This document shows positions 1 through 64,000 of a DNA stretch of 64,000 nt, one piece after another. Source of the stretch: Fuerstiella sp. (GTDB lineage Bacteria; Planctomycetota; Planctomycetia; Planctomycetales; Planctomycetaceae); NCBI GenBank assembly GCA_022447225.1, contig JAKVAZ010000011.1, forward strand, positions 124,001-188,000. Reading direction: 5' to 3'. A model generated the notes under the pieces. That model saw nothing but the letters and a program-made list of their open reading frames with translations, searched no databases and was not told the DNA's origin. Position 1 is the first letter of the stretch. Every line of letters starts with the position of its first letter. The position numbers were made by a program, and so were the translations under genes.

Positions 1-1128
1 GAATCCATTTTTCATGAGGAACCTCGGGTCGCGACCGTAACTGGCGGCACCCAGAATATAGAAATGGGGTTCCGGGTTACTGAGAAGTTCCACCGTTCCG
101 CCTGTCTGGTTCAGGCAGTCGTCTGAAGTTTCCCCGATAAGATGAGCGGCCAGTTTGATGGGACCTTCGGTCGCGTAGCAACGATGGATTTGCAGTTCTT
201 CAAACGGGCGATTATCGGGCCGAAAACCCGGATTTGCCACGACGCGATCGCAGGTCAGTGTTTTCTGATGACCGTCAGCTGATGATATGTTCAGCTGATA
301 TTTACCATTGTTGCGTTCGATCGATTCGACCTGAACGCCTGGACACCACTGGACCGGGGATCCGGGACGCAGGGCCAGCGCATTGGCCTGATCTGTCAAC
401 GCACGCCGCTCCGGTAAACGATCGTCGGCAACAGGTGCAATCGGTACGTCTCGAGAACCCCGGGTGATCCATGTCATATTCAGAACAGAGTTCTGCAGCA
501 CGCAGACCGATGTTGCAGCTGAATAGCCGCTGCCGATCACGAGGGTGTGATCCGACGAACCAGGGAGTGACTGTGGTGCTGCAATTTCGTAATCAGCATG
601 AGTGAGGCAACGTAGCTCCCCTGGACACGGAATTCCCCCGATACCGACAGCACGATGTTGCGTTGTGAATCCTGTACAATCGAACAGTATTTCAGATTCC
701 ATTACGGTTTCAGAACCATCTCCTCGCCGGACGAGCAGACGAAACGGAGACGTGGAGCGTTCCGGCTTTCTGACTGCGTCTTTTTTTCCATACATACTGC
801 GACTGACAGCAATGAGTTCAGTGGACGTTTGAATCACCCCCCGCAGCTGTTCGCTGGCGGCCAATGGACTGAGATAGTGTTGTACGTATGCGTCCCCGGT
901 GAGAAGTTCATCACCGTGCGGTAGTGGTGCTGTTTCCGCTGCCGCAGTTCGACCGCTGGCGGTGCTGTTCATAGAAAACGGCGTGAACAGTTTGACATGG
1001 GCCCATCGCTGTATCGCTGCCCCGACGTTCCCTCGTTCCAGCACGGTGACATGGAATCCGTTCATTTTGGCCTGCAGTGCTGCGTGCAGACCAATGGGGC
1101 CGGCTCCCACGACGATGAGACGGTTCAT
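1..1128 (-). CDS. FAD/NAD(P)-dependent oxidoreductase, partial (cut by left edge)
   Basis: The gene reads leftward from ATG at 1128 and is still open at base 1, so its C-terminus is missing; 376 codons are present. The N-terminus MNRLIVVGAGPIGLHAA is a Rossmann FAD-binding motif (GxGxxG). A second dinucleotide motif, VIGSGYSAATSV, lies near residue 190, as in flavin monooxygenases and Pyr_redox_3 proteins that bind FAD and NADPH. The visible end, with YILGAASYGRDPRFL, resembles the last strand of this fold, so little is probably missing. The substrate cannot be read from sequence. Family membership is well supported; a specific enzyme name is not. Confidence 0.85.
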   Translation of the reverse strand, partial: MNRLIVVGAGPIGLHAALQAKMNGFHVTVLERGNVGAAIQRWAHVKLFTPFSMNSTASGRTAAAETAPLPHGDELLTGDAYVQHYLSPLAASEQLRGVIQTSTELIAVSRSMYGKKDAVRKPERSTSPFRLLVRRGDGSETVMESEILFDCTGFTTQHRAVGIGGIPCPGELRCLTHADYEIAAPQSLPGSSDHTLVIGSGYSAATSVCVLQNSVLNMTWITRGSRDVPIAPVADDRLPERRALTDQANALALRPGSPVQWCPGVQVESIERNNGKYQLNISSADGHQKTLTCDRVVANPGFRPDNRPFEELQIHRCYATEGPIKLAAHLIGETSDDCLNQTGGTVELLSNPEPHFYILGAASYGRDPRFLMKNGF

Positions 1129-1510
1129 TAGTTTCTCAAAAAAATGACAAGCCGTTTGATGCGAACGACCGTAATGACCAATCGTCTTACACGAATGCTT
1201 TCAACTTGAGAAGTCGGTTATGACTTGGTGTTGAAAAATGTGAACGGGGTTGCAACATGCCGTCACCGGCAGATTTGAATGTTCTTACGGGGGCACGGTC
1301 GAGTCAGGATCTGTGTAGCTGACTATGGAAGCTCCGTGATTCCGCAATGTTTAACAAAACTCACCAAATCACCAGTTTTTACCAGTGCGTACAATCAGGA
1401 TTTTCAATGAAGGCACGCGTCGGGATACCCGATAACACACTACGGACAACATGGGGACTTGATTGGGTTGGGGCGGCAATGGTCCTCCTGCACATGATTG
1501 ATCGGATGAA
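1129..1510. other. Intergenic region, 382 bases
   Basis: This lies between the divergent flavoprotein gene and the small plus-strand gene and must hold promoters for both. I see no convincing hairpin, repeat or RNA gene. The stretch around 1200-1400 is locally AT-richer than the flanking genes. Confidence 0.4.
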
Positions 1511-1759
1511 ATGAAGGTAGAGGGGCGGCTGATGCGGGGGCGATTAAAGCTGTTTCAGAGTGACGGCAGCTGGCAGCACGAAGACTCCAGAGCAACACAC
1601 GCTGTAATGCCGCTGGAGGACTTTGCTCGGGTCATCGCAGATGCCGTGACGTGGGACCGAACCTGGCTACAGGATTTTTCCGATGACCAGGTGATTGTTT
1701 CACAGGATTTGTACGAAATCATCCGGATGTGCAACGATATCCGTCAGGTCCGGGCGTAA
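1511..1759 (+). CDS. Small hypothetical protein (82 aa)
   Basis: I do not recognise this family. The protein is acidic and soluble with no signal peptide or membrane segment, and contains the ordered-looking stretch WDRTWLQDFSDDQVIVSQDL. An alternative ATG at 1532 (MRGRLKLFQ) is preceded by GAGG at good spacing and may be the true start, giving 75 aa. Regular amino-acid composition and a clean terminator about 90 bases downstream (1847-1874) support a real gene. No function can be assigned. Confidence 0.5.
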   Translation: MKVEGRLMRGRLKLFQSDGSWQHEDSRATHAVMPLEDFARVIADAVTWDRTWLQDFSDDQVIVSQDLYEIIRMCNDIRQVRA

Positions 1760-2191
1760 CCCTGAATCACGTATGCCTGCGGTACGATCACTCCGCAATG
1801 GCTGATCATCAACTGTCCCGCCTGCATACCGTTTCAGAATTCATACAAAACGGCACAGACTGCCGTTTTTTTTTGGTTTCGGCGACAGGCAGTTTTTGCT
1901 GCAAAGTTTATGAGATGATCTGCAGCACCTGGAGTGCAGCCGGAATGGCCGAACTTCGGACGATTTGTTCATCCGAAGTCGTATGACTACGGCACCCCGA
2001 ATCCATGTTTTGACAATGTGCCGGTGATCAGCCGCAACCGTGATACCTCTCCGTGGAAATCGGATGAGCAGATAACACGGGTACCGTCATTCCGTAAACT
2101 TTCGTCCATAAATAACCTGACCGGCCACGAGTTTTTGCTGTGCAGATAACGGCGCCTTGCAATTCCACACCCTGATCTTCAACATTTGGCT
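1760..2191. other. Intergenic region, 432 bases
   Basis: It holds the terminator at 1847-1874. The remaining 300 bases before the glycerate kinase hold overlapping short open frames with no convincing coding character. The kinase promoter should be here but I cannot point to it. Confidence 0.4.
1847..1874 (+). terminator. Rho-independent terminator
   Basis: The arm AAAACGGCA (1847-1855) and its complement TGCCGTTTT (1861-1869) flank a 5-base loop CAGAC and run into an unbroken T tract to 1874. This is a textbook intrinsic terminator for the small plus-strand gene ending at 1759. Confidence 0.85.
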
Positions 2192-3538
2192 ATGTACGAA
2201 TCGGGTCGTCAGGATGCCATCAAAATCTGGCGGACAGCTGTCAATGCAGTCAGTTCCGAAAGTCTGGTGCGCCGTTCCCTGTTTGCAGATTCCAGTACAC
2301 TTACAGTCAAAAATCAGAAAATTCCTCTGTCTGGTGTGGGGCATATCGAGATCGTAGGCGCCGGTAAAGCCGGTGCCGGTATGGCCCGCGGGGTCGAGCA
2401 GGCGTTGAGTGGTCTTCCTGAATCGATTACCCGGTCGGGCTGGATCAACGTTCCCGACGATTGCGTTGACAAGCTGGGTTTTATTGTGCTGCACAGCGCC
2501 CGACCGGCCGGAGTGAATGAGCCGACACAGGCGGGAGTCGATGGAACAGTTGAGATCATGCGACGTGTCTCACGACTCAAACCAAACGATATTTGTATAA
2601 CTCTTCTTTCCGGTGGTGGCAGTGCACTGCTTCCTGCTCCGATTCGCGGAGTCAGTCTTGCCGACAAGCTTGCTGTTACAAAGCTGTTGTCGTCGTCGGG
2701 GGCATCGATTCAGGAACTCAATACGGTCCGCAGTCGAATTTCGGCGGTTAAGGTCGGTGGTCTGGCGAGAGCATGTTCTGCTGCGAATCTTGTCACATTG
2801 ATTATCTCAGATGTGATTCGTGACCCACTGGATATCATTGCTTCCGGACCAACCTGGCTGTCCGCGTCACACGATCGTGCCGATCCCCTGGAAGTGCTGA
2901 TGAGGTTTGATCCGGACCTGAGTCAAACGCCGCGCTCGATCGTTGAGGCTCTGCGCCAACCTGTTGAATATGATGTGTCTCGATGCAGCGTTCGTAATCA
3001 TATCATTGGAAATAACCACGTTGCCCTCAGTGCAGCGGCAAACGCTGCCAGGGATCTGGGCTACCAGGTGGAATCATGGGGTTCCGAAAATGCAGGATCT
3101 GCGTCGGATCTGGGAAAACAGCTGATTGCGCGACTTGAGGAGGTTCGATCCGTGGTTCAAAACACAGGTCAACCGGTGTGCCTGCTGGCGGGGGGCGAAA
3201 CCACCGTTCAGTTGTGCGATGAGTCCATTCGAGGGAGCGGTGGTCGAAATCAGGAGGTGGTTCTGAGTGCGGTTGTTCAGCATCCGGATCCTGTGTTCTG
3301 GCGGGGATTATCACTGCTGTCAGGGGGCACGGATGGTGAAGACGGTCCTACGACATCCGCGGGCGCAGTGGCCGACGAAGAACTGCTTGTGTTAGTTCAC
3401 GCCGGAAAGATCAGTCCGGAAAGATATCTCCGTAACAACAATGCCTGGCCGTTTTTCGACCAAACCGGCGGACTGTTGAACACCGGTCCAACCCATACGA
3501 ATGTAATGGACGTGCAGGTGGGCCTTGTTCATCCGTAG
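2192..3538 (+). CDS. Glycerate 2-kinase (GckA/MOFRL family)
   Basis: It phosphorylates D-glycerate to 2-phosphoglycerate using ATP, feeding glyoxylate- or serine-derived carbon into glycolysis; the enzyme is cytoplasmic. The N-terminal DUF4147 domain has the signature LLSGGGSALLPAP near residue 140. The C-terminal MOFRL domain has LLSGGTDGEDGPTTSAGA near residue 380. At about 448 residues the length is typical for the family. The open frame begins at a TTG at 2186, two codons earlier; I prefer ATG at 2192, and neither has a strong Shine-Dalgarno sequence. The gene stands alone, with terminator 1847-1874 upstream and a convergent gene downstream. Related hydroxypyruvate reductase annotations for this family are common and usually less accurate. 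Confidence 0.9.
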   Translation: MYESGRQDAIKIWRTAVNAVSSESLVRRSLFADSSTLTVKNQKIPLSGVGHIEIVGAGKAGAGMARGVEQALSGLPESITRSGWINVPDDCVDKLGFIVLHSARPAGVNEPTQAGVDGTVEIMRRVSRLKPNDICITLLSGGGSALLPAPIRGVSLADKLAVTKLLSSSGASIQELNTVRSRISAVKVGGLARACSAANLVTLIISDVIRDPLDIIASGPTWLSASHDRADPLEVLMRFDPDLSQTPRSIVEALRQPVEYDVSRCSVRNHIIGNNHVALSAAANAARDLGYQVESWGSENAGSASDLGKQLIARLEEVRSVVQNTGQPVCLLAGGETTVQLCDESIRGSGGRNQEVVLSAVVQHPDPVFWRGLSLLSGGTDGEDGPTTSAGAVADEELLVLVHAGKISPERYLRNNNAWPFFDQTGGLLNTGPTHTNVMDVQVGLVHP

Positions 3539-3661
3539 ATCACCCGCAACTGTCGGCAACAGGTGAAAAGGTTTCTTTCGTAGTCCGAACCGCTGCAGGA
3601 CCTTCTCTGCAGGCTACGTCTGCCGGTGGTGATGACCCGACCGTGGATCGCAGGCGTCCAC

Positions 3662-4456
3662 TTACTCCGGAAGAATTTTTTGTAGCGAAATCTTTATTTT
3701 GTCGTACGCGCTGGCGACCCGGCCCTGCAATTTTTCCGGTTGGTCATCGAATGCGCGAATCACTTCTGAGGTCAGACTTTTTTCGAGTCGTTCCAGCAAC
3801 CCGACCGTTCGTCTCCAGACCTGATCGGGATGGGGAGCTGGACGTTCCAGGACGGCTACCTCTCCTTCCTGCTCGCGTGGTGCCGGTGATGCTGCCCCCG
3901 ACCGAAACGGGGAATAATCTCCACCTTCACGTAATGCTCCGGTCAGAGTTTCTGCGTCACCGCCCGTTCTGCCCGTTCCGGCACGGTCGCCCTGCCCGCT
4001 GGAGACAAAATCACCGGGATCCACCACCGCGGTCAGTGGTGTTGTGGCACTATCAACGATCAGCGGAGCCGCCCACTCTGAATAGGCTTCCTCAGACTCG
4101 ACGTTGAGATCCTCGCCGTTGCGAGCTCGTCGCCACGCTCGCATTTCGGCGACAGTGGCAGATGTGTCATTGGCCCAGCTCAGACACTCCTCAGCATCAT
4201 CCCAGTTCAGTGTTACGTAGAAATAAGACCACTTGAGATTATCAAACTTATGGTGTGTTTCACCAAATTTGGTCCAGACCCGACGACGCTGGTAAATCTG
4301 GTCTGCACTGAGGCCAACCATTTGACCGAAGTCATGATCAGTACGCCCGCGAGCATATTTTTGGGTCCATTGAGACGCACATTCTCCCACGACCCAGTTG
4401 CACTGGCTGACAGCGTCGCGAGCGACCGAAATAAGTTGTTCTTCTGATTCTGCCAC
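3662..4456 (-). CDS. Hypothetical protein with possible DNA-binding N-terminus
   Basis: I do not recognise this 264-residue protein firmly. Residues about 35-120 (FGQMVGLSADQIYQRRRVW, then a Trp-rich stretch with WDDAEECLSWA and TVAEMRAWRRA) look helical and recall the helix-turn-helix part of ParB/DUF3102-like proteins. The middle, about 125-195, is low-complexity and rich in Gly, Pro, Ala and Glu. The C-terminal 60 residues form a predicted helix (LLERLEKSLTSEVIRAF). There is no signal peptide. It is monocistronic and convergent with the glycerate kinase. A DNA-associated role is inference only. Confidence 0.7.
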   Translation of the reverse strand: MAESEEQLISVARDAVSQCNWVVGECASQWTQKYARGRTDHDFGQMVGLSADQIYQRRRVWTKFGETHHKFDNLKWSYFYVTLNWDDAEECLSWANDTSATVAEMRAWRRARNGEDLNVESEEAYSEWAAPLIVDSATTPLTAVVDPGDFVSSGQGDRAGTGRTGGDAETLTGALREGGDYSPFRSGAASPAPREQEGEVAVLERPAPHPDQVWRRTVGLLERLEKSLTSEVIRAFDDQPEKLQGRVASAYDKIKISLQKILPE

Positions 4457-4806
4457 TTGTTGAAATCCTGAAAAGTCGCGTAACGGGCTGCAGGAGCAAG
4501 CCAGCCATGCTACCGCTGCAATTCACGTGGTTCTACTCGGGACAACGCGAACTGGAAAAATGCAGCAGTGTCCCTGAAATGCAGCAGTCAGGGTGACCGT
4601 ACGCCATCAATGACGAATTTGGGCAGGACACCATTCAGCTTTCGGATGACGAGCCGTTGTTCAAACGGAATCGAATTTTTTTGGCTTCAGCAGGCTGGAT
4701 GAAACGCCGATATTTCTCCTAGAATCAGCGAAAATATACCAGACGTTACTTCTTCACCAAAGTGCCTGTTTTGTGAAATGTTTCGTTCAGTGAGAGCTGA
4801 CTTGAT
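4457..4806. other. Intergenic region, 350 bases
   Basis: It lies between the divergent hypothetical gene and tRNA-Cys. It should hold the tRNA promoter, but I see no well-matched -35/-10 pair. There are no repeats or coding sequence. Confidence 0.4.
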
Positions 4807-4879
4807 GGCGCGGTAGCCAAGTGGCTAAGGCAACGGATTGCAAATCCGTCATGCGCGGGTTCGAATCCCGCCCGCGCCT
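4807..4879 (+). tRNA. tRNA-Cys (GCA)
   Basis: The 73-base cloverleaf is complete. Acceptor arm GGCGCGG (4807-4813) pairs with CCGCGCC (4872-4878), followed by discriminator T, as expected for cysteine. The anticodon stem ACGGA/TCCGT closes a TTGCAAA loop with anticodon GCA. The T arm carries GGTTCGAATCC. CCA is not encoded. A strong terminator follows four bases later, so the tRNA is transcribed alone or ends its unit. Confidence 0.97.
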
Positions 4880-4882
4880 CTT

Positions 4883-4911
4883 AAAAACCCCGGTTTTTAC
4901 CGGGGTTTTTT
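4883..4911 (+). terminator. Rho-independent terminator after tRNA-Cys
   Basis: The arm AAAAACCCCGG and its complement CCGGGGTTTTT enclose a 6-7 base loop and end in a T run. The hairpin is near-symmetrical, so it could also stop transcription arriving from the minus strand (the lipoprotein gene ending at 5087). Confidence 0.9.
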
Positions 4912-5086
4912 CATGCGCGACGAGCTTTGACCTATCAGCAGATTCCGAAGTGGCACTTTGTGGCATCAATTCCGCCAGCATTGCTGCCGTCTGATCGGCG
5001 TCCAAGTCCACTTCCTTACTTCATCACCTTGCAATGTCCCCGTCTTTCGTGATCGGACACCGTTCTTCCGTTCACGGTGTTGTGGG

Positions 5087-5917
5087 CTATTCTTTTGTCG
5101 GCTTTTCATGCGAGGCTTGGATAACACCTGAGTTGGAATGATTTTTGGTGTCTTCATTCGTTTCAGTAACTCGAGTGGCCAGTCGTTCCGGAACGGTGAA
5201 CTGATGGGAGTCAGTGATCCTGACACCTGCAGACTGCTTTTTCCCTCTGCGAGGATTCCACGGAAAACGCAGACGTGATCCGGCAAACTGAGTGCCGTCG
5301 TAAATGGAACCTTTTTGAAATGGTCCGGCACCTAACAACCACGAATCTTTGGCGTCACTGTTTGCAACCGCGGCTCCCGACTGCCAGACGGGTTTCCCGG
5401 TTTCTCGGTGATAGGCGAACACAACGATCTTGGAAGTCGACATTGACGAATTACGTTTACCAATGGCAATCTCCGGAATTGTTGGTGCAGCCGGGACCGT
5501 TGGTAATAATGTTGCCGCAGTGCTGAGAGCATTGCTCGCAGGAATTCCGTAGGTGACCTCCAACGCGTCTGTTCCCAAGGCCCCCACTCGTGCTTCAATA
5601 ATATAGTCTGCTTCGTCAGCCGACGGTTTCAGCAGACATCCGGACGTGATGAGTTTTTGCCGCAGAGTACTGATGATGTAGGCGGAATTGACATAATTGT
5701 CCACGCCTGATGAGTTGGTGCCTTTGTCCGGTAGGATGTAAGTGGTGTCCAGAAAGACTGCTTCCCTCTCCAGAGCTGACAGATCAAGTCGATCGATTGA
5801 GCGGTCGACGGCGTCAGACAACAGGAGTTGCTCTGTTCCCGAACGCATTTGAGTCGTCCCGCAGCCAGCTACGGGCAGAACCAGAAAGACAGTCAGGACC
5901 AGGCGGGGACTGGACAC
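5087..5917 (-). CDS. Lipoprotein of a planctomycete-type conserved family
   Basis: This 276-residue protein starts at GTG and has a short lipoprotein signal, LTVFLVLPVAGC, with the lipidated cysteine at about residue 19. The mature N-terminus (GTTQMRSGTEQLLLSDAVDR) and following region resemble, from memory, a planctomycete family labelled DUF6655; this is not checked. The middle has a hydrophobic Ala/Pro-rich stretch (TAATLLPTVPAAPTIPEIAIG). The C-terminal 60 residues are polar and probably disordered. It is presumably anchored to a membrane facing the periplasm. No function is known. It has no close neighbours on its strand. Confidence 0.8.
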   Translation of the reverse strand: MSSPRLVLTVFLVLPVAGCGTTQMRSGTEQLLLSDAVDRSIDRLDLSALEREAVFLDTTYILPDKGTNSSGVDNYVNSAYIISTLRQKLITSGCLLKPSADEADYIIEARVGALGTDALEVTYGIPASNALSTAATLLPTVPAAPTIPEIAIGKRNSSMSTSKIVVFAYHRETGKPVWQSGAAVANSDAKDSWLLGAGPFQKGSIYDGTQFAGSRLRFPWNPRRGKKQSAGVRITDSHQFTVPERLATRVTETNEDTKNHSNSGVIQASHEKPTKE

Positions 5918-6212
5918 GGCAGATCACTTCAACAGGGCGTGAGAATAAGACAGTTTTTACTTTATGCATTCTAGATGCTTACGGCCTCGGAGCTGTAAGG
6001 TCATTTACAGAATCACTGCCAGTGAAGTGTCAGCATTCAGTCTCCATACTGCATACCGGCAGAATCTACCGCTCAGGAGCGGCGGTCGCATAACCTCGTG
6101 GTGATACCGGGCATATCCTGGGCTGCGAATCTTTGCTGTCTTTCACCGTGGTTGGTACACCGCTGTTTCTCTGTTCGCCGGTGGCCGAACGATCACACAC
6201 AGTAATGGAATG

Positions 6213-6869
6213 TCATGTCCGGCGTTGCCGTGACGCACGATAGCCGTATTCAATCGCGAACCAGTTGGCATACCGTTCCCGATCTGCAAATCGCGTATTA
6301 CGATGATCGTTGATGTGTCCGATTTCGTGAATCAGGACATTGTTGAGGTAGTAGTCACGGATTGTGTTTTTGGTCCAGACGAGATACCAGTGTGCGCCGT
6401 CCCGAATCCAGCGTCCACCGTACATTTCCGACTCGATCCTTTGTCGTGGAGAAGGAGCGCGAAGATATGGTTCTTCCAGTTCGCGTTCGACAGGATACAA
6501 ATATACGGTCGCACCCCACTGCAGTCCGTAGCAGGGAAACAGTCGCCGTTTGCGAGTCATGCGGCTTAACTGGACGTATTCGAGTCCTTTGCGGAACTGA
6601 GGGGGCAGCAGAGCGATTCGTTCGCGTGTTTCATCTGGAGTGACGGGATGCACATATCCTGATCCGGGTTTTTGCACCAGAATTTTCAGCTTGCCGTCGC
6701 CTCGTGGCTCATGCCATATTTCCGGAGCGTCGAATTGAGGCCCCGTTGCCAGCCCGATTCCTCGACGTTTGTGCGCAGAAGGAGGTCGTGCTGTCAGATG
6801 ACGCTGATGTTGTGACTGGCGAGCACGTCGAGTGGTTCGTGCCGGCTTCTTTGAAAAGTGACGTCCCAT
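6213..6869 (-). CDS. HEIGH-motif protein, putative zinc metallopeptidase
   Basis: This is a 218-residue protein. The N-terminal 40 residues are rich in Arg, Lys and His and probably disordered. The rest is folded and ends with LIHEIGHINDHRNT near residue 180, which matches the HExxH zinc-binding motif of metallopeptidases; a downstream Glu or His third ligand could lie in RYANWFAIEYG. There is no signal peptide or membrane segment, so it is likely cytoplasmic. Protease activity is inference from one motif. It is monocistronic, and its promoter should lie in the gap beyond 6870. Confidence 0.7.
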   Translation of the reverse strand: MGRHFSKKPARTTRRARQSQHQRHLTARPPSAHKRRGIGLATGPQFDAPEIWHEPRGDGKLKILVQKPGSGYVHPVTPDETRERIALLPPQFRKGLEYVQLSRMTRKRRLFPCYGLQWGATVYLYPVERELEEPYLRAPSPRQRIESEMYGGRWIRDGAHWYLVWTKNTIRDYYLNNVLIHEIGHINDHRNTRFADRERYANWFAIEYGYRASRQRRT

Positions 6870-7565
6870 TGCGGCAGACTTTGCACGTGGTTACGTCAGC
6901 TCGCTGATCGTCTTCTCCGTTTGGTTGCGATCGCTGTGGCGAGACCAACAACAAATCGGATTTCATCATGAAGTCCGGGGATCCGGGGCATACAGCAGAG
7001 AGTTTCTTCATGCCATGCTGTCCAGTTATGCTAACTTCATTTTGGACAGATAAAAGGTGAACACCTTAAGTCGCTGTCTGACAAGCGGTTGTGTTCAGGA
7101 ATGATTCAGAATGACGGAATACAGTCCCTTCATAATTCGGCTGAATGTATGCAAGTTGAGGCAGGTAAACGCCTTACACAGATCGAGAACCGTCGGTCCG
7201 GTTATGACGGGATGTACACCAGTGAGGTTAAGCATACAGCCGCCACTTATGACAGGCAGGGATCTGGAAGTCTGATGCTGAGCGTCAAAAAACACCTTTG
7301 AATTCCCGGACTCACGTCCAGTCTCAAACGGGAAAAATCAGATCGCCATCCCCGGGGGCCACGGCCATGAAGTTTGTTTCAATGCCGATGTTCGCACATG
7401 TGGCGTTGACGCAGGATTTTGTAAAGATGGTCAGCACCGTTCAACAAACCTCAGAGGATCTGGACGCTTACGAAAAAAGTTGAGCGAACGTGACCGATTA
7501 CGGTTGTGTCAGACGGTCGTCACGTCGAATGGTATTCAACTTTCCAGTTGGAGTCCCTGTTCTTT
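6870..7565. other. Intergenic region, 696 bases
   Basis: It separates two minus-strand genes. Short open frames of 60-100 codons occur on both strands, but none shows a believable start signal or composition. A frame over 6709-7011 on the minus strand contains a CxxC but overlaps the HEIGH gene in another register. I see no RNA gene or repeat. Confidence 0.4.
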
Positions 7566-8114
7566 TCAAAGAACACCATCCAGCCCCTTCTGATAGTATT
7601 TGTGCACAATCTCTTCCTGATGCTCCAGCAACCAGTCGATCGTAGGCTCGTTGTTCATCGCCTTGTGAATCGCCAGGGCCATCGCATTACGATGGATCTC
7701 GAACAGGGCTTTGTGGTCCAGGTTGTCATCGGTTGCCGCGCCCGGGTTGAGCCACACGGAACAGACAATGCCCAGGTCGTTGGCCTTTTCTTTAGGAATG
7801 TCACCGGCACGAACTGCGTCGAGTACTCCATTGGCGATTGCGGCCTGCACGGTGCCCATCAGGATGTTAGTGTAGGCGTTGCTTTTGACCGTCACTTTAC
7901 TGACCATCAACGTGACCGGACGTACCTGCACATCGGTGTTGAGAATTGCGAATACTTTTGAATGTCCGACCGACTGATCACCGGTCAAGGTGGCAATGGC
8001 ATTACCAACAGGACCATCAAGTTCACCGATCACCACCTCCGGCTCGGCAGCCGTAAAGGCAGGACCGCCGGCCACCAGTGCTTCTCCTGTTCTCATCACA
8101 ATTCGTTCAGTCAT
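7566..8114 (-). CDS. Formaldehyde-activating enzyme (Fae) homologue, divergent
   Basis: This is a 182-residue cytoplasmic protein. Fae condenses formaldehyde with tetrahydromethanopterin. The family frame is clear: GEALV (residues 10-14), VTLMVSKVTVKS, GTVQAAIANGV, and NLDHKALFEIHRNAMALAI. The position of the catalytic histidine of Methylorubrum Fae (AHIDLIIG) reads AEPEVVIG here, placing Glu24 where His should be. The C-terminus is about 20 residues longer than in classical Fae. The start ATG is preceded by AGGA at good spacing. The protein may be one of the fae-like paralogues reported in planctomycetes rather than a true Fae; its activity is open. No H4MPT genes are adjacent, but a pair lies at 29738-31293. 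Confidence 0.88.
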   Translation of the reverse strand: MTERIVMRTGEALVAGGPAFTAAEPEVVIGELDGPVGNAIATLTGDQSVGHSKVFAILNTDVQVRPVTLMVSKVTVKSNAYTNILMGTVQAAIANGVLDAVRAGDIPKEKANDLGIVCSVWLNPGAATDDNLDHKALFEIHRNAMALAIHKAMNNEPTIDWLLEHQEEIVHKYYQKGLDGVL

Positions 8115-8396
8115 CGATCGGTTCCTGTTGTGTGAAAGTATGCCAATAGCCGGCTTGAAATATGTTTGCTGCTAATTCTACCGTGTCAGAACAATACCTC
8201 CAGAGTCAACCGGTGTAACAGTCGGTCCGCCCACTCATACCACTACAAAGCGTCCTGCAGGTCGGTACTGACATTTCGACAGAAAAACGGTATGCACACA
8301 CTCTCACAAAACAGAAACTGCGTGACATGTCACCGGAAGACGGAATGACCGGGATGCACCAGGGAGTAAAATGACTGCGTTGGTCTCTTTGGTCTT

Positions 8397-8954
8397 TTAA
8401 TCAACCGGCAGGCCACGTTCCTGACGCATTCGGCGGACTTCTGCGAGAACCTGATCAATCACCTGTGAGTTTTTTACAACAGCCCGGTACTCCTGCAGCG
8501 TTACGATGATATTCACCACGACTAACAGAATTGCTCCCAGGAAGTGTATGTGCGAGTCCGCAATGCCCAACGTATCTGAAAGTGACACTGGTGTTGCCCG
8601 ATCGGCCACAGCTCCAAAGGCTCCGGTTGCAACCAGCAGCAGCAGGCAAACCGTCATACCTGGCAGCAGATGAAACTTCAGTCGTTGACTGTCACTGTGG
8701 AACTTGCTGTCCAGAGAGTAGGCTTTTCCGGTCTCTTCAAGAAACCGTCCGGTTCCCATGAAGTAAGTCAGGGCGATTGCGTGAACCAGTGCCGCAAATG
8801 TCAGTGCGCCCAGTCCAATCAGTATGTGCGTTCCCACCAGCCGCTGAACTTCCGGCAATGCCGACCCGGTGTCACCGATGTTCAGTCCCCGCCAGACAGC
8901 GTAGAGCAGAATGGAATTTGCAATCAGCGACAGTGTAAGAAAAATCCGCTTCAC
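8397..8954 (-). CDS. Multi-spanning membrane protein, unknown function
   Basis: This is a 185-residue protein starting at GTG. Four hydrophobic segments are visible at about residues 4-22, 45-66, 97-117 and 135-153. A charged C-terminal helix (VLAEVRRMRQERG) follows. Histidines and acidic residues sit near the third and fourth segments (DSHIHFLGA). I do not recognise the family; it looks like a conserved inner-membrane protein of planctomycetes. It lies 45 bases downstream of the secreted protein ending at 9000 on the same strand, so the two may be cotranscribed. Confidence 0.75.
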   Translation of the reverse strand: MKRIFLTLSLIANSILLYAVWRGLNIGDTGSALPEVQRLVGTHILIGLGALTFAALVHAIALTYFMGTGRFLEETGKAYSLDSKFHSDSQRLKFHLLPGMTVCLLLLVATGAFGAVADRATPVSLSDTLGIADSHIHFLGAILLVVVNIIVTLQEYRAVVKNSQVIDQVLAEVRRMRQERGLPVD

Positions 8955-8999
8955 AGGTGTTGCCGGAGGAGAAACTGAGAATGTCTTGCGATTGTCAGC

Positions 9000-9881
9000 T
9001 TAATTTTTTAGTTCCATGATTGTCTGCTGATCGATTTTCTGCAGGGCCTGTGCCCCGCGGACTTCCGATCGCATTTCCATGTGTAAATTTAACTGCATAC
9101 GGACCATACGACCCAGACTTTGATCAAAAAGAATCTGACCGGTGCCACGCGAGTCTGTCAGTGTCAGTTTTACGGGGGCATCGTCTTTGGGTTCAATTGA
9201 AACAGCGGGAGAGTAGTCGATGACGGCGAGTCCATTGTCATCAAGGCCTTTGTAAGTCATTTGCGCGTCCAGGCGAAGCGTGGCAAATGGTAGTTCAACA
9301 GTCTGCTGACTCTGCCATGTATCACCGCTCTCGACAGAATCTGCCGGTAGCACAACTGATGTCTGGCTCAGCATCTGCTTGAGTGCCGTTTCGTCCACGC
9401 CGGTGGGGGTTCCTGCGGCAGCCGTTTTTAGTGTTTCCAGCAAATTATCCGGAATACTGATCTCTTTGATGGCGCCCGTTGGTGCCATGGTGACTATGAA
9501 ACTTCTGTCGACAATTTTGCGGAAGACGTTTCCCAGTGATCTGACAAACGGATCATCGGGCGATTCCTTCGAACCTGAGTCGTATTCAATCGTCTGATTC
9601 CGGTCCGGTGACATTCTTACCTGAATGCGTTTAATGAACTGAGAAATCACGAAGTCACGACTGGCTGTACGCGTCTCCACGTCCCAGACCATCATCATTT
9701 TCTGCACCAGTTGTGACTGATTTTCGAATCCCCCAACCGTTGACGTGGTGACCATCTTGTTCTCAACGGTGTAATTCAGAGAATCTCCAGTGGACAGTTT
9801 CCATTCCAGAAGATCTTGTGAGTGGGCTGTCGATGTGGCACAGGCTGCGGCGGCCAGCCAGAGGCAGATTCGGGAAGTCAT
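9000..9881 (-). CDS. Secreted hypothetical protein (DUF6263-like)
   Basis: I choose ATG at 9881 over the longer frame from 10118, because it has GGAG eight bases upstream and opens a clear signal peptide (ICLWLAAAACATSTAHS, cut before QDLLEW). The mature part of about 270 residues is beta-rich and alternating, with features like SGDSLNYTVENKM, DNLLETLKTAAAG and GRMVRMQLNLHMEMRSE. This resembles, from memory, planctomycete proteins labelled DUF6263. It is periplasmic or exported; its role is unknown. It lies 211 bases downstream of the mutarotase gene. Confidence 0.8.
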   Translation of the reverse strand: MTSRICLWLAAAACATSTAHSQDLLEWKLSTGDSLNYTVENKMVTTSTVGGFENQSQLVQKMMMVWDVETRTASRDFVISQFIKRIQVRMSPDRNQTIEYDSGSKESPDDPFVRSLGNVFRKIVDRSFIVTMAPTGAIKEISIPDNLLETLKTAAAGTPTGVDETALKQMLSQTSVVLPADSVESGDTWQSQQTVELPFATLRLDAQMTYKGLDDNGLAVIDYSPAVSIEPKDDAPVKLTLTDSRGTGQILFDQSLGRMVRMQLNLHMEMRSEVRGAQALQKIDQQTIMELKN

Positions 9882-10092
9882 CAGGCAGGCTCCATCGTGA
9901 TGTGTTTGGTACAGACGGGAAATGAGAGTTTCCGGCCGAATTGAACTCGCGGATGAAGGGTTTTCATTCCCTGGCAGCGACGATTTTTGTGCGGGAATCA
10001 GCTGCCTGGTCACTGAGCCTTTCACTCTGAAAACCGAATTGTAGCGATTCAAGGAGAATTGACTCAAAGCCAATTCGGGCGTTTCCCAGCTG

Positions 10093-10545
10093 CTATTCAC
10101 CCGCTTTCCGGACACCAACAGTTAACAGGAGATTGGCCCAAAGAGCCTGGTCGCCGGTCTGAACTGTTAAAACGTGGTCTCTGGATGCTACAGCATCGTA
10201 GAAATCCCAGCGTTGGATCGGGGACAGATCGATGGTCAGCCCTGCCTCTGCCAGAATGGAGCGATATTCGTTCCAGACCGGCGGATCTTCTGGAAGACGA
10301 TGAGGATCGTCCTGCGGCATACCCATTGTTTGGACAGCTTCCACCGGAACAGCCGTTAGCAGGACTCGCAAAACCTGAGCGACAGTGACCAGGCCTGGAG
10401 TCAGATTCAGACTGACCAGTTTTGCGGTCGGTCCGATCGCCGAAGAGGCCGGGTAGTTGCCGTCCGCAATCAGAATTCGGGAACTATGCCCGGCCTGAGC
10501 AATAATCTGATTGATTTCAGGGTGGAGCAATTCTGATTTGAGCAT
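10093..10545 (-). CDS. RbsD/FucU family sugar mutarotase
   Basis: Members interconvert anomers of ribose or fucose (pyranase/mutarotase). The signature is AGHSSRILIADGNYPA, with the catalytic His and the DxNxP-type segment near residues 20-33, and the family C-terminus WANLLLTVGV. At about 150 residues the length is right. I take ATG at 10545; a TTG lies one codon earlier. The start is four bases after the RF1 stop codon, with AGGA inside the RF1 tail, so it is almost certainly translationally coupled to prfA. Which sugar it uses cannot be read. Confidence 0.88.
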   Translation of the reverse strand: MLKSELLHPEINQIIAQAGHSSRILIADGNYPASSAIGPTAKLVSLNLTPGLVTVAQVLRVLLTAVPVEAVQTMGMPQDDPHRLPEDPPVWNEYRSILAEAGLTIDLSPIQRWDFYDAVASRDHVLTVQTGDQALWANLLLTVGVRKAGE

Positions 10546-10549
10546 CAAG

Positions 10550-11614
10550 TCAGTTCCTCTTCAGTCGTTCCTGGCGATCAAATTCGAGGAGTCCCTCGAT
10601 TAATTCGTTCATTTCTCCGACTACGATACGATCCAGTTTGTGAATCGTAAGTCCGCAGCGGTGATCGGTGACCCGATTCTGCGGAAAATTGTAGGTCCGG
10701 ATTCGCTGACTGCGGTCGCCCGATCCGACCAGGGTGCGTCTTGCTTCGGCCCGCTTTTCAGCAGCCTGCCGCTGCTGAGTTTCCAGAATTCGACTCTTAA
10801 GTACTTTCAGGGCTTTGGCTCGATTCTTGTGCTGGCTTTTTTCGTCCTGAATCTTCACGGAGATGCCGGTCGGCAGATGTGTCATCCGGACAGCGCTTTC
10901 TGTTTTGTTTACTTTCTGTCCGCCTGGCCCGCCGGCACGCATGGTATCAATCTGCAGATCTTCCGGATTGATGACGACCTCCACATCCGTAGCTTCCGGA
11001 AGCACGGCCACTGTCGCGGCGCTCGTATGAATGCGCCCCTGTGTTTCTGTTTCGGGCACACGCTGAACGCGATGTCCGCCACTTTCAAACTGAAGCTCCT
11101 GAAACGCACCTTCTCCGGAAATGGAAACAACGACTTCTTTGATGCCGCCAAGTTCTGTCGGGCTAAATTCGATCAATTCGACTTTCCATTTCTTTGTTTC
11201 ACAGTATCGCATGTACATGTCGTAGAGATTTCTCGCGAAGAGTGCAGCCTCGTCCCCACCGGTTCCGGCTCGAATCTCCATAATCAATGAGCCACGAGTG
11301 ATCGAATCGCCCGCGGTTGCCAGGTCTTCGAGTTCTGTTTTGAGTTTTGCCATCCGTGCAGCAAGTTCACTGAGTTCTTCCTGAGCGTATTCTTTGGAGG
11401 CTGAGTCCGTTTCTTCGTCGACCATCATTTGTGCGGCATCGATGTCGCCCTCAAGTTGACGATAGGAACGAACAGCTTCGGCGACTTTGGCGAGCCCACC
11501 CATTTCCTTTTGGATCTCGAGCATTCGATCGATGCTGGCAGTGACCTCCGGATCCATCAGAAGCTGCTGGAGTTCTTCGTGGCGTTCGAATTTTTGTTCC
11601 AGGCTGGGAAACAT
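10550..11614 (-). CDS. prfA: Peptide chain release factor 1
   Basis: RF1 recognises UAA and UAG stop codons and triggers peptide release. At 354 residues it is full length. The catalytic loop GGPGGQ is present (in [17 protein letters not shown]). The stop-codon recognition tripeptide is P-E-T ([11 protein letters not shown]), which fits the PxT pattern of RF1 rather than SPF of RF2. The order on the minus strand is bL31, terminator, prfA, mutarotase; prmC is not adjacent. The start ATG at 11614 fits the family N-terminus. Confidence 0.97.
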
Positions 11615-11928
11615 AACTGAGATTCCTTGGACAGCGGATCGAACGGGTATGCCATTTCGGTTCCGGATGAGTCAGCGGATAGTGCGGGCAGTGGATGTTG
11701 CAGGTGTTCGCACTTGACTGCGTCCTGTCGCAGTCCGGCGTCCTGTCTTCAGACAGAGTCCACAGCAGGCAGAAATTCAATGGATTCGGAATTAAACGAA
11801 ATCACAGGCAGTCCATCAAAAGTAAATGACCCCGCAGCGAATGTTTCATACTTTACGCGGAGAAAAAGTAAAGGACGCACACAGACCTCTGTGTACGTCC
11901 CTCTTTTGAAATGTCAGTCTGTTTTGAG
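11615..11928. other. Intergenic region between bL31 and RF1 genes, 314 bases
   Basis: It contains the bL31 terminator at 11873-11900 and, presumably, the RF1 promoter in the remaining 250 bases. Nothing else is seen. Confidence 0.4.
11873..11900 (-). terminator. Terminator downstream of bL31
   Basis: The arm GGACGCACACAG pairs with CTGTGTACGTCC (one mismatch) around a 4-base loop. Read on the minus strand it is followed by TTTACTTTTT. It lies 28 bases after the bL31 stop codon and separates bL31 from RF1 transcription. Confidence 0.75.
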
Positions 11929-12189
11929 CTATTGATCTGCGTCTTTGGCTTTGCCCCATTTCTTCTGGAATTTTTCGACGCGTCCCGCGGAATCGACGAA
12001 CTTCATTTTTCCGGTGTAGAACGGGTGCGATGCTGAGCTGATTTCGACTTTGACCAGTGGATATTCATTGCCATCGTCCCACTTGTCGTTCTCTTTGGAG
12101 GCAATCGTGGACTTGATGAGGAAACGGGTTCCTGTCGATGTGTCCATGAAGATCACATCCCGGTAATTTGGATGGATGTCTTTTTTCAT
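11929..12189 (-). CDS. rpmE2: 50S ribosomal protein bL31, type B
   Basis: This is an 86-residue ribosomal protein. The N-terminus [14 protein letters not shown] and the segment [20 protein letters not shown] identify the long type B form. The zinc-binding cysteines of the type A form are absent: the protein has no Cys. I take ATG at 12189; the GTG one codon upstream is the other option. A terminator follows. Confidence 0.95.
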
Positions 12190-12532
12190 CACTCCAGTGC
12201 CTTCTTAGACTTCTTATTTCAGTAAACTTGTTCAGTTGGAGTCAAGTTTTCGGAGCGACCGGCGGGAGCGTTTTTCAGGTCTCCGCTCGCACATTCCGAG
12301 GAGCTGCCTCGTTTGATTCTGAAACCAGACTCAAACGTCACGACTGACAGTCTGGCAGATGACGAGTCCGACAGCGGCCAAGATAAACTTCCATCGTTCA
12401 TCAGAAATTCAGGGCAAGCAGTCTAAACCCGGGTTTCGGGACCTACAAGCCAGAATGGACACTACCCCGAATTCGGGAGCAGTCATACATACCTGCACCG
12501 GTATGACCGGACAAAAATGTGTCCACTGGATT
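12190..12532. other. Intergenic region, 343 bases
   Basis: It lies between the beta-propeller gene and bL31, both on the minus strand, and should hold the bL31 promoter. A 12-base palindrome AAACCCGGGTTT sits at 12425-12436 without a T tract. Nothing else is seen. Confidence 0.4.
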
Positions 12533-13807
12533 CTAAAGGCCGATCAGACTCAGGCTGCTGTGACTCCGCAGCAGAATTTTACTGCCAACGAAGACCGGTG
12601 TTGCCACTGTCAGCTCGTTTTCCAGAACGTTTTCTGAGACGAGAGTGAATTCACTGGCATTGGCGTCCACTACGAAAACGGTTCCGTCTTCCCGAGTCAG
12701 ATACAAATGACCGTCCGCGACAACCGGGGAGGAACTATAACTGTGTCGGCTTTTTGGCAATTGTCCGTTCCAGATGATTCGGCCGGTCCGGATATCCAGA
12801 CAGTACACTGTTCCGCGATTGCGTCCACCATCTCCACAGATGAACGCACGGTCATTAAGGACAGCCGGGGTCGGCACGTCAGCAGACGTGTTTTTGTTGG
12901 TGTAGAGTACATGGCTGTCGGTTACGTCGCCGGATCCGCCCATGCGAATCGCGGTCAATGTGGTACCGCGAGCATATGGAGCCAAAACGATACCCTGAGT
13001 GGCGACAGGTGATGAAATCGAACGAAAATACTTTTCACCGTCCGGGTTCAATCCTCCCGCACGCCACAACTCGGTTCCGTCTTTAGCGGCATGTGCTGTG
13101 ACATGATCAGATCCCAGCACGATGATTGTCTGGCTGTTGTCTTCGTTGCGTACAACGGCCGGGGTTGAATAACTCTGATTAGCCTCCAGGGGGGCATCCA
13201 GGTCGCGGTCAACCTTCCACAGTACTCTGCCATCAGTCGCCCGGAGTGCAGCGATCCAGGACGGACCTGATTGTACACAGGAAACCACGATTGCCCCGTC
13301 GATGAGCACTGGAGAGTTTCCCAGGTCCCACCAGAGTGTATCGACGGTCACTTCTCCGAATTTTTTGTGCAGATTCACGCTCCAGATCAACTCCCCGTCC
13401 AGGCTGCAGCATCCCAAGTCGCCGCTTTTGAAATAGGCGAATACGTGCTGACCATCGGTTAACGGCGACGAGTTGGCTCCTGTTGCTTTCTTGTGTTTTC
13501 CCGGGATTTCGGTGCCCAGAGTCTGCGACCACTGCTGTCGTCCATCCATTCTGAAGCAGATCAAACGATTTTTTCCCCGGGCGTTGAGTGTGACGAAGAT
13601 TCGGTTTCCGGCAACGGCAGGAGTTGATCCGCCCGGTCCTGGCAACTCGGTTTTCCACAGTAAATTGCTGTCTTTGGACCATTTAACCGGATATCCACTT
13701 CCGTCGGCTGTGCCGGTCCCGTGCGGTCCCAGCCAGCCTGGCCAGTCAGCCGCATGGCAAAAATCGGACATTGAAGCCAGCGAGATACAACAGAGGATCA
13801 GACGCAT
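12533..13807 (-). CDS. Secreted PQQ-like beta-propeller (quinoprotein-fold) protein
   Basis: I choose ATG at 13807 over the frame start at 13921: AGGA precedes it and it opens a signal peptide (LILCCISLASMSDFCHA, then ADWPGWLGP). The 424 residues form repeated blades with the W-x-T-x-L pattern, for example LLWKTELPGPGGSTPAV, and GTEL/GTVY strand ends, as in PQQ_2 and BamB-like propellers. The family is abundant in planctomycetes, often beside sulfatases; none is near here. It is probably periplasmic. A scaffold or enzymatic role cannot be told apart. Confidence 0.88.
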   Translation of the reverse strand: MRLILCCISLASMSDFCHAADWPGWLGPHGTGTADGSGYPVKWSKDSNLLWKTELPGPGGSTPAVAGNRIFVTLNARGKNRLICFRMDGRQQWSQTLGTEIPGKHKKATGANSSPLTDGQHVFAYFKSGDLGCCSLDGELIWSVNLHKKFGEVTVDTLWWDLGNSPVLIDGAIVVSCVQSGPSWIAALRATDGRVLWKVDRDLDAPLEANQSYSTPAVVRNEDNSQTIIVLGSDHVTAHAAKDGTELWRAGGLNPDGEKYFRSISSPVATQGIVLAPYARGTTLTAIRMGGSGDVTDSHVLYTNKNTSADVPTPAVLNDRAFICGDGGRNRGTVYCLDIRTGRIIWNGQLPKSRHSYSSSPVVADGHLYLTREDGTVFVVDANASEFTLVSENVLENELTVATPVFVGSKILLRSHSSLSLIGL

Positions 13808-14059
13808 GCTAATGAATCCTGAGAACTCGGAAAATTTTTTACCGTGACCGACATAGCCACCATTTTTAGTCAGCCATCCGGCGCGAAACAACTGATAAGC
13901 CGCACGTCGGATCGAAACCACTGTTCAGAACTCTGCCCGACAGTCTCGATTTGTAAAAAACGGATTCACTTGCAACCAACAAATCGACGAACGATTGAAT
14001 TCAGGCTATCCTGCACACTGATAGAAATTACTAGTTCATGCCATTCGATCGAAGAGCCC

Positions 14060-14296
14060 ATGAGTGACGATCAAGCGACCGGAACTTCTTCAGAACCGTT
14101 GTTTACAGTGGCGGAAGTTGAGAAGCTCACCAATGATGATGTAACAGCCGGACGTGCGATCGGGAAGATGCTGTCAATCCTGTTTCTATACACGGTCGGG
14201 GCAACAATTCTCGTAACAATGCTGACCTATAAGGGATGTATGATCGACAACAGTGCCGGGGTTGCGGCGGAACAACCGGAATCGACAGGCCACTGA
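14060..14296 (+). CDS. Small single-pass membrane protein
   Basis: This is a 78-residue protein from ATG at 14060; the open frame extends further upstream but that part is not protein-like. An acidic N-terminus (FTVAEVEKLTNDDVTAG) precedes one hydrophobic segment at about residues 38-57 (MLSILFLYTVGATILVTMLT). I do not recognise it. The stop lies seven bases from the end of the convergent PIG-L gene. Confidence 0.6.
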   Translation: MSDDQATGTSSEPLFTVAEVEKLTNDDVTAGRAIGKMLSILFLYTVGATILVTMLTYKGCMIDNSAGVAAEQPESTGH

Positions 14297-14303
14297 CGGA
14301 CGA

Positions 14304-15071
14304 CTATTCGATTTCCAGGAGTTTTCCAAGCAGATTGTCGGTGGGATGAGGGTGCCCTTTGTACTGACGGAAACCTTCGCCGTATTCAGTACCGAGTTCT
14401 TTCCCCCGCAGGGCAGCCCAGCGGCGCGATGCATTGAGATATTCATCGATGCCGTGTTGACGCTGTAGCCAGTTTCGCTGACTGGCATGGCAGGCCAGCA
14501 GTTCCAGACGTTTCTCGATTACGCTGCTGATATCAACAATCATGTCGACCGGATGCCGCACACCAAAGTGATCGGTTCCCTCAACCGAATCAACGTAATA
14601 CAGATGCGGAATCCTGGTACAGCACGGAGCCGGGTCCCATTGTTGAGTGCGATAGTTGGGTACTGCGGCATTGAAACAGGCATCACGTACAAGTTGACTG
14701 GTGATTTCGTGATCGTGCATGTAGTCCACGGGAGGTGGAGCAAAAATGATGTCGGGATGCTTTCGTCTGATGAACTCGGTCATTCGGCGTCGACTGTTGT
14801 TGTCGAATACGATCGACAGATCCCGGAATTCGAGACAAGTGTAGTCCACTTCCATCATGGCAGCAGAGGCTGCAGCTTCTGCCCGCCGCACGTTGGAGAT
14901 TTCTTCCGCCGAAAGTTCATCGCTTCCTTTGTCACCGGGGGTCATGGTTGCAACGGACACGCCGCAGCCAAGCTGCTTCAGTTTAAGCAGCGTTCCGGCA
15001 CACTGAATCTCGATATCATCGGGGTGGGCATGCACAGCTAAGATTCTTGTTGAAGCAGGGTCTGCATCCAC
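14304..15071 (-). CDS. PIG-L/LmbE-family N-deacetylase
   Basis: Members are zinc-dependent deacetylases acting on N-acetylglucosamine-linked substrates; the BshB enzymes of bacillithiol synthesis belong here. The zinc motif AHPDDIE is at residues 15-21, and the third ligand is in YMHDHEITSQLV. At 255 residues the length is typical. The start is GTG at 15071. BshB1-like features are present, but no bshA or bshC is in the window, so I leave the substrate open. Confidence 0.88.
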   Translation of the reverse strand: MDADPASTRILAVHAHPDDIEIQCAGTLLKLKQLGCGVSVATMTPGDKGSDELSAEEISNVRRAEAAASAAMMEVDYTCLEFRDLSIVFDNNSRRRMTEFIRRKHPDIIFAPPPVDYMHDHEITSQLVRDACFNAAVPNYRTQQWDPAPCCTRIPHLYYVDSVEGTDHFGVRHPVDMIVDISSVIEKRLELLACHASQRNWLQRQHGIDEYLNASRRWAALRGKELGTEYGEGFRQYKGHPHPTDNLLGKLLEIE

Positions 15072-15355
15072 GACTGTTTTTCCTGGATTCGGTGCGAAAG
15101 TGAATCGAGACTGACGACGTATTACGGGGCAGGATCCGAATACGTTCGGACAGTAAATTCGGACGACTGCCTGTGAATCTCAGCTGCAAAGTATCCAATT
15201 GACAATTGCGTCTCCAGTTAGACTCTTCTTGGCAGGTTTGCCGGAATGCAGCGATCGGCAGAAATGGCCGGTCTTTCCCGGCCGTGACTGTCGAATGCTG
15301 TTTTCCAGGAAGTGGATTCCCACTAGACTTTTGCCGTGACATCAGAAGTCTCTGG

Positions 15356-16675
15356 ATGGCGGGTCACATTTCTTCTGCACGGGATCGAAGGATCGAACGA
15401 GTGTGTGTTCGTCTGGCAATCGGGTTTCTGACAGTCTTGACTCTGACCGGTTGCGGTGATCAAGGCAGCCGTTCAACTGAATCTTCCGGAGCCATTTTGC
15501 CTGGCACGGCAGAGAACAGAGTACCGGCCGGTATCACGGCTGACGTAACCGGCCCGGAGCGACACGCTGCTGATGAGGATGGCAGACAGGTCGGGGGGAG
15601 TCAAATTCTGGCTAGTCAGGATCCTGTTGCGAAATTACTGTCAGAGATTCAGCAGCTGCAGGTAAAGGCCGCTGCCGGTACTACCCGCGGTGACGATTCA
15701 AACAGTGAAATCGTGCTCAAGGCGACGGAAGTCATTCGACTGACGATGCAGGATTCGTCACAGGGAGGTCAGTTTCTGGACGCAGTGCGTGGTCTCCTTC
15801 AGGCGCGGCTGCACCTGGCGCTCAACGGTTCTAACGCCCAAATCGATCAGCTGTATGCAGACGTTCAGGCGTTAAACGATCGTGATCCGAAGTCAGAACC
15901 TGCTGCTGAAGGGATTTACTACCTTGCTAAGTTGGCTCACACGAAGGCTCGGCGGGCACGTGAACAGAAAGCTGACTGGAACGTCAATTTTTCAAGATGG
16001 GCTCGTGACTTTGCTGCTCGATTTCCACAGCAGACAGAGCGTGCGCTGACTTTACTGTTTGGAGCAGGCCGCAGCTGTGAAATGAACGCAGCAAGAGTCA
16101 ACAGTGCAGAAGAGGCCGCTTTGCTGAGAGCAGAAGCTCGTTTGTGTTACGTCATGCTGATGGAAACATGGCCGAAAGAGCCTCAGGGACAGGAAGCGGT
16201 GGCGGTTCTCAGACGTCTTGAGCTCCCCGGTCAAAAACTGGCTCAGTTTTCCGGTCCCTTACTCTCCGGCGGAACACTTCGTGCGGAACAACTTTCCGGA
16301 AAGGTAATACTGATCTATTTCTGGGATTCCGAGAGTCACGATTTTAAGAATGACTGGGTACCGCTGCTCAGGAAGGCCGAATCTCAGTTGCCGGCGGATC
16401 TGGTCCGCTTCATTGGTGTCAATCTGGATGAGGATCCTGATCGCTGTCGAAAATCGGTACAGGAACTCGGAATACCAGGTGAACAGATCTGTTTCCGGCA
16501 CGAAAAACGTTGTGGCTGGAACAGTCCGCTTGTGAGGTTCTGGGGAGTTTCTCAGAGTCCCGGTGTGTGGCTTGTCGGGAGTGATGGTGTGGTGGATTCG
16601 GTTGACGTACGTCGCGCAGAACTTGCGTCCCGCATGAAAAACCTGGTTCGTCGTTCGCGTGTTTCTCTTAATTGA
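15356..16675 (+). CDS. Lipoprotein with TlpA/thioredoxin-like C-terminal domain
   Basis: ATG at 15356 opens a lipoprotein signal, LAIGFLTVLTLTGC, with lipidation about residue 35; the longer frame from 15206 is not signal-like. Residues about 90-270 are helical and repeat-like (TPR-type). The C-terminal 140 residues have a TlpA/redoxin pattern: FSGPLLSGGTL, GKVILIYFWDSESHDF, FIGVNLDEDP, SPGVWLVGSDG. The active-site CxxC expected after FWD is replaced by SESH. So it is likely membrane-anchored and periplasmic but not a standard disulfide reductase. It lies alone; a 675-base gap follows. Confidence 0.82.
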   Translation: MAGHISSARDRRIERVCVRLAIGFLTVLTLTGCGDQGSRSTESSGAILPGTAENRVPAGITADVTGPERHAADEDGRQVGGSQILASQDPVAKLLSEIQQLQVKAAAGTTRGDDSNSEIVLKATEVIRLTMQDSSQGGQFLDAVRGLLQARLHLALNGSNAQIDQLYADVQALNDRDPKSEPAAEGIYYLAKLAHTKARRAREQKADWNVNFSRWARDFAARFPQQTERALTLLFGAGRSCEMNAARVNSAEEAALLRAEARLCYVMLMETWPKEPQGQEAVAVLRRLELPGQKLAQFSGPLLSGGTLRAEQLSGKVILIYFWDSESHDFKNDWVPLLRKAESQLPADLVRFIGVNLDEDPDRCRKSVQELGIPGEQICFRHEKRCGWNSPLVRFWGVSQSPGVWLVGSDGVVDSVDVRRAELASRMKNLVRRSRVSLN

Positions 16676-17350
16676 ATCCGTTCCCCGTCACCATCCGTTT
16701 CCATACATGCGGCAATCGAAACCAGCGGCCGACCGGCTGTCAAATCAGGGGTGGGAAAGCAATATCTTTAAATGTTTTTACTTTTCCGCAATGACGAAGG
16801 TCATACGTGTCCGTCTTTGTCTTCATTTCCATAAACAGAGGAGAATTTTCTGTGTTAAGATTTTCTGAATTTTGCAGAAGGCGTCGGGGAAATTAATGGA
16901 GTGTAGCGACTGCCTGTTTGAGTTCTGAAGCAGACTCATGTCAGTGACCGGCGAACTTCCGATTACTGACAGCGCGACGCCGGAATTCAGGTGACCCGTG
17001 AAACCGGGTGACGTCTTGAAACGGTTAACTGTTAATGAACATATCCAGTTCCCGGAAACTATCCCGGTGGATTCTCGCTTCCGCGATGCTCCTGTTCTCT
17101 GGGGACTCCATGTGAATTGGTTCCGTCTGCGCAGAGGGAACGATGGCTGATTTGTCATTTCTTCGGTTGATCCAACGGGAGGCGACCGATTTTGATTTCC
17201 TGTCAGTTGGCTGTTTTTTTTGGGCGATGAGGCCGTTCCTTTAGATATCTGTTTATGGGACGTTTACCCACAGGACTTGGTGGAAGTCTTCCGGTGTGGA
17301 TGTTGTTTTAGCGTTTCTGATTTAAGCGGAAATCTGGACTGGTAACCAAA
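16676..17350. other. Intergenic region upstream of the LexA-like gene, 675 bases
   Basis: I see no coding sequence. A weak inverted repeat, ACCCG/CGGGT, sits near 16990-17010. No palindrome close to the LexA-like start stands out as an operator. The last 130 bases are T-rich and could hold the promoter. Confidence 0.4.
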
Positions 17351-18016
17351 ATGAAATCCGTTTCCAAACGGCAGGCTTTGACACCGCGTCAGCGAGAGAT
17401 TTTTGAATTTATACGTTCAACGATTGTTGACCGCGGCTACGGGCCGACGGTCCGGGAAATCGCTGGCGAATTTGGGATTCGGTCACCGAACGGTGTGATG
17501 GGACATTTGAAGGCCCTTGAAAAGAAAGGACTCATCAGCCGTGAATCCAACATGTCTCGAGCGATTCAGATTTGCACCGGAACCACCAACCGCCTGCGAG
17601 TACCGTTTGATGGCACCGCTGTTTCCGGAGGTCCGATTTGTGCCCCTGTTTCAACAGATCAATTTATCGAATTTGGAGATGTTTTTGACGAAACGGATCG
17701 ATCGACGATTAAGGTCGAAGGTTCTGCATTCGTTCCTCTTGGCATCTGTGACGGTGATTTTTTGATCATCAGCCGGCACAGTCAATGTGAACCGGATACT
17801 CTGGTTGTCACCATTGACGACCGTCAGCAGGTTGATATCTGTCGGATTCCGGAAGACGCAGGCCCTCCGGTTCCGGCAATTTCCGGTGAGTTACCGTCTT
17901 CCGGACAGCGAACCCTGGGGGGCCTTGTTGGCGTGGTGCGCAAAATGCAAGGACTGTCAGCAGTCGAACCAGAGGTCCGTGGTGTCGTCCGTAATCTGCT
18001 GAAAACCAATTCATGA
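17351..18016 (+). CDS. LexA-like repressor with degenerate autoprotease
   Basis: The protein has 221 residues. The N-terminal winged helix (residues 10-66) is a good LexA DNA-binding domain: LTPRQREIFEF, GPTVREIAGEFGIRSPNGVM, HLKALEKKGLI. The C-terminal S24 domain is recognisable (KVEGSAFVPLGICDGDFLI; LGGLVGVVRK). All three self-cleavage elements are altered. The cleavage site Ala-Gly reads Ser-Gly (VSGGPI, 91-96). The nucleophile Ser in VxGxSM reads Ala126 in VEGSAF. There is no lysine between residues 121 and 198, so the general base is missing. It probably binds DNA but cannot self-cleave. It is monocistronic. It may be a paralogue of a true LexA elsewhere. Confidence 0.85.
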   Translation: MKSVSKRQALTPRQREIFEFIRSTIVDRGYGPTVREIAGEFGIRSPNGVMGHLKALEKKGLISRESNMSRAIQICTGTTNRLRVPFDGTAVSGGPICAPVSTDQFIEFGDVFDETDRSTIKVEGSAFVPLGICDGDFLIISRHSQCEPDTLVVTIDDRQQVDICRIPEDAGPPVPAISGELPSSGQRTLGGLVGVVRKMQGLSAVEPEVRGVVRNLLKTNS

Positions 18017-18189
18017 TTGGTCAATCCGGAGCGAGATGCAGTCACACCGCCCCTGAGACAGTCTCCACACGTCGGTTATCTGTACAGATTGTCAAAATCG
18101 TTCAAGCCAGACACCGCAATGATCTCAGCGAACAAATTGCCCGTTAGCTATGCGTGGTCGCGTCAATCTGAGATTTCTGACAACCTGCC

Positions 18190-19608
18190 CTATCCGGCAT
18201 CCCGCTTTGACTCCATTTGACTCAGCCGGTTATAGAGTGTCTTCAGGGCGATGCCCAGCTCTTTCGCAGCTGCCGGTTTATCGTTGTCATGTTTGTTGAG
18301 GACATGGAGGATCATTTGATCTTCCATTTCCCGCAGCGTTTGTGGCTGGTCAGTTACCAGCGTTACGATGTCGGGGGCCGAAGATTTGTCGGAGACTTTC
18401 TGTGCGGTGAGATTTTGAGGCAGATCATCCGGAGTAATGTGATTACCATCGGACAAAATGACCGCATGTTCGAGTACGTTTGCCAGCTCACGGACGTTGC
18501 CCAGCCACTCGTGAGATGTCAGCGCTGTGATGGTCTCCGGTGTCAGAATCGATGCCGGGATCTGTTCGATATCCCGCTTGAGATGGCGAGCGATCAGATG
18601 ACGAGACAATTCTGAAATATCTTCCCGGCGTTCTCTGAGCGGTGGTAAATGAATTTCGAAGGTATTGACTCTGTAAATCAGGTCTTCGCGGAACGTTCCG
18701 TCGGCAACCATATCCTGAATGTCTTTGTTGGTTGCGCACACGATTCGTACATCGACATTAAACGCTTCATTTTCACCGACACGACGTACCTCGCCTGATT
18801 CAAGGAAACGCAGCAGCTTGACCTGCATGCTTTTATCCAGTTCCCCAAGCTCATCCAAAAACAGTGTACCGCCGTTGGCGACTTCAAACAGACCCGCACG
18901 AGTATTTTCTGCTCCGGTAAATGCACCTTTACGGTGGCCAAAAAACTCACTTTCCACCAGATTCTCGGGGAGTGCTCCACAGTTAACGGCAACAAATGGT
19001 GCTTGGGCTCGTTCACTCTGTTCGTGGATCCGGCGCGCAACCATTTCTTTGCCGGTACCCGTTTCACCGAGAATCAGCACGGCCGAGTCGGTTGGAGCGA
19101 TCTTGTCGATGAGCTTTCGAACCCTCAGCATTGGGTTTGACTCACCGATCAGGTCTGAACGTCCTTCAGCACGTTGCAGCTGATTCTCAAGTGCTGCATT
19201 TTTGTTTTCCAGTGATTTCTTTTCGCCGATTCGCTGGAGAACAGCCGCTATCTCAAACAAAGAAACGGGTTTGGGAAGGAAATCATAGGCCCCGCTGCGG
19301 ATTGCCTGAATCGTCGCATCCATGTCGCCGTGCCCGGTACTTATTACGTACTCGGTTTCAGGGCTGACTGTACGCAGATGATCAACAACGTCCCAGCCAC
19401 TGCCTCCCGGCATCTTGAGATCAATGATGGCTGCATCAAACGTGTTTTCATCTACGGCTTTGTTCGCTTCTCCGGGTGTGGAACAGACCGTTGTGGTGTG
19501 TCCCATTCGAGGAAGTTCAGACTGCATGAGTTCTGTGAGTGAAGCCTCATCATCCACGAACAGAACTCGAAGTTTGTATTTGCTGCGTGCTGCCACCGCC
19601 GACTCCAT
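18190..19608 (-). CDS. NtrC-family sigma-54 response regulator
   Basis: This is a 472-residue protein with three domains. The receiver (residues 13-125) has phospho-acceptor Asp63 (IIDLKMPG). The AAA+ domain (about 152-385) has Walker A GETGTGKE at 181-188 and the sigma-54 contact loop GAFTGA at 228-233. A Fis-type helix-turn-helix is at the C-terminus (AAAKELGIALKTLYNRL). It activates sigma-54 promoters when phosphorylated. No sensor kinase is adjacent; the only kinase in the window is at 57077-58693. Target genes are unknown. Confidence 0.95.
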   Translation of the reverse strand: MESAVAARSKYKLRVLFVDDEASLTELMQSELPRMGHTTTVCSTPGEANKAVDENTFDAAIIDLKMPGGSGWDVVDHLRTVSPETEYVISTGHGDMDATIQAIRSGAYDFLPKPVSLFEIAAVLQRIGEKKSLENKNAALENQLQRAEGRSDLIGESNPMLRVRKLIDKIAPTDSAVLILGETGTGKEMVARRIHEQSERAQAPFVAVNCGALPENLVESEFFGHRKGAFTGAENTRAGLFEVANGGTLFLDELGELDKSMQVKLLRFLESGEVRRVGENEAFNVDVRIVCATNKDIQDMVADGTFREDLIYRVNTFEIHLPPLRERREDISELSRHLIARHLKRDIEQIPASILTPETITALTSHEWLGNVRELANVLEHAVILSDGNHITPDDLPQNLTAQKVSDKSSAPDIVTLVTDQPQTLREMEDQMILHVLNKHDNDKPAAAKELGIALKTLYNRLSQMESKRDAG

Positions 19609-19886
19609 GGCATTTCCGGCTCGCCATCCTGACGAAACCGCTGGTCACAAAAGCGGTTGAGGTCAAACCTCCCGCTGAGATCAGAGATCTTGAGAGTAGC
19701 ACAGCATATAGAAACCAGCAGATTTCGACAACGGGCAGTCATTCGGAGGAATGGGGTAAACGGGGCAATAGGGGGTAGTGTTGGCGTCTAAAGATAAATC
19801 TCACGACTTAATCAGCGGAGTTTCATGGGGCATGATCCTGTCCGGTGTTCCGAAAGTCCCCGTTTGTGTACGTATCTCCGCAACAA

Positions 19887-21842
19887 TCACTCTTCGTCAT
19901 TTCGCAGTGCTGCCAGTACCGAGAGGTCTTCGAGTGTTGTTGTATCCTGAACGGACTCGCGACCGGCAGCGATATCCCGCAGCAATCGTCGCATAATTTT
20001 TCCACTGCGTGTCTTGGGAAGTCCGGCTGCAAATCGGATCTTGTCGGGTGTGGCCAGGGCACCAATTTGTTCACGAACGTGTTGTATCAGGACTTTGACC
20101 AGATCGTCATCACCGCTGCCGTCTTTGAGTGTCACAAAGCAGCAGATCCCTTCACCTTTCAGATCATGTGGAAATCCAACAACAGCAGCTTCAGCAACCA
20201 TTTCATGTGAAACCAGTGCACTTTCAACTTCCATTGTACTGAGTCGATGTCCCGAGACGTTAATGACGTCATCCACGCGGCCCATTACCCAGAGATAGCC
20301 GTCTTCATCTCGGCGTGCACCATCTCCTGCAAAATAGCATCCATCGATTTCACTGAAGTAGGTAGAGATAAATCGATCGTGGTCGCCATAGAGAGTGCGC
20401 AGCATATGAGGCCACGGCTGCCGCATGACGAGCAGGCCGCCCTGATTTGCTTCCAGGCTCGTGCCGTCTTTCGTGACAATATCCGGTACAACGCCGGGAA
20501 GCGGTCGGGCACAACTGCCGGGTTTGGTTGGTGTAATGCCTGGCAGTGGACTGATCATGATTCCACCGGTTTCCGTCTGCCACCAGGTGTCGACAATCGG
20601 GCAGCGTTCCTGGCCGATGACTTCGTGATACCACATCCAGGCTTCCGGATTGATGGGCTCGCCGACGGTGCCCAGCAGCCGAATGCTGGACAGGTCATAC
20701 TTTTCCGGCCATTGCCTGCCCCATTTGATAAACGCTCGAATGGCCGTCGGGGCTGTGTAGAAAATACTGACCTGGTACTTTTCAACAATTTCCCAGAAGC
20801 GTCCTTCGTCGGGCCAGTTGGGACCACCCTCGTACATGACCACACTGGCACCATTCGATAGCGGTCCGTAGGTGATGTAACTGTGGCCGGTTATCCAGCC
20901 AATGTCAGCTGTACACCAATAGGTGTCGTCTTCCCTGAGGTCGAAGACCCATTGCGACGTCATCGTGGTACCGAGTAGATATCCGGCCGTGGTATGCAGG
21001 ACACCCTTTGGTTTGCCCGTGCTGCCGGAGGTGTACAGGATGAACAGTGGGTGTTCGGCGTCGAGTTCCACAGCGTCACATTCGGCTGACATACCCTCAA
21101 CCAGATCATGCCACCAGAAATCACGATCCGGTACCATATCCACGTCGCCTCCGGTTCGTTTGACCACGACGACCTTTTCCACAGTCGGTGATTTGTCCAT
21201 AGCTGCATCGACAGCAGCTTTGAGTTGCACCTCTTTGCCTCGTCGCCAGCCACCATCCGCTGTGACCACGATACGGGCCTGTGCATCATTATTGCGGTCG
21301 GCCACTGCGTCTGCGCTGAAGCCTCCAAAGATGATTGAATGCACGGCGCCAATTCGGGCACAGGCCAGCATTGCGATTGTCAGTTCGGGGATCATTGGCA
21401 TATACAGCGTGACCCGATCACCGGTTTCCACTCCGAGTTTCTTGAGAACATTGGCAAATCGGCAGACTTCGCGATGCAGGTCCTGGTAACGCAGGACACG
21501 AGTATCGCCGGGTTCGCCTTCCCAGATCAGCGCGGCCTTATTCCGCCGATCGGTTTCAAGATGTCGATCGAGGCAATTGTAGCTCACATTGGTTTTTCCT
21601 CCGGAAAACCATTTCGTTTCCGGCATCTCACCTTCCATGGCAGAATCAAACGGCCTGAACCAGTGCAGATTTTCTCTGGCCAATTCACCCCAGAAGCCTG
21701 CTGGATCGTCTTTGGCTCGCTGCCACATTTCGTTGTACTGCTCTTCGCTGCGAATGTTTGCCTGTTCAGCGAAGGTGGCCGGGGGATCAAATGTACGGGT
21801 TTCCCTGAGAACACTTTCGATACTGGTGTTGTCCGCTGACAT
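19887..21842 (-). CDS. acs: Acetyl-CoA synthetase (AMP-forming)
   Basis: It makes acetyl-CoA from acetate, ATP and CoA through acetyl-AMP. At 651 residues it is full length. Motifs are [15 protein letters not shown] (ATP loop), [23 protein letters not shown], and the C-terminal [15 protein letters not shown], whose lysine is the conserved acetylation-controlled residue. The start ATG at 21842 has AGGAG seven bases upstream. It is monocistronic. The NtrC-type regulator lies 278 bases downstream on the same strand; a regulatory link is possible but not shown. Confidence 0.97.
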
Positions 21843-22608
21843 GGGCTGTCTCCTGATTATCTCAATGACTTCTTTAGGCAGGTCTGCCGGGAAGCCGGAT
21901 TCACGTTGTCAGAATCCAAGTTTATGCGGCATTCTGCAGCATGTGATGGAGGATGTCCAACGGTCTGCCGTCAGTCAATATCTACATATTTGACCATCAT
22001 GCGGTCTACAATCCTGATCATAGTTTCCCTGAGATTTTTGGGAGCCTGCTGTTATTCATAGAACTTCAGAGGATGCTGAAACTTGGGCTGGTTGCCGGTT
22101 GATTGATCTGAATTTTCCACGGTTCAGCCAGGTATCCTGACCGCGTTCATGAACATCCACTTCAACCATTGTCTCAGGGGAGTCAATTCGTAGCAGAGGA
22201 ATGAAACATTTCGGGCACACTCAGATTGTGTACTCTGCATTGGCCGATATTTTTAGTTCGTTCAGTGCGCAGGACAGGACCCTCAAAAGTTCCTGACCGT
22301 CGAACCAGCCTTCGCTGCAATTTTGACAAATATCCGTTTCAGTGATGTGGTTGCTGAGTAGACGGATTTTGAACTGCGTGTGTCGAGACTACAGACAGTG
22401 AGGGGCAGGTCCGGTTCTCATCGGATTCATTCCGGAACACGTCAGGATGATCAGCACACCGTTGAAACAGCTGTGAGTCTGTGAATCAATTGACACGTTA
22501 ATTGACTTCGACACGACTCAGGAATCGATTGGAGCCAGGAATTGATCTAGAATCATGGCGTCCCGCCCGTTTATTTGATGTCGCCAATTTTCCTGATCGA
22601 AAAGATTC
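21843..22608. other. Intergenic region between acs and ileS, 766 bases
   Basis: This divergent gap must hold promoters of both genes. No T-box-like leader or other recognisable RNA structure is seen in front of ileS, and there is no coding sequence of believable composition. Confidence 0.4.
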
Positions 22609-25600
22609 ATGTTCGAATCCGTCGCTGACAGTGATTTTATTCCTGGTGAACATTCTGTCCTCCGGCTGTGGCAGCAGAGGCAGGTATTTCAGCAACTCCG
22701 CCGGAAGAACGCGGAAGGCAGGAGGTGGAGTTTTCTGGATGGTCCGATTACGGCCAACAATCCGATGGGTGTCCACCATGCATGGGGACGTACCTATAAG
22801 GATACGTATCAGCGTTTTTTCGCAATGACTGGACACGAACTGCGGTACCAAAATGGTTTTGACTGCCAGGGGTTGTGGGTAGAAGTTGAAGTTGAGAAAC
22901 AACTGGGACTCGGGACGAAAACTGCCGTCAACGAATATGGTATCGACAGATTTGTGAATGAGTGTAAACGTCGCGTTCTGCGTTTTGCGGCCCGGCAGAC
23001 AGAACAGTCAATCCGCCTGGGTTACTGGATGGACTGGGATGATCCTGACCAGTTGAGGCAGCTGGCGGAGACACTTGGCACGGACGAAGAGGTGACGATC
23101 ACGGTTCCCAGCGGACTGCAGCAGAAAGGCACCACCAGTCAGCTTGTGGAAAAACTGGGCAGCCCTGGCTGGGGGGGAAGCTACTTTACCTTCAGCACGG
23201 AAAACAACGAAACTATCTGGACCTTCCTGAAAAAATGTTTTGATCGGGGCAAGATCTATCAGGGACATGATGTCATGCCCTGGTCCGGCCGGGGGGGGAG
23301 TGCGTATTCGCAAATGGAAATTGCCGAAGGCCGCAGGCTGACGACACACCAGTCCGTCTTTGTCCGTTTTCCGATCAGAGATCGAGACAACGAATTTCTA
23401 CTCATCTGGACCACAACACCGTGGACACTGACGAGTAATGTTGGTGCTGCCGTGAATCCGGATCTGGAATACCTTCGAATCAAAGCGAACAAAGATGATG
23501 CCGTCTATTATTTTGCGAAAGAGAATCTGAACTATCAGCGACTGTCGACGGAATTCAAAGAAGGGTTCGGACGTCCGGAATGGAAGTGGCCGAATGGTAT
23601 TCCAAAGCTCAAGACATTGGCACAAATCTTTAAGGAACAAGGTGGTTTTCAGGAACTGGAAACGATTAAAGGAGGCGATCTCGTCGGGCTGGCCTACGAC
23701 GGGCCGTTTGACGATCTGCCCGCACAGCAGCTGAACGGCGGGTTCCCGATTGATGAAAATAATCTTGAGGTGACCGGGGCGGACTGGCACCGGGTCATCG
23801 ATGGCGGGCGAGACTCCCGTGGTAACGCACATGTTGTCGCGGGCGAAGGAACGGGCATCGTTCATATGGCGCCCGGTTGCGGTGATATTGATCACCGGAT
23901 CGGGACCTCCATCGGGATGCCGATTATCGCACCACTGAAAGACGACGGGACATACAGCGACGAATTCGGCGAATTTTCTGGCCGTGAAGCAATTGCATCC
24001 GAAACAGCGGAACTGGTGTTCGGGAAACTGAAAGAGAAAGGTCTTCTGGTCGCGGTTGAAACATATCCACACATTTATCCGCATTGCTGGCGTACCGGTG
24101 ATGAACTCGTGTTTCGTCTTGTTGATGAGTGGTTTATCAATATGGACTGGCGCGATGAGATCAAAGAGGTCACTCGGCAGATTCGTTGGCTGCCGGACAG
24201 TATTGACGGTCAGGATCGTGAAGTGGAATGGCTCACTAATATGAGCGACTGGATGATCTCCAAGAAACGTTTTTGGGGCCTTGCACTGCCAATATGGGTT
24301 GATGACGAGACAGGTGATTTTGAAGTCATCGGTTCGCTGGCGGAACTTAAGGAGCGAGCCGTAGAGGGGTGGGATGATTTTGATGGCCAGACGCCTCATC
24401 GTCCTTGGATCGACTGCGTCAAAATCCGTAACCCGAACTCCGGTAATCTGATGTCACGGATCGAAGACGTAGGTAACCCGTGGTTGGATGCAGGGATCGT
24501 TCCGTTTAGCACAATGCACTACAACCATGACCGTGAAGAGTGGCAAAAGTGGTATCCCGCTGATTTGGTCACGGAGTGCTTTCCCGGGCAGTTTCGCAAC
24601 TGGTTCTACAGCATGTTGTCTTTGTCGACCATGATGCGTTTCGACGAAGCCGACGATGCTCTTGACAGGAGGCCTTTCAAAACACTACTGGGACATCGCC
24701 TTGTTCAGAATGAACAGGGCAAGCCCATGCATAAGTCCGACGGGACCGCAATCTGGTTCGAAGAGGCAGCTGAACAACTGGGCGTTGATACCATGCGATG
24801 GATGTATCTGATTCAGAATCCTGCTTCCGATCTGCGGTTTGGTACGCGCCATCCTGAAGATTCGGTGACTCTGCTGACTCCGGACGGTCCCATCAGTCAG
24901 ACGCGTGAAGGCATTGCGACTGCCAGAGTTACCAGCGGGCCTGCCGATGAAACAAGACGCCGGATTCTGATTCCACTGTGGAATTGCTATAAATTCTTTG
25001 TTGACTATGCCGTTGTAGACAAATTTTCCCCGTCAGCTGAATTACGCCGTTCCGTTGCCGGACATTCCTCAACAGCCCGCGATGAGATCTCGGTTGGTGA
25101 GCGTCCGGAAATCGATCGCTGGATTTTGTCCAATCTGCAGTCTTTGGTTGAAGTTGCTCATCGGGATTTTCGGGAATACAACGTCGCGTCATTTTGTGAG
25201 GCCGCCGAGCGGTTCGTTGATGATCTGAGTAACTGGTACATTCGCCGCAATCGCCGAAGATTCTGGCGCTCCAGAGATGCGACCGATTCGGACAAGACCG
25301 CGGCATATGAAACGCTTTACGAAGTACTGGTCACGGTCTGTCGTCTGCTGGCACCGTGTATTCCCTTCCTGACCGAACGCATGTACCAGAATCTGGTTGC
25401 AGGAGATGAAGCCTCTCCGGACAGCAGCGTTTTGCCTGTGTCAGTCCATTTGTGTGATTACCCTGTGGTTAATCCCGTTCTGCTGGACGCAGAACTGAAT
25501 CAGAGAATGGAAGTAGCTCAGCGGGTTGTCCGTCTGGGACATCATCTTCGTGAAGAGAATGCACTTCGTGTTCGACAGCCGCTGGCGGAATTACAGTTTG

Positions 25601-26241
25601 CTGCATCAGATTCATCAATCGCGAACGCAATTGACCAGCTAGCGGATGTGATTGCTGAAGAGCTCAATGTCAAACAAATCAGCCGTCAGCCGAATCTGGA
25701 CGACAAAGTTGGCTATACGTACAAACCGAATCTCAGAACACTCGGACCAAAATACGGAAAGCTTCTGGGGGTCCTGCGCAAAAAACTCCCGACACTGGGT
25801 GACACGGTTCTTGGCCCGCTTCGGCTTGGTGAAAATTTGAAACTTGAGTTTGATGGTCATACTGTTGAACTCACTCCTGAAGATGTGCTGATCAGCACCG
25901 AACAGGCGGCGGACTGGGTCTGTGGTGACGAAGCCGGGGTCCAGGTGGCGATCAGTACGGTGCTGACGGACGACCTGATTCGTGAAGGAATGTCACGAGA
26001 TTTTGTTAGGCATATTCAGCAGGCCCGCAAAGAGGCAGAACTGCATATTCAGGATCGTATTGAGATCGACTGGTACGGTGAGGACAATTTTATCAAAGCG
26101 ATGATTGCCGAATGGGGAGAATATATCTGCAGAGAAACACTCGCCGACAAAATTATCCGGAGCGATACGCCGTCAGCCGGCGGGAAGTCGGTGCGAGTCG
26201 GTGAGTGCGATGTCACAGTCCGGATCCTGCGAACCATTTGA
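22609..26241 (+). CDS. ileS: Isoleucyl-tRNA synthetase, atypical class I form
   Basis: It charges tRNA-Ile. The length, 1210 residues, is above the usual 930-1050. The HIGH region reads [21 protein letters not shown] (HHAWG at 56-60). The KMSKS loop reads M-H-K-S-D-G at 707-712, within [19 protein letters not shown]. The editing domain is present ([16 protein letters not shown] near residue 410), as are [17 protein letters not shown]-type sequence and the C-terminal anticodon-binding region. This variant is, from memory, one found in several deep phyla and often labelled only class I tRNA ligase. No other ileS is in the window. The start ATG fits the protein N-terminus. Confidence 0.9.
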
Positions 26242-26409
26242 CGAGTTCGGTTTGAGCCAGTTTACAACAGTTCCTGGATTGCTGTGGCCAAGTTTTGCTG
26301 CCGGTGAATTTCGTTGGCGATCTGCGTAACGGACGACGTTGTGACGTTGATTCAATGTGCAGGCGTGATTGTCCCTCAATTGAGCAACCCTGACGGATAG
26401 GCTAAACCC

Positions 26410-29079
26410 TTGAGTAATACGGCGATTCAATTGAACGTTTCTGAAGTGTCGGCCCGGCGTGCATACCTTGCCCGGTCACGTGACGGAATCCGGCAGCGAA
26501 TGGGGACGGACCTTTCTCCTTCAGAGATATGTGAATGGTTTTCTGACCGACTGGACGATCTGTTGATCGCAATGTTACGGCACAGCCTGGATCAACAGGG
26601 GGTTTCGGAATCGGCGAGTTTTATTGTGGTCTGTGTCGGAGGCAACGGACGAAGGCGTCCGGTGCCCTGGTCCGATGTGGATCTGTTGATCGTTGTGGCA
26701 GCCGGCGCCGGTGAGGAACTCTCTGCTGCACTCAATTCATTTGTGCGCGATTGCTGGGATACGGGAATGGATCTGGGACACAGCATTCGTACACCTGTCG
26801 ATGTGATTCGCTTTGCATCCGAAGATATCCAGTTTGCTACCTCACTGATCGATATGCGATTGTTATTCGGTGATCCGCAGATTTATCGTGCGCTCAAGGA
26901 AAAACTTGACCATCGTATATTCCAGGAGCGCAGCGAGCACTTCGTTGCCCGCTGTGTCGTGTCTCGCAGAGAGGAATGGATGGCGCGTGGTGATTCGGTG
27001 AACCAGCTGGAACCGGATCTCAAGAAATCGCCAGGCGGGCTGCGGGACCTTCATTTGCTGCGATGGATTTCGTATTCCCGGTATGGTGATGCCGATCCGT
27101 CTACACTTTTGCAACACGAAGTAATTCGCACACGTGAACTCGCTTCGCTGCAGATTGCCGATGAATTTCTCACCGGTCTGCGTCTGGGCCTCCATTGTCG
27201 GTCGGAAATTAAGCAGGATGTACTGACACGAGAACTGCAGCTGGAAATGGTGAAAGAAAAAGATCCGCACGGCGTTGACGTACGCGCGGCAGTTTCGGCG
27301 TTCATGCGGGAATACTTCAAGAGAACGTTTCCCGTTGCCGAGATCTCCCGTCGTATTTCTGAATCACTTCGTTCGGCGGGACTGCTGACGCGTCTGCGAA
27401 CAGTACTCATGCCTGGTGCGGGGCTCAAGGGGCTGCCGGTCCACAATGGTGCGATCAATTTGACGCATGCGGGCCTTCAGACTCTCCGGAACAATCCGTC
27501 CGGTGTACTGGAAATTTTTGTCTACGGTGCTGAGCGGTGTCTTTCATTGTCACCGGACCTGCGTCTGGCAATTTCACGTCTTGTCGCGACATTTCCGGCA
27601 GAGCCATCCCGGATAAACTGCAGGCAGTTTCGAAAGATTCTGCGGTCACGGGCAGGCTTGTGCGAAATACTTCGACAAATGCACGAAACCGGTGTCCTCG
27701 AATGGCTTCTGCCACCATTTGCAGAGATCCGGTGTCTGACGCAGTTCAATCATTATCACAGCTACACCGTGGACGAGCACACACTGAAAACAATTGATGA
27801 AGTCACAGCGCTGGAGGAAGAGGACTCTCAGCTTGGGTCGGCTTATCGTAACGTTCGTCACAAGGCGACGCTGCATCTTTCTCTTTTGATGCATGACATC
27901 GGAAAAGGACGCGAGGGCGACCATTCAGTTATTGGTGAATCGCTGTGTCACGAAATGGGCACGCGACTGCAAATGGCAGAAAACAAAAAGCAGATGATGG
28001 CGTTTCTGGTGCGTCAGCACTTGTATATGCCCGATATGGCTCTGCGACGAGACTACACCGACGCCGCTCTCATTGGTGAGTTTGCGAGGATGGTTGGATC
28101 TCCGGAACGATTACGCATGCTCTATGTTTTGTGCGCCGCCGACATCAAAGCCGTGGGACCTGGCGTATGGACTGAATGGAAGGCTGAATTGCTGGCAGAT
28201 TTGTACAACCGCACGATGCAGATTGTTAGCGGTCGTCCTTCGAATCATCTTGAGCGTGAGCGGATTCAGTCGATTCGTGACCACGTGCACGAAGCTGTTG
28301 TTCCTGTCGAAGCGGGCCTGTCTGTCGAATGGCCGGCGTGGGTGGATCAGCAGCTGGATGCACTCCCGGTATTTTATCTCATGACAGAGGATCCGGCGCA
28401 GATTGCTCGAGACCTGGACGTCATTCAGCATGTGGGTGACGGCGAAGTGCGGGTCAACAGTCTGTACGACGAGGAATCGGACACGGTCACCTACCGAATT
28501 TTTGCTGCACCGTGTTATGAAGACGGATTCTTTCACAAGACTGCCGGCATACTAAGCGGGCTGAGAAACAACATCCACACCGCCGTGTCCTGTGGTGCGG
28601 CAGATGGCACAATCGTGGCGAGATTCGTTGTGACGGATAACGATTTTGAAGGTAAGGTTCTGCAGAGCCGCATGGATGAAGTGGCGACTGCGGTTTCCGA
28701 GGTCCTGACAGGGAGACGGATAGTTGACAGTGTGTTTCGTCGTAACAGTCTGTTCCTGCCGGTGAACCGAGACACAGTGATGATGGCCATCGATCCACAG
28801 GTGTGTATCGACAACGACTGTTCGGATCAGTATACCGTGATTGATGTGTTTGCCATGGATACACCGGGTCTGTTGTACACTCTGTCGCGAACGTTATATC
28901 AGCATGAGCTGTCCGTTCGGCTGGCACGGATTGCTACAAGTATCGATCAGGTTGTTGATGTTTTTCACGTCACGGATCGTGAAGGCAACAAAGTATGGGA
29001 TTCCGGTCGACTGGAGTTAATCGTCACGGATCTGCTGGACGGAATTCGGGCACTTCGGGAGAGCGACGAATCACATTGA
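26410..29079 (+). CDS. glnD: GlnD-like PII uridylyltransferase / uridylyl-removing enzyme
   Basis: It modifies the PII nitrogen sensor according to glutamine level. The 889 residues show the family order: nucleotidyltransferase domain with GGNGRRRPVPWSDVDLL (77-93), PII-uridylyltransferase helical region, HD hydrolase domain (HYHSYTVDEHTL, then LLMHDIGKGREGDHS, about 445-505), and two C-terminal ACT domains that bind glutamine (about 690-770 and 805-885, DVFAMDTPGLLYTLSRTL). The active-site Tyr and Gly-Glu of enterobacterial GGYGRGE are Asn and Arg-Arg here. The start is TTG at 26410. It overlaps the next gene by four bases. Confidence 0.9.
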   Translation: MSNTAIQLNVSEVSARRAYLARSRDGIRQRMGTDLSPSEICEWFSDRLDDLLIAMLRHSLDQQGVSESASFIVVCVGGNGRRRPVPWSDVDLLIVVAAGAGEELSAALNSFVRDCWDTGMDLGHSIRTPVDVIRFASEDIQFATSLIDMRLLFGDPQIYRALKEKLDHRIFQERSEHFVARCVVSRREEWMARGDSVNQLEPDLKKSPGGLRDLHLLRWISYSRYGDADPSTLLQHEVIRTRELASLQIADEFLTGLRLGLHCRSEIKQDVLTRELQLEMVKEKDPHGVDVRAAVSAFMREYFKRTFPVAEISRRISESLRSAGLLTRLRTVLMPGAGLKGLPVHNGAINLTHAGLQTLRNNPSGVLEIFVYGAERCLSLSPDLRLAISRLVATFPAEPSRINCRQFRKILRSRAGLCEILRQMHETGVLEWLLPPFAEIRCLTQFNHYHSYTVDEHTLKTIDEVTALEEEDSQLGSAYRNVRHKATLHLSLLMHDIGKGREGDHSVIGESLCHEMGTRLQMAENKKQMMAFLVRQHLYMPDMALRRDYTDAALIGEFARMVGSPERLRMLYVLCAADIKAVGPGVWTEWKAELLADLYNRTMQIVSGRPSNHLERERIQSIRDHVHEAVVPVEAGLSVEWPAWVDQQLDALPVFYLMTEDPAQIARDLDVIQHVGDGEVRVNSLYDEESDTVTYRIFAAPCYEDGFFHKTAGILSGLRNNIHTAVSCGAADGTIVARFVVTDNDFEGKVLQSRMDEVATAVSEVLTGRRIVDSVFRRNSLFLPVNRDTVMMAIDPQVCIDNDCSDQYTVIDVFAMDTPGLLYTLSRTLYQHELSVRLARIATSIDQVVDVFHVTDREGNKVWDSGRLELIVTDLLDGIRALRESDESH

Positions 29080-29819
29080 AGATCTCAGTCATCATTCCGG
29101 CGATTGATGAAGTTCAGGTCATAGGTGCTGCGGTTGACAGCGCTGTGTGTGCCGGTGCGGATGAGGTAATCCTGGCTGATGGTGGAAGTCAGGATGGCAC
29201 TCCTGCCGTCGCGGAAAGCCATGGAGCCAGCGTTATGTCGGCTGAGCAGGGACGGGCTCATCAGCAGAACGCAGGTGCACAGTCTGCCGCGGGCGATGTG
29301 TTGCTGTTCCTGCACGCTGACTGTTGCCTGCCGAAATCCGGTTTGTCTGAAATCCGTGGACGTCTGAGTAAAGAAAAATCCTGTGTTGGAGGCTACTTTC
29401 GGCAGCACATTGATGGTTCACCTCTTGTCTACCGCTGGATTGAAACAGGGAACCTGCTGCGAGCCGGCATGCTCAAATGGGCATATGGTGATCAGGCGAT
29501 CTTTGTGCGAACGGACATCTTTCGTGACATTGGCGGATTTCCGGAAATTCCTCTGATGGAAGATCTTTACATGATGAAAAAACTGAAACAGCGGGGAAAT
29601 CTGATATGTATCGATTCGCCATTGCTGGTGTCGGCACGTCGCTGGGAAAACCGCGGTGTTCTGCGACAAACACTTCGCAACTGGTTGTTACTGGCGGCTG
29701 CCCACCTGGGAGTCTCACCGTCCGTATTGTCGCGATTTTATCCTCGAACGACATCATCTAAATGCTGCGGAGCAGCACTTTTGACCATCGCGCCGCTGTT
29801 GAGCGGTTCTGCGATCTGA
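29076..29819 (+). CDS. TIGR04283-type family 2 glycosyltransferase
   Basis: It is a GT-A fold transferase of 247 residues. The start is a TTG at 29076 overlapping the GlnD stop codon (TTGA), giving MKISVIIPAIDEVQVIG, the exact family opening. Motifs are ILADGGSQDGT, LLFLHADCCLP (metal-binding HAD), WAYGDQAIFVR and PLMEDLYMMKKL. The usual family end comes near SRFYPR; here about 20 more residues run into the convergent beta-RFAP synthase gene (82-base antisense overlap). The product is likely a glycolipid or a sugar-modified carotenoid or hopanoid, but this is unproven. Confidence 0.88.
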   Translation: MKISVIIPAIDEVQVIGAAVDSAVCAGADEVILADGGSQDGTPAVAESHGASVMSAEQGRAHQQNAGAQSAAGDVLLFLHADCCLPKSGLSEIRGRLSKEKSCVGGYFRQHIDGSPLVYRWIETGNLLRAGMLKWAYGDQAIFVRTDIFRDIGGFPEIPLMEDLYMMKKLKQRGNLICIDSPLLVSARRWENRGVLRQTLRNWLLLAAAHLGVSPSVLSRFYPRTTSSKCCGAALLTIAPLLSGSAI

Positions 29820-30724
29820 CACTGCAGTTCAGATGCATATGAGGATCGGAGGACACGTTCAACGATCTCGTTGGCAGACGTCGGGGAATGAGCAAACACA
29901 GCGACAGTGGGTCCCCAGGACGACTGCAACATCGGAAGGTCTTCGAAGTCCGGAGTCTGCGACAGGCGGCGAATGATACTGCTGGAGTAAACGCCTCCCT
30001 GTTGTGTTGCAAAGAAGCCTCCGGCGTTTTGACCATACTCTTTCAGAGCATTTCGGAATCCTTCAAATTCGTGAGTTTGAGCGGCCGGTACGATAGACTC
30101 TCGAATCAGACACACCTGCTTTTTCACCAGATGTTCGGGCATAGGTCGTTCTTCCCGAAATACTAATTCTTCCCTGTCACCGGAGAGTCCTGCTGATCCG
30201 GTTGGCGCAATCAGGACGACGTGCCATTTCTTCGGTAGTTCGCACCTGTGCAGAAGGCGATCGGATTGATCGCCGGGTTGACCGTCATCAACGATAAATC
30301 CGCCGTGGTCGAAGCCGAACGTTCCGACGGCCGACCGTCGCATACGATTCAGATCGCCAGCCAGACCCATTGAACTGGCTGGCCGTGGACGTCCACCAGC
30401 GACCAGGCCAAGACTTGCAAGAGCGAGTGTGAGTTGTGTACCGGCTCCCAGACCACGGTGCAGTGGTATTTCGTCGCGTACAGAAACGCACAGGCCACGG
30501 ATACCGAGATACTGACAGAGTTCCGGAAGAAATGTTTCAATCCGTTGGCGGACTTCTGCTGACGCGGCAGTACACGATGAAACCTTTGTCTGACTGGCGG
30601 AGATGACCCAGCGCGGAGTACGCAGCATCACACCAATCCCGCCAAAGCGATTCGCCGATGACGGGCCGCCGCAAATCAGACCAAAATGCAGGCGGGCGCC
30701 GGTGACAACTTCCACCGAGTTCAT
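29738..30724 (-). CDS. Beta-ribofuranosylaminobenzene 5'-phosphate synthase
   Basis: Beta-RFAP synthase joins PRPP and p-hydroxybenzoate or p-aminobenzoate in the first committed step of methanopterin synthesis. The 328-residue protein has the GHMP-kinase-like fold: ARLHFGLI at the N-terminus, and IPLHRGLGAGTQLTLALA near residue 85, a strong family mark. The FGFDHGGFIVDDG and GGVYSS segments also fit. It overlaps DUF447 by four bases (ATGA), so the two are translationally coupled. This implies H4MPT-type C1 metabolism, known in planctomycetes. The rest of the pathway is outside the window. Confidence 0.92.
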   Translation of the reverse strand: MNSVEVVTGARLHFGLICGGPSSANRFGGIGVMLRTPRWVISASQTKVSSCTAASAEVRQRIETFLPELCQYLGIRGLCVSVRDEIPLHRGLGAGTQLTLALASLGLVAGGRPRPASSMGLAGDLNRMRRSAVGTFGFDHGGFIVDDGQPGDQSDRLLHRCELPKKWHVVLIAPTGSAGLSGDREELVFREERPMPEHLVKKQVCLIRESIVPAAQTHEFEGFRNALKEYGQNAGGFFATQQGGVYSSSIIRRLSQTPDFEDLPMLQSSWGPTVAVFAHSPTSANEIVERVLRSSYASELQCQIAEPLNSGAMVKSAAPQHLDDVVRG

Positions 30725-31293
30725 AGTGTTTGCTTATACGACTGTTCGATGTAGTTCTGCAGCATGTCAAACGCATCAGTCTCGGCGACTCCACCGGTTT
30801 TTTCAACGGCGGACTTCAAAACGGTCATCTGCGCAGTGACATCGGTGTGTGGAAGCAAATGAACGCGAGTTGCCAAAATTGCTGCTTCAAGCACGGCGTG
30901 ACGGGCACGATTGAAACCAAAAAAAGGTCGCTGTTCACCACAAGCCACAACTTCAGCATTCATCACTGTGCGTTCGTGACTCAGGTCCTGGTCGGTGATG
31001 CGAAATTCAAACCAGCGACAGCAATCAAACAGAACCCGACCGTCAATGTGGCTGGCCGGACGGGTTGGTGGAAGTTCTTTCAGTTGTCCGATGGCTGCTT
31101 TCGACAACAGGTCAATGGAATCGACGACGTGAAACACCCCGCACGCGGTTTCATTCAGGTTGTGAAAAGTAGTAGATGTCTGGAACGGGCGCAACACGAG
31201 ATGTCCAAAGTCCCCCTGAACGATCGGGCCCATAGGCGCGACATTAAGGTTTCCTGCGGAGTCCAGACTGGTCACAACACCTTCGACGATCAT
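30721..31293 (-). CDS. DUF447-family protein of H4MPT C1 metabolism
   Basis: This is a 190-residue cytoplasmic protein with a flavin-reductase-like split-barrel pattern: MIVEGVVTSLDSAGNLNVAPMGP and HNLNETACGVFHVVDSIDLL. DUF447 genes accompany H4MPT genes in methylotrophs and methanogens. The stop overlaps the start of beta-RFAP synthase (ATGA). The biochemical role is not known to me with certainty; involvement in cofactor synthesis is inferred from context. Confidence 0.88.
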   Translation of the reverse strand: MIVEGVVTSLDSAGNLNVAPMGPIVQGDFGHLVLRPFQTSTTFHNLNETACGVFHVVDSIDLLSKAAIGQLKELPPTRPASHIDGRVLFDCCRWFEFRITDQDLSHERTVMNAEVVACGEQRPFFGFNRARHAVLEAAILATRVHLLPHTDVTAQMTVLKSAVEKTGGVAETDAFDMLQNYIEQSYKQTL

Positions 31294-31518
31294 GTACTGA
31301 GTCTAACGAGGGAGCGTCTCAGACCAAGCGAGCAGATGCTTCCCGATGCGCCGTGACTTTGCTGGTTATTCCTGAACCTGACACAATCTGAGCAGGTTTA
31401 CTGAAATAAGAAGTCCTCAGAGCACGGTCTTTGCGAAGCAGGATAACGGTTGCGTTTCGGTCAGGAAGGTTGAATTCTCAGTAACCGTCCTGATTTGTAC
31501 GGACAGGCTGGTTGCTGA

Positions 31519-34311
31519 CTACTGCACGATTCCAACATAGAAGCTGAAGATTCGTTCGTCATCGAATACTTCTTTAGCCACAGGGAATCCGAAATCGAAC
31601 GCGAGGGGGACCTGTCCCATGGCCGGGATCATGATCCGCAAACCCATACCCACGGTTGCTCGGAAGCTGCGGAATGACACCTGGTTGTCAACTGTTCCAA
31701 AATCGCTGAAGCCGACGACCTGAACCATGTCATCCGCAGTGACGGGTAACCGATATTCCACTGTGGAAAGCGTCTGAAACGTACCGCCAATACCCACAAC
31801 GCCGTCCTGTGGCGTCACTCCCCGAAAGGCAAATCCACGAAACGACTGAAAACCACCGGCATAATATCGCTCGAATATTGGTGTGTCGGCGGTCGTGAAT
31901 CCCATCGTTGTGGACAGGGTCAGTACCTGACGACCGCTGTCATCAGGTCTCCGGAAGAGTGTAAAGTATCGTCGCGCCTCACCGTCAAACCGGGAAAACG
32001 TGAAGTCTCCTGCTGCCTGTTCAAACGCAACTTCCATAAAGTGTCCGTCACCCGGCATAATGCTGGCATCACGGGTGTCATTCGTTGCAGACAGACGAAT
32101 CGTGGACAGAAAATTACTGCCCACAGCGTCGGTCAGAATGGCTGGCGTGGGGATGCGTGGGTTTTTGACGGTGACTTCTTCCAGTCGCAACGTGGCATTC
32201 ACAGACGCCTCCGGAGACAGTTGCTGACCAAGTCCGATTCGCCCGCCCAGTCGATCTTCCTGCCAGTCGTTGAAGAAACGATTGTAATAGAAACCGCTCA
32301 GGCTCAGTGCGTAGTCTGTTTGCATGAAATACTGGTCGACCCAGTTGACGGCGTATCGGCTGACGATGTCACCGGGAGCTGCTTCTGCGCGGAACCGTTG
32401 TCCACCACCGCGAAAAGCGCGTCCGTTGACAACATCGGACAAATTCCGTGGTGGAGCAAACAGGTCGAAGTTATTTTCTTCCCAGATAAATGATCCGACG
32501 AGTCCGTTGTCGCTGTTGACACCCGCTCCAAACATGATGCGTCCGGTGCGTCCTTCGGTTCCCATCGCATTGATATCGACGTATCCCGGAGGTTGTGCCT
32601 GGGATTCGCCGTAGAACGGGCTGCCTTCCAGTACCGTATTGCCCCGACCGGGTCCCTGAGCTCGAATCACCACCGGTTCGGTCGGACGTGTGATGTCCTG
32701 GGGCAGCAGCGGGCCCCAGGGCCTGTGGAAAATCTCGGGGTTGACGGGTTGCCAGGAAATGAATGATGCCGGTATCTGCTGATTGTCCTGGTGTGACATC
32801 CCGGGCAGATCTTGTTCTGAAGTTTGAACAGCCGGCTCAACGTTTAGGCGACGGCCTTGTGACTGATATGTTGCCGGTGACCGTTGTTTGGGCGGCGCAA
32901 ACTCACTGTGGTGACCGTTTTTTTCCAGTCGGGGAAGGCGATCAAGTTTTGATGTGAATTCCTCAAGCCATGAGGAGTGAGGTCCGGCGCCCGGCACCGG
33001 CTGCTGCCCTCGATATGTTCCGTCAGCTGCAGTAAACATCTCAGTTTCCGGATCGATCCGGACGACATCCAGCTGGACGCCGTTGAAGACCTGGCTGCTG
33101 TTGGCTCGACTCTGACCTCGGCGAATCAGTCGTGGGTCAGCCAGATCACCAGGACGTATCTGGAGGTTGTTCAGCAGTACCGTTTGCTTTGTGTAGGGGT
33201 TATCGCCCGAAAATTCCGCATTAATGTTGCGCACGTAACGCGGGCGGTCTTCGTCAAACCGGAACACCAGATCAACCTCTCCGGATTTTTCCGTAAATAA
33301 GGGTACCGGGACGATGCTGGCGTAATAGTGACCCAGATTCCAGTACGGCGCTAACATCTCACGGACATCCTTCGTCAGACGTCCTGAGTTGAAAAAGTCA
33401 CCTTCCCGGATCCTCGCATTCTTTCGAAGAGTCTCTCCGGAGAACAGATGGTTGTCTTCAAATTTAATTTGGCCGACTTTGTAACGTGGTCCTTCCGTGA
33501 CCGAGTACACGGCGCGTACGGAACTGCCATCTTTGGAAAACAACGCTTCAGCTTTTACCTGTGCGTCGAAGTATCCAAGTTTTTGGCAGTAAGCCTTTAA
33601 TGCCTCTTCATCCTGTTTCAGTGTTTCCGGACGATAGATCCCCTTGATCATTCCCAGAATAGCTGACTTTGTAACAAGATTCTTTTTAAGTGACCCCTTG
33701 CCCATCTGAACGGCGCCCGTGATGTCGCGTCTGATGACTCGAACGACCGGGCCTTCTTCAATTTCGATGACTACGTCGCGGTCATCCGGGTGACCGCCTT
33801 TTCTGAGTTTCACACGAACGTGGTAGTAGCCTTTTTCCCTGTACTCCTGTTCGATTCGGCTTACTGCCTGTTCGTTGGCTCTGGGATCAAACGGGCTTCC
33901 TTTTGCCAGTCCGGTCCAGGAAGTCAGATGCTTGGTTTTGATCTTTTTATTTCCCTCGAACCGGACACTGCGAACGATTGCACGTTCACGTACTTTAAAA
34001 ATCAGCACCGCACCGTTTTTTGTGTTTTCGTAGCGAGACTGTACATGAGAAAACAGGCGTGTCTGTCTCAGGGTACGTTCGTCTTCCAGAATCATTCGGC
34101 CAGTGAGTTGTCGGCCAGGCTGAGTTTTGAGTTTCTGCAGGATCCAGTCTTCCTGGATGGTTTCGTTACCTTCGATGCGTATCTCAACGATGGATTTTGG
34201 CACCTGATCGGCGGTCAGCATGTTGCCAAAAAGTGCGAACCACAACACGGTTCCGATGTTCGCCAGGGCACGAATTGCCGTCCGTCGGGAATCGAATCGA
34301 ATCTGTGTCAT
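31519..34311 (-). CDS. bamA: Outer-membrane assembly factor BamA (Omp85)
   Basis: BamA inserts beta-barrel proteins into the outer membrane. I take ATG at 34311; the frame runs back to a GTG at 34422. A hydrophobic signal (IRALANIGTVLWFALFGNML) is followed by POTRA domains from SIVEIRIEGNETIQEDWIL to about residue 430, four or five in number. A Pro/Gln-rich linker of about 150 residues follows (437-583). Then comes the 16-strand barrel with the FRGF signature (GGFQSFRGFAFRG) and an aromatic last strand ending in a hydrophobic residue (SFYVGIVQ). Length is about 930 residues; ordinary BamA is about 800. The gene lies upstream of the DUF447 pair. Confidence 0.92.
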   Translation of the reverse strand: MTQIRFDSRRTAIRALANIGTVLWFALFGNMLTADQVPKSIVEIRIEGNETIQEDWILQKLKTQPGRQLTGRMILEDERTLRQTRLFSHVQSRYENTKNGAVLIFKVRERAIVRSVRFEGNKKIKTKHLTSWTGLAKGSPFDPRANEQAVSRIEQEYREKGYYHVRVKLRKGGHPDDRDVVIEIEEGPVVRVIRRDITGAVQMGKGSLKKNLVTKSAILGMIKGIYRPETLKQDEEALKAYCQKLGYFDAQVKAEALFSKDGSSVRAVYSVTEGPRYKVGQIKFEDNHLFSGETLRKNARIREGDFFNSGRLTKDVREMLAPYWNLGHYYASIVPVPLFTEKSGEVDLVFRFDEDRPRYVRNINAEFSGDNPYTKQTVLLNNLQIRPGDLADPRLIRRGQSRANSSQVFNGVQLDVVRIDPETEMFTAADGTYRGQQPVPGAGPHSSWLEEFTSKLDRLPRLEKNGHHSEFAPPKQRSPATYQSQGRRLNVEPAVQTSEQDLPGMSHQDNQQIPASFISWQPVNPEIFHRPWGPLLPQDITRPTEPVVIRAQGPGRGNTVLEGSPFYGESQAQPPGYVDINAMGTEGRTGRIMFGAGVNSDNGLVGSFIWEENNFDLFAPPRNLSDVVNGRAFRGGGQRFRAEAAPGDIVSRYAVNWVDQYFMQTDYALSLSGFYYNRFFNDWQEDRLGGRIGLGQQLSPEASVNATLRLEEVTVKNPRIPTPAILTDAVGSNFLSTIRLSATNDTRDASIMPGDGHFMEVAFEQAAGDFTFSRFDGEARRYFTLFRRPDDSGRQVLTLSTTMGFTTADTPIFERYYAGGFQSFRGFAFRGVTPQDGVVGIGGTFQTLSTVEYRLPVTADDMVQVVGFSDFGTVDNQVSFRSFRATVGMGLRIMIPAMGQVPLAFDFGFPVAKEVFDDERIFSFYVGIVQ

Positions 34312-34905
34312 GGTGCGTGCAACACCGCCAGTGACCTCATTGAAGTAAGGGATGGCGGATGAAAGAAAAGAGAGACAGAGAGAGGTTCGAAGGGGAATGT
34401 CAGTCTTGAGAGAGGGTGTCACACAGTGAGTGACCTGCGCAACCGACGTAGCAATAGCTCAATGTGGAAAATGCCACAATACGAGATCGCTGGCAGCCCG
34501 AGCCACTTAAGGTTGAAAGATTGACGATTCACTCCTTTCGGCCGAAATGGCAGTTTCCAATCTTTTCCGAAGACTGTTCATGAGCTCAGGAAAACGAAGA
34601 TTGACTCATTGACGTAAGGGCATGGTCGACAGTTCGTTAGCCTGTTCCCGAAAAGGTGATCTCCGATGTTGGGTCCACTATCTGCATTACGAACAACGAA
34701 ATACGCACCGAGTTAAGGCCTGTTGTCACGGGTTCGGCGCACCCCACCGGCTCGAAGCTACTCTCTGTTCCCTGTAAGTCAAAATCGTTAAATCTTCAGA
34801 GTGTTATTGATCGGTAAAGTTATGAGGGGCAAGGAGTTATGTGTGGTGAGGTGCAGGCTCTGTTATGGATGCGTCTGATTGCCTCGCAGAGAGGAATGTC
34901 TACGT
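34312..34905. other. Intergenic region between mscS-like gene and bamA, 594 bases
   Basis: It should hold the bamA promoter. Short repeats AAAGATTG and CAATCTTT occur near 34515 and 34558, too far apart for a terminator. There is no RNA gene or coding sequence that I can support. Confidence 0.4.
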
Positions 34906-35802
34906 TCAGGCAGCGTCGGACGGGTGCATAAATACATCTCTTGACGGGTAGGGAATGGTGAACCGACGTTCGTCAAATCCGAGCTTAATTCGTTCTGTCA
35001 GGTCAAATTTGACATCCCAATAGTCGGTGCTGAGTACCCAGGGCCGGACCACGAAATTCACGCTGCTGTCTGCAAGTTCGGCAACTGCTACGACAGGATT
35101 TGGATGAGTCAGGACACGTGAATCGGATTCCACCAATTCTTCCAGGAAACTACGAACCTGCTTTAAGTCATCGCTGTAACCACAACTAACGCTCAGATCG
35201 ATGCGACGTTTGTTTTCGGCTGAGTAATTGCTGATTGCTCCTCCCGTAATATTTGCATTGGGAACCACAACGCGAACGTTATCGGGTGTCAGGAGAATCG
35301 TGCTGAACATCTGGATCTGCACCACTGTGCCACTGGTTGTTCCCAGATCAATATAGTCTCCGACTTTGAAAGGTTTGAAAACCACCAGCATGACTCCTGA
35401 GGCAATGTTGCCCAAAGACCCCTGCATGGCCATCCCCACTGCGAAACCGGCAGCTGCAAGGATTGCACTGAGTGATGTCGTGTCGACTCCAAGGCAGCCG
35501 AGAGCCGCGATACAGACTGCTACCAGCAGCAGCAGATAGACTACATTCCGCAGGAATCCCAGCAGAGTCTCGTCCACTTGTGCCCGACGAGCGGCCCGGA
35601 CAATCAATCCGGTTGTAAATTTTGCCACCCACCGTCCAATAACAAAAACAGTGATTGCTGAAACGAGGTCGATGCCATACGTGGTCAGTACGTTGACTGC
35701 GTCAGGCGACGTCAGCGCCGCTTTTGGATCTTTAAACAGCAGGTCAAGTAAATACGGCGATTCAACTTCGTCGGCCATCAGAAACAGGTTAATGATCCGC
35801 AT
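34906..35802 (-). CDS. mscS: Small-conductance mechanosensitive channel, MscS family
   Basis: It is a pressure-release channel of the inner membrane. The 298 residues fit the minimal MscS form: three N-terminal membrane helices (about 45-65, 85-110, 115-140), the pore helix AAAGFAVGMAMQGSLGNIASG, the beta domain with FKVGDYIDLG, and the C-terminal cytoplasmic domain ending FTIPYPSRDVFM. It is last in a minus-strand run hisH-hisA-queG-mscS, 92 bases after queG. Confidence 0.94.
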   Translation of the reverse strand: MRIINLFLMADEVESPYLLDLLFKDPKAALTSPDAVNVLTTYGIDLVSAITVFVIGRWVAKFTTGLIVRAARRAQVDETLLGFLRNVVYLLLLVAVCIAALGCLGVDTTSLSAILAAAGFAVGMAMQGSLGNIASGVMLVVFKPFKVGDYIDLGTTSGTVVQIQMFSTILLTPDNVRVVVPNANITGGAISNYSAENKRRIDLSVSCGYSDDLKQVRSFLEELVESDSRVLTHPNPVVAVAELADSSVNFVVRPWVLSTDYWDVKFDLTERIKLGFDERRFTIPYPSRDVFMHPSDAA

Positions 35803-35894
35803 CGTGTTCTCCGTAACATTGAGCAGACAGTGGTGCCGTACCGGATTATGGCGATTCAGACAAAATCAGGAAATGTGAACTCATGTCAAAGCGA

Positions 35895-36845
35895 TCACCC
35901 GTTTTTCATATTTTGCAGCGCAATTCGGGCATTTCTTTGGATGGCAGCGAATCCGGTCCTTTCCAGTGGTGTTCCCTGGAATTGTTCTTGAAACTCGTCT
36001 TCAGTCAGCTCCAGTATCGACTGCGGTGTCACGGAATGCAGGTCCGATCGGGGATGAAAAGCCGGATCGCTGTCCCCGGGGGCGAAGCGATTCCAGGGAC
36101 AGACTTCCTGACAGATATCGCAGCCAAACAGCCAGTTTCCGAAATCAGCTGATAAATCCGGCGGAATCTCGTCTGAACGATTTTCGATGGTGTGGTAGCT
36201 GATGCAGCGGTTGGAATCCAGTAAATAGGGTTGAGGAAAAGCGTCGGTGGGGCATGCGTCAATACATCGAGTGCAGGTCCCGCAGTAATCACCCGCATAG
36301 GGTTTGTCGTATGCCAGTTGGGCTGTCGTCAGAATGGCGCCCAGGAAGAACCAGCTGCCGATCCCGCGACTGATCAGCATTGTATTTTTTCCGAACCAGC
36401 CGATGCCGGCAAGACGGGCGAAATCACGTTCAAGCAGGGGCGCCGTGTCGACTACAATGCGTGACCGAGAATTGGGTACCGCCGTCTGCAGGTGTCCGCT
36501 CAGTTCTCTGAGACGTTCGCGAAGGACGCTGTGATAGTCGTGTCCGCTCCACGCGTATCGTGCAATTCGTGCAGTGTCCGGCTGCGGGTCTTTGTTGTGA
36601 TAATTCATCGCTCCCATTATGACGCTGCGAGTGTTCGGTAGAACGCCGTCAGGATGTTCATAGGCATCGCGGCGACGATGGATCCATTTCATGTCCGCAG
36701 CGAACCCGTGGTTGAGCCATTCAAGAAACGGATGAAATCCCGGGGGGGTCACGGCTGCGGCAATTCCAATGTGGTGGAAGCCCAGTTCGTGCCCTCGCTG
36801 TTTCAGCATATTCGCAGTGTTTGGCTTGTCCGGCTTAGCAGTCAT
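35895..36845 (-). CDS. queG: Epoxyqueuosine reductase
   Basis: It reduces epoxyqueuosine to queuosine in tRNA using cobalamin and two [4Fe-4S] clusters. Family signatures are HHIGIAAAVTPPG, IGWFGKNTMLISRGIGSW, the ferredoxin motif CGTCTRCIDACPTDAF, and the second cluster CDICQEVCPWN. I take ATG at 36845; a GTG at 36875 gives ten more residues. At about 316 residues it lacks the C-terminal HEAT extension of longer QueG proteins. It lies 67 bases after hisA on the same strand. No other queuosine gene is in the window. Confidence 0.95.
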   Translation of the reverse strand: MTAKPDKPNTANMLKQRGHELGFHHIGIAAAVTPPGFHPFLEWLNHGFAADMKWIHRRRDAYEHPDGVLPNTRSVIMGAMNYHNKDPQPDTARIARYAWSGHDYHSVLRERLRELSGHLQTAVPNSRSRIVVDTAPLLERDFARLAGIGWFGKNTMLISRGIGSWFFLGAILTTAQLAYDKPYAGDYCGTCTRCIDACPTDAFPQPYLLDSNRCISYHTIENRSDEIPPDLSADFGNWLFGCDICQEVCPWNRFAPGDSDPAFHPRSDLHSVTPQSILELTEDEFQEQFQGTPLERTGFAAIQRNARIALQNMKNG

Positions 36846-36911
36846 TTGAGAAAAGACCGGAAAGTCTTGATTCACTAAAATATGGGTCTCTGATGCACAG
36901 ATCCTGGATTT

Positions 36912-37652
36912 TCAGTTGGCGACCACACGGCAGGCTTCTGCAACGTCAATGGTTCCCTCATAGATTGCTCGGCCGGTGATCACACCAATTAGGTTGGGTG
37001 CGCGATCAGAAATCTGTTTAAGATGTCGAATATCATCCATGGTTGTAACCCCGCCTGAGGCAATGACAGGTAGTCCCATGTCGGCGAGTTTTTCCAGATC
37101 GCTGAATGTTGCCTGGTCGATACCCTGCATCATGCCATCGTTGGCGATATTAGTATAGATGACAGCCGAGACCGGGACGTCTGTGAATTTCTGTGCCAGT
37201 TCCATGATGGACACCTGTGAAACTTCCAGCCAGCCGTCTGTTGCGATCATTGAATCTTTAGCATCCAGTCCCAGTGCCAGTTTGTTGGGATACCGTCGGC
37301 AAACCTCTGCAAACCATTCGGGTTCGCGGAGGGCCCGCGTACCGATAATGACGCGAGCGAGTCCTAATTGATCGATTGCCTGTCGAATACTGTCTTCGGT
37401 GCGAATACCGCCCCCCATCTGACAGGGTAAACCGGTCGCTTCAGTGATCTGTCGAACCACGTCGTGATTGACCGGATGACCGGCTTTTGCTCCGTCCAGA
37501 TCAACCAGATGCAGCCACTCCGAACCTGCGGACTTCCAGCGAAGAGCCATATCGACGGGATCATCGCCGAAAACTGTTTCGTCGCTGTAATTACCCTGAC
37601 GCAGGCGGACGCATTTGCCGCCACGGATATCGATGGCAGGATAGATCTGCAT
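36912..37652 (-). CDS. hisA: Phosphoribosylformimino-5-aminoimidazole carboxamide ribotide isomerase (HisA)
   Basis: It catalyses the fourth step of histidine synthesis, a ProFAR to PRFAR Amadori rearrangement. It is a TIM barrel of 247 residues opening [20 protein letters not shown], with catalytic Asp8 in PAID and later [15 protein letters not shown], where the second catalytic Asp lies. ATG at 37652 fits the family better than the TTG at 37658 that overlaps the hisH stop. The gene follows hisH directly, so the two make a small histidine operon. Confidence 0.96.
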
Positions 37653-37654
37653 TG

Positions 37655-38311
37655 TCAATTTTCTGTGTGATACGCCGCGGCAGACGTCGTAAGAGGTTCC
37701 GGCTGAACAAAATTGGAGAGCAGACGGATTCCGGTTGACTGGCTTTTCTCTGGATGAAACTGTGCCGCGGCGATGTTGCCGCGACCCACCATCGATACGA
37801 AATCGCAGCCATATTCGGTCGTGGTTACTATCCAGGAGTTATCCGCGGGAACAACGTGGTAGCTGTGAACAAAATAGAACCATGGATTTTTTGGACAGCC
37901 GGTGAGTAGCGGGGTTTCCTGAACCGTCCGAAGCTGATTCCAGCCCATGTGCGGAATTTTGTAGTCGGTCGATAAATTGAAACGGCGCACTTCACCCGGA
38001 ATAATACCGAGTCCCTCGTACTCTCCATCTTCGAACGACACATCGAACATTAACTGCAGACCAAGGCAGATTCCAAGAAAGTGGCGATTTGCTGCGACAT
38101 GATCCTGAATGACGGTGACCAGATCTTTGGTCCGCAATGCAGCGATAGCGTCTCGAAATGCTCCGACGCCAGGAAGAATTAATCTGTCGGCCTGGCTGAT
38201 CCGCACAGCGCTGCTCTCAATCTTCGCTGAAACGCCAATTCTTTCAATCGCCTTCTGAACACTGCGGAGATTTCCCATGCCATAATCGATAATGGTGATC
38301 GGAGATGTCAT
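37655..38311 (-). CDS. hisH: Imidazole glycerol phosphate synthase glutaminase subunit (HisH)
   Basis: It supplies ammonia from glutamine to HisF, making IGP and AICAR. The class I amidotransferase triad is visible: Cys in [12 protein letters not shown], and His-Glu in [10 protein letters not shown]. The N-terminus [20 protein letters not shown] is typical, and 218 residues is a usual length. HisF is not in the window. Upstream, 27 bases away, lies the zinc-ribbon membrane protein on the same strand. Confidence 0.96.
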
Positions 38312-38338
38312 GCTGATGTGTTTTCCGCGAGATCTTGA

Positions 38339-39265
38339 TTACAGGTCGAATTCGAAATAATTTTCGGCATCTTTTCTGACTTCGCGACGAGTGAATTCTT
38401 CCGGAATGGAAAGGGGTAATCCGAATTCGTTTTCGATGGTGATTTGGTGTTCTGCAACAATCGCGCCAGCAAGTGTTGGATTGTAGAGTAAGCGAAATTC
38501 ACCATCGTTGCCGACAACGGCGGAGGACGCGCCTCCGTCAAGTGCTGGTCCGTCTCTCTGTTGAATTGGAATGAACCGAATCCGACAGCCATCGAGTGGC
38601 TTACCTTTGATCGTTACTTTTCCTGTGACCTCCACCACGGAGGCCTGTGGTCTACTGAGCACGTAGTCCAACAGTAAAAAAGCGAACATCACTGCTGCCA
38701 CCAGAATGGTGCCATTCTTCAGAATGTACCGGATCAGACTGGCCTGCATTTCTGCCGCCCGACGTTCTTCACGGCTTAATATCGGGACATCCGTGTCTGT
38801 TCGTTTCTTTTCGTAACTCCGAGTGATTGCCTCGGCGGCGGTGCCGGCAGTTTCGACACCGTCCAGCAGCGGATTGACCCTTTTGACCGTTTGACTGGAA
38901 CGCCGTAATTCTTTCTTAGCGAGTTTTTTGTGATGTTCCTTCATCAACTCTGCTACTGAAGGTTTGATTTTGCTGTCTGCCTGAACTGATTCAGTTCGGT
39001 CTGATGCCGAATTACTGTTCAGGGTGCTCATCGGGTTGAATTCACCCGTCGAACCTGTTGACGTGTCTTCAGTGGTCGCGATACGTGTGATTTCCAGCGG
39101 CATATCGACCAGGTCGTCTTCGGTCAGCAGGGGCTTGGCGTGTTGGGACACGTCCGGAATTGTAAATTCGAACCTGCACTTTGGGCATTTACCTGGCCGA
39201 CCGGCTTTTTCGACCTTGATTTTCATCACGGAACTGCATTCCGGACATTCATACCGAATTGTCAT
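38339..39265 (-). CDS. Zinc-ribbon membrane protein with C-terminal beta domain
   Basis: This is a 308-residue protein. An N-terminal zinc ribbon (YECPECSSVMKIKVEKAG, then CPKCRFEF) has two CxxC pairs, as in MJ0042-type planctomycete proteins. Residues 40-185 are polar and probably disordered. One membrane segment is at about 193-210 (NGTILVAAVMFAFLLLDYVL). The last 95 residues carry a carboxypeptidase-regulatory-like beta pattern (VTGKVTIKGKPLDGCRIRFI, then GEFRL) facing the other side of the membrane. GGAG precedes the start. Its place directly before hisH suggests cotranscription, not a role in histidine synthesis. Confidence 0.85.
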   Translation of the reverse strand: MTIRYECPECSSVMKIKVEKAGRPGKCPKCRFEFTIPDVSQHAKPLLTEDDLVDMPLEITRIATTEDTSTGSTGEFNPMSTLNSNSASDRTESVQADSKIKPSVAELMKEHHKKLAKKELRRSSQTVKRVNPLLDGVETAGTAAEAITRSYEKKRTDTDVPILSREERRAAEMQASLIRYILKNGTILVAAVMFAFLLLDYVLSRPQASVVEVTGKVTIKGKPLDGCRIRFIPIQQRDGPALDGGASSAVVGNDGEFRLLYNPTLAGAIVAEHQITIENEFGLPLSIPEEFTRREVRKDAENYFEFDL

Positions 39266-39551
39266 CTGCAGTCTCCGGCATGTGGCACAGAATCAGGATC
39301 GAGGACATGAATTGAGCCGAGGAAAACAACAAAATCGCCTGTCTTGTCTGAACAGGACGCAGCAATATCATCGGTGCGACGACAGGATTCCATTAACGTG
39401 GCATCGTCTCCGATAGTGAAACGCAATGCCAACAAAAATCGCCAGAGTCGCTATTATGACGACTCTGGCGATTTCATTCCGATGCACACACCAGTTCGGG
39501 TGCAACCAGCACCAGTTATCCAGCTACGAGCGCGGTTCTACCAAGACGTCC
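39266..39551. other. Intergenic region with terminator, 286 bases
   Basis: It holds the perfect hairpin at 39436-39474 and the promoter region of the zinc-ribbon gene. Nothing else is seen. Confidence 0.4.
39436..39474 (-). terminator. Terminator after DUF1559 gene
   Basis: The stem AAATCGCCAGAGTCG is perfectly complementary to CGACTCTGGCGATTT over 15 pairs, with a 9-base loop. Read on the minus strand it ends GATTTTTGTT. It lies 78 bases beyond the stop codon of the DUF1559 gene and stops its transcript before the zinc-ribbon/his genes. Confidence 0.9.
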
Positions 39552-40700
39552 TTAGAAGTTGCCGGTTGGGATTCCGGCGTTCATACTACCTAATTGACGC
39601 CAGACCAGCGTACTGACTGAATCGCTGACCATGCGAGCCGACCCATCTGCAAGTCCTACCTGGACGCCATTTTCATGAGGTCCTCCCGCTGCTTCAAAGT
39701 GTTCCTGTTTGTTGGGAGGTCGGTATGCGCTAAACAATGTTGCCGGGCCACCCCAGCACCAGCCGTCCGAAGCATACTGTTCGAAGGTGCGTGTGAATCC
39801 GAACTGGTCATCAATGTTGAGTCCGATGCCGTCGAATCGCTCTGCTTCGGCGATAATCATTGTTTGACTCGAGCCGTCCTTGCAATGCTTGAGTGAGTTA
39901 GAAGTGTTCACTCCGAAGAACCCTCTCAAATCCGAGCGTTGATAGATCGGAATAGAATTCAGACCCAGTGCTTCGAGGTCTGCGAACTGTTGCGCATTCA
40001 GGTTGTATGTAGACCTGCGCGGGTTGATGTCCGGATTCGAATTTGGATTAAGGGGATTCAGAACGACTGGATTTTGATCCTGCCAGAACAGCAGGCCGGA
40101 ACCGGCACAGCCTGCGTAGTCATTCCCGCCGCTGCCGACGGTTTCCAAATTCGATAGTGGCGATTGCCAATCGAGGCGGATGCCATCACCAGTCATGGAG
40201 GTGCGTCGCGAGGGACAGTAAAACTGTTCGATGTCCCATCTTGCCGGCGGGTTGCCCGCCTCTGTCCACGGAATCAGATTATAATTGATTTCCGCATTAC
40301 CCCAGACGTTGAGGTCAAACCGCCACAGATTATAGAGGTTCGCCATATCCAGGTAGGGCAGAGTGTGCAGCATCCAGCTGGTACCGTGGAAGTTTGCACC
40401 TTGAAAATTCAATGTGGCTTCATCGGGGTCGACTATATTGACCACCACTCCACTAATGACGACCTGTTCGGGAGCTGCCGCGCTAATTTGTCCTGGTGGA
40501 AACAGCATGAAGGAATCGTGGTATTCATGCAACGCGAGTACAGTTTGCTTAAGGTTGTACAGACACTGTGTTTTTCTGGCTGCGGCACGGGCATTTTGAA
40601 CTGCCGGCAGAAGTAACGAGATCAGAATCAGAATAATGAACAAGACGACAAGTAACTCAATCAGTGTGAATCCATGCGATCGTCGACGGCATTTTCGCAT
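39552..40700 (-). CDS. DUF1559 pseudopilin-like protein
   Basis: ATG at 40700, with AAGGA upstream, opens a type IV prepilin leader ([20 protein letters not shown]) with cleavage after Gly in HG/FTLIE. The rest (382 residues in total) is the DUF1559 domain, expanded to dozens of copies in planctomycete genomes. The typical first part [20 protein letters not shown] and the C-terminal H-X9-DG motif ([13 protein letters not shown]) are both present. It is probably a surface or secreted pseudopilin whose role is unknown. A strong terminator follows. The family is the best single hint that this is Planctomycetota. Confidence 0.95.
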
Positions 40701-41402
40701 AATGAGTTTCCTTAGAATCGTAAACAGAGGCATGTCAACCGACGGTAACCCCAACTTTTCACCAATGGAAGTAATGTGGTTTACCAATCGACATATGATA
40801 CATTGATCAGTTTATTATTATTATTGTCGAAATTTCAGGATCAAGGCACCTTGAATTCAACAAAATTCTTTCGACAAGGCAAAAAGACCGCTGGTCCGTT
40901 GGATCGGTTTATCTGATGGGCACGACTGATATTCAGCGTTTGACTGAATCAGACAGATTGGTTGACAGCTGCACTCAGGGCATAAAAGAAATTCGAATTG
41001 TGGCTGTAGGTCTCCGGAATTCCCGAAGAATGCATTGCCGACCCACAGAATTTTGACTTGTTAAATTCGTGTATTTTGAATGATTGACCGGCTTCGGCGG
41101 ACGGGATGCTGAGCCACCGTGAAATTTGCGAATTGTTGTCGTTGCGTTCACGAGATCACTGAATTTCTGTGAGTGATACGTGGATTTGGCGATAACGATT
41201 CTTGTTTATACAGAACATCCGGCCATCGTGTTGTTTTGATTTCATGGAATTTGACTGTTGAATGATCTGCAATGGTCGATTGTTCGGACTGCGGTTGTGT
41301 ACCTCGCGGTGTTAGCCAGTGTTTTCTGAAACTCACAATTTCCTTCATCCGGCAACGTTTTAAAGTCCTTGAGTACCGATTCACTACAGAAAGTTTGTTT
41401 TC
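40701..41402. other. Intergenic region upstream of aminotransferase, 702 bases
   Basis: It is a divergent gap with an AT-rich, low-complexity stretch (TTATTATTATTATTG) at about 40812-40826 in front of the DUF1559 gene, perhaps its promoter. I see no supported gene or RNA. Confidence 0.4.
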
Positions 41403-42515
41403 GTGAGTACCCGCTGGATCTCCGACCGGTTGCACAGCATCGATGCCTCCGGAATTCGTAAGGTATTTGATCTTGCGGCATCGATGACCGATCCAATTAA
41501 CCTGAGCATCGGACAGCCTCATTACGATACGCCTCAGGAAATCAAGGACGCGCTGTGTCAGGCAGTTGAAGATGGGAAGAATGCCTACAGTCAGACCCAG
41601 GGCATCGGTCCACTGCTCCAACAGCTGCAAACGTATGTCGATGCTGAATATGGGCACAGCAATCGGCAAGCCTTTGTCACTTCCGGGACCAGTGGAGCTT
41701 TGATGTTGGCTCTTTGTGCACTGGTGAATCCCGGAGACGAAGTCATTGTCTTTGATCCGTGGTTTGTGATGTATAAACATCTGACCACACTGGCGGGAGG
41801 TCGTGTGGTTCAGGTGACGACGTATCCGGATTTCCGAATACAGATCGATTCTGTCAAAGCAGCCATCACAGACCGGACCAGAGTGATTCTGTTCAACAGC
41901 CCGGCCAATCCGACCGGAGCGGTCACTTCTGCGGAAGAATCACGTGCACTGGCGGAACTGGCGGCTGAGAATGATATCGCATTGATCAGTGATGAAATCT
42001 ACAGAGTCTTCTGCTACGACCACGAGTTTCACAGTCCGGCGGAATGGAATCCGGAAACAATCGTGATCGATGGATTCAGTAAGTCGCATTCGATGACCGG
42101 ACATCGCCTTGGATATGTCCATGGTCCTGACTACGTCATTCAGCAAATGATGAAACTTCAGCAGTTTACGTTTGTCTGTGCACCGCACCCGGTGCAGTGG
42201 GCGGGAGTCACTGCGTGGGACGTGGATGTGTCAGATCGCGCCGAGGAGTACCGATTAAAACGTGATCTGATCGTGGCAGAACTGCAGGATGATTTTGAAG
42301 TGCATGGTGGTCAGGGAGCTTTCTATCTGTTTTTGAAAACGCCCTGGGGAACCGGTACTGAATTTGTGGCCGAAGCAATCCGTAATAATCTGCTGATCAT
42401 TCCCGGAAATGTTTTCAGTGACCAGGACACACACTTCAGGATTTCGTATGCCGCCGAGGATGAAGTCCTGAAACAGGGAGCAGCCGTACTGCGAATGCTG
42501 GCTGCACGCAACTGA
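41403..42515 (+). CDS. Class I/II PLP-dependent aminotransferase (aspartate aminotransferase-like)
   Basis: This is a 370-residue, cytoplasmic fold type I enzyme. The opening IRKVFDLAASMTDPINLSIGQP and the segments FVTSGTSGALMLAL, NSPANPTGAV and SDEIYRVFCY are family marks. The PLP-binding lysine is Lys227 in GFSKSHSMTGHRLGY. GTG at 41403 is the start. Substrate cannot be fixed; AspC-like or alanine-type enzymes look similar. It is convergent with the next gene, whose stop is one base away. Confidence 0.93.
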   Translation: MSTRWISDRLHSIDASGIRKVFDLAASMTDPINLSIGQPHYDTPQEIKDALCQAVEDGKNAYSQTQGIGPLLQQLQTYVDAEYGHSNRQAFVTSGTSGALMLALCALVNPGDEVIVFDPWFVMYKHLTTLAGGRVVQVTTYPDFRIQIDSVKAAITDRTRVILFNSPANPTGAVTSAEESRALAELAAENDIALISDEIYRVFCYDHEFHSPAEWNPETIVIDGFSKSHSMTGHRLGYVHGPDYVIQQMMKLQQFTFVCAPHPVQWAGVTAWDVDVSDRAEEYRLKRDLIVAELQDDFEVHGGQGAFYLFLKTPWGTGTEFVAEAIRNNLLIIPGNVFSDQDTHFRISYAAEDEVLKQGAAVLRMLAARN

Positions 42516-42516
42516 T

Positions 42517-43200
42517 TCAGGCAGCCTGCCGCTGTCGGATCGGTTTCACCAGTCGGTAAACAATCGTATTTCCCTGTTTGCCGGTTACTTCGATGAAATT
42601 CATCTTCCGAAAACACCAGGCGGCCTTTTGAGCCAGCCAGCGCGGCATATTGCCCAACTCTGCCAGATCGATCGTCGTGAACCGGGCGTCGACTGACAGG
42701 TTGAGTTTTTGCCAGAGCTGTGCAGGAGTGCGGACGGATATCGTCTGTTCAATGCTGACCAGTGTGCGATCCTGAACGCTGTACTTTCGACGCCAGGTCT
42801 TTCGTTTGGCGGGCACGCGAATTTCCTGCTGCTCGGTGAGCAGTATGTCCAGCTGCAGATTCGGATGAGGAAACGCGTTTGTAAAATGAACCAGTTCCAG
42901 AAAGATGTACGGTAGTGTTTGATGACTGGGACTGTAGCGTGAACTGACGACTTTACCGTTTCGTCGCTGTTTCTTCAGCAGTTTCTTTTTCCACGCCAGC
43001 GGTTTGACGACTGTGACTCTGTTTCGCTTTGTGAGCTTTGGAATCTTGTCGCGGATGGCTGCCAGAGACGCGCATTGAATTTCGATCAGTTGGCCGTTGT
43101 CGTCAATAGCATCAATACGATAATTGTCCAGGTCCACTTCGTGGCGGGACGGATCGCGTACGTAGCATTCTTTGAGCTGCTGGTGAAGAGAAGTGGCCAT
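42517..43200 (-). CDS. Conserved hypothetical protein, possible nuclease-like fold
   Basis: I take ATG at 43200; the open frame runs further to 43272 but that tail is not protein-like. The 227 residues open LKECYVRDPSRHEVDLDNYRID, and RIDAIDDNGQLIEIQC carries a D...ExQ arrangement recalling PD-(D/E)XK nucleases, though the signal is weak. A basic stretch (LAWKKKLLKKQRRNGK) and a C-terminal winged-helix-like segment follow. It has no signal peptide. It was likely produced alone, and function is unknown. Confidence 0.65.
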   Translation of the reverse strand: MATSLHQQLKECYVRDPSRHEVDLDNYRIDAIDDNGQLIEIQCASLAAIRDKIPKLTKRNRVTVVKPLAWKKKLLKKQRRNGKVVSSRYSPSHQTLPYIFLELVHFTNAFPHPNLQLDILLTEQQEIRVPAKRKTWRRKYSVQDRTLVSIEQTISVRTPAQLWQKLNLSVDARFTTIDLAELGNMPRWLAQKAAWCFRKMNFIEVTGKQGNTIVYRLVKPIRQRQAA

Positions 43201-43548
43201 CGAAGCATCCGTGCTTCCGGCTGGAGCGGGTGAATTGAGTATTCTGATATCAGATCTGAGTGACAACGCCAAGACGGGTTATGAGCAGAAATCCAAGATG
43301 CTCCGGCTGCAGTTTTCCTTTGATGGTTTGATTTCAACGGCGCAGACTGCAACGAAAACAACAATGCTGAGAAACAGGAGGAAGATACTCAGAACGCCGG
43401 GAACGGCCAACCCGCTGACAAATCCCATAACGGTGAAAGTCCGTCCGAAGCAGGTGTGAGTCGCCAAGTGTAACCTGTCCTGGGTGAAAGAACGGCAGTG
43501 GTGATGCACCGGCACCTTTGTTGCGTGTGAAACCTGAGTGGCTTATCT
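43201..43548. other. Intergenic region, 348 bases
   Basis: It separates two minus-strand genes and should hold the promoter of the nuclease-like gene. Short open frames of about 80 codons exist on both strands but lack support. No structure is seen. Confidence 0.35.
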
Positions 43549-45432
43549 CTATTTGCTTCCCCTCGGTTTGTCCATTGTTTTCCGGACGACGGGAGTCGGG
43601 GTGACCGTGGCGGGAGAGTGTGGTTGAGCTTTGGCTGGTCGTGTTTTCGGACGAGAATTCGCTGTCAGTGAATGGTCTTTGCCGTCTGTTTGGTTGTTGT
43701 TCTTGTTGTTATCGGTGGGTGAACTGGATTCCCTGTGGGAAGATTGACTCACCACCAGGTTGATAGTCCAGATTGCAGCAACTGCCATGAGGCCTATCGC
43801 ACCAGCATCAACGGCTTGACGGACTGCGTAGTTGTCGAACAATCCACAAAAGGTCACGATCACCAGTGATACGAGAACCAGTGTGATGCGATTTTCCCAG
43901 GATGTTCGTCTCAACACGAACCCCATGAGTATCAATGCTCCACTGACGATCGTGGTCACAAAGGGGCGATTCCACCAGGTGGTCTGCAGGATTGTTTTGC
44001 TGCCCTGGGTGCGAAAGACGGCTGCATTTCCCTGATGAGCAAATTCACTTGAGGTGCTTTCGTCGCCGATCCAGTCTCCCAGTGAATTGGCGACGTTCAG
44101 GGCCTGTGACGATTTCGGTGGGTGCAGAATCGACCATGATGGGGTGTGGATTGCCGTCCAGTGTTCCGGTTCACCGGAAACAACCACGTCGTTTGGTGTC
44201 CAGATGCCGATTCGCGTTTCCTGGACAACAGTGCTTTTCGAATCGTGGCCGATGCGAGGAGTCCGCAGCAACTGTATACCACCCTGCCCTTCGTAAGGAA
44301 TTCGGGTCGCGTCGACAATCGGACAACGGAACCGGAACGATAAGAGGAAAGCCCGGTCAGAGGCTTCCTTTCTGGAAATATTGATGTAGTAGGGCTGCCA
44401 GCCTTCTGTGGCATCTGTGTCCTCGGCGGGTTCAAGCGTGGTACGGCGATTGTTTAGTAACGGGGCCTGTAATTCACTGTCTGTCGGCACTTCGATTTTT
44501 AGTCGCTGTCGTTCGGTGGTGGTGATTTGGTAGCGGCAGCGGTAACTGGCCAGCGGCTGTTTTTCTGTCACGATTTCAATGGCAGCTTTGGACACGACGG
44601 TGCCAACGACGTTTTGAACCGGTCGAGACCCGGCTTTGGGAAACCAGTGAACGCTGAATTGCTGCGTGGCGCCCAGAGCGGCTTTGGCCACGCTCCGGGA
44701 ATTGTTATTGTCCTCCACTGGCAGCAGGAATTCGTGCGGACTGATCCGTATGGTTTGGTTCTGTTCAGGAACAGTGACGTGAAGTTCATTGATGCCGACA
44801 ATCGGGCAGTTGAGTTCGAAGGAACGTGCTTCCGGTGTGGTCACGACGGAAGCCAGAAGCTCAAGGGTGACCGTTCGCAGTCCCGTTCCCTGCAGCAGCA
44901 GATCGTATTCGCCTTCGTTTGATCCTTTGAGAATTGTCTTGTCATCGCTATCGGACGTGATCCTGCTGACAGCCGCGTTTCCGAACGTTAGCGGGAGTCT
45001 GGCCCAACCATCTTGTTTGAGGATCGTGATGTCGAATTTAACAGAGATCTTCGCGATATCTTCTTCGATGGCAGCCGTGTAGACGGCTTTCGTGACCACG
45101 GCGTCCGGAGACACATCGGCTCTCTGTTTCTTCGAGCGAGTGCTCCGCAGTTCGAAATAGTCGTCATAAGGTACGACAGCCGCAGGGGGCTCGTTATTGA
45201 ACACGTTGTTTAATGCACCGAATGGTACATAGATCAGACGATTCCATAATTCTGCACCGGGCGTTCCATCTGGGGCCTCCCGGGGCTGTGCGGGAACTGC
45301 TGTGGTGGCCCCGTCTGACTCGAGCTCGGAACGCTCATTCGGTGTGTTTTCCTGTGCAGAGGCGGATGTCATCATCAGAACGATAAGCGTTGCTGACGGA
45401 AGCCATGGCTGCCGAATTGGATTCATCTTCAT
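43549..45432 (-). CDS. Large secreted, membrane-anchored protein, unknown function
   Basis: This is a 627-residue protein. A signal peptide (SATLIVLMMTSASA) leads to about 450 residues of beta-rich extracytoplasmic sequence with an alternating pattern. Three hydrophobic helices follow near residues 500-520 (VTTIVSGALILMGFVLRR), 527-545 and 555-570. The last 60 residues are low-complexity and rich in Asn, Lys, Pro and Thr (NNKNNNQTDGKDHS). I do not recognise it. It could be an envelope protein with the beta domain outside the inner membrane. It is monocistronic. Confidence 0.8.
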   Translation of the reverse strand: MKMNPIRQPWLPSATLIVLMMTSASAQENTPNERSELESDGATTAVPAQPREAPDGTPGAELWNRLIYVPFGALNNVFNNEPPAAVVPYDDYFELRSTRSKKQRADVSPDAVVTKAVYTAAIEEDIAKISVKFDITILKQDGWARLPLTFGNAAVSRITSDSDDKTILKGSNEGEYDLLLQGTGLRTVTLELLASVVTTPEARSFELNCPIVGINELHVTVPEQNQTIRISPHEFLLPVEDNNNSRSVAKAALGATQQFSVHWFPKAGSRPVQNVVGTVVSKAAIEIVTEKQPLASYRCRYQITTTERQRLKIEVPTDSELQAPLLNNRRTTLEPAEDTDATEGWQPYYINISRKEASDRAFLLSFRFRCPIVDATRIPYEGQGGIQLLRTPRIGHDSKSTVVQETRIGIWTPNDVVVSGEPEHWTAIHTPSWSILHPPKSSQALNVANSLGDWIGDESTSSEFAHQGNAAVFRTQGSKTILQTTWWNRPFVTTIVSGALILMGFVLRRTSWENRITLVLVSLVIVTFCGLFDNYAVRQAVDAGAIGLMAVAAIWTINLVVSQSSHRESSSPTDNNKNNNQTDGKDHSLTANSRPKTRPAKAQPHSPATVTPTPVVRKTMDKPRGSK

Positions 45433-45763
45433 GGTCCTGGTTGCAGTTTCGTCGCGTAATGCTGATTGTGGGTGTATGATGAGTTTTCTGAATGGTTGGC
45501 GTGTAGTGCAGTTTTTGGGGAATTCTGCAGAATTTACATATTCTGAGAACGAAATATCAGTCAGTGCTGTGTTTCGGCAGGTCTGTTTGTTCCGGTAACG
45601 GCGACGAATTCTTCTGGTGGTTGACGCTGCTGTCCGAATGGGGCTTTGGGTCGGAACGACACTCCTGATTCAGAAACATTTTTCCGGTGACAGGACGCTG
45701 ATTAGAGTGACTAAGTTCCCCTCAGATTCTGAGCAGACTGTTCAATCGAATGCTGTTGCCGAG
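45433..45763. other. Intergenic region upstream of larE, 331 bases
   Basis: It is a divergent gap. The larE open frame extends leftward to 45617, but residues before ATG 45764 show no family resemblance. No other feature is seen. Confidence 0.4.
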
Positions 45764-46576
45764 ATGGCGCAGCAGCTGACAGATTTGTTTCGGGAACTAC
45801 GATCGGTCGCTGTTGCCTGGTCCGGCGGGGTTGACAGTGCTGTTGTTGCCAAAGCGGCTGCACTTGCTCTACAGGAACAAGCGGTGGCTGTGACTGCAGT
45901 GAGTCCTTCTCTGGCCGAGGTGGAACGGCGTGGTGCGGCGCAGGAAGCCCGGACAATTGGTATTCGGCAAATCGAAATCTGTACCCAGGAATTCGGGCGT
46001 GACGAATATCGTCGCAATGCCGGCGACCGGTGTTTTTTCTGCAGGGATACTCTGTATTCGCTGATGGCTGAAAGGCTGCAGAGTCTGGGAGTGGAAGTTC
46101 TGGTCAACGGTGCCAATATGGATGATCTGGGAGATTATCGGCCTGGAATGGAGGCAGCAAAACAGCACCGTGTCCGAAGTCCGTTGATTGAACTTGGGAT
46201 TGACAAAACAGGTGTCCGTCAGCTTGCTCGCTACTGGAATCTGAGCGTGGCAGACAAGCCCGCATCTCCTTGTCTTAGCAGCCGGATTGCATATGGAGTT
46301 GAAGTGACAGAGGAACGTGTTCGTCGTATCGAGCTGGCGGAAGCCTGTGTACGCAGACTGACCGGGATTCGGGAATTTCGTGTTCGGTGTGAGAGTGGAG
46401 ACCTTGCACGTATCGAAGTTCCTGTGACGCAACTAATCAGACTGGTGGAGGACCAAGTCCGGAGTAAGCTCGTTTCGGAACTGACTGCACTGGGCTTCAG
46501 TAACGTCACTCTGGACCTTCAGGGGTTTCGCAGTGGTAGTTTGAATGCCGCGCTTGTGCAGTTAGCTGAACCGTGA
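45764..46576 (+). CDS. larE: LarE-type ATP-dependent sulfur transferase
   Basis: LarE installs sulfur on the nicotinic-acid-derived nickel-pincer cofactor of lactate racemase, in some members by sacrificing a cysteine. The 270-residue protein from ATG 45764 has the PP-loop SGGVDS (residues 20-25), RRNAGDRCFFCRDTLY, and the conserved PASPCLSSRIAYG whose Cys170 is the equivalent of the sacrificial cysteine. I prefer this internal start over 45617 because the upstream residues are not family-like. larB, larC and larA are not in the window. Confidence 0.9.
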   Translation: MAQQLTDLFRELRSVAVAWSGGVDSAVVAKAAALALQEQAVAVTAVSPSLAEVERRGAAQEARTIGIRQIEICTQEFGRDEYRRNAGDRCFFCRDTLYSLMAERLQSLGVEVLVNGANMDDLGDYRPGMEAAKQHRVRSPLIELGIDKTGVRQLARYWNLSVADKPASPCLSSRIAYGVEVTEERVRRIELAEACVRRLTGIREFRVRCESGDLARIEVPVTQLIRLVEDQVRSKLVSELTALGFSNVTLDLQGFRSGSLNAALVQLAEP

Positions 46577-47197
46577 TTCAAATGATTTCAACAAATTCTC
46601 TTTGATGCTGTCGACTAAACTTCCGGTCCGATTGTGGTAAGTCGCAGGACCCGTTTGAGTTCAAAAATAGAGTGATCCTCTCGAATACGACAGCGGACGG
46701 CACCGGTTGATCGTCACAGAAGGCTTACCACATTTTTCAGGCCAGCAGAGCAGGATTGATCTCGTGGACCAGGTACGTAACTGACCTTGGTCCCTGGTGC
46801 GCAGTTGCCGTTAAAACGAAAGTTGACCGGTATGTTCTGAAATGTTTGTTTGGACTTTTTTTCTCTGTGAGTCTGAACGTGACGCGAACCTTAAGAACCA
46901 CTTTAGTGTTGTCCATTTGTTAATGGCTCTAAATTCCGGTGATGAGATTTTTTCCATGCATCAGGACAATTTGATCTGTACGACAGTCCATCAACCGGCA
47001 GATCCTGCCGGATGTATCAGTGTCAAATCAGGATGTCTCGACACCTTTCCGGAGTTTGTCCTATAAGAACGATATCGCGATATTCCAACACGCAGTCACC
47101 GTGCTGAAATGTCGAGTCAGGGTTTTCAGCATAGTTGATCGGGCCGTGCTTTTTTGAATGACGGGTCTGATTCTGTCTGTTCGAACTTTCATTATGG
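46577..47197. other. Intergenic region, 621 bases
   Basis: It lies between larE and the TPR gene, both plus strand. A 12-base palindrome ATATCGCGATAT is at 47072-47083. Small open frames are not convincing. The TPR gene promoter should be in the last part. Confidence 0.4.
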
Positions 47198-49141
47198 ATG
47201 CTGACGATGTTCGTTCGTGCATACTGTCTGTTATCTGTGTGTGTGCTGCTCGCAACTGGTTGCCGGACTTCCTCCCTGGGGGTGTTGCCATGGACCGATG
47301 ATTCCTCACTTCCGCAGATGACCAAAGGACAACTCAATCAGTTCGGCGACGGAGTCGCATCCGATCGTGATGCGGTCGACGATGTCACTCAAACGGCGTC
47401 CGGAAAGTCAGATGTTTCCTCAGGTCCGGCAGACGATATTTCGACCGAGCGAAGAACAGGTCGCATTGAAGCACGGTTGCGCCGCGGACAGGAAGCAATT
47501 GCTCAGGCCGGTGGTAGTCGTGAAGCTTCGGCCATGCTGTCCGAAGCGACTTCTTCCTTCCGTGATGTACTCAGGATCGATCCCAATAACGCAGATGCCT
47601 TTCATGGGCTTGCCGTTGTGTCGGATCTGAATGAAGACTGGGACCTGGCGGACATAAACTACAAACGAGCCCTGGCGATGCGGCCTGATGATGTTCGACT
47701 GTTGAACGATCAGGGATATTCGTATTTACTTCAGAATCGTTTTCATGAGGCCTCACGGTATCTGAATCGTGTGCTGGAGATCTCACCAAACCACGAAAAG
47801 GCACATGTTAACCTGGCGATTCTTGATATTCGTCGCGGTAACCGAGACGCAGCACTCGTCTGCCTGGAGCGAGTTTATGCCCCTGCAAAGGCCAGGGATT
47901 CGCTGGTTGCTTTAATCGAACAGCATCGGCCCTTAATGTCGGCCACGATCCATGCCCGTCCCCCGGTTCTCTCACATAACTCCAACTCGTTGAGTCTCCA
48001 GGGACCCGGATCACACAATTCGACCCAATTGCTTCACGGTCGTTACATCAGTGGACCTTCGGATGTCAGCCGGACACAACTACAGCCCGTTGGTAAAATG
48101 GGTCTGATTCAGACTCAGTCCTCAGTTCGGAATATAGGAGCAGAAGAGGTAAACACGACTCCAAATCGGGTTTTTCAGGCGGCGATACAGCAGACGGTTG
48201 AGCAGACAGCCAAACAGGATTTCCGGTCACCGCTGGATTCGGCACGTTCTATCGGGGTTCGGTTTAAACTTCCCCCGGGACACCAAAATATGAGACCTCC
48301 ACTGCCTGCTTCTGCGAATGTCTATAACGGGAATTCTGTATCCTCCGGCGGTCTGATTCCTCAGCCGGATCGGGAACACAGGATTGGAACCGTGTCCACC
48401 ATGTCGGACACTGATTATCAAAACGTTGTTTACGGGCAGTCATCGCAGTATCAGGCACTTCAACAACAGCAACCTGTCTTGCAGCAGCCGACCGTTTTGT
48501 CCCGTGACAATCAGCAGCCAGGCTCCGGGCCTTACACCGCTGCAGCTAAAGCCGGAATCAGCGGCTCTCAATCACAGATGCATGTACCGATGTCGGGACA
48601 GTCCTCACGTGGTTCGTCAGACGTGGGGTCGCATTTGTCTCTCAAGAGGCCGTACAACAGTTCTGGTCCATTGCCTGCGGGTTCATACGGGGACGTCACA
48701 TCAACGGGGATCAATCGGGGCGTCTCCGCACCGGGAATGACAAATATGCCTTCAGGAATCAATGGCTATCCTGAGGGATCAACGCAGCCCGGTGCATTAA
48801 ATTCAAAAGGATCACATCAGGGTACGGCAAATCCATCTGTCAGGACGAATGTGATCGCCACTACCGGAAACCAACCTCCGTTCAATGGTGGTCGGGCTCC
48901 GGCCGGCTATCAAAACCAGCCCTCGGGGGCATCCGGGATACAGCCCGCAGCAGCTCATGCTGCCTCTCTGACGCCACCCTACTTCAGTCCTTCTCCGGTG
49001 CCGGGTGCCGAGTACCGGGAACCGGGTTCTTTCGCGACGCCACTGGATGAGTATCGTGCGGCTCGTCAGCAACTGGATAATGAATATCACCAGACGCTGC
49101 AGACACTCCGTGAGTCACGGGGGGGACGTTCCTTTCAATAA
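47198..49141 (+). CDS. TPR lipoprotein with long low-complexity tail
   Basis: The 647-residue protein opens with a lipoprotein signal, AYCLLSVCVLLATGC, lipidated near residue 22. Residues about 95-235 hold TPR repeats (AFHGLAVVSDLNEDWDLADI, LLNDQGYSYLLQNRFHEASR, AHVNLAILDIRRGNRDAA). The remaining 400 residues are low-complexity, rich in Gln, Ser, Pro and Gly, with no folded pattern. The last 25 residues (EYRAARQQLDNEYHQTLQ) form a predicted helix. TPR lipoproteins of this kind usually serve as protein-binding scaffolds. It is monocistronic, with a 692-base gap downstream. Confidence 0.85.
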   Translation: MLTMFVRAYCLLSVCVLLATGCRTSSLGVLPWTDDSSLPQMTKGQLNQFGDGVASDRDAVDDVTQTASGKSDVSSGPADDISTERRTGRIEARLRRGQEAIAQAGGSREASAMLSEATSSFRDVLRIDPNNADAFHGLAVVSDLNEDWDLADINYKRALAMRPDDVRLLNDQGYSYLLQNRFHEASRYLNRVLEISPNHEKAHVNLAILDIRRGNRDAALVCLERVYAPAKARDSLVALIEQHRPLMSATIHARPPVLSHNSNSLSLQGPGSHNSTQLLHGRYISGPSDVSRTQLQPVGKMGLIQTQSSVRNIGAEEVNTTPNRVFQAAIQQTVEQTAKQDFRSPLDSARSIGVRFKLPPGHQNMRPPLPASANVYNGNSVSSGGLIPQPDREHRIGTVSTMSDTDYQNVVYGQSSQYQALQQQQPVLQQPTVLSRDNQQPGSGPYTAAAKAGISGSQSQMHVPMSGQSSRGSSDVGSHLSLKRPYNSSGPLPAGSYGDVTSTGINRGVSAPGMTNMPSGINGYPEGSTQPGALNSKGSHQGTANPSVRTNVIATTGNQPPFNGGRAPAGYQNQPSGASGIQPAAAHAASLTPPYFSPSPVPGAEYREPGSFATPLDEYRAARQQLDNEYHQTLQTLRESRGGRSFQ

Positions 49142-49833
49142 GAGAGACCGGTACGCCACCTGACGGACGTGAATCGGCATTGTTTCATAAATTCGATGAC
49201 GTTACTTGAGGTGCCTTTAGGGAGTGGCCGACCACTATGTGGTTCGTACTTCACTCAGGCCGTTTAGAATACAGGGCCTCCTCTCGTTACGCTGTTTCCA
49301 CCGAACAGTCTCGAACCACAAAGCGTCCGAAGTCCGCGGATGATCCCGACCGGAAGCTCGTACGGCTGACCGGAGGGCTAAACAGATTGAGTCCGTAGGG
49401 AATTACGTAAGTATCACCCCATCCGTAAGGCGTTGTCTGGTCAACGGCTTGACCGGGGTTCCCCTCAGTTCGAGGCATGCAGCCACAGATCATGATTGTG
49501 AGGATGAGTTACTTGAAAATTTGGCATTGGTGGCACTTCGTCCGCCTTCCGGTCCGATGATCGTTGATACAGCGAATTCACCTCCACCCAGCAGACTGGC
49601 CGGATGGGCGTTCGTTGTGACCAGCGTTGGCACTGAAAGGAGGCTGACTGTCCCGTTTGTCTCCAACCATCTGATAAAGGACTGGATCTGTGCCTCTCCT
49701 GAGGTCTTGTCTTCCTGTTCAGGAGCACAAGACTTTTTCTTTTGCTATCCTGTCTGCTGAAACTTTTGATGGTCCGATGTATCGATCCGGTGTTACTTAC
49801 CGGATTGGACACCACAGTAATCAGGCAGGTCTT
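49142..49833. other. Intergenic region, 692 bases
   Basis: It lies between the TPR gene and the FAH-family gene. Two overlapping open frames of about 100 codons on opposite strands show no start signal or protein character. The FAH frame itself runs back to 49690 without family-like sequence. No terminator could be recognised. Confidence 0.4.
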
Positions 49834-50637
49834 ATGAAGATTGTTCGATATCTACAACAGGACGGCACGGTGGTGCTGGGACAGCAGCACGATGATGGAT
49901 CGGTCACTCGTCTTGAGGGTGATCTTTACGGGGAATTGAAAGACACCGGACAGAGTGTTTCCGGCAAGCTTCAGGCACCCGTCCACCCGGTCGACATCCT
50001 GTGTATCGGGTTGAACTATCGCCGGCACGCTGAAGAAGGCAAGTCTCCAATTCCGGAATATCCGGTACTGTTCATGAAGAACAGCTCAGCTGTGCAGAAT
50101 CCTGAAGATCCGATTGTGCTGCCTCGGCGATTGAAGAGTGAGCGGGTCGACTACGAATGCGAGCTTGCTGTGGTCATCGGAAAAACATGTCACAATGTTT
50201 CCAAAGCAGATGCTCTTGAACATGTACTGGGATATACCTGCGCGAATGACGTCAGTGCTCGTGACTGGCAGAAGGAATACGGTGGAGGTCAGTGGTGTCG
50301 CGGCAAAACGTTTGCCACGTTTTGCCCGCTGGGACCGTGTCTTGTGACAGCCGACGAAATCCCCGATCCTAACACGCTCAGCATCCGGACGATCCTGAAT
50401 GGTGAGGTAATGCAGGACTGGAATACGGACGACATGATCTTTGATATTCCCACGCTTATCGAATTTCTGAGTGGCAGCACTGTTTTGTCACCAGGGACCG
50501 TTATTCTGACGGGTACTCCACATGGAGTGGGAATGGCTCGCAATCCGCCGGTACTGCTTAAGGATGGTGATTCTGTCACGATTGAAATTGAAAAGATCGG
50601 TCGGTTGACGAATCCTGTCGTGGAGGAGCGCGTCTAG
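49834..50637 (+). CDS. Fumarylacetoacetate hydrolase family protein
   Basis: Members are metal-dependent hydrolases, hydratases or decarboxylases acting on beta-diketo or 2-keto acids of aromatic catabolism. The 267 residues from ATG 49834 (MKIVRYLQQDG) show the family core: ILCIGLNYRRHAEEG, PVLFMKNSSAVQNPEDPI, and VDYECELAVVIG with the acidic metal ligands, then ANDVSARDWQ and ILTGTPHGVGMARNPP near the end. The start is preceded by AGGT. The exact substrate is not readable. No catabolic genes adjoin. Confidence 0.92.
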   Translation: MKIVRYLQQDGTVVLGQQHDDGSVTRLEGDLYGELKDTGQSVSGKLQAPVHPVDILCIGLNYRRHAEEGKSPIPEYPVLFMKNSSAVQNPEDPIVLPRRLKSERVDYECELAVVIGKTCHNVSKADALEHVLGYTCANDVSARDWQKEYGGGQWCRGKTFATFCPLGPCLVTADEIPDPNTLSIRTILNGEVMQDWNTDDMIFDIPTLIEFLSGSTVLSPGTVILTGTPHGVGMARNPPVLLKDGDSVTIEIEKIGRLTNPVVEERV

Positions 50638-50855
50638 AGATCTTGTCTCTTGTCGGTCCGTTCAATGCTGTTGAGGACTTCGCCACCGTTGTTTCCGGTT
50701 CGTGTCATGCTTTGAGGGGCAGGTGACGGCATGACTGATACCAGTCGATGCTTTTGCATTAACCGGTGGAATACGTCGATTCCCCGAACGGGAGCCTTTC
50801 ATCGGTGTTGCGGCCAGAGGGCTTACAGTGATAACACAAGTCCAGGAGGTCGAAC

Positions 50856-51872
50856 ATGCTGTCAGTGATTGTGCCCGTCCTCAATGAGGAACACAGCCTC
50901 GACCAGCTGTGGGAAGAAATTCGTGCTGCCGCCGGTGAAGCTGTCGACAGCTTCGAAGTTATTTTTATTGACGACGGTTCCACTGACAGGTCCTGGAGTG
51001 TTATCACCCGTCTTGCTGCATCTGATCAAAGGATTTCGGGCATTCGCCTCCGGCGGAATTTTGGAAAAGCGGCTGCTTTGACGGCCGGAATGCGTGCTGC
51101 TGAGGGTGATTTAATTCTGATGATGGATGCTGATTTGCAGGACGATCCTGCCGAAATGTCTGCGTTTCTCGAAAAATTGAATGACGGATTTGACGTTGTC
51201 AATGGCTGGAAACAGCGTCGTCTGGATCCTTGGCACAAAGTTTATCCCAGTCGTGTGTTCAACTGGATGGTGAGTCGTCTGACCGGGCTGCAGCTTCACG
51301 ACCACAATTGTGGTCTAAAGATGTTTCGGGAAGACGTAGCAGCTGAACTCAAGATCTACGGAGAACTCCACCGATTTATTCCGGTTTTGGCATTTGCACG
51401 TGGATTTCGAGTTGCAGAATTACCGGTGCATCATCGAGCTCGGCAGCACGGTTACTCCAAATATGGCGTGCGACGTTTTCTACGCGGTTTGCTGGATCTG
51501 CTCACGGTGACGTTTCTGATCAGCTTTGGCCGTCGTCCTCAGCATGCCCTGGGAGCGGTTGGTATCTTTTTTTTCGGAATCGGAGCCCTGGGACTGACGT
51601 GGCTGGGCGCCCTGTGGTTTTTGATGAATGTTGCGGGTTTTCTGCCGGTTGAGACGATAGGCAGTCGGCCACTTCTTGCGTACAGCGTTGCCGCTACTCT
51701 GTTGGGGGGACAGGCATTGTCGCTTGGATTCCTGGCCGAACTCATTGTGGCTTACAACGGCAGTAGTCACGATTCTTACAGTGTGGCAGAGCGATGCCGT
51801 GCAGGTCATGGTGAGAATAGCGACGCGGTTGACGATTCGGGGACAACCAACAACGGTGAATTGTCGAGTTAG
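50856..51872 (+). CDS. Dolichol-phosphate mannosyltransferase-like family 2 glycosyltransferase (GtrB type)
   Basis: It transfers a sugar to a polyprenyl phosphate at the inner membrane. The 338 residues open [14 protein letters not shown]; then come [27 protein letters not shown], and the catalytic [10 protein letters not shown]. The acceptor-site region NCGLKMFR and [10 protein letters not shown] follow. Two C-terminal membrane helices are at about 230-265 and 280-305. It is convergent with the large membrane glycosyltransferase downstream (30-base gap), which may use the polyprenyl-sugar it makes. Confidence 0.93.
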
Positions 51873-51901
51873 TTTCAGTTCGTCACCAGCGATCCAAATT
51901 G

Positions 51902-54148
51902 TCACTGTGTCACTTTGTAAAGGCGAATCGGTGTCCAGTATTTGGGTGCTTCCGACAGGTCGGAGGACATCAGATCTTCTGAGCCAGGCCAGTCAGAAAT
52001 ATTGTCTTGATCCTGTTTCTGCATCCTGTCCCACAGTCTGTGGGCGAGGTCAATCGGGCTGCTGAGCACACCACACTCTTCCAGTGTTTTCAGACGCGCC
52101 GGAGTCACATATTCGGTGTATCCGTAGTTGCCATACCTGCGGTAGCGCAGGATCTCCGCCCAGTTTACATAGACATGTGTTATTCCTCTTTCCCGAAATA
52201 CCTGACGTACTTCAGCTGCGGACAGCATTCTTCGTTCTCTCGACCAGTAACGGTCGTCCGATTTATCGGCTGTCCACAGTTCGAAGAGTGATTCATCAAA
52301 CACCGTATTGTAAAATACGGGGATCTGAAGATCGAAGACTTCAGCTTCCCCGATCATCAGGATGCGTTCCTCGGGGGACAATTGTGAGTTCAGCAGTTGA
52401 ATGTCCGGACGAATTGGTAGCTGGCGTGCCGCTGGAAGGTCCAGTAGTCCAACCTGCCGGCCCGGCAGTCCGGTTCGCCAGATTTGCAGGTTGAACAGAC
52501 TACAGCCGGTTAAACAAAGTATCAGCAAACCCCGCCAGGACATGTTTGAAAACATTGTCCATGAAGCACCGGCCAGAACTGCTATGACCGGAATTACGGG
52601 AATCCAGAACCGATCGATTCGGTGAGTCAGTGCCCACCACGTGACCAGCATCCAAACCACCATCAACCACATCCATCGCGACGGTTGATGTTTCTGCAGT
52701 GTCAGAATCGTTGGAACCGCAAGGCCGAATAAAAGTGCACTGGTCCAGTCGTTTAACGCTACAACGCTCCACAGGTAACCCGGGATGTTTGCCGGCAGGT
52801 GTTCGGAGGCAGAGTGAGCGTTTTTCCACTTTACATCCATCCGGGGTGACCAGTCTTCGGATCCAAACACACTGTACAACAGTGGATAGACGGGATTTCC
52901 CGTGTTCACTGCATTGCGAATCAGCCAGGGGCCTGCGGTCAGCACGACCCCGGTGCAGAACAGTAATACTGTTGGCAAGAACAGACGCTGCTGTCTTCGC
53001 GCTGACCAGAAAAGTATCAGACCCACCGGAATCACCACGGAAACGATTCCTGGATACTTAGCAGCCATGGCGCTTCCAGCCAGAAGACCGGTGATCAGGG
53101 TCATTCTCCGCCGTACTGACGGGGCGGATTCGGAACACGTGATCAGTCCACACATTACCGTCAACATCATAAAACAGGTAGCGGCCCCCTCTGCATATGC
53201 GACGACCGAGATACGCAGCGTCCAGGGGACGGAAATGTAGACAATTGCAGCGACCAGGCCCGCAGTAACACCAAACCATCGCTGTCCGGTGGCAAAAACA
53301 CAAATCGTCGTCAACAGCTGAAAACCTGCCAGGACGACTTTTGCAGAAATTGCGCCATCGTCCCAGTTGCCGGTCAGAACCATGGCGTCCAGAGTCAGCA
53401 TTTCACTGAGAAAGGGAAAGTTCGTGTAAACGTTATGTTCCAGGAACGTCATGCATCCGTTCTGAAACCATTCTTTAGGACCCTGCAGATGGTATTCACG
53501 CGAATCAAACTCCCATGGCGGAGTAAAACTGTTTAACAGTACCAGGATCAGGAATGGCAGAGTCACCAGCCCCGCAGCGCCCCAAGCCCATCTGGGAGCA
53601 GGTTCGAATGTGGGGCGTACCGATGCTTCCTGTCTAAGATTTGTTCCCTGCATGCGTCGTCGTATTGAACCGACCGCAAGTAAGAAAATGGAAACAACAG
53701 CAGGAACCATCAGAGTACCTGATGACAACCATCCCTGAGTACCAATGAGCAGGGTCCACAGACTTTGAGCTGAGAGGCCCACTCCGGCCTGAATGACAAA
53801 TTTCTCAGAACGTGTCAATGAAGCGGAACTCAGCAGCGTACGAGTGACCGCCATTCCGGTAGCCATCGCGGCAAGGAATACGATAATCGCAATCCGAAAA
53901 AATTGCAGGCGTTGAGTGATCAGATGCCACCCGGAATCGACACCCCTGGCTGAGACATGGCTGACGTCAAAGGGGTTGAGCAGAGACGGCACAACGACAA
54001 TAGCGCCGTTTCCGATTTCGTTCCAAATATCGCTGCGTGAGATCGCGTTGTTTTCCAGATCCTGAGTAAAGAAAACAAACAAAAATCCAATGACCCAGAT
54101 TGAACAGATCAGCTGACGGATTGGGCTGCGGGATTCGACGGACACCAC
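51902..54148 (-). CDS. Integral-membrane glycosyltransferase (ArnT/PMT-like, GT-C fold)
   Basis: The 748-residue protein has about 12 predicted membrane helices. The first extracytoplasmic loop carries EFDSREYHLQGPKEW, the acidic, Tyr-His-containing loop typical of GT-C enzymes that use a polyprenyl-phosphate sugar donor. The C-terminal 180 residues are soluble and periplasmic. It is convergent with the GtrB-like gene, which could supply the donor. The acceptor is unknown; lipid A, a polymer or a protein is possible. Confidence 0.88.
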   Translation of the reverse strand: MVSVESRSPIRQLICSIWVIGFLFVFFTQDLENNAISRSDIWNEIGNGAIVVVPSLLNPFDVSHVSARGVDSGWHLITQRLQFFRIAIIVFLAAMATGMAVTRTLLSSASLTRSEKFVIQAGVGLSAQSLWTLLIGTQGWLSSGTLMVPAVVSIFLLAVGSIRRRMQGTNLRQEASVRPTFEPAPRWAWGAAGLVTLPFLILVLLNSFTPPWEFDSREYHLQGPKEWFQNGCMTFLEHNVYTNFPFLSEMLTLDAMVLTGNWDDGAISAKVVLAGFQLLTTICVFATGQRWFGVTAGLVAAIVYISVPWTLRISVVAYAEGAATCFMMLTVMCGLITCSESAPSVRRRMTLITGLLAGSAMAAKYPGIVSVVIPVGLILFWSARRQQRLFLPTVLLFCTGVVLTAGPWLIRNAVNTGNPVYPLLYSVFGSEDWSPRMDVKWKNAHSASEHLPANIPGYLWSVVALNDWTSALLFGLAVPTILTLQKHQPSRWMWLMVVWMLVTWWALTHRIDRFWIPVIPVIAVLAGASWTMFSNMSWRGLLILCLTGCSLFNLQIWRTGLPGRQVGLLDLPAARQLPIRPDIQLLNSQLSPEERILMIGEAEVFDLQIPVFYNTVFDESLFELWTADKSDDRYWSRERRMLSAAEVRQVFRERGITHVYVNWAEILRYRRYGNYGYTEYVTPARLKTLEECGVLSSPIDLAHRLWDRMQKQDQDNISDWPGSEDLMSSDLSEAPKYWTPIRLYKVTQ

Positions 54149-54567
54149 GATGACTCTCTATGTTTACACTCATTGCAACCGGACGGAAACAGTGTCACAG
54201 GATGGACCACAGACGATTTTGCTGCAAGTGTGCGCTGTATGCGACAAACGCTTTCACGTGTGGTGGCGGTTTTACTTCTATCCCGGTGTGGTACGTTTGG
54301 TTTGGACCAGATTACGGAAAAATGTTTTCCGGTTCTGTTTTGTGTGTTTTCACATTTACGGCGCCTTTGTCAGTTTGTGTCATTCGTGTCAGCGGCAATG
54401 TAGATGAAGATCTGTCGGATAGTTTATCCTCACTGGACGGTCCTATGCTTCATTGCAAGACGGTCAACAGAAAACGGCTTCCGAGGTATGCTCGGAAGCC
54501 GTTTGCATTCTGAGTTTTTCAACGAGACCGCGGACATAAATCCGGTCGATCCCGCAGTCAGGCCGAA
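54149..54567. other. Intergenic region, 419 bases, with terminator
   Basis: It holds the terminator at 54472-54504. The stretch 54173-54403 is free of stop codons in all three plus-strand frames, giving overlapping frames of 76-117 codons, one of which runs through the terminator; I do not accept any as a gene. The promoter of the glycosyltransferase gene should lie near 54200. Confidence 0.45.
54472..54504 (-). terminator. Terminator of the cysteine-rich repeat gene
   Basis: The 14-base arm AAACGGCTTCCGAG is perfectly complementary to CTCGGAAGCCGTTT, with loop GTATG. Read on the minus strand it ends with a short T run (TTTTC). It lies about 64 bases after the stop codon of the gene ending at 54568. 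Confidence 0.85.
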
Positions 54568-55554
54568 TTAGCGAGACAGTCCGAACAGGTCGGCCAGCCC
54601 ACTGCTATTTTTTACTCTGTAAGAAATGTTGCGAAGACGTGAAGGATAGTACGCCTGTGGTTCTTCCGGTGGAGCCGGTGCCGGGACGGCTTCAGCTTCA
54701 GCTTCAGCAGGCGTGCTGTGCTCTGCCGGAGCTGAACCAGCACCGCAGGAGTCGCAGCATCCACTGTCACCACATTCATTGTCACAACATCCGTCCACGA
54801 TTTCGTATCCGCACTCTTCCAGAGCTTCTTCAGCCTGACGTCGCACACCACGGTCGCAGTCGCCGAGTGCACATGTCAGAGCAGAAATTACTTCCGGGCA
54901 GCAGCAGCAATGGTTATCACGAAGCTGGTCGCCGATTTCGTCGGCAGCCTTTTCACGCACTTTTTCATCTGTGTCGTTTAATCCGTAGATGAATGCCTTC
55001 ATGATTTCCGGGTGGCAGGCGCAGTCATATATATCACCCAGGTCGTGCAGCGCACTACGTCGGTCTTTGGCGTAGCAGGCAGTCATTGACGCATGGATCA
55101 GTTTGGCGATATCGCAGCAGTCATCTTGGCTGCAGCAACCTTCGCCACAGCAGTCAGCGGGTGCACTGCATTCAGCGGGTGCACTGCATTCAGCGGGTGC
55201 ACTGCATTCAGCGGGAGCACAGCATTCAGCGGGAGCACTGCATTCAGCGGGAGCACTGCATTCAGCGGGTGCACAGCAGTCAGCGGGTGCACAGCAGTCA
55301 GCGGGTGCACAGCAGTCAGCGGGTGCACAGTTACTATCGCAGCATGGTGGCTTAATGTCCGAACACTTACGCTGATAAGTGTATACATTACTGCTGCATG
55401 GGCGAGAAATCGTCGGTTTGCAGCATTCCGGCTGGCAGTCTTCCGCACAGCCACAGCCTTTGTCGCAACCACTGAGTCCGAACAGACCGGCATCAACGGA
55501 TGCGGTCAGCCCGAACAGTGCGATTGCAGCACTGAACATCCTGATCCAATTCAT
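54568..55554 (-). CDS. Secreted cysteine-rich protein with tandem repeat and HEAT-like domain
   Basis: ATG at 55554, with AAGGAG upstream, opens a signal peptide (MFSAAIALFGLTASVDA) in place of the longer frame from 55617. The 328 residues are very Cys-rich. After CDKGCGCAEDCQPECC comes a 60-residue tandem array of ten six-residue units, CAPADC, CAPAEC or SAPAEC. Then about 130 residues of HEAT-type helices (YGLNDTDEKVREKAADEIGD, CALGDCDRGVRRQAEEALEE) and a second Cys-rich cluster (CCDNECGDSGCCDSCGAG). The tail is Ala/Pro/Glu-rich. It is exported; Cys clusters could bind metals or form disulfides. No function is known. Confidence 0.85.
   Translation of the reverse strand: MNWIRMFSAAIALFGLTASVDAGLFGLSGCDKGCGCAEDCQPECCKPTISRPCSSNVYTYQRKCSDIKPPCCDSNCAPADCCAPADCCAPADCCAPAECSAPAECSAPAECCAPAECSAPAECSAPAECSAPADCCGEGCCSQDDCCDIAKLIHASMTACYAKDRRSALHDLGDIYDCACHPEIMKAFIYGLNDTDEKVREKAADEIGDQLRDNHCCCCPEVISALTCALGDCDRGVRRQAEEALEECGYEIVDGCCDNECGDSGCCDSCGAGSAPAEHSTPAEAEAEAVPAPAPPEEPQAYYPSRLRNISYRVKNSSGLADLFGLSR
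55155..55334. repeat. 18-bp tandem repeat, ten units
   Basis: The core AGCGGGTGCA or AGCGGGAGCA recurs every 18 bases at 55155, 55173, 55191, 55209, 55227, 55245, 55263, 55281, 55299 and 55317. Units differ mainly at two or three positions. It lies inside the cysteine-rich gene and encodes its CAPADC/SAPAEC array; 18 is a multiple of three, so unit gain or loss keeps the frame. The array is also open in several other frames, which is a by-product of the repeat. Confidence 0.95.
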
Positions 55555-56495
55555 TGTGTGTCTCCTTTCATGGGACATCGTTCCGTCGACCTTCCGTTGC
55601 AGTCGTTTCCGATTCATCGTGAGACCATCTGAGAAGTCAGCTGGTCATTCCCTCGACCTGCTACGAAATTCAGACCTGTGATGGGTCGCATTGATACTCA
55701 GATGAGGAAGAATCGGAACCACGTGAAACAGCCGAGGTAAACTTTTCTGTTTCAGGTACGTCAACCCGCTCCGGGTGACGTGCAGTTGCAATTCGAGGGA
55801 CTGGACGAAATATCGTCCCGCTCTATTCGCCGCTTGAACATCTCAACTCGTTTGTCCGGCGATTACTCGTCCCCGCTTTGAGTTGTTTTGTGCCAATCCG
55901 GTAGTTTGGTCAGATTGTTGGCAATCTTCCGGCGACAGATCCCCTACAGACGTTGTCATCCGGTCAAATGGGGTAGTCTGTGGCTGAGTTTCTTACGGAA
56001 TACGATTGTCAATACTGTAGCGAACGAATCGCGCGGATTCCCACAGCAACCGGTTTAAGGTGTTTGACAGAATACAATACGTCGGGGGGACGATTGATGG
56101 TTTTACGAAGCAGATCCGAATCGAAAAGTTTTATTCATTTCGTTGATCTGGGCTGTATGTAACGCCTATGTTTGCTTTGCAGGGAGTATCAGGGGGGAGA
56201 GCTTACCCGGGGAGCAAGCATGGCAATCTCGCTGTTTCTGCGTCAGATCACATGTGTAAGTTAATACTCCCGGACCAACGGTCTGTGTTTTCTTTCGATC
56301 CGCTAAAACGCGAGCTGATCCCCGTCCGGATTCAGGAGCGGTAGCGACTCAATCACCGGAACCGATGCTGAAGACTCTTAAAATGAGGCCTTCGAAAAGA
56401 TTCCGCAGCCTTGCGGCATATCGGGTTGAGTTCGGATGTGCCATTTCGCAAAACACAGAAGGGTGATACCCGTCAGAATACTGCCGAGCAATACC
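55555..56495. other. Intergenic region, 941 bases
   Basis: It is the longest gap in the window. A 60-codon frame at 55980-56162 with a CxxC (YDCQYCSERIARI) is the only possibly coding stretch, and I do not accept it without support. No RNA gene, repeat or terminator could be recognised. Confidence 0.4.
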
Positions 56496-56684
56496 CTACT
56501 TTCTTTTGCGACGGCTCTTCAGGCAGTCCAGCCCCATCCAGATAACTGCTGCACCGGCTATGATAAAGATGATGTCCGGCACCATCTGCTGACCGAACGG
56601 GAATCCCAGAGCCATGTCGGCAATTGATGCAAAAATCATGCAGCCCGCAACAGCTAACGAAGCATAAATCAAATTCTGTGTCAC
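56496..56684 (-). CDS. Small two-helix membrane protein
   Basis: The 62-residue protein has two hydrophobic segments at about residues 4-26 (LIYASLAVAGCMIFASIADM) and 36-52 (DIIFIIAGAAVIWMGLD), followed by a basic tail (LKSRRKRK) that should stay cytoplasmic. GTG at 56684 has GGAG nine bases upstream. I do not recognise the family. It is short, but the pattern is clearly protein-like. Confidence 0.7.
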   Translation of the reverse strand: MTQNLIYASLAVAGCMIFASIADMALGFPFGQQMVPDIIFIIAGAAVIWMGLDCLKSRRKRK

Positions 56685-57076
56685 GAGGAAATCTCCAGTT
56701 CACATACCGGCCGGCCACCAAAACAGAATAGCTGTCGCATCCTGGCTGCCGACAGTCGAATTGGTCGGTCACATATCAATACCTGACCAGACTGGTCAAT
56801 CCTGTTCGGAGGACACCACGATCCTGTAGAGCTGCTCAGTCACGAACGTTGCGATGATTTTTAATGCCATCCAGCCAGGTCAGGTATAAGGACGAACATT
56901 AGTGGTCAACGCACAGAAAATTTAGGTGCCAGCTGTTTGTGAGGGGATGACAATACACGATCGGTGTGTATGAAGGTGTTCGACGACTATCGGAAGTATA
57001 GTGAACTCAATCCAGTCGATGCCAGTGGGAATCGAGGGTTCGGGGCCGCGACGAACGGATGTTGACAGATGGCACG
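56685..57076. other. Intergenic region, 392 bases
   Basis: It lies between the small membrane protein gene and the sensor kinase, both minus strand. There is no hairpin or coding sequence I can support; the promoter of the small gene should be here. Confidence 0.35.
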
Positions 57077-58693
57077 TCAGGCGACATCACGATTTGTCTG
57101 TCGGAGGGGGAGTCTGACGCGAAACAGGCTGCCCTGTCCATCTCCGGGACTCAACGGCTCAATCGTTCCCTGATGATCTTCAATAATTCGATGAGTAATA
57201 CACATGCCCAGTCCGGTTCCCGTTCCGGTCGGCTTTGTCGAATAAAACGGTTCGAACAGTTGAGCCATCGTTTCCTCTGACATCCCACAGCCATCGTCCT
57301 CGATTTCAATCACAACCCAGTCGCACTGTTCAACCAGTCGGATATCAACCCGTCCGCCAGGTTTAGTTGCCTGCAGAGCGTTGAAGATCAGATTCAGCAG
57401 CACCTGTTTGATCTGTGCTGCGTTCATCATCACTAAAAGCGGTTTCGTTCGTTCGAAGGTGATTTCTCGATCACGATAGGTGGGCATCGGGCGTACCATC
57501 GCCAGCACTGTTTGCACAACGCCGGTAATATTGTCGACGCGGGCAGTAGGTTGATCTCCTCGTGAAAAATCCAGAATACGGGCTGTTATGTCTCCGCACC
57601 GCGCGGACTCATTGCGAATCATGCTGAGTCGTTGCAGGATCTCGTCCCGATCGGGATCCGTTTCCGGCAGGCTTTCATGTAATCTGTAATCCAGAGTGTC
57701 CGCCGCCACCCGAATGATCGACAGAGGATTGTTGATTTCATGAGCGACGCCGGCGGCCAGAAAGCCAAGGCCCGCCAATCGTTCTGAGCGGAGCAGTTGC
57801 TGACTACGTTCCCGAACTTTGCGATTCAGGTCGCGTTCTGCATCCTGAAACCGATCCGCCATCAGGTTGACATTGGTTCGCAGCAAAGAAAATTCGTCCT
57901 TCCAGCGTGACACGGGTGGGATCCTGAAATTTGGATCTCCTTCCGCGATCCGGGATGCTCCACTGGTAATTTCCTGGAGTGGATTAGAGACCCACCGAAA
58001 TCCACAATACCACATAACGATAATTGAGATCATGGTTCCGGCAGCGATGGCACCCAGGGCAATCAGCAGTCGCCTCGACAATTTTTTCTCTTTTTCCAGA
58101 GACCGGGTGAGGTACTTTGGATCCTGATATGCAGGCAAATTTCGCACCTTACCGTGGAGTGTGTCTACAACAGTCCTTACCTGCTTACGGAATTGATGAA
58201 GTTGACCGGCCTGTACTTCTTTACCAGCGTTTGTAACGTCTGTCAGCCCGCGCCCCATATGATACAGTCGCAGAAGGTGTCCTCCGATTTTGTTCAGGTG
58301 TTTGAGGAAGATGGGCCGTTGTCTGATCAGCATACGGGATTCGTCAGTCGGTCTGAGCTTCATGTCTTCGACGCGGACTCGAAACCTGTCCAGTGCATTC
58401 CGACTGTTCTGCACAGCCTTGTCAAACCGCAACTGCAGGCTGAAGACACCATCCGGATCGGGTGAGTCGATCTGGATATTTGCACTGGAGTCGATTTCAA
58501 AAAAAGATCGGACCAATTCATTTCGGTCCGGGCCTTTTTCAAGGACGTATTCCAGTTCGTCGATTTTCTGCTGATGCCAGATCAGACCAATGGCGCCAAC
58601 ACTTGCCAGAGCAATCGACAGCGATAACGCCAAAGAAAACCCTGTAATCAGTCGCCGATGGATATTCCTCAGAAAAAACACGTTGACCTCCAT
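57077..58693 (-). CDS. Membrane sensor histidine kinase
   Basis: The 538-residue protein has two membrane helices (about 15-37 and 207-228) enclosing a 170-residue extracytoplasmic sensor, then HAMP (229-285), the dimerisation domain with phospho-accepting His318 in GVAHEINNPLSI, and the ATPase with LLNLIFNALQA (N box) and IEDDGCGM (G1). It is of the NtrB/ZraS-like type. GTG at 58681, with GGAGG upstream, is an alternative start. It follows the Mla operon by 86 bases on the same strand, so envelope-lipid sensing is a fair guess. No response regulator adjoins. Confidence 0.93.
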   Translation of the reverse strand: MEVNVFFLRNIHRRLITGFSLALSLSIALASVGAIGLIWHQQKIDELEYVLEKGPDRNELVRSFFEIDSSANIQIDSPDPDGVFSLQLRFDKAVQNSRNALDRFRVRVEDMKLRPTDESRMLIRQRPIFLKHLNKIGGHLLRLYHMGRGLTDVTNAGKEVQAGQLHQFRKQVRTVVDTLHGKVRNLPAYQDPKYLTRSLEKEKKLSRRLLIALGAIAAGTMISIIVMWYCGFRWVSNPLQEITSGASRIAEGDPNFRIPPVSRWKDEFSLLRTNVNLMADRFQDAERDLNRKVRERSQQLLRSERLAGLGFLAAGVAHEINNPLSIIRVAADTLDYRLHESLPETDPDRDEILQRLSMIRNESARCGDITARILDFSRGDQPTARVDNITGVVQTVLAMVRPMPTYRDREITFERTKPLLVMMNAAQIKQVLLNLIFNALQATKPGGRVDIRLVEQCDWVVIEIEDDGCGMSEETMAQLFEPFYSTKPTGTGTGLGMCITHRIIEDHQGTIEPLSPGDGQGSLFRVRLPLRQTNRDVA

Positions 58694-58779
58694 GCCTCAC
58701 GCGCGGGCCAGTCTGGCACTGGCTGCAGGTCATATACAATTCGGACCGGTTCGACCAGCCCCAAATTTCCGGCAGCCGG

Positions 58780-59898
58780 TCACCGTCGTTCGAATCCAGC
58801 CGGTCGGACAGAGTCGTTCTTGGCTCCGTCGCTTCCACGAACAATACCGCGAACTCCCAGCAATTCGGGGTGTCGAGCGATCTTGTCACTGAAGACCTGC
58901 AGGTCTGAGATGACCGGTTTCAGATTCTGCAGCAGCAGATCGAGTGAATTCGCCGTGCGATCCAGGTTCTGATACATAGACGGATCTGTCAGAAGTTTGT
59001 TTAAACTTCCGTTTTTTACGTTCATCGAACGCGAAACAGCGGCAAGATCTGACGTCATTTTCTGCACATTGTGTATCGATGAGGCAAGATCGGATACCAG
59101 TTGATCGCTTTGACGAGCGAGCGGTTCAACCGTGTTGTTGACTGTTGCAACAGCTGAATCCATACGTTTGATGACGGTTTGAACAGAATACAGTGTTGAT
59201 TGTGTCTCATGGAGGATCTGTGGCAGTGCCTGCATCGTTCTTTTGAGTTGTCTTCGGTAGTTCGGGTCGTTCAGCAGCGAGCCCGCTGCCGTCAGGGTTT
59301 CTTCAGCAGCACTCATTGTTCGTGTGAACTGATGAAGTGCCAGGGTGGTCTGCTCCACCGGGTTGACCCCGTCAGGACCGGCCGACTCCAGCATCCGATT
59401 CAGGTTTTCGGCAAGGCGGCTCCACTGTTCACCAGTGTGTTCAAACGAGGAAAGTGTCGCAGAGACTCGCTGTTCGAGCCCGGCAATCACGGCAGTTGCA
59501 TCCGGCGGACTTTTCCCTGAGATTTGATCTCCTGCTCGCACGGACCGGTTGCCGGACCCGGGTTCGATATCAATGACCGCGTCGCCCAGTAGAGAACGAG
59601 TGACCGTTGCTGTGGAATCGGTCGGGAACGAATATCCGGAATCAATTTTTGTGTTCAGGTGCACTCCGTTTCCGTCCGGCATTAGTTCGATTATCTGTAC
59701 CCGGCCGATCGTTACGCCGCGAAACAGAACCGGAGTTTGAGGAAGGACTCCGGAAGCCGACGGCAATATGATTCCGACATTCATGCCCGGTTTGAACGAT
59801 TGTCCAATGTCACCAAAACGAAATACCATAATGACGATGACCGCTACGGCCACAATGACCATCAGTCCTACATGAAATTCTCGCCGGGAATCATTCAT
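58780..59898 (-). CDS. mlaD: MlaD-like MCE-domain lipid transport protein
   Basis: MlaD is the periplasmic, membrane-anchored ring component of a phospholipid transporter. It has 372 residues: an N-terminal helix (VGLMVIVAVAVIVIMVFRFG), the MCE domain (SGVLPQTPVLFRGVTIGRVQ) to about residue 110, then 250 residues of helical sequence (VSATLSSFEHTGEQWSRLAEN, LYSVQTVIKRMDSAVATVNN). The long coiled-coil tail is larger than the short tail of E. coli MlaD. It starts 23 bases after mlaF on the same strand. Confidence 0.93.
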   Translation of the reverse strand: MNDSRREFHVGLMVIVAVAVIVIMVFRFGDIGQSFKPGMNVGIILPSASGVLPQTPVLFRGVTIGRVQIIELMPDGNGVHLNTKIDSGYSFPTDSTATVTRSLLGDAVIDIEPGSGNRSVRAGDQISGKSPPDATAVIAGLEQRVSATLSSFEHTGEQWSRLAENLNRMLESAGPDGVNPVEQTTLALHQFTRTMSAAEETLTAAGSLLNDPNYRRQLKRTMQALPQILHETQSTLYSVQTVIKRMDSAVATVNNTVEPLARQSDQLVSDLASSIHNVQKMTSDLAAVSRSMNVKNGSLNKLLTDPSMYQNLDRTANSLDLLLQNLKPVISDLQVFSDKIARHPELLGVRGIVRGSDGAKNDSVRPAGFERR

Positions 59899-59921
59899 CT
59901 TTCATGATATCCTGCTCTGTG

Positions 59922-60746
59922 TCAGGCCGCGGCAGATTCGTGGCTGACCGGTGTTCCTGCGGACTGTTCCAGTGCACTGCCGTGAACAAATTCAGAGATG
60001 TTTGGATCTGTGGTTCGAAACAATTCCTCTACTGATCCCTCAAACAGAATTTGTGATTCGGCAGTTTGTAGACGGTGGCACGGGGCCAGCATAATCACAC
60101 GATCGGCGACTCGCTCAACGGTTCTCATATCGTGAGTGACCACGACGCTGCTCATGCTGTGATGTTCCCTGACCGAATCAATCAGGTCATCAATACGTCG
60201 GCTGGTCAGTGGATCCAGTCCGGTTGTTGGTTCGTCATAGAACATGACCTGCGGATCAAGTGCCAGTGCACGGGCCAGACCAACACGCTTCTGCATTCCA
60301 CCTGATAATTCAGCCGGCCGTTTTTTTGTTACGTCACGGTTCAATCCCACGTCATCAAGACGTTGGAGAACTGTATCCTGAATTTCGTCGTCAGTCAGGG
60401 ATGTGTTTTCACGTAACCCGAATGCCACGTTTTCGAAGATGTTTAGACTGTCGAACAGTGCGGCGCCCTGGAAAAGATAGCCGAACTGCAGTCGCGTTGC
60501 CTGTCGGTCTCTCGACGAAAGGTGGTTAACGTCACGTTCGAACCAGAGCACTCTGCCGGAATTCGATGTAAGCAGCTGCATCATGACTTTCATTGTCACG
60601 CTTTTACCACAGCCACTTTCGCCGATGATGGCCAGTGATTCTCCACGATGAACCGAGATGCACAGATTGCGCAATACTTCTTGGGATTCGAACCAACAGG
60701 AAACGTTTTCCAGGCGAATGGCAGGCAGAGGTGCTTTGTTGTTCAC
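59922..60746 (-). CDS. mlaF: MlaF-like ABC transporter ATPase
   Basis: It powers lipid movement through the MlaE permease. The start is GTG at 60746, overlapping the mlaE stop codon (GTGA), in place of the longer frame from 60908; it gives MNNKAPLPAIRLENVSC. Walker A is GESGCGKSV, the signature is LSGGMQKRVGLARAL, Walker B is VMFYDEPTTGLDPL, and the H-loop is VVTHDM. Length is about 274 residues. The C-terminus is close to the Mla/Ttg2A ATPases. Confidence 0.95.
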   Translation of the reverse strand: MNNKAPLPAIRLENVSCWFESQEVLRNLCISVHRGESLAIIGESGCGKSVTMKVMMQLLTSNSGRVLWFERDVNHLSSRDRQATRLQFGYLFQGAALFDSLNIFENVAFGLRENTSLTDDEIQDTVLQRLDDVGLNRDVTKKRPAELSGGMQKRVGLARALALDPQVMFYDEPTTGLDPLTSRRIDDLIDSVREHHSMSSVVVTHDMRTVERVADRVIMLAPCHRLQTAESQILFEGSVEELFRTTDPNISEFVHGSALEQSAGTPVSHESAAA

Positions 60747-61573
60747 AGAGACACCGCCTGAGGCCAGATTAAATAGTAGGAGGTATTCAGCAGAACGGTG
60801 AGAAGGAAATCCAGTCCCAGAATGGCGATAAAAGACAGTACAAACGATTCCGTAGCTGCGCGGCCGACACCTTCCGCTCCTGATCCACAGTGAAAACCGC
60901 GGTGGCATGCAATGATCGCAATACTGCAGCCAAAAAAAATGCTTTTGACCAGTCCGGCCATGATGTCCCAGGCTGTTACGAAGTCAATTGCATAAGACCA
61001 GTACTGATAGCTGTTGACTCCCAGCATCCGGGTGCTGAATGCCCAGCCCGAGAACATTCCGATGGCGTCACCAAAAGCTGCCAGCAGAGGGATCAGTAGG
61101 ACACAGGCTATGAATCGGGGAACAACCAGATACCGCAGTGGATCTGCTCCCAACGCTGAGATGGCGCTGATTTGCTCGGTGACACGCATTGTACCCAGTT
61201 CTGCCGCCATTGCGGAACCGACCCGACCGGCCAGCATGGTAGCAGCCAGGACCGGTCCCAGCTCAGACACGAGCGTCATCGTGATGATCGCGCCCAGTCT
61301 GGATTCCATGTGCAGTAATTTGAACTGGGTGTACGCCTGGACGGCCAGTACCATTCCAATGAATGATCCGGTTACCAGGACGACGGGAACGCTGCGAACC
61401 CCAATTTCATACAAAACGGGGAACAGGATCTGGCGTCTCGGCAGACTGCCAAAGAGACGTCTCAATATCGACACCGAGAAAATCGCAAGTGCGCCAGTTT
61501 CCTGGAGGAGACTGGTGACAATGCGTCCGATGCCTGAACTGAGTTGAACGGCGGCAGCCTGCATTGGAGCCAT
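60743..61573 (-). CDS. mlaE: MlaE-like ABC transporter permease
   Basis: It is the inner-membrane channel of the lipid transporter. The 276 residues have the MlaE fold with about five membrane segments and the family motif ELGPVLAATMLAGRVGSAMAAELGTM. The N-terminal amphipathic helix precedes VPVVLVTGSFIGMVLAVQAY. It is first in the minus-strand operon mlaE-mlaF-mlaD-kinase. MlaA, MlaB and MlaC are not found here. Confidence 0.95.
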   Translation of the reverse strand: MAPMQAAAVQLSSGIGRIVTSLLQETGALAIFSVSILRRLFGSLPRRQILFPVLYEIGVRSVPVVLVTGSFIGMVLAVQAYTQFKLLHMESRLGAIITMTLVSELGPVLAATMLAGRVGSAMAAELGTMRVTEQISAISALGADPLRYLVVPRFIACVLLIPLLAAFGDAIGMFSGWAFSTRMLGVNSYQYWSYAIDFVTAWDIMAGLVKSIFFGCSIAIIACHRGFHCGSGAEGVGRAATESFVLSFIAILGLDFLLTVLLNTSYYLIWPQAVSL

Positions 61574-61895
61574 CCGTGGCCTGGCGACTGAAAAATCTTA
61601 CCTTGGTAAAACGCCTTCCGGGATTCACTGGGCTGCGACAGCCGTGACCCTGAGGAATTTTATACGAATTCTGTGAATCAGATCGAGATCAATCATAAGT
61701 TCGGATGCTGGAGCCGTTTCAGCTGTTTTGCTGTTGACTCGTTTTGTCACACGGCATCCAGCGATCACGATTGAACCTGGGTCGAATCCGGCGTATTCTG
61801 CAGGCTGTTGTCAGTGAAGATTTTGCGGCCAGCCTCGATTGAAACATGTTCACTCCGCATACAGTTGTGCTTTGTGTATACCAGGAATCAACGCT
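61574..61895. other. Intergenic region, 322 bases
   Basis: It is a divergent gap between mlaE and the leucine-rich-repeat gene and must hold promoters for both. No element could be named. Confidence 0.4.
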
Positions 61896-62939
61896 ATGAA
61901 ATTGTATACCATTACTTTTTGTACATTACTGCTGGCTGCCCCGGTTTTAGCTGATGATCCGACTGATGCGGACAAGGCACTAATGGAAGCCGTTCAGGGG
62001 GCTGGTGGGCAGGCTATGCAACTGGCAAAGAACGATGCCCGTCTGACCATCGCCTTTCACCTGTCCGACAAGGAAATTAATGATGAAACGCTCGATGTGT
62101 TCAAAGACGCAGGTAATGTTTACTCCATTAATCTGCGAGGAACTAAAATCACAGATGCAGGTATTCAAAAACTGTCAGGTTTGAAGGGGCTGACGAGACT
62201 CCATCTCGAAAAAACCGAAATTACCGATGACGGACTGGCTCATGTCGCCGGACTGGAGAATCTGGAATACCTTAATGTTTACGGTACCAAAATTACGGAT
62301 GCCGGATTGGAACACGTTAAAGGACTTACCAATCTCAAAAAACTGTTTGTGTGGCAAACCGGTGTCACCATGGAAGGTGAAGAGCCATTGAAGGAGGCTC
62401 TGCAGGGGCTGCAGATCATTCCGGACTTCAAGAAAGAAAAAGAACGTGCACTGATCTCCTCTCGCCGCGCCTACGAAGACGCCGCCAGAGAGGTTACGGA
62501 CCTGGCTGAGAAGATGCAGGAAACTCTGGCCGATTCCACAGCAGCGGCGACGGCAGCGGAGGAGGCTTCTTCGGCTCTGAAAGCGGCCGAGGAAGATGTT
62601 GCAAAGGCAAATGAGTTGAGTGCAAACGCAGAATCTACTGTTTTACAGACCAACACTGCTGTGGAAAAACTCAACGACGACACATCTGCTTCAGAAGAGC
62701 TCAAAACGGCTGCACAGGAATCAGCTGCGGCTGCCGCGAAATCTGCGGCGGCAGCCAGGGAATTGGCCGAGAAACTGGGGGCTGTTGTCGCAGAAAAGAA
62801 GACTGCGAGCGAAGCGGCATCGAAAGCCTCTGCTGAGGCCAAGACTGCTGCAGATGAGTCGAAGAAGAAGTTTGACGAAACTGTTCAGAAGTCTGTGGAT
62901 CTGAAGAAGAAGTTTGATGAACTGAGCGCTGCGGAGTGA
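61896..62939 (+). CDS. Secreted leucine-rich-repeat protein with Ala-rich coiled coil
   Basis: ATG at 61896, with AGGA upstream, opens a signal peptide (LYTITFCTLLLAAPVLA) and gives 347 residues; the longer frame from 61839 is not signal-like. Residues about 65-165 hold four leucine-rich repeats of about 24 residues with the DAG/DDG bacterial pattern (LRGTKITDAGIQKLSGL, LEKTEITDDGLAHVAGL, VYGTKITDAGLEHVKGL). The last 160 residues are an Ala/Glu/Lys-rich coiled coil (AAAAAKSAAAARELAEKLGAV). It is exported; a cell-surface or envelope interaction role is inferred. It is convergent with the M3 peptidase gene. Confidence 0.85.
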   Translation: MKLYTITFCTLLLAAPVLADDPTDADKALMEAVQGAGGQAMQLAKNDARLTIAFHLSDKEINDETLDVFKDAGNVYSINLRGTKITDAGIQKLSGLKGLTRLHLEKTEITDDGLAHVAGLENLEYLNVYGTKITDAGLEHVKGLTNLKKLFVWQTGVTMEGEEPLKEALQGLQIIPDFKKEKERALISSRRAYEDAAREVTDLAEKMQETLADSTAAATAAEEASSALKAAEEDVAKANELSANAESTVLQTNTAVEKLNDDTSASEELKTAAQESAAAAAKSAAAARELAEKLGAVVAEKKTASEAASKASAEAKTAADESKKKFDETVQKSVDLKKKFDELSAAE

Positions 62940-63000
62940 GTGCATCGGTGCTGCCACCGGGAATCATGGATGTGCAACGTCTCAAGTTAACCAGTTAACT

Positions 63001-64000
63001 TCACTTCGTCAGCCCGCAGTGACGAAGGAGTGCGTCGACAGTGGGTTCACGTCCGCGGAACTCCCTAAAGATGTCCATGGGGTGACGACTGCCCCCCTGT
63101 GCCAGAACTGTGTCACGGAATCGTCTGCCGGTTTCCGCGACGGCAGTTTCGTCGTCCAGCCCGGCATCCTCAAAGGCTCCGAATGCGTCAGCACTGAGCA
63201 CTTCAGCCCACTTGTAGCTGTAGTATCCGGCTGAATATCCACCGGAAAAAATATGCTGGAACGAACAAAGGAATCGATTCTCCGGCAATACCGGCATTGA
63301 TGACGTTGCCTCCGAGATCTTTTGAAATACATCAAATGCAGTTTCACTGCCGTCCGGATCAAATGAGGAATGAAGTTCAATGTCTGTCATGCCAAACAGT
63401 AGCTGACGCAGCATCGCGGTGGCGGCACGGTAAGTCCGTGCCGCACAGATTCTTTCAAAGAGTTCTTCCGGCAGCGTCTCACCTGATTCATGATGTACAG
63501 CCATACCCAGCAACGTTGGTCGATGATAACACCAGTTTTCCATGAACTGACTGGGTAATTCCACGGCATCCCACTCCACTCCACTGATTCCTGCTGCGTC
63601 ACGGTCATCAATCACAGTCAACATGTGCTGAAGGCCGTGCCCGAATTCATGGAACAGCGTTTCGACTTCTCGAAAGGTCATGAGTGACGGCACGTTGCCT
63701 ACCGGCGGTGTGCCGTTACAGATCAGATGGGCGATTGGAAGCCGCGCTTGTGACGGAGTTACCGATCGTGTGATGCAGTCATTCATCCATGCTCCGCCTC
63801 GCTTGTTTTCAGGACGCGAGTAGGGATCCAGATAGAACGCAGCGATGTATTCACTCTTTTCATTCCTGATTTCATAGTAGCGGACGTCATCGTGCCACCG
63901 CGGCGCTTTTTTGTCTGTTCTGACGACGGAGATTCCGAACAGTCGTTCGCATAAATCAAAGAGTCCGCTGAGCACTCGATCCAGTGAAAAATATGGTCGC
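63001..64000 (-). CDS. M3-family metallopeptidase (oligopeptidase A/Dcp-like), partial (cut by right edge)
   Basis: It is a cytoplasmic zinc endopeptidase or peptidyl dipeptidase. The gene is open to base 64000, so the N-terminal half is missing; the stop is at 63001. The zinc site is [12 protein letters not shown] with the third ligand Glu in [16 protein letters not shown]. The upstream part reads [22 protein letters not shown], a family segment confirming that the frame continues past the Met-like GTG at 63975. The C-terminus [19 protein letters not shown] is typical. About 333 of an expected 680 residues are visible. Confidence 0.93.

Follow-up and report, generated by a model that had tools for sequence, protein, structure and literature searches.

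Loss of the autoprotease residues across a clade of planctomycete LexA proteins suggests a stable repressor outside the SOS response

LexA is the textbook self-destructing repressor, and a lexA-type gene of the planctomycete Fuerstiella sp. whose product has lost its autoprotease residues raises the question of whether such a protein is an error, a relic or a repressor put to another use. The gene lies at positions 17351..18016 (+ strand; 221 amino acids, ATG start, TGA stop) of the window, by which we mean the whole 64,000-nucleotide stretch of DNA analysed, and stands alone in its locus; its genome (5.43 Mb, 33 contigs, 97% complete) is henceforth referred to as G000. The preliminary description of the gene had proposed an intact LexA winged helix followed by an autoprotease altered in all three of its parts, and our alignment with E. 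coli LexA and planctomycete LexA proteins agrees with it on every part. The winged-helix DNA-binding domain (residues 8-71; 17372..17563, +) scored 86.1 bits with PF01726 (LexA_DNA_bind), for which the cut-off is 23.7, and its third helix (residues 46-58; 17486..17524, +; placed from the model and the group consensus) lies inside RSPNGVMGHLKALEKKG, a motif in which the window protein has Gly where most relatives carry Cys. The S24-like C-terminal domain (residues 83-199; 17597..17947, +) reached 13.7 bits with PF00717 (Peptidase_S24), under the cut-off of 23.3. A84-G85 of E. coli LexA corresponds to Ser92-Gly93 at the former scissile bond (17624..17629, +), S119 to Ala126 at the former nucleophile (17726..17728, +) and K156 to Cys164 at the former catalytic lysine position (17840..17842, +), so that no Ser-Lys pair occupies the active site; residues 122-197 are devoid of Lys, the flanking lysines being K121 and K198. 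The window protein is thus like canonical E. coli LexA (TIGR00498) in domain order, winged helix and predicted fold, but differs from it in lacking all three catalytic features and in falling some four bits short of the TIGR00498 lexA cut-off (106.6 against 110.95 bits).

Sequencing error as the source of these losses is very unlikely, because the nearest orthologue (L035, from Fuerstiella sp. MAG ALOHA_ZT_14, 76% identical), which comes from a separate assembly, is altered at the same three places (Ser-Gly, Ala and Tyr), and the same losses were seen in other assemblies; a lone pseudogene was likewise rejected, since the losses recur across a clade of relatives. An AlphaFold2 model of the window protein built from 19 sequences had moderate confidence (mean pLDDT 74.9, pTM 0.52), and the nearest folds to it in the PDB were LexA structures, including the S119A mutant 1jhh. 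The whole model matched 1jhh with Z 13.2 over 176 aligned residues at an rmsd of 14.4 Å, a figure that probably reflects a differing orientation of the domains, and the modelled C-terminal domain matched 1jhe with Z 10.5 over 114 aligned residues at 3.2 Å; in VIA-align, the rows ranked after the LexA, lambda and 186 repressors were for the most part common winged helices, and we set them aside. Judged from the model, the LexA fold appears to have been kept in the window protein and the chemistry not.

A family-wide search with the window protein gave a match in 162 of 170 genomes. The 152 rows that we compared (151 loci and the window) come from 146 genomes, among which 137 belong to the family; a few rows are paralogues (for example L112, L171, L162 and L170) and not LexA1 proper, as we call the family's usual LexA. 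Ser, Lys and Ala-Gly were all present in 85 rows, 57 lacked Ser and/or Lys and 10 lacked Ala-Gly only, and all nine rows that came from other families in the class were intact. The window belongs to a Fuerstiella-like group of 34 genomes from genera g1, g6, g40, g41 and g65, henceforth clade I, whose 13 rows on a RecA tree are monophyletic (SH-aLRT 100). LexA1 was found in 32 of these 34 genomes (none in G138 and G139), and among the 32 proteins Lys156 (E. coli numbering) is absent from all, in one case through a gap, and Ser119 from 27, while the letters Ala-Gly are retained in three. We rejected a misalignment that masks a nearby Lys, as the Lys156 column is without Lys in every clade I row; in four rows the searched stretch does include a Lys, but this lies after the strand.

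Altered LexA1 also occurs outside clade I. Clade II (genera g7, g37, g45 and g57; 11 rows) has Arg at Lys156, and as LexA with Lys156Arg is known to cleave slowly at high pH, these proteins may retain weak cleavage. Genus g66 (8 rows) is variable, with Gly, Ala, Asp or Ser at 119 and Lys, Arg or Gln at 156; g64 (9 rows) and G012 retain Ser and Lys and have lost Ala-Gly, which in the g64 loci (L142, L143, L146, L150, L154-L157 and L160) is replaced by Gln-Gly, Gln-Thr or Gln-Ala; and genera g15, g20, g43 and g46 are also altered, as is one row of the two in each of g54 and g10. G012 also has, at G012:C57:12062-12526, a 395-amino-acid open frame with two tandem LexA-type winged-helix matches. 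With labels assigned by hand (g64 and G012 counted as altered; G011 counted as intact through its copy L162, though an altered copy, L170, is also present; G100 unlabelled; G104 and G018 without a RecA match at E 1e-60), the RecA tree requires six changes between intact and altered, two of which are forced by starred branches. In the full-length LexA1 tree the 67 altered rows all fall to one side (support 60), where long branches meet, and we did not rely on the single origin that it would allow. The tree-based counts suggest that the label changed at least twice and possibly about six times.

Clade I proteins have gained residues as well as lost them. Cys occupies the Lys156 position in 28 of the 32 members, and (numbered as in the window protein) Asp156 is found in 32, Arg158 in 26, His159 in 29 and a Phe after the nucleophile position in 29, all four being mostly absent from intact LexA1; Asp157 (26 of 32) is common in intact LexA1 too. 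Together with Cys164 these residues make up a D-D-R-H...C signature, and 26 of the 32 members combine His159 with Cys164. The window protein carries its own version of the clade-specific DDRH, namely DDRQ (residues 156-159; 17816..17827, +), the G001 protein has His159 and Tyr164, and G002 has neither residue; the signature is therefore incomplete in the window's own genus. One reading, which we hold to be unlikely, is that the dead protease pocket of clade I has been rebuilt as a sensor that responds, in place of RecA, to redox state, a metal or a small molecule, with the catalytic Lys turned into Cys and the adjacent hairpin gaining the Asp-Asp-Arg-His motif, and that damage sensing was taken over by LexA2 or XRE-S24, two further repressors described below. 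If so, LexA would have taken on a new role as a stress sensor of another kind, and the genus of the window, whose protein has C164 but Gln for His, may have lost part of the sensor site.

Whether LexA1 is simply a relic, decaying after a takeover by other repressors, can be judged from the rates at which its two halves change. Among genome pairs with a RecA identity of 0.75-0.85, 63 clade I pairs had an identity of 0.79 in the helix-turn-helix (HTH) half and 183 pairs of intact LexA1 one of 0.79-0.82, whereas the identity of the C-terminal domain was 0.39-0.43 in clade I against 0.66-0.68 in intact LexA1. This fast divergence of the C-terminal domain would be expected of a relic, as would the state of the same-genus protein of G002, which is strongly diverged with a gap over the Lys156 region and could be undergoing decay, the lack of a box in most altered lexA1 promoters (see below) and the rate in the last 21 residues, for which the comparison of G000 with G001 gave dN 0.330, dS 0.441 and dN/dS ~0.75. 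Set against this, the same comparison gave dN/dS 0.19 for the whole of lexA1 (dN 0.150, dS 0.788), ~0.085 for the winged helix (dN 0.078, dS 0.919) and 0.17 for the C-terminal domain (dN 0.147, dS 0.844), which has the new conserved residues; moreover, the recognition motif SPNGVMCHLKALE-KGLI hardly varies in either clade I or intact LexA1 over several genera, and the orthologue persists in 32 of 34 clade I genomes. The equal conservation of the winged helix, the nearly invariant motif and the low dN/dS therefore indicate that DNA binding is under strong selection, and by the same substitution rates the C-terminal domain of clade I LexA1 is not free of selection either. Overall, we regard decay as a rather improbable explanation for LexA1 as a whole. 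The reading that we prefer, and consider probable, is that LexA1 is a stable DNA-binding repressor, insensitive to RecA and outside the SOS response, that was converted from an SOS LexA.

Intact lexA1 promoters have a common box. We built an operator matrix from one intact lexA1 promoter per genus (46 genera; consensus TNTGNACANNNGTATATT), and eleven rows taken as paralogues were excluded from the promoter groups. In the window, the region upstream of lexA1 (17051..17350, +) contains no recognisable LexA box of the family design, the best matrix score being 5.1 against a threshold of 12.4; a box of another design is possible. As a control in which whole genera were held out, the matrix was trained on half of the intact genera in ten random splits with a 99% shuffle threshold: intact lexA1 promoters of unseen genera passed in 7-12 of 23 cases, about a third to half, in contrast to 1-3 of 66 altered lexA1 promoters (0-3 of 32 in clade I). 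With the full matrix, 21 of 29 held-out intact promoters passed, a figure that makes the matrix look better than it is, since these rows share their genera with rows used in training, and the altered promoters that passed were those of G052, G053 and G058, all of clade I; there was no pass among the 11 clade II, 9 g64, 8 g66 and 6 other altered promoters. At recA, where boxes are rare even among intact genomes, 1-5 of 34 promoters from intact and 0 of 29 from altered genomes passed the genus-held-out matrix; the mean score with the full matrix was 7.4 in intact (n=34) and 2.5 in altered (n=29) genomes (Mann-Whitney p 1.6e-6, kinship ignored). Phylogenetically independent promoter pairs, of which two were supported (six on the whole tree), were too few as contrasts and gave no significance.

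Further motif searches added little to this. The Cheo-type dyad GAAC-N4-GTTC was weak on its own as a family operator (with at most one mismatch, in 5/32 and 11/56 promoters against 3.2 and 5.8 in shuffles) and was superseded by the matrix. We found no conserved operator in the altered lexA1 promoters of clade I, and TGNAC-N4-GTNCA showed no genome-wide enrichment that would point to a regulon, with 64 matches in G000 against 74 in the control and 73 in G001 against 79. Short shared words do occur in the altered lexA1 promoters of g64 and in those of clade II.

The missing boxes at altered lexA1 and recA promoters mean that the usual SOS targets appear to lie outside LexA1 control. They also bear on the alternative that LexA1 still is the SOS repressor and is inactivated in trans by a protease, such as Clp or Lon after RecA binding. 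Regulated degradation would be compatible with the loss of self-cleavage, and for HdiR the available part of PMC8565304 describes Clp processing as needed for full derepression, though following the protein's own cleavage; since nearly all altered lexA1 promoters lack the LexA box and no altered recA promoter passes, we find this account very unlikely. In the preferred reading of a stable repressor, LexA1 would have been turned from a RecA-triggered, self-destroying SOS repressor into one that no longer self-cleaves, given that Ser, Lys and the Ala-Gly site are gone, and that would still bind DNA as a LexA winged-helix dimer. Going by the promoters, it would have left the SOS circuit for a set of non-SOS targets, and it could be gated by protein level, modification or a ligand.

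The same genome does possess a LexA with its cleavage residues, as the preliminary description had anticipated. This paralogue, LexA2, is encoded at G000:C16 (199 amino acids), has AAG, GESM and TLKR intact and scored 160 bits on TIGR00498, over the cut-off that LexA1 misses. Its gene heads a mutagenesis operon, lexA2-imuA-imuB-dnaE2, on one strand (L276:1183-7938, -). A LexA2 accompanying an imuA-imuB-dnaE2 cassette is known in Pseudomonas and Xanthomonas, and it is the G000:C16 paralogue, not the window protein, that matches this arrangement. An intact LexA2 followed by imuA and imuB was also found in G001, G002 and G052, and the loci of G000, G002 and G052, which extend far enough, also showed dnaE2. 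Upstream of the G000 operon lies the box TAATACATTTGTATTA, the only exact TAATA-N6-TATTA match in the genome; G001 likewise has a single match, both lie directly upstream of lexA2, and the reversed control gave 0. The shorter TAAT-N8-ATTA was present in 9/9 promoters examined, all of them from close lexA2 relatives; imuA-linked LexA proteins that are more distant also occur (L122, L125, L167, L169 and L171). TAATA-N6-TATTA as the LexA2 box was derived in this analysis alone, apart from published LexA2 boxes. As the box occurs only at lexA2 in G000 and G001, LexA2 looks dedicated to its own cassette: it would sense DNA damage in G000, at any rate where mutagenic repair is concerned, and TAATA-N6-TATTA is the predicted site through which it would govern the lexA2-imuA-imuB-dnaE2 operon. 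Strong ImuB matches in clade I were confined to G000, G001, G002 and G052 (16 other genomes had weak matches and 14 none), and ImuB matches were found in 6 of 12 genomes with intact LexA1 that were searched.

With LexA-type winged helices in both proteins of one genome, and a modelled LexA1 C-terminal domain that is LexA-like, LexA1 might be imagined as a dominant-negative or tuning partner that forms mixed dimers with LexA2 or competes for its operators and so tunes the imu cassette. We give this only a slim chance: the two proteins are no more than 29% identical over LexA1 residues 6-154, their predicted boxes differ (TNTGNACANNNGTATATT for LexA1, TAATA-N6-TATTA for LexA2), and in sixteen clade genomes, all of which except G138 have a LexA1 match, the S24 match is not LexA2 but the protein that we call XRE-S24.

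At E 1e-10 or better, 27 of the 34 clade I genomes had one S24 match, which was never LexA1; the S24 matches of clade I LexA1 are far weaker than those of this other S24 protein. The 27 proteins comprise four imuA-linked LexA2 (G000, G001, G002 and G052), one other LexA-like protein (G058) and 16 with a Cro/C1-like HTH, a breakdown that leaves out six (G051, G056, G057, G144, G148 and G149). No strong S24 match was found in the remaining seven genomes (G007, G048, G059, G133, G134, G139 and G141), of which G134, G141 and G059 are 99%, 94% and 93% complete; takeover by another S24 protein is therefore not universal. The XRE-S24 proteins of 16 clade genomes have the Cro/C1-like HTH before intact Ala-Gly, Ser and Lys residues (Pfam was run on one of the 16). 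Their loci are L278:5872-6809 (-), L281:6190-7139 (-) and those of 14 further genomes of g40, g41 and g65. In 14 of the 16, csrA lies directly upstream on the same strand, and the remaining two end at contig ends; of these 14 loci, 10 have TGTTG-N10-CAACA no more than 250 bp from csrA, and the palindrome occurs anywhere in the available locus sequence in 11 of 16. From this arrangement it is possible that XRE-S24 is a self-cleaving repressor controlling CsrA. No exact match to the LexA2 box or to the XRE-S24 box was found in the recA promoters available or in the lexA1 promoters. A second S24 protein also occurs with intact LexA1 (for example in G003, G044, G045 and G111) and, as with ImuB, its presence alongside intact LexA1 means that it does not mark the altered state.

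The preliminary description had cited cyanobacterial LexA as a precedent for lost catalytic residues, and the parts of PMC7567884, PMC13416735 and PMC7283527 available support this. According to the first two, the LexA of Synechocystis has neither the Ala-Gly site nor the catalytic Ser, is uncleaved, acts outside SOS and has been suggested to be controlled by modification, and the third, as far as its available text goes, further supports a non-cleavable, non-SOS LexA. The LexA of Synechocystis sp. PCC 6803, so described, resembles the window protein in having kept its winged helix and lost the Ala-Gly site and catalytic Ser; in planctomycetes, by contrast, the loss is clade-wide and comes with a DDRH motif and Cys in the Lys156 position, and the window genome also encodes an imu cassette and a LexA2 whose cleavage residues are intact. 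The nearest relatives found belong to planctomycete LexA, and many of these are intact, which suggests that the loss in planctomycetes was independent of the cyanobacterial one. Phage-repressor-like S24 SOS regulators are described for Bacteroidetes in the available part of PMC8565304; the XRE-S24 proteins of clade I resemble these and HdiR in joining a Cro/C1-like HTH to intact S24 residues, but differ from them in that their loci adjoin csrA in 14 of 16 cases. Among the matches listed in a literature search on LexA in Planctomycetes, on Fuerstiella and on degenerate paralogues, which covered subscription papers thinly, there was no report of the clade. How an SOS circuit comes apart and is rewired can be studied in this family as a natural experiment, in which the cleavage residues were lost and the DNA-binding half stayed under strong selection, often beside repressors with their cleavage residues intact, and the predicted operators of two such repressors are testable material. 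Inferring an SOS response from a LexA annotation could mislead for these genomes.

The surroundings of lexA1 are partly shared across clade I, in which contig ends cut many loci. The thioredoxin-like gene upstream of lexA1 in the window has a relative at 11 of 32 clade I loci, on the opposite strand in one, and the convergent downstream gene for a sigma-54 response regulator has one at 16 of 32 (positions are given for 12 loci; one is 4 kb away). A PIG-L family deacetylase (window:14304-15071, -), closest to bacillithiol BshB1 and under the BshB1 cut-off, has a relative near lexA1 at 10 of 32 clade I loci. Elsewhere in the window, the frame at 54568-55617 (-) encodes a short Cys-rich repeat run (CAPADC/CSAPAE) followed by a HEAT-repeat match.
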